Shown here piece by piece: positions 1-25,489 of a DNA stretch of 25,489 nt; positions within the stretch are counted from its first letter, which is position 1; every line of letters starts with the position of its first letter. The translations under genes were made by a program, and so were the position numbers. This DNA is from a virus: positions 1 through 25,489 of IMG/VR virus record IMGVR_UViG_3300024518_006375; one strand, written 5' to 3'. A model generated the notes under the pieces. The model worked only from the letters and a program-made list of their open reading frames with translations, was not told the origin of the DNA and did not search any database.

Positions 1-4
1 AATC

Positions 5-301
5 CTACATTAAAACTTCATTAGGCTCTTCAAGATAAAATTTTTGAATCGAACTAATACTCCTAGCACAACTAATTCTATGCGATATCTTATAATTATC
101 AAGAAGACTTTCTGATACTGCAACAATCATTCCAGCAATAAAACAACACGTATAACCGTCATCAGCTTCAACAGTAAATTCTAACTCGCTATCCTTAGTT
201 ACTTTAAACCGAAAACCAGTGATTAATCTGACTTCACTGATAACAATATCAACACTTTTGCACTCTTTGCTTTTCTTTTTACCAAAGCTAAATCCAAACA
301 T
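5..301 (-). CDS. hypothetical protein (98 aa)
   Basis: Complete small gene and the last one on the minus strand before the window edge. The ATG at 301 follows a GGAG about seven bases upstream, which supports this start. The N-terminus is short and aromatic/basic (MFGFSFGKKKSKE). The remainder alternates hydrophobic and charged residues and holds three Cys (residues 53, 54 and 79 approximately), with a CC pair in a hydrophobic stretch around residues 50-62. I recognise no family. It lies about 130 bp downstream of the preceding gene, behind a possible weak terminator, so it may be expressed by read-through. The protein call is fairly sure; no function can be assigned. Confidence 0.7.
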   Translation of the reverse strand: MFGFSFGKKKSKECKSVDIVISEVRLITGFRFKVTKDSELEFTVEADDGYTCCFIAGMIVAVSESLLDNYKISHRISCARSISSIQKFYLEEPNEVLM

Positions 302-327
302 TCTTTACTCCATTTGTAAACTTTCTT

Positions 328-349
328 AAAAAACGACTCTCTCAGAGCC
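328..349 (-). terminator. possible weak intrinsic terminator
   Basis: Read on the minus strand, GGCTCT and AGAGTC can pair (six pairs, one G-U) around a GAG loop, followed by one G and six T. It lies 86 bases downstream of the stop at 435. The stem is short and the loop tight, so termination may be partial, which would suit the gene at 301 having no clear promoter of its own. Confidence 0.35.
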
Positions 350-434
350 TCCACAATCCATCTTCTCGCCACTACCCATACAATAATATCACTAAGAATT
401 CAAGCTCTAAAACCATATTCGAATTAGCAGCACC

Positions 435-635
435 TTATTTCTGTTCAGTATGAGCCACTTCCCATCTACAGAAGTTCCCTTTTCTCTCACCGAATCTATA
501 AATAGTAACCTCAAATCCATCCTTAGAAGTTCCGTCTTTTTTCAATGGAACTCCCAGCTTTATAGCAACTTCGGTTGGACTAAGCTTACTTCTAGCCACT
601 TCATAGTCTGAAACAAACGCTTCTCTTATACTCAT
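435..635 (-). CDS. hypothetical protein (66 aa)
   Basis: Small soluble protein of unknown family. Its ATG overlaps the TGA of the gene before it (ATGA arrangement), which implies translational coupling. Residues about 17-32 (KLSPTEVAIKLGVPL) resemble a short helix-turn-helix-like helical segment, but this is too short to call a DNA-binding domain. The C-terminal half is likely beta-rich (GFEVTIYRFGERKGNFCRWEV). It belongs to a run of five overlapping or nearly contiguous small genes from 1442 to 435. Overlap and coding character make a real gene likely; the function is unknown. Confidence 0.65.
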   Translation of the reverse strand: MSIREAFVSDYEVARSKLSPTEVAIKLGVPLKKDGTSKDGFEVTIYRFGERKGNFCRWEVAHTEQK

Positions 636-841
636 CGTTTCTTCTCCTTCTTTATCAGCCTATAAAACATCATTTGTTTTTTACCATAATTTTCAATCCT
701 ACAAACTTTTTCAACAGTGCCAATTCCAAGACATTTAAAAATAGTTTCGTCAATAATAAACGGAGTCGGCAAGAGGCTTGTGCATAAATCGTACTCTTGC
801 AAAACTCCATTTATCTTAGCGTAGGATTTGTCTTTAGTCAT
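632..841 (-). CDS. hypothetical protein (69 aa)
   Basis: I place the start at the ATG at 841, inside the last codons of the preceding gene (which ends at 834). A longer reading to 889 would run well into that gene in another frame. The product begins MTKDKSYAKING and has a mixed alpha/beta character: a hydrophobic middle (LLPTPFIIDETIFKCLGIG) and a very basic C-terminus (RLIKKEKKR). No membrane segment or known motif is visible. It shares a 4-base ATGA overlap with the next gene. Unknown function. Confidence 0.65.
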   Translation of the reverse strand: MTKDKSYAKINGVLQEYDLCTSLLPTPFIIDETIFKCLGIGTVEKVCRIENYGKKQMMFYRLIKKEKKR

Positions 842-989
842 ACCAGCCAGTTTTAACTTCTTCAACAACTTCTTTTGCCACATCTGCAATAGGCTTTGTT
901 ACAACTCTCGCTGTCTCAGCAACAATTTCAACTGGTGCACTTACAATATCACAAACATCTTCAGCTAAATCAAATAAACTTCCAAACAT
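834..989 (-). CDS. small amphipathic protein (51 aa)
   Basis: The start at 989 is chosen because AAGGAG lies six bases before this ATG; an extension to 1091 would overlap the preceding membrane-protein gene and has no such site. The 51-aa product is acidic at the N-terminus (MFGSLFDLAEDVCDIV) and continues as a long amphipathic helix with repeated valine/alanine spacing (SAPVEIVAETARVV, then KPIADVAKEVVEEVK). Small phage proteins of this general appearance often sit near lysis or membrane genes; that is an impression from composition, not a family assignment. It lies directly downstream of a two-helix membrane protein, so a membrane-associated role is possible. Confidence 0.7.
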   Translation of the reverse strand: MFGSLFDLAEDVCDIVSAPVEIVAETARVVTKPIADVAKEVVEEVKTGWYD

Positions 990-1003
990 AAAAAACTCCT
1001 TCT

Positions 1004-1213
1004 TTAAAGTTTTCGCTCTGATAAAATTGTGCCTATTGACACAACATATAAGAATGTTAAACAACCTTTTGTTAAATAATAAGCTCCACACCTATATTTA
1101 CTCTCAAAAAGATTGGCCATAAAATCAAAATCTTCCATGTATGACAATGCGATATGAATAAAGAATAGTAATAAGATATAAAAAGCACCCTCATATATTG
1201 TTTTCTTAATCAT
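1004..1213 (-). CDS. two-helix small membrane protein (holin candidate)
   Basis: A 69-aa protein with two hydrophobic segments, about residues 9-25 (AFYILLLFFIHIALSY within) and 46-63 (LTFLYVVSIGTI within), separated by a polar acidic loop and ending in a short charged tail (SERKL). This size and topology match small two-helix holins, but no holin family signature is visible, so the call is inference from topology and position. The ATG overlaps the preceding gene by eight bases and has no strong Shine-Dalgarno site, so translation probably depends on coupling. The DUF5675 gene (1885-2331) a little upstream could be its partner in a lysis or envelope cassette. Confidence 0.6.
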   Translation of the reverse strand: MIKKTIYEGAFYILLLFFIHIALSYMEDFDFMANLFESKYRCGAYYLTKGCLTFLYVVSIGTILSERKL

Positions 1214-1442
1214 TGTTGCTGTGCGATATTAATGATTCAATAGTTATGTTTTGAGATTTAAATAACTCTGTTAAGTTAAGCAACCCTTTAGCCACAACCA
1301 GCACAGCCTCAGAAGCATCTTTATCCCAACTAACACCCTTAAATGAGCAATTACTAATATTCATACCTGTATTATTAGATGGTTGCTCTTTTAATTTTTT
1401 TACCAATTCTTCTTTTGACATTCCGTCGTATTCAGTACCCAT
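1206..1442 (-). CDS. hypothetical protein (78 aa)
   Basis: Starts at an ATG preceded by AAGGAG with a five-base gap, one of the clearest ribosome sites on this strand. The N-terminal 20 residues are acidic/basic helical (MSKEELVKKLKEQ), followed by an Asn/Ser-rich beta-like stretch (NNTGMNISNCSFKGVSW) and a hydrophobic helix (AVLVVAKGLLNLTELF). No known domain is recognised. It is the first gene of the run down to 435 and follows a 200-base gap that contains a hairpin and a consensus -10 box, so it may open a transcription unit. Confidence 0.7.
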   Translation of the reverse strand: MGTEYDGMSKEELVKKLKEQPSNNTGMNISNCSFKGVSWDKDASEAVLVVAKGLLNLTELFKSQNITIESLISHSNND

Positions 1443-1591
1443 TTTTACTCCTTAGTTAAAATAATATTAAAAAGAATCACACCGGTTTTATAGTGTCTCT
1501 ACTTTTTCTTCGGCAAAGCTACCATCATGCACTCCGTTGACTGACACACTCTTTACAACCCAATACGGAATAAGCAGGGTAGTGTGATATA

Positions 1592-1597
1592 ATTATA
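1592..1597 (-). promoter_or_regulatory. candidate -10 box upstream of the 1442 gene
   Basis: A perfect TATAAT on the minus strand. The best -35 at 17 bp spacing is TAGATT (3 of 6 consensus bases), so this is a weak sigma-70-like candidate. It lies just after the hairpin at 1608-1647 and would give a leader of about 140 bases before the 1442 start. AT-rich sequence produces such boxes by chance. Confidence 0.3.
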
Positions 1598-1607
1598 AAA
1601 GAACACA

Positions 1608-1647
1608 GAAAGTTAATCTATTATTGGTGAACTGTTGACTAACTTTC
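1608..1647 (-). terminator. hairpin after the 1654 gene, possible terminator
   Basis: An inverted repeat with 11-base arms (10 of 11 matching; core GAAAGTTA / TAACTTTC) and an 18-base loop, seven bases past the stop at 1654. On the minus strand it is followed by TGTGTTCTTTT, a mixed T-rich run rather than a pure T tract. Terminator function is therefore plausible but not sure. Confidence 0.4.
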
Positions 1648-1653
1648 CATGTC

Positions 1654-1854
1654 TTAATCTTTTGGATAATCACCACAATCACTTGTCAAATCTTTATACA
1701 AAAACTGATAACTTTTAGCTAACTTAGGATACTCTTCCCTTATATAACACAACAACTCTGATGTATCTGGACCTATACCCTCTCCGTAACAAACTTCATC
1801 CATATCCAATACAGTTTTTGCCTGTTTCTCAGATAAACACAATTTTCTTTCCAT
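1654..1854 (-). CDS. hypothetical protein (66 aa)
   Basis: The start is the ATG at 1854, six bases after AGGGAG; an in-frame TTG two codons earlier has worse spacing. The product is acidic, with four Cys (CLSE near the start, VCYG, LLCY, DCGD) scattered rather than in CxxC pairs, so a zinc site is not supported. N-terminal residues (LSEKQAKTVLDMDEV) look helical. No family is recognised. It follows the DUF5675 gene by about 30 bases and is followed by a hairpin, so it is probably the last gene of that unit. Confidence 0.65.
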   Translation of the reverse strand: MERKLCLSEKQAKTVLDMDEVCYGEGIGPDTSELLCYIREEYPKLAKSYQFLYKDLTSDCGDYPKD

Positions 1855-1884
1855 ATGCAACTCCCTAAAGAAAATACTTTAACA

Positions 1885-2331
1885 TTAATCATAATCTTCT
1901 ATTTGAATTGATAACTCACCTTCAATAGCTGAATCAATAACTGTCTTATAAAGCAACTCGTAAGCACTAGTACTCTGAGTAATTCTCATTTTCCCCTTAG
2001 TAGAATCCGCTCCCTTACCGACAAGAAGGCATCCTGCCGTATCACGCTCTGTGTTACCAATATGAATTAGTATATGTTCAAACTCAGGGACATCTAATAT
2101 TTGAAGCATTCCTTTGTGAAAATCAGGAAATTTCTTAGCATATCTTTTGTTAAAACTACCAACAGTTCTAACACCAACCTGATAAGTTCCACTAGGAATT
2201 CTTGTTTCAGCAGAGACTTTATCTTCTCTAAATTCATCCTCTAAACCGAAGCAAACAAACTTATGATCTACCAATACTGTACTAAGAGTACTATATTCGT
2301 CACTTGTACACCGCTCTACATTAATTCTCAT
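1885..2331 (-). CDS. DUF5675 family protein
   Basis: A 148-aa protein with the hallmarks I associate with DUF5675: an N-terminal strand region ending in a conserved LED (residues 30-32), the IPSGTY motif (45-50), and an H-x-G-N...G-C-x2-x-G signature with H90, G92, N93, D97, G100, C101 and G105. The spaced His and Cys resemble the catalytic HxG...GC arrangement of YkuD-type L,D-transpeptidases, and members are common in phage lysis or tail regions, so a cell-wall role is a reasonable guess. It has not been shown by the sequence alone. The start at 2331 follows AAGG by eight bases and overlaps the preceding gene by 11 bases. No signal peptide or membrane segment is visible. Confidence 0.75.
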   Translation of the reverse strand: MRINVERCTSDEYSTLSTVLVDHKFVCFGLEDEFREDKVSAETRIPSGTYQVGVRTVGSFNKRYAKKFPDFHKGMLQILDVPEFEHILIHIGNTERDTAGCLLVGKGADSTKGKMRITQSTSAYELLYKTVIDSAIEGELSIQIEDYD

Positions 2332-2518
2332 TCTTCACACCTTTTATAAAATCTATTAACTCTTGAAACTTGTCAAAAAATCTATTTTTCCTTACAAGCT
2401 CACCATCTACTTCAACAACCCAAGACAATTTAACACCTCTAGGCTTATATTTAGAAGTTCTACAATAGTCAATCTTAACACCACGATTGTTACCGATGTA
2501 TTCATCTATTTCATTCAT
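2321..2518 (-). CDS. hypothetical protein (65 aa)
   Basis: Small basic protein of unknown family. The ATG at 2518 follows AAAAGG by eight bases. The sequence suggests a beta-hairpin in the middle (GVKLSWVVEVDGELVRKNRFF) and a C-terminal helix (DKFQELIDFIKGVK). It overlaps the DUF5675 gene by 11 bases, so the two are probably translated together. It lies about 100 bases downstream of the second RHH gene, with a 10-bp-stem hairpin in the gap. Confidence 0.65.
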   Translation of the reverse strand: MNEIDEYIGNNRGVKIDYCRTSKYKPRGVKLSWVVEVDGELVRKNRFFDKFQELIDFIKGVKNEN

Positions 2519-2548
2519 TGGATTTGCCTTTTATATGGGAAAGAAAGC

Positions 2549-2576
2549 GGTAGGCTCCTGATACAAGAAGCCTACC
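2549..2576 (-). terminator. stem-loop between the RHH and 65-aa genes
   Basis: On the minus strand a 10-pair stem (GGTAGGCTTC with GGAGCCTACC, one G-U pair) closes an 8-base loop and is followed by GCTTTCTTTC. The T run is interrupted, so it may be a leaky terminator, an RNA-stability element or a processing site that lowers expression of the genes after the RHH gene. The structure is clear in the sequence; its role is inferred. Confidence 0.45.
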
Positions 2577-2617
2577 AAACCAACCTAAACGGAGTAAAGA
2601 ATTCGTCAGACGGAAGG

Positions 2618-2788
2618 TTATTTATTTGAGTTTTTTAAGTACTCACTAAGTACATAAGCTAATACAGAATATCGAGATGATACATACAACCCAGATCGCT
2701 CCATTGCTTTTTTAGATTCTTCAGTCAATTCATTCAGTCTGTTAAATTCTGAATCTGTCTTCGTATTAACTGTAAAACTTTTAGCCAT
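2618..2788 (-). CDS. ribbon-helix-helix protein (56 aa), putative repressor
   Basis: A 56-codon gene with a good site (AAAGAGG six bases before the ATG). The product starts MAKSFTVNTKTDSEFNRL: a short beta strand (SFTVNT) followed by helix A (DSEFNRLNELTEESKKAMERSG) and helix B (SRYSVLAYVLSEYLKNS), the size and order of MetJ/Arc/CopG-type RHH proteins. These bind DNA as dimers through the paired strands and often repress their own promoter. Here a well-formed promoter lies 100 bases upstream with two 12-bp direct repeats spaced 22 bp apart, one inside the promoter spacer, which suits autoregulation. The fold assignment rests on pattern and length only. It could also be an antitoxin-like protein, but no toxin gene is adjacent. 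Confidence 0.75.
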   Translation of the reverse strand: MAKSFTVNTKTDSEFNRLNELTEESKKAMERSGLYVSSRYSVLAYVLSEYLKNSNK

Positions 2789-2808
2789 AACACCTCTTTA
2801 TAATTAGA

Positions 2809-2875
2809 GAGGGGAAGGGGATACCCATTAATAAAGTATAGTTAATTATAGTTATTATTAAAACCCCTCACCCTC
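2809..2875 (-). promoter_or_regulatory. structured 5' leader of the RHH gene
   Basis: Between the promoter at 2887-2915 and the ATG at 2788, the minus-strand RNA has a G-rich arm at 2864-2875 and a C-rich arm at 2809-2820 that can form a 12-position stem with one mismatch and one G-U pair. Inside, TTAATAA and TTATTAA can pair further, and AACTATA is directly repeated. No T tract follows. It is a likely stable leader structure that could affect translation or stability of the mRNA. Confidence 0.45.
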
Positions 2876-2886
2876 AGTACATTTTA

Positions 2887-2915
2887 AATATAACACTAAA
2901 GGTGTTGAAGTGCAA
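2887..2915 (-). promoter_or_regulatory. promoter of the RHH / DUF5675 unit
   Basis: On the minus strand, TTGCAC (2915-2910) is followed by a 17-bp spacer and an extended -10, TG-T-TATATT (2895-2887). This is a close match to sigma-70 consensus in all three elements. The predicted start is near 2880, giving a leader of about 90 bases before the RHH ATG. It is the best promoter seen in the window. Confidence 0.65.
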
Positions 2916-2931
2916 GCTAAAAGGTGTTGAA
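2898..2931. repeat. 12-bp direct repeats overlapping the promoter (operator candidate)
   Basis: AAAGGTGTTGAA occurs at 2898-2909 and again at 2920-2931, exactly 22 bp apart (about two helical turns). The first copy fills most of the promoter spacer and the second lies just upstream of the -35 box. This is the arrangement expected for cooperative binding by a dimeric repressor such as the RHH protein encoded downstream. Confidence 0.5.
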
Positions 2932-2943
2932 AAGTAATTTAAT

Positions 2944-3011
2944 AGTACTCTAGGCAAATATTGAAAAATTAGACATATAAACTTAAGGTTCACATGAACA
3001 CCTAGAGTACT
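2944..3011. repeat. 11-bp inverted repeat after the 96-aa gene
   Basis: AGTACTCTAGG (2944-2954) and its exact complement CCTAGAGTACT (3001-3011) flank a 46-base centre. The right arm starts four bases beyond the stop codon at 3015. The long loop and lack of a T tract do not fit a standard terminator, although it is well placed to mark the end of the tail-spike unit. A protein-binding site or long-loop RNA structure is also possible. Confidence 0.4.
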
Positions 3012-3014
3012 TAG

Positions 3015-3305
3015 TTAATTTATTGTGCCATTTGTAGCAACCGTGTAAGCTGCATCTACAGCGGCACCAGCTTTTGCCCACAATGACCATGCTCCTTGGT
3101 CATCCATATTTAGTACGGCTACAGCACCTGGATCTAACCTGAACGCTTTCCCAGCAATAGTATTAGCTTCCTCAAAACCATACAAAATATCTTCAGACCC
3201 ACTTCTGTTTTGGAGCATAAAATACTTGTTAAATTTGTTTGTAGAAGCCAAATTAACGGCATTAGCACTACCTGTTAAACTACCACCATTATTCACTATT
3301 GGCAT
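3015..3305 (-). CDS. small beta-rich structural protein (96 aa)
   Basis: The start is the ATG at 3305, five bases after AAAGGAGG; a GTG two codons earlier is too close to that site. The product has the pattern seen in small phage beta-sandwich accessory proteins: a strand with NKYFMLQNRSGSEDILYGF, then GKAFRLDPGAVAVLN, then WSLWAKAGAAVDAAYTVAT. Such proteins are often encoded beside tail-fibre or head genes; I infer an accessory structural role from that pattern and from its position as the third gene after the tail spike. I do not recognise a named family. It is followed by an inverted repeat that may end the unit. Confidence 0.65.
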   Translation of the reverse strand: MPIVNNGGSLTGSANAVNLASTNKFNKYFMLQNRSGSEDILYGFEEANTIAGKAFRLDPGAVAVLNMDDQGAWSLWAKAGAAVDAAYTVATNGTIN

Positions 3306-3316
3306 ACACACCTCCT

Positions 3317-3736
3317 TTAAAATATTCCATTTTTATATAACATAATATTATCCCTGACAAACCTGTCTTTTTTTCCTGTATTAACAGGTATATCTTCTAG
3401 GTTGTATACAACTATCGTCACTTGATCAGTATCAAATAAAGCCTCTCCATCTGTAACTGTTACTTGAAAGATGTAAGTCCCAGCTGTTGTAAAGGTTATT
3501 GTTGGTTGAATAATTGTATCGTCATCAAACAAAGTGCCTGGATCACCTGAGATTTTTACCCACTGAACGGTAACGGCACCATCATCTGTATAAGAACTAT
3601 CTAGCTTTATTGAATTTGTAGGTAGCACTATAGCACTACTTGAACCTGCATAAGCAATAGGAACAGTATTTTCACCTCCACCTCCTTCATCATTCCCAAA
3701 CGGAGTAGTGCCAAATCCATAGTTTCCAAATCCCAT
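3317..3736 (-). CDS. PKD/Ig-like domain structural protein (139 aa)
   Basis: The start at the ATG at 3736 is preferred to one 13 codons earlier: it sits two bases past the tail-spike stop (TAATATG) and gives an N-terminus MGFGNYGFGTTPFGND typical of phage structural proteins. After a Gly-rich linker (residues 17-21), residues about 24-112 form a PKD/REJ-type Ig-like domain: VPIAYAGSS at the start, VQWVKISG in the middle, then TFTTAGTYIFQVTVTDGEA near the end, followed by a strand (QVTIVVYN). Such domains commonly decorate virions or bind sugars. The position after the tail spike suggests a virion accessory or adhesion protein. The N-terminal motif is shared with the 523-aa protein at 21776. 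Confidence 0.75.
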   Translation of the reverse strand: MGFGNYGFGTTPFGNDEGGGGENTVPIAYAGSSSAIVLPTNSIKLDSSYTDDGAVTVQWVKISGDPGTLFDDDTIIQPTITFTTAGTYIFQVTVTDGEALFDTDQVTIVVYNLEDIPVNTGKKDRFVRDNIMLYKNGIF

Positions 3737-3737
3737 A

Positions 3738-6107
3738 TTAAACCACCACCACGTTAAAGCCTGCATCAGACTCATCTAATGAACCCTTTATAGTAACATT
3801 AGACTTATTTACCTGAACTTGGTTTGTATGACCACCAGAACGATCCCCAAGGTACACAATTTCACTTGTTGCAGTAGTGTCTATAATCGTGTCATTTAAA
3901 TTAATTGTAACATTTTGATCAGCTCCGAGGTAATAAATATAAAATAGAACCCCACCAACAGTATCAGGAATTGTTATTTCGCAATTATAGAGGTTTATAA
4001 CTAAATCATTTGTTCCGCTTGACGAGTCATTATGCATATTAAAAAATTCATTGAATCCTCCACGCATAGTAAATTTTTGATCATAAAAATTAAGTGTATT
4101 CGTTGTACTTGTGGGTGCGCCGTACATCTCAAAATGAAACCTATCGATATTTAAAGTTGACCCTTCGCTGTGCCAATTGATAGTTTTGTTTTCACCCGGT
4201 TGTAAAAATCTGTGTTGAGTCCCTCCGTGCTGCTCTAATCCCCAAACTGACCCATTAGGAGTTACTCTTTTGTTAATATCTGCACAATTTATCTCTAACC
4301 TGCTGCCTTTTGCAGCAATAACATGGACAGCAGCCGTTTGAAATTGTGTCTGATTTAGGTTAAATGTACAATCTAAAAACCTACCGCTCAAAATACCATA
4401 AGCGTAAATATCTTCAAGGTTTGGCAGTTCATTAAACATGATCCCTTTGAATATCATATTTTTAACATAATCATGATTAACCGATATTGTTGGCAATTCA
4501 GACCTATCATGTAAGTTGTCAACTGTGACACAAGTGTTGGCACATACTAAAGCTGAAGTGTTTAAGAGACGACAGTTATCTGTCATATTCCCCAGAAGTT
4601 GCACATCTCTTTTCAAATCGTTTTCGTCAAAACCTAGCACAGAATTACAATTGATAAATTTATTTTGTGTAACCAATGCATTTTCTATTGAGTAAAAAAT
4701 TATCGCATTTTCACAATTCATGACCTTATTCCCGTGGATTTCAATATGCAAACCACAAAGCAACATTCCGTGCGATGTCGCATCGATTTGATTATTAATA
4801 ATATCGACGTGGTTTGACACAACATCTTCACAATTAATTGCATACCGTGTAGAGTCGTTAAATTGAGGTAAATTTTGTTTCCAACCCAATCCATTATTAT
4901 ATATCCTATTAAACTCAACTAATGAATTGTTGACTAAGTTAGATATTGCTCCTCTTTGTCCCTCCGTAAGTGTATTATTTCTAATAATATAATGGTGAGG
5001 TGTGGGTGGAGTGACTTGAAACGTGATCTGAAAACTAGCAGAAGTCCTTTTTTCCTTCATACAGCAAAATCTTACTTTATCTGCACTAACAGGAATTTTA
5101 ATCAATTCTAAATATTTGAAATACTCAGCTTTAATAAACGTATCTGTGTCGTCATACCATGCTATTAATAACGTTTGATGTTCAAAATCTGGAATCCTTT
5201 GATACCCAACATTTGTACGTAATATCATTTCTCCACATATAATATTAGATAATGATACTAAATTAGTAGTGTAAGCCCCTACGACACCAGTGTCTATAGT
5301 CCCATCAACTCGGCTTACCATGCCTTTATAAAACGTTCTAGCTTCATCATACGGCAGAAATGACCCGTCATCAGGATTATGATCAGTCATACATGTTAGA
5401 TGGTCACCCATAAACCCCTTTATTGTCATATTACTAACTTCACAAAATGCTGAACCTTTTGAATTAAAGATACCATTAGTTAATTCTCTAAGGTTTTCAT
5501 CAGGGTCAACAAATGATCTCTCATATCGATCTCCTATTAATGTCCCATTTGTAATTTTAGAGTTTTTCGCCCTAGCAAATCCAAACACATTACCTGGGAT
5601 TTCATTCGGTAAGTATGAGCCGTTATCATAAGGATTTCGTATTGTTGTACCACTAGTTGCAGTTTCGTCAGAGTCAAACAGAACAGATATTTCTGACCTA
5701 TTAAAGTCAAATTCTAAGCCCGTCTGCATTACCATTTCAAATTCTGCATGTAAAACAGATGTTACATCATACCCTGGAATGTTCTCATAGCAAACATTAT
5801 AATGCCCTCTTTTTAAAACAGCCTTCTGGTATCCATTATTGTGAGCATAAACAAGAGCTTTTTCTATTCCTTTTTTATTATTATAAGCAACATCCCATTG
5901 GGCTTGCGAATATCCCCCGCCCGTTCTATTATCACCTTCTGTTATAGTCCACTGATTTTCTACACCAACGCCATTTTTTACAAGTGGAATTAAGTACGTA
6001 GTCTCTAAAGCATCTATAATTTTTTTCATGGATTCTAAGAGCGGAATGTCATACCTGTCATGACCCAGATCAGGCAATGTGTGTTCTTTGTAAATTGTTG
6101 TACTCAT
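3738..6107 (-). CDS. tail spike, right-handed beta-helix (789 aa)
   Basis: A 789-aa protein with the layout of a pectate-lyase-like receptor-binding tail spike. Residues 1-60 are a probable particle-attachment region. Around residues 75-105 is the start of the helix, with the usual motif of an index helix followed by a V-x-L-x-x-G-x-Y turn (KAVLKRGHYNV). The middle is a long series of short strands with Asn-rich turns (such as IRNNTLTEG, IYNNGLGWKQN, IINNQIDATSHG, IHGNKVMNCENA), typical of beta-helix rungs. The C-terminal third is beta-rich with NLYNCEITI and INLNDTIID. Such spikes bind and often cleave surface polysaccharide; no active site can be pinned down by eye. The ATG follows AAGAGG by five bases. 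It stands alone downstream of a strong terminator, so it probably has its own promoter. Confidence 0.85.
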   Translation of the reverse strand: MSTTIYKEHTLPDLGHDRYDIPLLESMKKIIDALETTYLIPLVKNGVGVENQWTITEGDNRTGGGYSQAQWDVAYNNKKGIEKALVYAHNNGYQKAVLKRGHYNVCYENIPGYDVTSVLHAEFEMVMQTGLEFDFNRSEISVLFDSDETATSGTTIRNPYDNGSYLPNEIPGNVFGFARAKNSKITNGTLIGDRYERSFVDPDENLRELTNGIFNSKGSAFCEVSNMTIKGFMGDHLTCMTDHNPDDGSFLPYDEARTFYKGMVSRVDGTIDTGVVGAYTTNLVSLSNIICGEMILRTNVGYQRIPDFEHQTLLIAWYDDTDTFIKAEYFKYLELIKIPVSADKVRFCCMKEKRTSASFQITFQVTPPTPHHYIIRNNTLTEGQRGAISNLVNNSLVEFNRIYNNGLGWKQNLPQFNDSTRYAINCEDVVSNHVDIINNQIDATSHGMLLCGLHIEIHGNKVMNCENAIIFYSIENALVTQNKFINCNSVLGFDENDLKRDVQLLGNMTDNCRLLNTSALVCANTCVTVDNLHDRSELPTISVNHDYVKNMIFKGIMFNELPNLEDIYAYGILSGRFLDCTFNLNQTQFQTAAVHVIAAKGSRLEINCADINKRVTPNGSVWGLEQHGGTQHRFLQPGENKTINWHSEGSTLNIDRFHFEMYGAPTSTTNTLNFYDQKFTMRGGFNEFFNMHNDSSSGTNDLVINLYNCEITIPDTVGGVLFYIYYLGADQNVTINLNDTIIDTTATSEIVYLGDRSGGHTNQVQVNKSNVTIKGSLDESDAGFNVVVV

Positions 6108-6164
6108 ACAACCTCTTTCTATATTTTAAATTAAAAAAAATATCAAGTTTTAAATGGCTGCAAT

Positions 6165-6200
6165 AAAAAAAGGCCCTCTCTGGAGAATTAGAGAGGGCCT
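6165..6200 (-). terminator. intrinsic terminator of the 8132-6267 operon
   Basis: AGGCCCTCTCT (6171-6181) and AGAGAGGGCCT (6190-6200) form a perfect 11-bp GC-rich stem with an 8-base loop, followed on the minus strand by TTTTTT (6170-6165). On the plus strand no T tract follows, so it acts in one direction. It separates the nuclease/MazG operon from the tail-spike gene. Confidence 0.85.
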
Positions 6201-6207
6201 AGGCTGA

Positions 6208-6230
6208 TAAAGAGCACAAAAGGCTCTTTA
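6208..6230. repeat. second hairpin beside the terminator
   Basis: TAAAGAGC (6208-6215) and GCTCTTTA (6223-6230) form a perfect 8-bp stem with a 7-base loop, eight bases from the terminator. It would be transcribed before the terminator on the minus strand and has no T tract. It may protect the 3' end of the mRNA or bind a protein. Confidence 0.5.
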
Positions 6231-6266
6231 TACACCACACAAGCTTTTTTGAGTGAATATATATAA

Positions 6267-6461
6267 TTATCCACCGACTCTCCTTTGTTTTTTGTAGGAA
6301 TGTCTTTCCCCTGATACAAAGGGACAATTTGTTGCCATGATTTCAGCAAAGACAAGCTCTCCAAGGATCGAGCATATTACTTGTCCGGCTTCTGATACAT
6401 TTTGATCCCCTTTTATAGCAGGGCATTCAATACACTTGTTTACTTCAAAACTCTTCCCCAT
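6267..6461 (-). CDS. small Cys-containing protein (64 aa)
   Basis: The start is placed at the second ATG (6461), seven bases from AAGG; the first ATG (6467) lies only one base from it. The product has a CxxC pair at residues 10-13 (NKCIECPA), a single Cys at 30 (QVICSIL) and another at 46 (TNCPFV). Four Cys in this order could bind zinc or a metal cluster, but spacing is irregular and no family is recognised. The C-terminus is basic (RHSYKKQRRVGG), which may mean nucleic-acid contact. It is the last gene of the operon, 66 bases before the terminator region, and overlaps the zinc-ribbon gene upstream by 17 bases. Confidence 0.65.
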   Translation of the reverse strand: MGKSFEVNKCIECPAIKGDQNVSEAGQVICSILGELVFAEIMATNCPFVSGERHSYKKQRRVGG

Positions 6462-6645
6462 CCTCATACCTTTCTACAACAGCTATACCAGCTTTACAAT
6501 TCTCACAAAAAACAGTGGCTTTAATAGTAGATATGGGCTCTAGTACTAAAAATTCTCCACCACAGATATTACAAGCACCTTCTACCATAAGCGTCATCCA
6601 GTTGACCGCATCTATTTCTGGTTTATTGACAAATTTAAAACTCAT
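6445..6645 (-). CDS. zinc-ribbon protein (66 aa)
   Basis: A short protein with two CxxC knuckles: CNIC (residues 25-28) and CENC (47-50), separated by a hydrophobic strand region (EFLVLEPISTIKATVF). This four-Cys layout is a typical zinc ribbon and should fold around one Zn ion. The role (transcription, replication or protein contact) cannot be read from the sequence. Its ATG overlaps the preceding gene's TGA by four bases, so it is coupled to the coiled-coil protein upstream. Confidence 0.75.
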   Translation of the reverse strand: MSFKFVNKPEIDAVNWMTLMVEGACNICGGEFLVLEPISTIKATVFCENCKAGIAVVERYEDGEEF

Positions 6646-6962
6646 TCTAACTCCAGTTCTAATTGCACGAAGTTTGTTTTTTTAAGTCTTTCAACTTCAT
6701 CCTTAAGCTTTTTATTCTCTTCTTCCAGTATCCCATTTTGATCTTTATAACCTTTGACTAAGCCAGTAAAAACGGCAATTGCATCTTCTTCAGTAATAAC
6801 CATTCTTACTATTGTAGATCTCTTGTTGCTATCTTTTAATGCAATATCTACATCAATTATGGTGCTATTAGTCCAAGATTTGTTTTTAATAGTATAAACA
6901 TTGGCAATTTTAAAAGACTTATCACGATTTGATTGTTTTTTAGGAGATCTTAATATATTCAT
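6642..6962 (-). CDS. coiled-coil protein (106 aa)
   Basis: Residues 1-65 are mixed and probably beta-rich (SFKIANVYTIKNKS, STIIDVDIALKD, RSTIVRMVITEEDA); residues about 66-98 form a heptad-type coiled coil rich in Glu and Lys (NGILEEENKKLKDEVERLKK). It probably works as a dimer or oligomer. No family is recognised. Its ATG overlaps the stop of the MazG-like gene (TAATG), and its own stop overlaps the next start, so it lies in the middle of a coupled gene string. Confidence 0.7.
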   Translation of the reverse strand: MNILRSPKKQSNRDKSFKIANVYTIKNKSWTNSTIIDVDIALKDSNKRSTIVRMVITEEDAIAVFTGLVKGYKDQNGILEEENKKLKDEVERLKKTNFVQLELELE

Positions 6963-7483
6963 TATATATTCTCCATTGCATCATATTCTTCACGAGTATT
7001 TCTATTTATAGCATCGAAATCATTGTACCCGCTCTTGTATCTCTTTTTTTGAAGCTTAGTTATGTTTGCACTAAAGACATCTTCCATCCTGTAATCAGAC
7101 TGAGTAGCTATTTGTACTAGAATAGTGCTAATGCATGAGCATTTGTATTTGATTTTATCAATATTGTCTTCTTCATACTGATTGTGTCTTTTTATTAAGT
7201 TAAGCAATTCAATAGAGTCACTCATCAATCTATCAAGAGAGTCTTTTTTTGAATTAGTAGAGTAAGCTCCATTACCAAAGTCGAAAGGAATTCTTTTATA
7301 TATAAGTGATAAAAACCAACAAATATCTCCAAGTTCCTCAAGAGTGTTAGTATATGTGAACGAATCATACAATTCTTTTACTTCTGTAACAATCCCAGCA
7401 GAGGCATGATACAGATCGGTTTTGTAATCATCACTTACTTTCATTGTAGCCTCTGACGACTTCGCATACTTTTCAAAATACAT
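6962..7483 (-). CDS. MazG-like nucleotide pyrophosphohydrolase (173 aa)
   Basis: Matches the MazG/all-alpha NTP pyrophosphohydrolase core: a helix with E34-x-x-E37 (GIVTEVKELYDSF) and a following helix with E50-x-x-D53 (LEELGDICWFLSLIY). These four acidic residues bind the metal ions that help cleave the nucleoside triphosphate to a monophosphate and pyrophosphate. The C-terminal half is helical with less obvious conservation. In phages such enzymes are thought to adjust nucleotide or (p)ppGpp pools; the substrate cannot be told here. The start follows GAGGAG, which is part of the last codons of the nuclease gene. It is probably co-expressed with that nuclease. Confidence 0.75.
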   Translation of the reverse strand: MYFEKYAKSSEATMKVSDDYKTDLYHASAGIVTEVKELYDSFTYTNTLEELGDICWFLSLIYKRIPFDFGNGAYSTNSKKDSLDRLMSDSIELLNLIKRHNQYEEDNIDKIKYKCSCISTILVQIATQSDYRMEDVFSANITKLQKKRYKSGYNDFDAINRNTREEYDAMENI

Positions 7484-7485
7484 CT

Positions 7486-7953
7486 TTACTCCTCTTCCTC
7501 TTTAGAAGACTCTTCCAACTCTTCTCTTAATTGAGTTGCAAAATCTATAAACTCATTTATAATATTAATACTAGCAACAGGCGATCTTGGTATTTGGTAG
7601 TTCAATTCTTTTGCCATCTTCTTTTGTTTTGAACTAGAAAATCTACCTGTTCTGCTTTTTGCTTCAATAGGGCACGCTATTAAATATTTATCAGTAAGAG
7701 GTAGGAATATCATATCATCAGGCCACCCAGCAAGAGAATCTGAAAATATCTTTTTCATATAAGTAGGAACATTTGCTTTTTTGCTGTGTATCCAACGCCA
7801 TATAGAATCAGGTATCCTTATGTGAGGTAAAGCCTTTAATTCTATGTACATATCAAGAGCTTCTTGGACTGGACTCTCTGTGTCTGAGCCTTCTTTTGCA
7901 GGTAGATCTTTCTTTTTTCTAAAACCTACCTGTTCTTCTTTAGAGAATTTCAC
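7486..7953 (-). CDS. VRR-NUC-type PD-(D/E)xK nuclease (155 aa)
   Basis: The start chosen is a GTG at 7953, eight bases after AAAGGAG and overlapping the TGA of the RHH gene (GTGA). An ATG at 7986 gives 11 more residues but has no Shine-Dalgarno site and lies inside the upstream gene. The catalytic pattern is visible: an early helix with E26 and E31, G76-W-P78-D79-D80 before a strand, E97-A-K99, then a Ser-rich turn and Q110 (FSSSKQKKM). This GxPD...ExK...Q order is that of VRR-NUC domains, which cut structured or linear DNA in repair and replication and are common in phages. Residues about 40-70 carry an insert rich in Trp and Lys. The Glu-rich tail is of unknown use. Confidence 0.75.
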   Translation of the reverse strand: MKFSKEEQVGFRKKKDLPAKEGSDTESPVQEALDMYIELKALPHIRIPDSIWRWIHSKKANVPTYMKKIFSDSLAGWPDDMIFLPLTDKYLIACPIEAKSRTGRFSSSKQKKMAKELNYQIPRSPVASINIINEFIDFATQLREELEESSKEEEE

Positions 7954-8132
7954 TTGTCTCGCTCCTTTAAATAAGCGTGTTCGCATAAATTTCTAAAAAA
8001 CTCAGATTTATTGGTCTTATTTTTAACCCAATTGTATATTAATTCTGAGGAGAAAGTTATTCGGATTGATAAGGTATATGATGGTTTGTTTCTATCACCA
8101 CTTAAAGGCTTTACACCGGATTTTTTTTTCAT
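7950..8132 (-). CDS. ribbon-helix-helix protein (60 aa), putative regulator
   Basis: The start at 8132 follows AGAGGG by four bases; a longer reading to 8177 would run into the inverted repeat and has no ribosome site. After a basic tail (MKKKSGVKPLSGDRNK), residues 18-25 form a strand (SYTLSIRI) followed by two helices (SSELIYNWVKNKTN and KSEFFRNLCEHAYLKE), the pattern of RHH proteins. As first gene of the operon and next to palindromic DNA in the divergent promoter region, it probably regulates itself and perhaps the morphogenesis genes on the other strand. The family call rests on length and pattern only. Confidence 0.7.
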   Translation of the reverse strand: MKKKSGVKPLSGDRNKPSYTLSIRITFSSELIYNWVKNKTNKSEFFRNLCEHAYLKERDK

Positions 8133-8148
8133 CAAACCCTCTTTTAAA

Positions 8149-8189
8149 TGGAAGACCGGTATTACTGCCAATTTCATACCAGTCTTCTA
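8149..8189. repeat. imperfect inverted repeat, operator candidate
   Basis: Arms of 13 bases at 8149-8161 and 8177-8189 match at 11 positions (core GAAGAC / GTCTTC and GGTA / TACC), with a 15-base centre. It lies 17 bases in front of the RHH start codon, within the region where its promoter or leader must be. It is a reasonable binding site for the RHH protein. Confidence 0.45.
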
Positions 8190-8190
8190 C

Positions 8191-8218
8191 CTTACATAAC
8201 CGTTATATGTAATATACT
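8191..8218 (+). promoter_or_regulatory. candidate promoter of the morphogenesis operon
   Basis: CTTACA (8191-8196, 4 of 6 consensus) and TATACT (8213-8218, 5 of 6) are 16 bp apart. The predicted start is near 8225, about 40 bases before the GTG at 8266. It faces away from the minus-strand operon and is the only promoter-like sequence seen ahead of the terminase region. Confidence 0.45.
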
Positions 8219-8234
8219 ATTCATGTAACATGAA
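8192..8234. repeat. two palindromes at the divergent promoter
   Basis: TTACATA and TATGTAA flank seven bases (8192-8212), covering the promoter spacer; TTCATGT and ACATGAA flank a single A (8220-8234), covering the predicted start site. The hexamer ATGTAA or its complement occurs three times (8192, 8207, 8223). Position over the promoter suggests repressor binding. Confidence 0.5.
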
Positions 8235-8265
8235 ATAAAGTGTTTAATTTTAATAAGGGGCGGTT

Positions 8266-8979
8266 GTGGATGAACTAATAAAAGTGATGGCTTCAGGTCT
8301 TCCCTGGTGGGGTCAATTCGCCCTAATCATAGTTGGTTTTGGTATTCAATACGTTGTTATGAGACACAAACAACAACTAGAGTCTTCCAAAGCCAACGAT
8401 TCTTTAAAACAAGCCAATGAATCTTTAAAGCAGAAAAGTCTATTATTACACAACGCCACTGAGACTTTCTTCAATGAAAAATACTATATAAAGAAAAGTA
8501 CTTTCATTGACCAGAAAGGCATAGCGTCCCGCATACTCCAACAGTTTATTAACAGCCTTGCATCAAAGTATGAACAAGGGTTACAATCAATGGAGATCGA
8601 AACTGGGGATTCTGAATTGCTCATCTTGGCTTTTGATGGCTTCCTTAGTAAGATTAAGGAGGAAATAATGGAGCACGTTGAGAAATTTATAACGTCTAAA
8701 GATTTTGAGTCTGACAATTATATGGATACTCAAAATGGGATTACAAATGTTTCTAATGAGATAAGCTTACATCTAGATAATGCTGTAAAGAAACAATATT
8801 CAGAAAAGAGGTACAAAGTTAGGCTATCTGACGGAATACCTAAAACTCCTATTACTGATATGATGACAGATATATACAAACAAGCGAAATCATCGTATGA
8901 TAGGGGGGAGTCAAAGATCAAAAATCTAAAGAAATTATATGAGGAACAAACACAGTCTATTATTGGTGGTACATTATGA
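8266..8979 (+). CDS. membrane-anchored coiled-coil protein (237 aa)
   Basis: Starts with GTG five bases after AAGGGG. One membrane segment lies at about residues 14-32 (WWGQFALIIVGFGIQYVVM), followed by a polar Gln/Ser/Lys-rich coiled coil (residues 33-60, with repeats KANDSLKQANESLKQKS). The rest is helical and charged with no catalytic motif seen. It is the first gene of the plus-strand operon, immediately before the terminase. Topology is compatible with an inner-membrane spanin-like or anchoring protein, but the length is large for that and no outer-membrane partner is nearby. Function unknown; I do not think it is the small terminase because of the membrane segment. Confidence 0.7.
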   Translation: MDELIKVMASGLPWWGQFALIIVGFGIQYVVMRHKQQLESSKANDSLKQANESLKQKSLLLHNATETFFNEKYYIKKSTFIDQKGIASRILQQFINSLASKYEQGLQSMEIETGDSELLILAFDGFLSKIKEEIMEHVEKFITSKDFESDNYMDTQNGITNVSNEISLHLDNAVKKQYSEKRYKVRLSDGIPKTPITDMMTDIYKQAKSSYDRGESKIKNLKKLYEEQTQSIIGGTL

Positions 8980-9134
8980 AGTCTAAGAAACAGAGTGGTA
9001 GAAAAAAAGGGAAAAACTCTTGGATTAATAGTAGAACATTAGTTCCACCAAAGCACGTAGGATTGAATGTTTCTCAGGAAAAATGGGATTCGATTTTTGG
9101 TCGTAAAATAGATGAATCCACTAAGGTTAAATAA
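8976..9134 (+). CDS. small basic protein before the terminase (52 aa)
   Basis: A 52-codon gene filling the gap between its neighbours exactly: its ATG overlaps the upstream TGA (ATGA), and its TAA is directly followed by the terminase ATG. The N-terminal 14 residues are very basic (MKSKKQSGRKKGKN), followed by SWINSRTLVPPKHVG and a short helix (SQEKWDSIFGRKID). The basic tail suggests nucleic-acid contact. It stands where a small terminase subunit often does, but is much shorter than known ones. It was below a 60-residue cut-off and is easy to miss. Confidence 0.65.
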   Translation: MKSKKQSGRKKGKNSWINSRTLVPPKHVGLNVSQEKWDSIFGRKIDESTKVK

Positions 9135-11516
9135 ATGCCTGTAAGAACCACAGACGGCTTAAACGCTAAGAAATACAACAAGCATAAGAATACGTATAAA
9201 GGTATAGAGGTTAAAGAAGCTAACGTTAAGTTGTTTCATAACCTCTTTATGGAGTCTATGGCTGAATCATGGAAGTATGACCTTGAAAAGCTACAACTTC
9301 AGCAATCTGGTGAATTAACTGAATCTCATGAGAGAAGAATTGAGTTAGAGTTCGCCCCTTTAAAAAAAGACATCAAAGGCTTATACAACATAATGTGTAT
9401 GCTTCGACTTACTGTTAGAGATAAGTTTAATAGAAGTCAGTCATATAGAGACGATATGACGAGAAGGTGTCGTGATGACTATGCTACATGGATAAACTAC
9501 TTTGGATGGACTGATGACTCAAGGCTTGTAAGTATGGGGATGCAGTCATTAGTTCCATTCGTTATGACTCAATCCCAAGAGACGGCACTTAAGCTTATAG
9601 ATAAGTGTATTCCAGCTCGTAGATCAGTTCTTGTTGAAAAGAGTCGTGCTGAAGGTATTACAGAGCTTCTTGCACATTATGATGTATGGAAGTGGCTTTA
9701 CACACCTGGTTATAAAGGTGGTTGGGGTAGTAGAAAACAAGATCTTGTTGATAAACGTGGTTCTCCCGGGTCACTCTTTAGTAGATTAAGGCGTATTATC
9801 TACAAACTACCTGTAGAGATGCGACCGGACGGCTATCATCAAGAGAGAAATGCTAATGATAAAATACTAACACTGCATAATCCTAATATGAACTCATACC
9901 TTATTGGTGAGGGTGGAGACAATATTGGTCGTGGTGATAAATATACTACAGCTAAGGTCGATGAAAAAGCTTTCGTAGAAAACCCAGAAGCGGTAGATGA
10001 AGCGTTATCCAACACCTGTGACTGTCAGATAGATATATCTACACCTAATGGACAAGACCACTTCTATAAAAAAAGGATGTCTGGTAAAGTAGAAGTGATT
10101 ACTCTTTGGTGGTACAATAATCCATCTAAGAATATCAACTGGAGAAAAGGTAAAAGACCACCTTCGGGAACTTGCTACTGGTATGAGTTTCAAAAGCTAA
10201 AACATGATGAAGTGATTGTTGCAAAAGAGATTGATATTGACTTTTTAGCTTCAATTGGTGGTGTTATGATTAAGCCTGAATGGGTGAGATCGGCTACAGA
10301 CTTTCAGTTGAAAAAAGAAGGACCAAGTATAAGTGGTCTTGATATTGCCGCAGGAGGGAAAGATAGCACTGTTTATATAAACAGAACAGGACCAGTTTGT
10401 GAGCTACCACAACCAATCCCTTTCTCATCTCCGACCACATCGGCATGGGCTTCAGCAGATCTGTGTAATGAAGACAATGCTAGTATCCTAGTTTATGATC
10501 AAAACACCCTAGGAGAAGGATTATATGCACTATTGAAAGAGGGTGATCGTAAGGTTAGGTTTGATCTTATTGGTGTATATGGGCAAGCTAAAGCCTCAGA
10601 CAGGCTCTATGATTCTGAGGGGTTAAAAGGTTATGAGAAGTTTAGAAATTTAAGGGCTGAGATTTGGTGGAGCCTTCGTAAAAGATTTGAGAAAACTCAT
10701 CTTCATGTGACAGGAGAAGCTCAGTATCCTGAAGAGGAGATGATTTCTGTTCCAAGTGGAGATCAGGAGTTGTTAAATCAGCTTAGTTCGCCTCGTATCG
10801 TTTTTTGCCCAAATGGGAAAATCGGTGTAGAGTCTAAAAGAGAAATGGCATCAAGAAATGTACCTTCTCCAGATAAAGCTGATGCATTATCATATTGCTA
10901 CTATCCTTTGGAGAGTAACAATGCTGTCCTGCCTCATTTTAAAAACACCAATAGCGAGAATTACAAAACCTTTCAACTACATAAGCAGATGCCTATAGAT
11001 ATGTATGTGTCCATATACCATACTAATGATATGAAGGTGTACATGAATGTCTGTGGTCTTGATATGAACACAAGAAAATTAATGATCATTAGCGAACACG
11101 TTTACGATTTCTTTGATCCTGAAGAAATTGCAAGAAACGCATGGGAGTCGGCTCAAGGGTTTTCTATCGTAAAATGGCTTGGAAATGAAGAGATCTTTGC
11201 TGGATTAGAAAAGGGTAAAAATGTAATCTGGTATGAATACAGAAAAGCAAAAATAAAACTAACAAGAAACTATAGGAGTGACCCGAAAACGGCTATAGAC
11301 ACTCTTGATAGAATGTTTAGAGATGATTATCTTGCAGTCCATGAGGACTGTGACAAAACAATGAATCACATAAGAAATTGGAAAAATATAAGTGGGAAAC
11401 CTCAAAACAACTTATACTTTGCATTATGTTTAGTACAGGTTATTACGGCTTTAAAGAAGAAAAAGATGGTTTATACACCACCTAAAGTCGAAGATAAAGG
11501 ATACAATATTTTATAA
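9135..11516 (+). CDS. terL: terminase large subunit, DNA-packaging ATPase/nuclease (793 aa)
   Basis: Drives DNA into the procapsid and cuts it. The ATPase half has a Walker A-like loop at residues 167-179 (VEKSRAEGITELL: K169, G174, T176), Walker B TTAKVDE with D276 and E277, and the coupling motif STPNG (302-306). The RNase H-fold nuclease half has D403 in GLDIAAGGKDS, D455 in DQNTLGEGL, and D580/D583 in SPDKADAL (acidic residues that bind the metals). An N-terminal helical extension of about 125 residues precedes the ATPase core. The protein runs some 190 residues past the nuclease domain; this tail (about 615-775) itself looks like a second RNase H-like unit without its acidic residues. 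The start abuts the stop of the 52-aa gene. Confidence 0.92.
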   Translation: MPVRTTDGLNAKKYNKHKNTYKGIEVKEANVKLFHNLFMESMAESWKYDLEKLQLQQSGELTESHERRIELEFAPLKKDIKGLYNIMCMLRLTVRDKFNRSQSYRDDMTRRCRDDYATWINYFGWTDDSRLVSMGMQSLVPFVMTQSQETALKLIDKCIPARRSVLVEKSRAEGITELLAHYDVWKWLYTPGYKGGWGSRKQDLVDKRGSPGSLFSRLRRIIYKLPVEMRPDGYHQERNANDKILTLHNPNMNSYLIGEGGDNIGRGDKYTTAKVDEKAFVENPEAVDEALSNTCDCQIDISTPNGQDHFYKKRMSGKVEVITLWWYNNPSKNINWRKGKRPPSGTCYWYEFQKLKHDEVIVAKEIDIDFLASIGGVMIKPEWVRSATDFQLKKEGPSISGLDIAAGGKDSTVYINRTGPVCELPQPIPFSSPTTSAWASADLCNEDNASILVYDQNTLGEGLYALLKEGDRKVRFDLIGVYGQAKASDRLYDSEGLKGYEKFRNLRAEIWWSLRKRFEKTHLHVTGEAQYPEEEMISVPSGDQELLNQLSSPRIVFCPNGKIGVESKREMASRNVPSPDKADALSYCYYPLESNNAVLPHFKNTNSENYKTFQLHKQMPIDMYVSIYHTNDMKVYMNVCGLDMNTRKLMIISEHVYDFFDPEEIARNAWESAQGFSIVKWLGNEEIFAGLEKGKNVIWYEYRKAKIKLTRNYRSDPKTAIDTLDRMFRDDYLAVHEDCDKTMNHIRNWKNISGKPQNNLYFALCLVQVITALKKKKMVYTPPKVEDKGYNIL

Positions 11517-11538
11517 TTTTTCATTCCTATGTTATATT
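11510..11538 (+). promoter_or_regulatory. possible extended -10 promoter before the portal gene
   Basis: TGTTATATT (11530-11538) is an extended -10 with a weak -35 (TTTATA, 4 of 6) at 17 bp. It shares 11 identical bases (TGTTATATTTA) with the promoter at 2885-2895. The predicted start is very near the ribosome site (AGGGG at 11547-11551), so it is uncertain. It may boost the portal and capsid genes. Confidence 0.3.
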
Positions 11539-11556
11539 TAGTAAAAAGGGGAATGT

Positions 11557-13620
11557 ATGTCTGTAGAAAAAAATGCTGTAGAATCTGCTATGAATCTGAA
11601 GGGTGATTATTTCGGTAATTACTATCAGCGGTTTCTTGATGCTGATGATGCGGACGCAGGAGACCGGCAGCGAGCTTTAAGCAACCTTAGATTGTATATG
11701 CCAACGACTGCTTGGGATATGTTTCCAGGTGAGGTTCGGCAACAATTTACAGAACAATCTAGGAGACCAAGTAAATACAACTTAATTCCTAATTATGTAG
11801 AAGGTCATGCTGGAATGCTAACATCTTCTAATAGTGTTGACCCTGAATTTGTTGACTCTGAATCTGATGACGTTGATGTTACTCAAACATTAAAATCGTT
11901 AAAAAGAGTCTATTTAGCTGATAAAAATATTTTTCATTATGACCAATCTCACAATGCATCTGTTCTAAACGGCTGTATTTATAGAGGCGTTGAAGAAATA
12001 ATGATAAATAGAAGTCAGATGGACCCATTAGGGCGACCAAAATTTAAAAGCTTATCACCTACTTCTGTGATTTTTGACCCTACAGCTGTACAAACTGATG
12101 ATATCGGTTCTGAGTCTAAAGAGGCTTGGAAACGTTTTTATTTATATCCTGGTGAGATAAAGAATTTATTTCCAGACTCGGCAGAAGCGGTGAGAGGTTA
12201 TCTAGCCGGTCAAAGCAATTTCTCTGAAGCTCGTTCTTTTGTTAATGTGCCTGAAGAATTATACTGGCAGAACAAGTATATGGTTGTGGAATGGTATCAT
12301 TCTATAACTGAAAAGGTTGAGATAGCATACGACTCAGAATCTATGATACCACTTCCTAACAGTCCTAGTTATAAATTCGGATCAGAGGAAGATTTTAACT
12401 TTAAGAAGCAATGGTCTGAGAGTCAAGGTAGACAGCTCAATCCATCTGCTATTACTGTTAGAAAGAAAAAAGAAGATGCATTGTATGTAACAACTTTTGC
12501 TCCTGGGCTAAGTGCTGTACTTCAAAACAAACGTGATGAACGTCAAATCAAGAGGACAGATGGAAGTGCTCGATTACCTTTTTATGTTTGGGCTTTTAGT
12601 CAAAAGAATGGTAAAACTACTGGTGTGGTAGACACTATTCGTGATGCCCAAGAAGATATAAATAAAAGAGAAGCAGCAAGAACTAAGTTTATAACTCAGA
12701 CACCTCAACAGAAAATGATTGTTCACCCAGATGCTTATGGTGATGATCAGGCTAAAAGAGATGAACTTACTAAAAACCTAAATGATCCCTCAACACCATT
12801 TTTCTTAGATGAAGGTGCACCTCCGGGAGTACCTCTTATTACTAATATCAATGGTGTGCAAGTGCCTCAAGCTTTTTTCCAAGATGAACAATTTAAGATA
12901 AATCTTATGGATAGAATGAGTGCTTTTAATCCATCTATGCAAGGTTTAGAAGGTAAATCGGGAGAATCGGGCATACTCTTTGCACGTAAGGTTGTAGAAG
13001 GTAACACTATTAATAAAGTAAGAGCTGGAAGACTTCAAGAATATCAGATGGATAAATTTGAAGGATGGTTTCAACTTGCTAAGAAGCTTTATGGTGGTGA
13101 TACTAGTGATGAAAAACTAGTAAATATGAATAGGACTTTTGTAGAGTCTGATGGGAAAAAGGTTGTTCTTAATAAAATTGAAGGACATGATGCTTTTAAT
13201 CAGCCTATCATTGTTAATGATCTGTCAAAACTCAGAAGAGTTCACGTTATTATCAATGAAGTTAAACAAAGTGCCTATGAGAAACAAATAAGTAGAGAAG
13301 TGAATGTTAGCTTATCTAATGTTTTAGGACCAAACACTCCATACAAAGCAGTACTTGATGCTGAATTAGTTAAGAGTGTTGATAATATGACACCAGAAAA
13401 CAAAGAGCTTATAGATAATATTGCTAAGTTGAGCATAGAAGCTACAACAAAGAATCTTGAGTTGCAAATTGCTCAAGCTGATATGCAAATACAACAAATG
13501 CAAGGTGGCGGCCAGCAACAGGGAATGCCTGGGCAACCGCAAGGTCAAGGTGGTATGGAGATGCCTCCAGAATTATTAAATGCACAGGCCACACAAGATG
13601 TCGGTGCTCAAGTAGCATAA
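11557..13620 (+). CDS. portal protein, P22 gp1-like (687 aa)
   Basis: Dodecameric ring through which DNA enters and leaves the head. The order (directly after the terminase and before scaffold and capsid), the size (P22 portal is 725 aa) and the sequence pattern support this. The N-terminal part is a helical stem region (FGNYYQRFLDADDADAGDRQ, and LYMPTTAWDMFPGEVRQQF), the middle has typical portal features (NLIPNYVEGHAGMLTSS; SPTSVIFDPTA; a PFYVWAFSQKNGKTTGVVDT stretch followed by QEDINKREAARTKF). The C-terminus is a Gln-rich helical region (residues about 620-665) with a Gly/Pro/Gln-rich tail, as in portals with a barrel or crown. The start follows AAAAAGGGG. Confidence 0.88.
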   Translation: MSVEKNAVESAMNLKGDYFGNYYQRFLDADDADAGDRQRALSNLRLYMPTTAWDMFPGEVRQQFTEQSRRPSKYNLIPNYVEGHAGMLTSSNSVDPEFVDSESDDVDVTQTLKSLKRVYLADKNIFHYDQSHNASVLNGCIYRGVEEIMINRSQMDPLGRPKFKSLSPTSVIFDPTAVQTDDIGSESKEAWKRFYLYPGEIKNLFPDSAEAVRGYLAGQSNFSEARSFVNVPEELYWQNKYMVVEWYHSITEKVEIAYDSESMIPLPNSPSYKFGSEEDFNFKKQWSESQGRQLNPSAITVRKKKEDALYVTTFAPGLSAVLQNKRDERQIKRTDGSARLPFYVWAFSQKNGKTTGVVDTIRDAQEDINKREAARTKFITQTPQQKMIVHPDAYGDDQAKRDELTKNLNDPSTPFFLDEGAPPGVPLITNINGVQVPQAFFQDEQFKINLMDRMSAFNPSMQGLEGKSGESGILFARKVVEGNTINKVRAGRLQEYQMDKFEGWFQLAKKLYGGDTSDEKLVNMNRTFVESDGKKVVLNKIEGHDAFNQPIIVNDLSKLRRVHVIINEVKQSAYEKQISREVNVSLSNVLGPNTPYKAVLDAELVKSVDNMTPENKELIDNIAKLSIEATTKNLELQIAQADMQIQQMQGGGQQQGMPGQPQGQGGMEMPPELLNAQATQDVGAQVA

Positions 13621-13631
13621 GGAGAAAATGA

Positions 13632-15098
13632 ATGAGTTATAATCCAACAGAATTACAGGAAATGGTTTTAAATGGGACTCCAGAACAAAAAGCAGAAGCT
13701 CGTGGTATTCTTGAGGGAGTTGTTAATAACAATGTTCCAACAGAAGCACCAGCTGGAAATCCTGCTCAACCTGCAACTGAAGTACCCATACAACCTGTTC
13801 AAGAGGTAGCTCAAGCACAACCTATTCAGCAACCTGCTCAAACAGAAGTTGCACCTCAACAACAGTATTTTACTACTGCTTATCAGGGCAAAGAAGAGAA
13901 GTTTGAAGATCCTGACGGGTTTTTAAATAGAAAAGATTTGAATGGTGTCAAAAATATGGCAGCACATCAAATGAAGCATATTGAGACTTTAAGCGGACAG
14001 CTTACGGCACAACAAAATGAAGCTCGAAGTGCTATTGAAACGGTAAATAATGAGAAAGCTGAGTTGCAAAGGAAGATAGATGAGATGAACGCCAAGCTTG
14101 CTCAACCTCAAGTTCAGCAACCTGTTCAACCTCAAACACAACAATATCAACCAGTGGACCAAGCACAAGTTAATGGCTATAACCAAAATTATGCTCAACC
14201 ACAATATCAGCAAAATCCGTCAAACGGCTTTATCCCACTACCAGAAGATACTATGGAGTGGGAAGGTCAACAGGTCGGAGCTATAAATAACGGTCTATCT
14301 AAAATTGGATCTATAGAGTCTCAAGTTGCTGAACTTAAAAAAGCACAGGACGAGTTTAATGCAAAGAATGCTGAATTAGAAAAGCAAAGACAAGCTCAAC
14401 AAGAACAAGAGCAAGCAGAAGCTTCAAGAAAATCCTTTGTTAATGACGTAAATGGTTTTATTACCTCACACGAAAAATATAAGGTTCTTGGTAGCGACAT
14501 AGATGCTTACGATTCTAAAGCTGGTGAATGGATGACAAATTTAGCATCAGCAAACAATGTACGTCCACCGTTATACCAAACAAAAGAAGCGTTGGATGAG
14601 TATGAGAGAAAAAGAACAGAAGTAGCTAGATTGTATATGGAGGGTAATCCTATGGTTACAACTTCAGCTGGTCACTTGCAAGAACCTCAAGGTATAAGAG
14701 AATACTTTGAAGTCTCTCAATTAATAAACAAACAAAATAATGAATATCAAAACTATGATATAAATGGTAACCCTCGCAGAATGAGTCTACAAGAAGTGTG
14801 GGCTTTAGAGAATATGAAAAACGGTGGATTTCAAAGTGCAATGAATTCTGTCGAAGATCAAGCTCGAATGCAAGGTGTCCAAGCAATGGCAAATGTACAA
14901 GGTGATATAGCTAACCATGCTTTAAATCTCTCTGATACGGCCACTCAGTCTACTCCAGATGATGGTATAACCAAAACCAGTATGGAAGAGTTAAGACGCA
15001 TATTAAACCAGAACCCTGTGGAACTCATGAGAGATCCTGAAAAGAAAAAACAGTACGATGCAGCGGTTCTACAAATTAATAGTATGACTGGAAATTAG
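13632..15098 (+). CDS. scaffold-like protein (488 aa)
   Basis: Lies between portal and major capsid protein, the usual scaffold position. Residues 40-78 and 159-198 are Pro/Gln-rich and unstructured; between them residues about 105-158 form a long coiled coil (SGQLTAQQNEARSAIETVNN; EKAELQRKIDEMNAK). A second Gln/Glu-rich helix spans about 225-265. The C-terminal half (residues 270-488) is mostly helical and soluble, ending in RDPEKKKQYDAAVLQINSM. No protease motif is seen, so a protease fusion is unlikely. Scaffold function is inferred from position and composition. The ATG follows AAGGAG by six bases. Confidence 0.72.
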   Translation: MSYNPTELQEMVLNGTPEQKAEARGILEGVVNNNVPTEAPAGNPAQPATEVPIQPVQEVAQAQPIQQPAQTEVAPQQQYFTTAYQGKEEKFEDPDGFLNRKDLNGVKNMAAHQMKHIETLSGQLTAQQNEARSAIETVNNEKAELQRKIDEMNAKLAQPQVQQPVQPQTQQYQPVDQAQVNGYNQNYAQPQYQQNPSNGFIPLPEDTMEWEGQQVGAINNGLSKIGSIESQVAELKKAQDEFNAKNAELEKQRQAQQEQEQAEASRKSFVNDVNGFITSHEKYKVLGSDIDAYDSKAGEWMTNLASANNVRPPLYQTKEALDEYERKRTEVARLYMEGNPMVTTSAGHLQEPQGIREYFEVSQLINKQNNEYQNYDINGNPRRMSLQEVWALENMKNGGFQSAMNSVEDQARMQGVQAMANVQGDIANHALNLSDTATQSTPDDGITKTSMEELRRILNQNPVELMRDPEKKKQYDAAVLQINSMTGN

Positions 15099-15112
15099 AA
15101 AGGAATAGCAAA

Positions 15113-16375
15113 ATGGCTGTAACTCCTGGTGTTGGGATATTAGTCCCAGATAGTATAACCGCAAAAGAAGCGGGTGACCTGTTAAGACATTCGTGGTCAA
15201 ATGAAACAAACATGGAATCTCTTTTAGTAGATCCATTAATGAATATACCGTTACTCACGGAACCTGTAGATCCTGGGCAAGACCGAAAGTCTTTCTCTCT
15301 TAAAGAAGGATACTTGTTTCATGATGTAACACCTCCTGGTATGGAGTCTTACGTTAGAACTGTAAGACTTCAACTTACGAAATCATTGTCTGGTGCTGCT
15401 CAAGAAGGTAACGCAACTTACTTACTTGGTAATGAAGAAGACATTAAAGTAAAGCAGTTTTCTGCTTATGCTAATGATTGGAGACATGGGGTAACAACTC
15501 AAGCTTATGGTATTGATTATCGTGAGAATGAGCCTACAAAAGTATACCAATCGGCAAAACCTCTTCTTGCTCAGTGGCAAGGTGAATACATGGGTTGGAA
15601 TGCTCGTATGGCGTTAATCCAACGTATTTCAAGTAATCTTACTACTGCTCCAATAAGTTTAACGCCTTCTTGGAATCAGAATTGGCATATACCTGGTGTG
15701 GCTTCAGCAAGTCAACCTGCTTATAGTGCTGTTGATGCGACTTATGAAACAAATATTATAGCAGCAATGGATGGAGCAACTCAAGCAGATGCACATCTTA
15801 CAGTTTCTAACTTACTTGAGTTAGAGCAAGTTGCTAGAGATAAGTACATCAAACCTGTTAAATGGGAAGGTAAAGAACTTTATTTCTTATACGTATGCCC
15901 TGAAGAGTATAATTTTATGAGAGATTCTATCAATACTGGATCATTTGGTTCATATTGGCAGGATACGGCAGCTCTTGGTAGTGCAGAACTTGATAAGGTA
16001 ATCCCAAGTGACAAATTTGTTATCGGTGATGGACTTGTTGTTTGTCGTGATAATCGTGCGGCAGCAATTGGGCAAGGAATAGCAGCAATTAACGCTTACT
16101 ATCTTAAACAAGGTAGAAATGATGAGCGTAAAGTGATTGCTGAGACTAAGAAGTGGAATGCAAATATACTTCTTGGTCAAAGTGCATTAGTGAAATTTCA
16201 ACCTGAGAAACCTCACTATGAAGAACAGTATGACGTGTACAAACAGTTCAAAGGTATTGGATATTTTGGAGCTTGCTCTTATATGATTCCATCTTTTGAT
16301 CTTGACACAAAAACTGATACTTCAGCACAACAAGAAGGATCAATGATTGTTCCTACAGAAAGAACAATACTTTAA
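15113..16375 (+). CDS. major capsid protein, DUF4043/N4 gp56-like (420 aa)
   Basis: The shell protein of the head, with the HK97 fold expected for this family. The key family pattern is in residues about 85-130: LTKSLSGAAQEGNATYLLGNEED, followed by VKQFSAYANDWRHGVTT, which is the 'LxGxxxxGNxxLxGNEE ... RHxV' region I associate with DUF4043/N4 gp56-type capsid proteins. The C-terminal half has YNFMRDSINTG, GDGLVVCRDNRAAAIGQGI and NILLGQSALVKFQ, typical strands and loops of the axial domain. The gene has its own ribosome site (AAAGGAATAGC before the ATG) and is followed by a hairpin. Confidence 0.88.
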   Translation: MAVTPGVGILVPDSITAKEAGDLLRHSWSNETNMESLLVDPLMNIPLLTEPVDPGQDRKSFSLKEGYLFHDVTPPGMESYVRTVRLQLTKSLSGAAQEGNATYLLGNEEDIKVKQFSAYANDWRHGVTTQAYGIDYRENEPTKVYQSAKPLLAQWQGEYMGWNARMALIQRISSNLTTAPISLTPSWNQNWHIPGVASASQPAYSAVDATYETNIIAAMDGATQADAHLTVSNLLELEQVARDKYIKPVKWEGKELYFLYVCPEEYNFMRDSINTGSFGSYWQDTAALGSAELDKVIPSDKFVIGDGLVVCRDNRAAAIGQGIAAINAYYLKQGRNDERKVIAETKKWNANILLGQSALVKFQPEKPHYEEQYDVYKQFKGIGYFGACSYMIPSFDLDTKTDTSAQQEGSMIVPTERTIL

Positions 16376-16385
16376 TTAGTTATAT

Positions 16386-16406
16386 GGGGTTGTTATTTAC
16401 AGCCCC
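16386..16406 (+). terminator. hairpin after the capsid gene (attenuator candidate)
   Basis: GGGGTTGT (16386-16393) and ACAGCCCC (16399-16406) pair over eight positions (one G-U) around a TATTT loop, 10 bases after the capsid stop. Only TTAT follows, so it is not a strong terminator. It may set lower expression of later genes or stabilise capsid mRNA. Confidence 0.5.
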
Positions 16407-16434
16407 TTATACAACACAAGCATAAGGAGAAAAT

Positions 16435-17226
16435 GTGCATAGTAATTTAGTTAAACTACCTGACAATGTGAAGAAGAAGCCTGGTCTTGATATGACTGAG
16501 GAGTTTTGTAATCTCTCAGGTCTTGATATGATAGAATTGCATCATTCAAGAGGAGCGTATCCAGCGGCAATAGGATGTGGTGGGTTTCAAGGTGCTGAAA
16601 TAGCATATACTGGTGGTGGTAATGGGAGAGCGGTTTATACTTTTGTTCCCACTAGAACAATTCATGGTGAGGATGTTAGAACTACACTCCCATTAAGTTT
16701 TAAGCCAGAAGAGCTTACTGACCACTTAAAGGCTTGGTGTCCTGATACTGAATACAATAGAGATTATATTGCAAAGACTCTTTATGGTGGTGGACAAGTG
16801 TTTTTTGTAGCAAATGCCAAAACTCTAAAAGAGATTGATAAGGTTGCTATAGAAAAAGGCTATAATAAAAAGCCTAAAGTCCGTGAATCGGAAATACTAG
16901 AAAATCAACAAAGTACTATAGCAGATCAACAAGCTGAAATTGAGATACTTAAAATGAGACTCTCAGACTCTTACAAAACTCCTGAGCTTATTGCAGATAA
17001 GAAGACTAAAGAGCAGAAGATGAGAGATGAAGCTAGAAAGTATGTTCATAAGCAAGATGCTGAGTATTTAGCCAAATTAGAAGCTAAAGCTGAAGCTAAA
17101 GCTAAAAAAGAAGGTAAAGATCCTAGTTCAATCTTTATCACAAAAGATTATAGAAAAGTTATAGCTCCTAAAATAGAGCAGGTTTTAAAAGAAATGTTAT
17201 CTGGAAAATTTAACCCAGAAGAGTAG
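16435..17226 (+). CDS. head-region coiled-coil protein (263 aa)
   Basis: Starts with GTG, four bases after AAGGAGA; the ATG two bases earlier is in another frame that stops after five codons. Residues 1-130 are globular with a Gly-rich patch (AAIGCGGFQGAEIAYTGGG) and a TxxTIHGEDVRTTLPLSF strand region. Residues about 150-225 are a long charged helix or coiled coil (NQQSTIADQQAEIEILKMRL; LAKLEAKAEAKAKKEGK). The C-terminus is basic helical. No family is recognised. It sits between capsid and adaptor genes, so a head-completion or decoration role is likely but unproven. Confidence 0.72.
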   Translation: MHSNLVKLPDNVKKKPGLDMTEEFCNLSGLDMIELHHSRGAYPAAIGCGGFQGAEIAYTGGGNGRAVYTFVPTRTIHGEDVRTTLPLSFKPEELTDHLKAWCPDTEYNRDYIAKTLYGGGQVFFVANAKTLKEIDKVAIEKGYNKKPKVRESEILENQQSTIADQQAEIEILKMRLSDSYKTPELIADKKTKEQKMRDEARKYVHKQDAEYLAKLEAKAEAKAKKEGKDPSSIFITKDYRKVIAPKIEQVLKEMLSGKFNPEE

Positions 17227-17228
17227 TT

Positions 17229-18113
17229 ATGCTTACGACAAGAGAATTATTAGGCATTATACAAGAGTATATGGATGAACAGCCAAAAGAAAAGATCCTT
17301 ATGTATTTAAATAGGTCTTATCTAAGGCTGTGTCAAAACGATATTAAAGACTTCGTATTCCTTATTTGTCGTGATGATTTTGGGAATGATGCTTATGACA
17401 ATGATGATCTAAAATTCTCTTATCCTGTATTACGGCAAAAATATAACAAAGCTCCTAGTGATGAGGCTCCTGATTACATACCAATGCCATCAAGTGTTGA
17501 TATTATTGCTGAGAATTTTACTGATGAGGATGGTAATCTTCTACTAAAAGAATTGACTACTGTATTTATATACAGGGGGCAAGTTGTAACTTGCAGAAAG
17601 GTTAATGCTTTTTTTGTTATAAGAAATTTTAACCTTAACTATTACTATTACCCTATAAATCAGGTTCCGTATGAGCCTTTTACACCATACTTTAATGACG
17701 GGTACATTCGTCCATCAAATACAAATAGTGGTAATTTGCAACTATCTCGTTTTCCTTGTGACCTAAGACCACCAACTCAAGACAAATCAGCATTCTCTGT
17801 GTTTTATGATAAACCCTATGGGGACGCTACTGATGCGGATGAATCAAATAATTACTTGGGAGACGTTTATTGTGAGTTTTGGTTTACGCCTCCATCCTTA
17901 GCTACACCAGACTCAGTTATGTTATTGGATACTGGTAAGTGGCAAGACGAGTTAATAAACGGGGCAGTCGGCTATTATGAAGATATGGTTAATGGGGATT
18001 CTACAAGACTTAAAGAGTTTTTGAAGTTTAATCGTAAAGAATTTATGAATGAAGGTAATTCTAATATTCATAATAAAGGGAATCAACAGTACAAAACAAG
18101 GGATATCGGCTAA
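17229..18113 (+). CDS. head-tail adaptor (connector) protein candidate (294 aa)
   Basis: Begins with MLTTRELLGIIQEYMDEQPK followed by EKILMYLNRSYLRLCQND, a helical pattern (…IIQ…LN.aY..L..nd) typical of phage adaptor proteins that dock under the portal. The centre is beta-rich with a Tyr/Asn run (NFNLNYYYYPINQVPYEPF), and the C-terminal helix pair (INGAVGYYEDMVNGDSTRLK, EFLKFNRKEFM) also matches adaptors. Position after the head genes and before the nozzle-like gene agrees. A precise family (P22 gp4 or T7 gp11 type) is not resolved. The stop overlaps the next start (TAATG). Confidence 0.68.
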   Translation: MLTTRELLGIIQEYMDEQPKEKILMYLNRSYLRLCQNDIKDFVFLICRDDFGNDAYDNDDLKFSYPVLRQKYNKAPSDEAPDYIPMPSSVDIIAENFTDEDGNLLLKELTTVFIYRGQVVTCRKVNAFFVIRNFNLNYYYYPINQVPYEPFTPYFNDGYIRPSNTNSGNLQLSRFPCDLRPPTQDKSAFSVFYDKPYGDATDADESNNYLGDVYCEFWFTPPSLATPDSVMLLDTGKWQDELINGAVGYYEDMVNGDSTRLKEFLKFNRKEFMNEGNSNIHNKGNQQYKTRDIG

Positions 18114-19282
18114 TGTCTCGCAATAAAAGAAGATTTTCCCCTCATAGCAGGAAGTTCAACGAAAGAGGAGTTGAGCGTAGAGATGACAAATTTGTTGGTT
18201 TAGCTACAGATCATATAAGAACGCCTAAAGATCACCTTGAAGAGCTTGAGAATGCAAGAGCTTTTAAGTCTGAGATTAGAGGGCGAATCGGGACTTTATT
18301 GCATAATAGAGCTGATTATGAACTAAATCCAAGTCAAACGGAAACATACTCACAAGCATTAGCCTCTGGTGGTATCATATACGAGGCAAAAGGAGCTCTC
18401 CCTGTTGAGGGTGATATATTTATTACAACAAGTCATAATGATTTTTCAGGCTCCCCACTTGCGGAAGCTAAGAGATTATCACTAAATAGTAAAATATCTC
18501 CAGAGTATGACTATCCTAATACATGGGCTTATGATTTCTATAGTGTCGTAACATCTGATACCAAACCTGCATATATTGGTAATCTTTCTGTGCCTTATTT
18601 TAGAAATCACATTTCAAGAATATTAACGTCTGGTACTGATCTTTTCCATGTTAGTAAGTCAGGCAACACTATCACAAGAACTCTTACAACATCAGCTCCT
18701 TTTACAAATGATCTCGTTGGGATGTACTTTGTTTATGGGGCATTGGACACACAGTCTGACGTTTTTGTTGGAGTAAGAGATGTTATTACAAGTGTTGCAG
18801 ATTCAGATACTCTAACAGTAACTAGTACTGGCCTTGTTGATGATGGTGGATACCAATTGAATGTTATTCAACCTAAAATATATTCCTCATTATATATGCC
18901 TTCAGTGGGAAAAATGTATTTTCATGCTGGAGAAGAAGTATATGAGGTGGCTATACCTATTATGAAATGGTCTAAGTTATGTGGCATCTCTGATCTGAAA
19001 CCTTTTCCATCAGACTCTATTATGAGTGAAGTTAAAGGTGATGTTTTGCTTGCTAATGATAATGGGCACTTTAGAATTAAGGTTAGCAAAGGTAATGAAC
19101 CTTCTCACTATTGGAAGGTTAATACGGCTAGACCTAATAAAGCTCAAAATGCTCAGAAGTATTTTTTCGGCTTTGAAGATTCTGTATCTTCTGTAGGAGA
19201 AAATCCATATTCGCCATTAGGATTTTCAGGATTAACAAGTGATGGCGAATCAGACAAAACAGGTGGAATGTTACTTTCATAA
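18113..19282 (+). CDS. tail nozzle-like protein, N-terminal part (389 aa)
   Basis: Looks like the first section of a beta-propeller nozzle protein. A basic tail (MSRNKRRFSPHSRKFNERG) precedes NARAFKSEIRGRIGTLLHNR, the strand and 'R.G' turn common at the start of such propellers. Around residues 205-255 is an inserted unit (FTNDLVGMYFVYG, then VRDVITSVADSDTLTVTST). A propeller-like blade follows (GKMYFHAGEEVYEVAIPIMKW; GDVLLANDNGHFRIKV). The C-terminus ends soon after a Gly/Ser-rich stretch. The closing blades appear to be in the gene at 21776, with two fibre-like genes between. Assignment is by pattern and context. Confidence 0.55.
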   Translation: MSRNKRRFSPHSRKFNERGVERRDDKFVGLATDHIRTPKDHLEELENARAFKSEIRGRIGTLLHNRADYELNPSQTETYSQALASGGIIYEAKGALPVEGDIFITTSHNDFSGSPLAEAKRLSLNSKISPEYDYPNTWAYDFYSVVTSDTKPAYIGNLSVPYFRNHISRILTSGTDLFHVSKSGNTITRTLTTSAPFTNDLVGMYFVYGALDTQSDVFVGVRDVITSVADSDTLTVTSTGLVDDGGYQLNVIQPKIYSSLYMPSVGKMYFHAGEEVYEVAIPIMKWSKLCGISDLKPFPSDSIMSEVKGDVLLANDNGHFRIKVSKGNEPSHYWKVNTARPNKAQNAQKYFFGFEDSVSSVGENPYSPLGFSGLTSDGESDKTGGMLLS

Positions 19283-19291
19283 GGAGCAGGA

Positions 19292-20524
19292 ATGGCAGTA
19301 CCAGACGTTGACCTTCAGTGGGCTACGGGGCTAAATGCGGTTAAGATAATTGAACCAAGTCCTACTCAAAAGGATATCGGTTATGATGTTGGGAAATTTC
19401 CCATTCAAGGTGAATTTAATTATTTATTTAATGGTTACTATCAGTGGTTTCAGTATTTAACTGCCAATGTAACAGGTGCTATTGAAGATGTTGAATCTAT
19501 CTCAAAGGATTTTACATATCTTAATGATACTACTTATGGTGCTATTTCAGATCCTACAGCAAACGACAAAATCAATAAAAAAGTTTCTGCTAGTCAGGAT
19601 ATTTCTATACAAAGTACCGCTGTCGGTATTATAGAGGGTCTTGATTATAGATCTGGGGGTAACCAGCTTATAGTTGATATTGGTTCGTGCTATCTATACA
19701 AAGCTTTTAGTACTAAATGGGGCACTCCTGTACTTAAGTTTAATTTGAATAGCCAATTTGTAGGATCATTTATCAAGACTGGTGATTGGGATTATTTTGG
19801 TATTACTGGATTCGTAGCTTCTGGGTCAAGTGTTTTTGGGTCAGGTGTTACACTTTACGCCTTTGCCTTAGCTTCAACATCAACTTCATCGGTTGCTATT
19901 ATTGGAGATACGTCTTTAAATGCCACTAATGCTGTAAGTGCTTTTGCATCAACATACTCAGTGGATGTTAGTACTGTTTATGTAAGGAGAATAGCATCTC
20001 TTGTTGTAGGCTCTGATACTCAATCTATATCATTAAATCATCTTGGGAACTATACATCTGTATCAACAAGTGGTGTTACAAATAACACTCAGGCTGGAAG
20101 ATATGTTTTTACTGACAGTGCCGGATTGTTTATTCCCGCTACAGCTGTCCTTTTGGGTGGAGCTACAGTTTCAGTTAACTTGGAAAATAGCGTTATGACA
20201 CCTATCTTAAGCCAGTCTGTTGTTGATTTGACAATTTCATATAATGGTACTTCTTCGAATAGGCATACTGTTCAGGTTAGCCAATATAATGATACTTTGA
20301 CTGTTAATCCATATAAAACATCCAGCAATTACTCTACAAATTTAGTACAAACAAATGGGTTTAATGCATTAATAAGTGCAAGCACGTTTGATATATCTGT
20401 ATCATCTAATACATTTGATATTGGAAATATTTCAACAGGAGCGTCTCCAGCTTCAGATATTCTTTATTTGGATATTAAAGTAAATGGTTGGACTGATTAC
20501 AGGGAGCAATACAAAATAGGGTAA
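19292..20524 (+). CDS. tail fibre-like protein (410 aa)
   Basis: The N-terminus (residues 1-60) has the pattern of phage fibre attachment modules: DVGKFPIQGEFNYLFNGYYQ then WFQYLTANV, like the 'E-x-N-x-L-F-N-x-x-x-W-x-x-Y' motif of tail-fibre N-termini. Behind it is a Ser/Thr/Ala/Gly-rich beta region through residue 400 (ASTSTSSVAIIGDTSLNATN; NTFDIGNISTGAS) with no collagen-like or enzymatic motif. It is probably a fibre or appendage attached near the nozzle. Its ATG follows AAGGAG by six bases. It lies between the two parts of the nozzle-like protein. Confidence 0.65.
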   Translation: MAVPDVDLQWATGLNAVKIIEPSPTQKDIGYDVGKFPIQGEFNYLFNGYYQWFQYLTANVTGAIEDVESISKDFTYLNDTTYGAISDPTANDKINKKVSASQDISIQSTAVGIIEGLDYRSGGNQLIVDIGSCYLYKAFSTKWGTPVLKFNLNSQFVGSFIKTGDWDYFGITGFVASGSSVFGSGVTLYAFALASTSTSSVAIIGDTSLNATNAVSAFASTYSVDVSTVYVRRIASLVVGSDTQSISLNHLGNYTSVSTSGVTNNTQAGRYVFTDSAGLFIPATAVLLGGATVSVNLENSVMTPILSQSVVDLTISYNGTSSNRHTVQVSQYNDTLTVNPYKTSSNYSTNLVQTNGFNALISASTFDISVSSNTFDIGNISTGASPASDILYLDIKVNGWTDYREQYKIG

Positions 20525-20545
20525 TTTTTAAAAAAAGAGGAATAT

Positions 20546-21775
20546 ATGCCATACATAACCGTGAACGGCTATCAAGTCCCGCAGATAGGTACTCAAGATA
20601 CAGAGAGTCCTAATTATGCGGATGCAATAGAAACAGTATTAGTATCTTTACTTCAAAACAAAAACACAGCTACTGCCAATCTTGATGTGTTTATACCTGG
20701 AACAGGAGTTTTGTACTATACCGCTTCTGGTGTTACTATTGCCGATGGTGATTTTAAGTATGAATTAGAAGCAGGAACAGGTGACTTTTTAGCTTTTATT
20801 AGAAGGTCAGGCGTTTGGGTGGAGTATAAAAGATCTCATGAGGATTCTGGACGTATTTTGGAAACATTTATAGGTAAAAACTCTCATTCTCATACATCTA
20901 CCACAGAAAGTGACGACTCTCACATTTTAACATCTAATACTAATGGTCAAAATAGAGTTGGAGCGGATGTTGTTATTCAAAATGTTGACAATCTTGGTGT
21001 TGGTGATAGTTCTGCTGGGAATCCTATTATTATAAACACTCAAGGGTCTGTTGGCACATCTGACCTTACAAGTCTAATACAAGGTATTGCACTGGTCGTG
21101 TCTGGGGATGCTGTTGCTGAGAAGATAGCTCTAAATATTAGACCTAATTGGACTTATGCACTTAAAGTTAATGCTGAAACAGCTCAATCACCTTTAGCTG
21201 GGTATACTTATGATGGTGTGACTGTGACGAATAGATCTGTAGAGTTTTCAACTCCAGGAAACGATGTTAGTATTTTTGTGAGTGACAATGATACAATCAT
21301 ACTAGGGTTTACAAGCCCCTTCTCAATATTTGAAGCAGCGTTAGCAACTGGAGCAAATCAGAATATTCTTGCAACATATCAGTATAGTACAGGGAATGAT
21401 ACATTTGCCCCTTTAACGATCAACAGTGATACAACTAATGGATTTACATCATTGTCTGGGCAAATATCGTTTAACCCTCCTGTTGGTTGGGCTACAAGTA
21501 ATTTGTACCAAGGTGACTCAGTTTTAGCTCTTTATTATATTGAGATAACAAGAACAAGAAATGGATTATCAACAATTCCTATTGAGAGTCAGTTTAAGTT
21601 ATTTCAATCTGGAGGCTCTGATATGTATATTCATGGAGATGGATGTATAGAACCTGTAACAATTTCAAATTCGGCAGCTGGCAATAATTGTATTTATTTT
21701 TCTGTAGAAAAGAATACCTTGTGCTGGAAAAACAAAGTTGGTGTCGTAAACACAATAGATATAACGGTGGCATAA
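20546..21775 (+). CDS. tail appendage protein (409 aa)
   Basis: A beta-rich structural protein of almost the same length as its upstream neighbour but without visible similarity. The N-terminus (MPYITVNGYQVPQIGTQD) and early NYADAIETVLVSLLQNKN look like a docking segment. Around residues 110-125 is a His/Ser/Thr/Asp-rich patch (NSHSHTSTTESDDSHIL) that could bind metal ions, as short HxH repeats do in fibre proteins; this is inference. Later residues are strands with little distinctive sequence. It ends directly in front of the second nozzle-like gene (TAA then ATG). Confidence 0.65.
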   Translation: MPYITVNGYQVPQIGTQDTESPNYADAIETVLVSLLQNKNTATANLDVFIPGTGVLYYTASGVTIADGDFKYELEAGTGDFLAFIRRSGVWVEYKRSHEDSGRILETFIGKNSHSHTSTTESDDSHILTSNTNGQNRVGADVVIQNVDNLGVGDSSAGNPIIINTQGSVGTSDLTSLIQGIALVVSGDAVAEKIALNIRPNWTYALKVNAETAQSPLAGYTYDGVTVTNRSVEFSTPGNDVSIFVSDNDTIILGFTSPFSIFEAALATGANQNILATYQYSTGNDTFAPLTINSDTTNGFTSLSGQISFNPPVGWATSNLYQGDSVLALYYIEITRTRNGLSTIPIESQFKLFQSGGSDMYIHGDGCIEPVTISNSAAGNNCIYFSVEKNTLCWKNKVGVVNTIDITVA

Positions 21776-23347
21776 ATGAGTTATGGTAGTGGTACATGGG
21801 GAGTTGGAGTTTGGGGCGTTGATGATGAAGCTGGGCCTATAATTACTGATATAGATGCCCCTGAATATGATCCTAATCCATTAAGTGATAGGATTGATGT
21901 TAAATTCAAGTATCGTTATCTGATAACAATGAGTAGAAACACAGGTGGAAATATTGCTTTAGGCCGTATAGATGCGGCACTAGGGCAAGAATTAGAACAT
22001 GAGAGTGCTTCAAACATTCCTCCACTAAGAGGAAATGACTTTTTAGAGTCAATAACTTTTAGTGATATTTCAGCATCTCCAGATAGCGATAATGTTATTG
22101 AATTAAGGGGTCCTTCTGAGAATAATGAACATTACACTCACTATTCAATATATAGGACAAAAAACACATTAGCCGATGATGCGGATTTTGAAACAGTAGA
22201 AGATACTTTTTTATATGTAGATGATGTCCCAGTTGTTAAATTTGGATATGCAACAAGTTTTGTTGGTGAACCAGACGGAAATAGCGGGCTAATGGTATTT
22301 CAAAGTAAAACTATGGGTGTTGAAGACGTTGGATCGTCTATTTCTGATGAGTTCGCTGGTGAGGCTTACGAGATTGTGGATTATGTTGAAAGAAATGGTG
22401 ACAATGTTGTCTTTAGAGTAATGAATAGATCTGACCCTTTAGTTCTGAATCCTGGTGTAGATAAATGGTACACTATTGGTGCTGACTGGGTTTTCCAAGG
22501 GGAACGAGTTTTTGCTGACAATGGAGATGTTTTATATATAGCAAGTTCATGGCAACGTGATTTTATTAGCACTGATGTTGGGAAACAAATCTTTTGGGCA
22601 GATGGAAGCGTTTCTGTTATTCGCAAAGTAAATAATATTAGGGAAATCGTTCTTTTTGAACCAGATTTAATTCCTGAAGATTTTAATGGTACAGGTTCAT
22701 TTATAGGTGTAATTGGGTATCTTGATAGAACTTATAACGACTTCACAGAGGACTCAACTCTTACAACATATCAAAGACGTGGAGATCCTTTTTACTTTCT
22801 ACAAACTAGGTTTTTTGCTCCTTTACCTGATGGTGGGTATTCTGCTGTAAAAGGTGGAGCTTATTTTGTTAGCTCTTTGGTTAATAGTGAATATTACTAT
22901 TCTCAATTAAGAGAGTTGTATAGAACGGGGTCATATCATCCTTCAATACAACTTAATACAAAACCTGTAGGAACTATAACAAGGTTAAAAGATTACCCTG
23001 AAGTTTTAGCTATATTTGGAAAGCATTTTACATATTATCTTGATACTACTGTAGAAGTTAATGGTGGAGAATCCTTACTAGGTGAATTTATTGTAACCTA
23101 CTCTGATCCTAAATTAATAACAAACAGAGTTGGTTGTAATAGTGAAGGTTCGGCTGCTTCTATTGATGGAGGTGGTGAAATCATTTTAACAAATGAACCT
23201 GCTGTTAGATTTTTTGATGGATTTAAATACAGTGATAATATCGCTCTTAATACAGTACAGGATAGTAAAATATCTCAACTCAAAGTTGACACTGTTTTAG
23301 AGTGGGACAAAAGACGTGGTTTAAGTATTTGGGGGGTAAATGGCTAG
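21776..23347 (+). CDS. tail nozzle-like protein, C-terminal part (523 aa)
   Basis: Starts MSYGSGTWGVGVWGVD, a Gly/aromatic motif also seen in the 139-aa PKD protein. Residues about 45-150 resemble the Ig-like insert of nozzle proteins (KYRYLITMSRNTGGN; then ELEHESASNIPPL; then HYTHYSIYRTKNT and a YVDD turn). An inserted unit follows (DFISTDVGKQIFWADGSVSV). The last 160 residues are typical propeller blades: PVGTITRLKDYPEVLAIFGK, HFTYYLDTT, RVGCNSEGSAASIDGGGEII, then EPAVRFFDGFKYSDNI. Together with the gene at 18113 it would make a full propeller. Similar proteins are P22 gp10 and T7 gp12 in function; homology is not proven here. It overlaps the next gene by eight bases. Confidence 0.62.
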   Translation: MSYGSGTWGVGVWGVDDEAGPIITDIDAPEYDPNPLSDRIDVKFKYRYLITMSRNTGGNIALGRIDAALGQELEHESASNIPPLRGNDFLESITFSDISASPDSDNVIELRGPSENNEHYTHYSIYRTKNTLADDADFETVEDTFLYVDDVPVVKFGYATSFVGEPDGNSGLMVFQSKTMGVEDVGSSISDEFAGEAYEIVDYVERNGDNVVFRVMNRSDPLVLNPGVDKWYTIGADWVFQGERVFADNGDVLYIASSWQRDFISTDVGKQIFWADGSVSVIRKVNNIREIVLFEPDLIPEDFNGTGSFIGVIGYLDRTYNDFTEDSTLTTYQRRGDPFYFLQTRFFAPLPDGGYSAVKGGAYFVSSLVNSEYYYSQLRELYRTGSYHPSIQLNTKPVGTITRLKDYPEVLAIFGKHFTYYLDTTVEVNGGESLLGEFIVTYSDPKLITNRVGCNSEGSAASIDGGGEIILTNEPAVRFFDGFKYSDNIALNTVQDSKISQLKVDTVLEWDKRRGLSIWGVNG

Positions 23348-24893
23348 TCCTGTTGTAGATTACACGGTTGTTCCTAATAGTGGAATTACTCCTCTAACAG
23401 TTACAATTACATTAAACTCTGTTATGATTGATGGGTTTGATCTTGATCCGTATTCTATCGCCCATTTTGGGTTTTTAAAAAGTAATGGATCATTCGATGC
23501 TCTTCAAATGTCACATTTTGGTTACTATTTGGCATTGCCAGCTATTAACTATATATGGAAATTTGGTGATGGTAACACATTTGTAGGTGAAAACCCTAGA
23601 ACTCATACATACACTACACCAGGGGATTACATTTTAAAGCTATGCCTTATTGTAGACAGTGTCGCTTATGAATACCCAACAACAGTAACAGTGTTAGCTT
23701 CAGAAACCAGCTTAGTTGGCCTTGGGCAAAACCCTTCAAGAGAGTCTCTTAATTATGGGAATGATGAAACTCAAGGTTTTGGATGGAGCAAAAACTCCGG
23801 AGACGGTCATTTATGGCCTGACTCTTATGGTTCAATGATATCAACATTTAATGAAGACGGTGATCATGAACAATTGATATTTGATTCATTAACTGGTTTA
23901 CCATATGTATATGATACAAGAAAGCTTATAACATCTTCAAATCTTATTGAAGTGTGGAAAGATAAAGTAAATCCATTAAGTGAAGGTTCTGGAACAGAGA
24001 TAACAACCAGAGTTAAACTTCAGGAATATGTCGGATCTCATGAAAGTTATTTTCAACAAATGAGTGATATAAACTTGTTTTATGAACCGATGTATAGAGC
24101 ACGACAGGATGCTATAGGATATACAGCTAAAGGGCTAAGGGACGCTTTCGAAGTTGATTTAGAATTGTATGCAGATGAAAAACTTGATAAAGTCGCTCAT
24201 GCGGACAACGTTCCAATTGATAGGGAATTGTTTTTTGATAGGATAATCAAAGGTCATATAATGCAGATAGCTTTTGAGACTGCTTCTTCTGAGTATCGGT
24301 TTACTGGTTCTGAAGTGTATCTTACTAATTATGATCATGCCGTTTGGCCTTCTCAACCAGATATGACAGAAAAAGACTATCAGAGTGAATCAAGCGACCT
24401 TCAAGGATGGCTTACTAGAAACCAATTCAAGCTTTTAGATCTTGTAACATCTGAAAGCTATGGTAATTCTGATGACTATGACAATATCGCTGGACCAGAT
24501 TCATTAGGTGGAAGTGCTTTCCAAGTAAATAAGCCTGGAGATATTTCATTTAATAAAACCGTTAATGATGCTACTGTTTGGAGTAATGACCCAGCTGGAC
24601 CTACTATAACTAGCTCGTCACCTCACGAGTTAACTGTAATCGGTTCTTTTGATACCCCTGAGTTTCCAGACGACAAAACAAATCCAGCTGTTGTGACATG
24701 GTATTTTTTACATATTAAGCGAACTGGACCAGATCCTCACTTTGCTTTTGAATTCACCTTTATAGATGGTGTTAAGTACTTTGATGTGAGATTTTATAAT
24801 GTAGATGCTTCTTTATCAGAAATGTCTATACAGTACCAATTTGATGATGTAAAAGAAAATAACGCTAATGCTATTTGTAAAAGTTGGTTTTAA
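23340..24893 (+). CDS. PKD-domain tail protein (517 aa)
   Basis: Residues 1-120 form a PKD domain: it opens with VDYTVVPNSGITPLTVTITL, and ends with YIWKFGDGNTFVGENPRTHT and YTTPGDYILKLCLIVDS, containing the WxFGDG and H-x-Y-x-x-P-G-x-Y motifs. Between the first and later strands is an unusual insertion of about 40 residues (with two HFG repeats: AHFGFL and SHFGYYL). The remainder (120-517) has no recognised domain; it contains acidic, aromatic-rich stretches and a likely C-terminal beta domain. The role is probably a tail surface or tip protein. Its start overlaps the nozzle-like gene and the stop overlaps the next (TAATG). Confidence 0.7.
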   Translation: MASPVVDYTVVPNSGITPLTVTITLNSVMIDGFDLDPYSIAHFGFLKSNGSFDALQMSHFGYYLALPAINYIWKFGDGNTFVGENPRTHTYTTPGDYILKLCLIVDSVAYEYPTTVTVLASETSLVGLGQNPSRESLNYGNDETQGFGWSKNSGDGHLWPDSYGSMISTFNEDGDHEQLIFDSLTGLPYVYDTRKLITSSNLIEVWKDKVNPLSEGSGTEITTRVKLQEYVGSHESYFQQMSDINLFYEPMYRARQDAIGYTAKGLRDAFEVDLELYADEKLDKVAHADNVPIDRELFFDRIIKGHIMQIAFETASSEYRFTGSEVYLTNYDHAVWPSQPDMTEKDYQSESSDLQGWLTRNQFKLLDLVTSESYGNSDDYDNIAGPDSLGGSAFQVNKPGDISFNKTVNDATVWSNDPAGPTITSSSPHELTVIGSFDTPEFPDDKTNPAVVTWYFLHIKRTGPDPHFAFEFTFIDGVKYFDVRFYNVDASLSEMSIQYQFDDVKENNANAICKSWF

Positions 24894-25141
24894 TGAATAA
24901 AGTAATTATTATAAAAAGCCCGATACGGTCAATAAGACCAACAGATAAAGATCATGAAATTCTAGCTAAACAGAATCAGAACTTTACAAATTTGTGGAAT
25001 ATCATAAATAATCAAGCTCAGAGAATTAAAGAACTTGAGAATAATCGTAATATAGAGTATGTTAAAAGTGAGGATGATATAATAACAGTAAAAACCTCAC
25101 AAGGAAACAAGCGTATAAAAGTGGAGACTAGCAATGAGTAA
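24893..25141 (+). CDS. small coiled-coil protein (82 aa)
   Basis: The ATG at 24893 overlaps the preceding TAA (TAATG) and is preferred to an in-frame TTG three codons earlier. The N-terminus is basic (MNKVIIIKSPIRSIRPTDKD), residues about 20-55 form a helix with heptad spacing (HEILAKQNQNFTNLWNIINN, then QRIKELENN), and the C-terminus has two short strands (DDIITVKTSQGNKRIKVET). This helix-then-beta layout is often seen in small oligomeric tail accessory proteins, but no family is recognised. It overlaps the next gene by eight bases. Confidence 0.65.
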   Translation: MNKVIIIKSPIRSIRPTDKDHEILAKQNQNFTNLWNIINNQAQRIKELENNRNIEYVKSEDDIITVKTSQGNKRIKVETSNE

Positions 25142-25489
25142 TTACTATTGGGATCTTGTAGATAAATACAATACTAATGCTTCAAATAGTGTTAAAAACT
25201 TTAGCCCTATGAATATTCCTCGTGGTGGTAAAAGAAACAGCATTGGTACTGGAGCGGGTCCAGATAATGTTATTCAACCTAGTAATCCTGCTATGCTTGA
25301 TTTTAGCAGTGGGACTCCTTCTGTTATTCATGAAGGAGAACAGGTTTCGAATGCCTCTAACGGCAAAAGCGTAACCCCTCATAGAGATGTTAGACGTGGA
25401 ATGATAGACTTAAACACTCCAGAGAAGCAAAGAATTGTTTCAAGTATGGAACAAGGTACTATGCCTGATTCCGTGGTGGCGGTTTTATG
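25134..25489 (+). CDS. unknown protein, 3' end outside the window (first 118 aa)
   Basis: Starts at an ATG overlapping the end of the preceding gene and stays open to the window edge. It begins MSNYYWDLVDKYNTNASNSV and is rich in Asn, Ser, Gly and Pro over the first 60 residues. Residues about 60-70 (GTPSVIHEGEQVS) resemble the 'hxGE' segment found in large internal or tape-measure-type phage proteins. The next part is charged and helical (DLNTPEKQRIVSSMEQG). Its place after the tail genes suggests an internal (ejection) or tail protein, but this is a guess because most of the gene is missing. Confidence 0.6.
   Translation, partial: MSNYYWDLVDKYNTNASNSVKNFSPMNIPRGGKRNSIGTGAGPDNVIQPSNPAMLDFSSGTPSVIHEGEQVSNASNGKSVTPHRDVRRGMIDLNTPEKQRIVSSMEQGTMPDSVVAVL

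Follow-up and report, generated by a model that had tools for sequence, protein, structure and literature searches.

How many genes encode the tail nozzle of this phage? The question is raised by the tail module of a 25,489-nucleotide stretch of viral DNA (the window; IMG/VR record IMGVR_UViG_3300024518_006375). The phage, uncultured, is short-tailed; its portal matches phrog_156 (E 5.9e-29) and its major head protein phrog_334 (E 1.7e-11). After these come a 263-aa gene and then, on the plus strand, genes for a 294-aa adaptor-like protein (17229–18113), a 389-aa protein (18113–19282), a 410-aa protein (19292–20524), a 409-aa protein (20546–21775), a 523-aa protein (21776–23347) and a 517-aa protein with a PKD domain (23340–24893), the start of which overlaps the end of the 523-aa gene by 8 bases. 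An earlier note on this DNA had placed the 389-, 410-, 409- and 523-aa ORFs at these coordinates, where they are indeed present, and had read the 389- and 523-aa proteins as the opening and closing parts of one beta-propeller nozzle, separated by two fibre-like genes; the next gene, that of the 517-aa protein, had been passed over. We hold it quite possible, at somewhat less than an even chance, that the nozzle is built from separate chains, with the 389-aa protein as its start and the 523-aa protein as its middle and closing blades.

Might the interrupted arrangement be an assembly error, or a set of decaying fragments? We found nothing in favour of this explanation, and two contigs speak against it. 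A near-identical sister contig (G002) differs from the window at 1 of 18,453 bases, apart from a single gap past that stretch, and an independent contig from a different sample (G001), the sole relative found beyond G002, has the same gene order (adaptor-like, 389, 410, 409, 523, 517). Identity to G001 is 66% for the 294-aa adaptor-like protein, 57% for the 389-aa, 61% for the 409-aa and 61% for the 523-aa protein (whole length); the G001 homologue of the 389-aa protein has 503 aa, with an insert of ~110 aa. The five tail genes compared, a set outside which the 517-aa gene lies, have no internal stops and a dN/dS of 0.11–0.29, with dS near saturation, which also argues against error or decay. 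The ratio is 0.11 for the portal and the adaptor-like gene, about 0.22 for the 389-aa gene (dN 0.38, dS 1.78) and about 0.17 for the 523-aa gene (dN 0.32, dS 1.83). The five genes look constrained, and we regard assembly error or decay as extremely improbable. The two conserved ORFs between the 389- and 523-aa genes argue against an intron, intein or frameshift linking them. Further along, past its tail genes, G001 encodes an SLT transglycosylase protein.

Do related phages carry one fused gene, as the earlier note had asked? Searches of viral contigs with the 523-aa protein, the 389-aa protein, the portal and alignments, limited to contigs in which a short peptide pattern recurs exactly, brought up no close relatives other than G001 and G002. 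One of the searches added four loci (L039–L042) that are alike in the portal only, and the nozzle-type protein of L039 was taken into our comparisons. Genome contigs searched with the C-terminus of the 523-aa protein yielded no relative. Among the relatives found there is no fused homologue of the 389- and 523-aa proteins, the order in G001 being split as well; if these proteins form the nozzle, both the window and G001 spread it over two genes or more. The 389-aa gene adjoins the 294-aa gene on its 3′ side in both, and we call the latter adaptor-like only from its position and by eye; searches of Pfam and PHROG gave it no family match. The description of the two intervening genes as fibre-like holds for the 410-aa gene through its G001 homologue, residues 1–59 of which match phrog_4465, tail fiber protein, at E 4.3e-6 (E 0.59 for the window protein); the 409-aa protein, called a second fibre by eye, had no match in the PHROG search.

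Which features, then, suggest a propeller? Segment limits were set by eye, ahead of testing. First, the 389-aa protein has an opening segment that looks by eye like a nozzle N-terminus (residues 28–68, VGLATDHIRTPKDHLEELENARAF...GRIGT; 18194–18316, plus strand), a VG unit (about residues 197–240; 18701–18832, plus strand) and a C-terminal hairpin-like stretch (residues 348–373; 19154–19231, plus strand), recognised by eye against proteins of the type found in Microcystis phage Mwe-JY07, where we propose that the break falls within or before the Ig-like insert. Second, the 523-aa protein has an Ig-like segment (about residues 36–160, ...HYTHYSIYRT...; 21881–22255, plus strand), a VG unit (residues 263–298; 22562–22669, plus strand) and a closing segment (residues 330–523; 22763–23344, plus strand). 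The last contains both motifs quoted in the earlier note, DYPEVLAIFGKHFTYYLD (residues 406–423; 22991–23044) and EPAVRFFDGFKY (residues 474–485; 23195–23230). We use the words opening and closing as interpretations rather than as observations.

We compared these proteins with a set that we presume to be nozzles, most of its members on the strength of position or annotation only. We read the JY07-type family (31 sequences from Mwe-JY07 and prophages, some of them partial) as presumably one of nozzles because of its position, its profile-level similarity to crAss muzzles (P 4.5e-4) and the annotation of one member as phage stabilization protein. A solved relative, 8jov_A, was deposited as 'Virion-associated phage protein'. 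By eye, these proteins consist of an opening, an Ig region with RxYRT and then blades, and the Ig region of the 523-aa protein aligns at the position of theirs. Unlike the window proteins, they are encoded in a single gene for about 580 aa, which in JY07 lies directly 3′ of an annotated tail fiber gene. The portals are only weakly similar, that of the window being 22% identical to that of JY07 (E 0.5) and 25% to that of L039 (E 1e-5 among candidates). In the crAss muzzles cr109, cr272 and cr60, in-frame TAG was read as X where replaced.

Standard searches gave no nozzle match. At E up to 10, Pfam returned nothing for the 389-aa protein, the 523-aa protein or either G001 homologue, PDB sequences nothing for the two window proteins, and PHROG nothing for the 523-aa protein and otherwise weak, unrelated matches (E 0.13 or worse) with no nozzle PHROG. 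Because the JY07 protein, taken for a nozzle, likewise has no Pfam match, the power of the Pfam test is low. With tblastn against 50,697 phage records, neither window protein had a match at E 0.01, and relaxing the threshold to E 10 for the G001 homologue of the 523-aa protein brought up just two records, both from a single phage and aligned over 43 residues with E 4. Comparison of window proteins with single nozzles by hhalign gave nothing above reversed controls, and AlphaFold models from two-sequence alignments were unusable (pLDDT 29.5 for the 523-aa and 29.0 for the 389-aa protein). Region HMMs built from the JY07-type family and run against 360 proteins scored at noise level for the 389-, 523- and 517-aa proteins: with the Ig region, the 523-aa protein ranked 4 and scored like the BPP-1 protein (3.8 bits, E 1.3), while its G001 homologue ranked 54; with the C-terminal region, the G001 ORF homologous to the 517-aa protein ranked 6 (1.7 bits, E 4.2) and the 517-aa protein itself 51; with the middle blades, the 517-aa protein ranked 7 (1.4 bits); the 389-aa protein turned up for a single region, at rank 52.

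Segment tests brought weak signals at the two expected ends. Against 36 nozzle N-termini, the N-terminal segment of the G001 homologue of the 389-aa protein came first among 13 query segments, with a mean z of 0.83 and a z above 2 for 7 of the 36, and 11 control segments reached a mean z of at most 0.32, with at most 3 of 36 above 2. The opening of the window protein itself lay within the control range (mean z 0.04, 3 of 36), and the start of the 523-aa protein, used as a control, scored 0.29 in the window and −0.21 in G001. Whole-length comparison of five proteins with seven nozzles, with 200 shuffles each, gave a z above 2.5 in 2 of 35 cases, namely the G001 homologue of the 389-aa protein with the SIO1 nozzle and the 523-aa protein with T7 gp12. 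The SIO1 alignment, picked out of these 35, begins at both N-termini and was equalled by 6 of 2000 shuffles. Residues 251–375 of the 389-aa protein ranked 10 of 12 (7 of 12 for G001), with controls alike, and its best hhalign P against nozzle profiles was 0.34; no test against nozzles sets the window 389-aa protein apart from controls.

For the 523-aa protein, residues 395–500 compared with the interiors of 35 nozzles placed G001 first and the window second of 12, by a small margin. Its Ig region (residues 113–181) aligned with the JY07-type family by hhalign at P 0.026 and 0.019, with reversed controls at 0.33 and 0.38; two proteins from outside the family that we take to be nozzles, those of phiGT1 and BPP-1, gave similar values of 0.019 and 0.006–0.012. 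In the pairwise test against nozzles, the Ig segment ranked 2 of 12 in the window and 9 of 12 in G001. A BPP-1/HTVC010P-type profile of five sequences, for which six prophage loci were tried and L077, L079 and L081 left out for yielding no ORF, did not hit the 523-aa protein (P 0.48, the reverse being better at 0.20), and whole-length alignment with the HTVC010P nozzle was at chance level (273 of 1000 shuffles). Position, ORF conservation and these weak signals speak for an opening and a closing half, while clear significance was not reached for both proteins. The ORFs with their conservation, constraint and order are established; nozzle identity, the assignment of blades to chains and joint assembly we infer.

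Could each instead be a complete tail protein, the 389-aa one a short nozzle or an extra ring below the adaptor and the 523-aa one a tail-tip or hub protein? On that account the latter merely happens to have Ig, VG and propeller-like segments. No profile ties both proteins to one known nozzle, and P22 gp10 has just 472 aa, so either could be complete. Furthermore, paralogous tail-ring proteins exist, as in the dual tubeA of phiGT1 (PMC10386132), and four ring proteins are described for crAss001 (PMC10172136). However, a closing-blade signal in the 523-aa protein and an opening signal in the homologue of the 389-aa protein, both weak, point the other way, as does, again weakly, the lower score of the start of the 523-aa protein in both contigs than of the G001 homologue of the 389-aa protein. 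We consider two complete proteins somewhat unlikely.

The VG unit bears on another alternative, in which the 523-aa (or 389-aa) protein is a second copy of the nozzle gene, one copy now being a fibre adaptor. The F-x-x-D-x-VG-K/M unit ascribed to both proteins is found in both, but with different spelling: FTNDLVGM (F-x-x-D-x-V-G-M) at residue 197 of the 389-aa and FISTDVGK (F-x-x-x-D-V-G-K) at residue 263 of the 523-aa protein. The bare motif is near chance, with 6 matches in 360 proteins where shuffled sequences average 4.8, in a set that includes the window and G001 proteins (three of the six being the 389-aa protein, the 523-aa protein and the G001 homologue of the latter); a looser pattern had 26 matches against 18.3, and the G001 homologue of the 389-aa protein fits neither. 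Over 50–60 residues, the units of the two G001 homologues are alike (z 7.0, 0 of 1000 shuffles), as a second copy would have it, whereas those of the two window proteins are not (z −1.3), nor are the cross pairs between window and G001 (z 0.65 and 0.14). A profile alignment of the 389- with the 523-aa protein (75 columns, P 0.056), which also favours a second copy, is confined to the VG unit and the stretch behind it. The rest of the two proteins did not align, with only 12 columns shared by their C-terminal parts. By pattern and eye, moreover, VG units occur in three of the five nozzles of the BPP-1/HTVC010P set, so that a shared unit needs no gene duplication, and we find a second copy rather improbable. 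By eye, the unit stands before a blade in HTVC010P and in two prophage relatives of the BPP-1 protein. HTVC010P gp13 and BPP-1 bbp13 are both annotated as tail protein and are single genes; the BPP-1 protein matches Pfam Phage_nozzle at E 0.005, below the cutoff of that family. In a pair chosen by eye, the unit of the 523-aa protein aligned with that of the HTVC010P nozzle at z 7.4 (0 of 1000 shuffles), and its G001 copy at z 2.4.

What of the 517-aa protein? It matches Pfam PF18911, PKD_4, at residues 69–102 (E 6.8e-8). The idea, gained by eye, that it is a C-terminal nozzle part was not supported by the segment test, in which residues 240–335 ranked 3 of 11 against nozzle C-termini, with controls alike; as a conjecture, it could be a third piece supplying the last part after the PKD domain. 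A nozzle of the 523- and 517-aa proteins only, with the 389-aa protein as a separate adaptor or fibre-dock protein, would fit the failure of every nozzle test to distinguish the window 389-aa protein from controls, and the 523-aa protein plus the middle of the 517-aa protein exceeds P22 gp10 in length. Against it, the 523-aa protein has by eye no opening segment and its N-terminus lies within the control range, outside which the N-terminus of the G001 homologue of the 389-aa protein falls; we judge it quite improbable. A protomer of all three chains, cut at two Ig-like-insert loops with the fibre genes in the first cut, seems to us unlikely.

How would a nozzle of the 389- and 523-aa chains be put together? 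In T7 and crAss001 the nozzle is one polypeptide organised around a beta-propeller; here it would be assembled from separately translated chains. The 389-aa protein would contribute the first blades, the opening strands and a basic tail at its N-terminus. The Ig-like insert, a VG unit and the blades that close the propeller would belong to the 523-aa protein, and both chains would take part in each protomer, of which a tail would have six, beneath the adaptor ring. The break would sit in the outward loop that carries the tip or Ig insert in single-chain nozzles, so that every blade would be left whole, and the fibre genes would now occupy that break within the operon. The T7 gp12 gene lies right after that of the adaptor, as the 389-aa gene follows the adaptor-like gene. 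In the T7 gp12 protein (PMC6702177), the first 45 residues pack with the C-terminal part to make up the platform, the first strand closes the propeller, and an opening is left at blade 3, from which the tip domain exits. A break at a T7-type blade 3 would therefore be tolerable. Unlike the window proteins, T7 gp12 is encoded in a single 794-aa gene with no fibre genes inside, and it has no significant sequence match to them; in the single alignment, with the 523-aa protein (residues 87–181 with 570–649; 29 of 2000 shuffles), the location does not suit the model proposed here. The crAss001 muzzle gp44 (PMC10172136) has a ring-joining domain and a seven-bladed propeller like that of T7, with Ig domains inserted in blade 3 and between it and blade 2. 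In contrast to the window, it is encoded in a single 1371-aa gene; its C-terminal domain is Pfam PF25729, and crAss001-type muzzle profiles had no significant match to the 389-, 523- or 517-aa proteins.

Are nozzle-type proteins from more than one gene found elsewhere? A literature search, with most subscription papers outside its scope, turned up no publication describing a split nozzle or muzzle. In sequence comparisons, the muzzle of Cellulophaga phage phi13:2 is in pieces (gp120, 1613 aa; gp121, 241 aa), as is that of ctfjg026 (1551 aa and 267 aa, with another gene inside the break), and in both a crAss-type muzzle has its C-terminal part encoded apart, as a protein of its own. Homologues of the 267-aa protein were found in 87 records, and in Vibrio phage 1F273_PE002 two genes fall under a match to a nozzle. 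They serve as precedents by analogy rather than by demonstrated homology to the window proteins, from which they differ in that only the C-terminal part is detached and no two fibre genes lie in the break. These muzzles suggest that the one-polypeptide nozzle is not universal. If the three-chain protomer were true, then, together with the Cellulophaga and possibly Flavobacterium muzzles, nozzle genes would have been split repeatedly at insert loops, which would give phages a modular tail gate, the nozzle being the gate that retains the phage genome. A propeller of separate chains, if true, would change the view of how nozzles assemble and open. Because phi13:2 is a cultured phage with its muzzle in pieces, the general question is open to laboratory test.

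In the window, a contig from an uncultured tailed phage, a 488-aa gene lies between the portal gene (phrog_156, E = 5.9e-29) and the major head protein gene (phrog_334, E = 1.7e-11). The latter is followed by a tight series of + strand genes of 263, 294, 389, 410, 409, 523 and 517 codons; the 294-aa gene, whose product we call adaptor-like from its position and by eye, ends where the gene for 389 starts, and the start of 517 and the end of 523 share 8 bases. As judged by eye, the sequences 5′ of the starts are compatible with separate translation. An earlier note had proposed that a nozzle beta-propeller is split here, with its opening in 389, an Ig-like insert and the closing blades in 523, and two fibre-like genes between. 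This observation holds in most parts: the ORFs were checked and the coordinates and quoted motifs were correct, but library searches did not bear out the nozzle identity. Elsewhere in the window, the terminase large subunit (793 aa, 9135-11516) has an unmatched N-terminal stretch, its alignments to other terminases starting at residues 111-138 among the matches listed; a 789-aa protein (3738-6107, - strand) lacks a PHROG match at E 0.001 and a Pfam match at E 0.01; and a 106-aa protein (6642-6962, - strand), adjoining a MazG-like gene, matches phrog_14909, 'virion structural protein' (E = 2.1e-5).

Two close relatives emerged when 2.9 million virus contigs were scanned. One, G002, is practically identical to the window (1 mismatch in 18,453 bases, then one gap further along). 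The other, G001, is a 55.6-kb contig from another sample, with 71% portal identity, and keeps the same order: adaptor-like, 503 aa, 409, 407, 522 and, by eye, a 517 homologue. Its 503-aa protein (L011:11854-13365) is the 389 homologue, with an insert of ~110 aa near residue 125 that looks Ig-like by eye. Downstream of its tail genes, G001 has genes for a protein with an SLT transglycosylase match (Pfam, E = 1.4e-23) and for a 2404-aa protein (L012:3559-10773) lacking a Pfam match at E 0.01, both of which we regard as in keeping with podoviral ejection proteins. Between the window and G001, dN/dS was 0.22 for 389, 0.17 for 523, 0.29 for 410, 0.22 for 409 and 0.11 for the portal, adaptor-like and head genes, ratios that are rough because dS (1.4-2.4) is near saturation. 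None of the compared genes is decaying.

What might 389 and 523 be? Neither they nor their G001 homologues matched a Pfam family at E up to 10, and PHROGs gave nothing below E = 0.13; profiles of either homologous pair found nothing among PDB sequences at E up to 10, and tblastn of 389 and 523 against 50,697 phage records gave no match at E 0.01. Such searches are low-powered here, because several accepted or likely nozzles also miss one another. For calibration we used 31 sequences of the type found in Microcystis phage Mwe-JY07; one relative has a solved structure (8jov_A, entered as 'Virion-associated phage protein'). We read this family as nozzles from its position, its similarity to crAss muzzles at the profile level (P = 4.5e-4), one member annotated as a phage stabilization protein and, in part, by assumption. 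For known or presumed nozzles from outside the family, two hhalign runs against it gave P values of 0.18/0.17 for P22, 0.31/0.22 for LUZ24, 0.46/0.41 for T7, 0.19/0.14 for SIO1, 0.019/0.019 for phiGT1 and 0.0062/0.012 for BPP-1. The 523 protein scored 0.026 and 0.019 (reversed, 0.33 and 0.38), and its Ig-like residues 113-181 aligned to the family's Ig region, the expected place; 389 gave no comparable match to the family (0.72 and 0.57). Two annotated genes of Vibrio phage 1F273_PE002 (PQ189384.1, 32208-33386) underlie a match to residues 1-375 of a JY07-type nozzle and may be another split nozzle; in Aeromonas phage phiARM81mr (L071:675-1961), a gene annotated as a retron-type reverse transcriptase, perhaps a diversity-generating element, lies just 5′ of the JY07-type nozzle gene.

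Pairwise segment tests used a nozzle set of T7 gp12, P22 gp10, the crAss001 muzzle and putative nozzles assigned by homology (to these three or to the JY07 or BPP-1 types), position, annotation or assumption. First, the G001 503-aa protein was compared through its N-terminal segment with 36 nozzle N-termini and reached a mean z of 0.83, with z above 2 in 7 (best, phiGT1, z = 5.2), compared with at most 0.32 and 3/36 for 11 control segments; the N-terminus of 389 itself did not rise above the controls (0.04; 3/36). The 503-aa protein also aligned to the SIO1 nozzle, N-terminus to N-terminus over ~250 residues (6/2000 shuffles equally good), a pair selected out of 35 comparisons. Second, against 35 nozzle interiors, the closing segment of the G001 homologue of 523 ranked first of 12 segments (mean z 0.43) and that of 523 itself second (0.33), while the best control reached 0.23. 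The Ig segment of 523 ranked 2/12 in the window and 9/12 in G001, and the C-terminal part of 389 ranked 10/12 and 7/12. The segments were picked by eye, nozzles of one family are not independent and margins were small; the tests thus lend modest support to an opening in 389 and a closing in 523. They lend none to 517 as a conjectured third nozzle chain (3/11).

The inserted VG unit (F-x-x-D-x-VG-K/M type) is near chance as a bare pattern. The 50-60-residue unit of 523 resembles that of the single-gene HTVC010P nozzle (z = 7.4, 0/1000 shuffles; a pair selected by eye), its G001 counterpart less so (z = 2.4). The two G001 proteins have units that are alike (z = 7.0, 0/1000), whereas those of 389 and 523 are not (z = -1.3). 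By pattern and eye, similar units occur in three of five nozzles of the BPP-1/HTVC010P set, so that the unit may be an insert common to nozzles, which agrees with the note; alone, it does not demonstrate a split. Two independent tail proteins, our next-ranked reading, we consider rather unlikely. A single nozzle made of two chains is the explanation that we tentatively favour over any other, and would possibly be a novel form of a known machine.

The T7 gp12 propeller has seven blades in a ring closed by the first strand, with a second opening where blade 3 runs out to the tip domain, and residues 1-45 of gp12 join the C-terminal platform (PMC6702177); the crAss001 muzzle has Ig domains between blades 2 and 3 and within blade 3 (PMC10172136). 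A cut within such an insert loop would leave the blades whole. By eye, the C-terminal hairpin of 389 resembles the first part of an Ig insert, and a complete insert appears to open 523.

CrAss-type muzzles in pieces provide a predicted precedent for a nozzle-type protein so encoded. In ctfjg026 (MW202828.1; L036:10793-16813), a 1551-aa protein matches columns 1-330 of the muzzle (P = 1.7e-7), with a second, weak match to 1035-1211 (P = 0.057), and a 267-aa protein two genes downstream, beyond a 183-aa gene, matches columns 1212-1292 (P = 1.4e-7) and carries the muzzle C-terminal domain (PF25729, E = 1.1e-20). In the cultured Cellulophaga phage phi13:2 (KC821633.1; L086:4156-9726), gp120 (1613 aa; columns 8-51, P = 0.002, and 1105-1191, P = 0.002) adjoins gp121 (241 aa; columns 1247-1327, P = 2e-8), and both carry structural-protein annotations based on similarity to phi8:3. 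The 267-aa protein has homologues in 87 phage records (Flavobacterium phages 68, Cellulophaga phages 15; gene structure examined in two), 86 covering at least 80% of its length, and phrog_18548 is of about that length. Because it is directly testable in a cultured phage, the phi13:2 muzzle is perhaps a more useful result than the proposed 389/523 nozzle. In crAss phages cr109, cr272 and cr60 (L034, L035, L037), an in-frame TAG lies near the start of the muzzle gene under table 11, as occurs where phages recode a stop codon.
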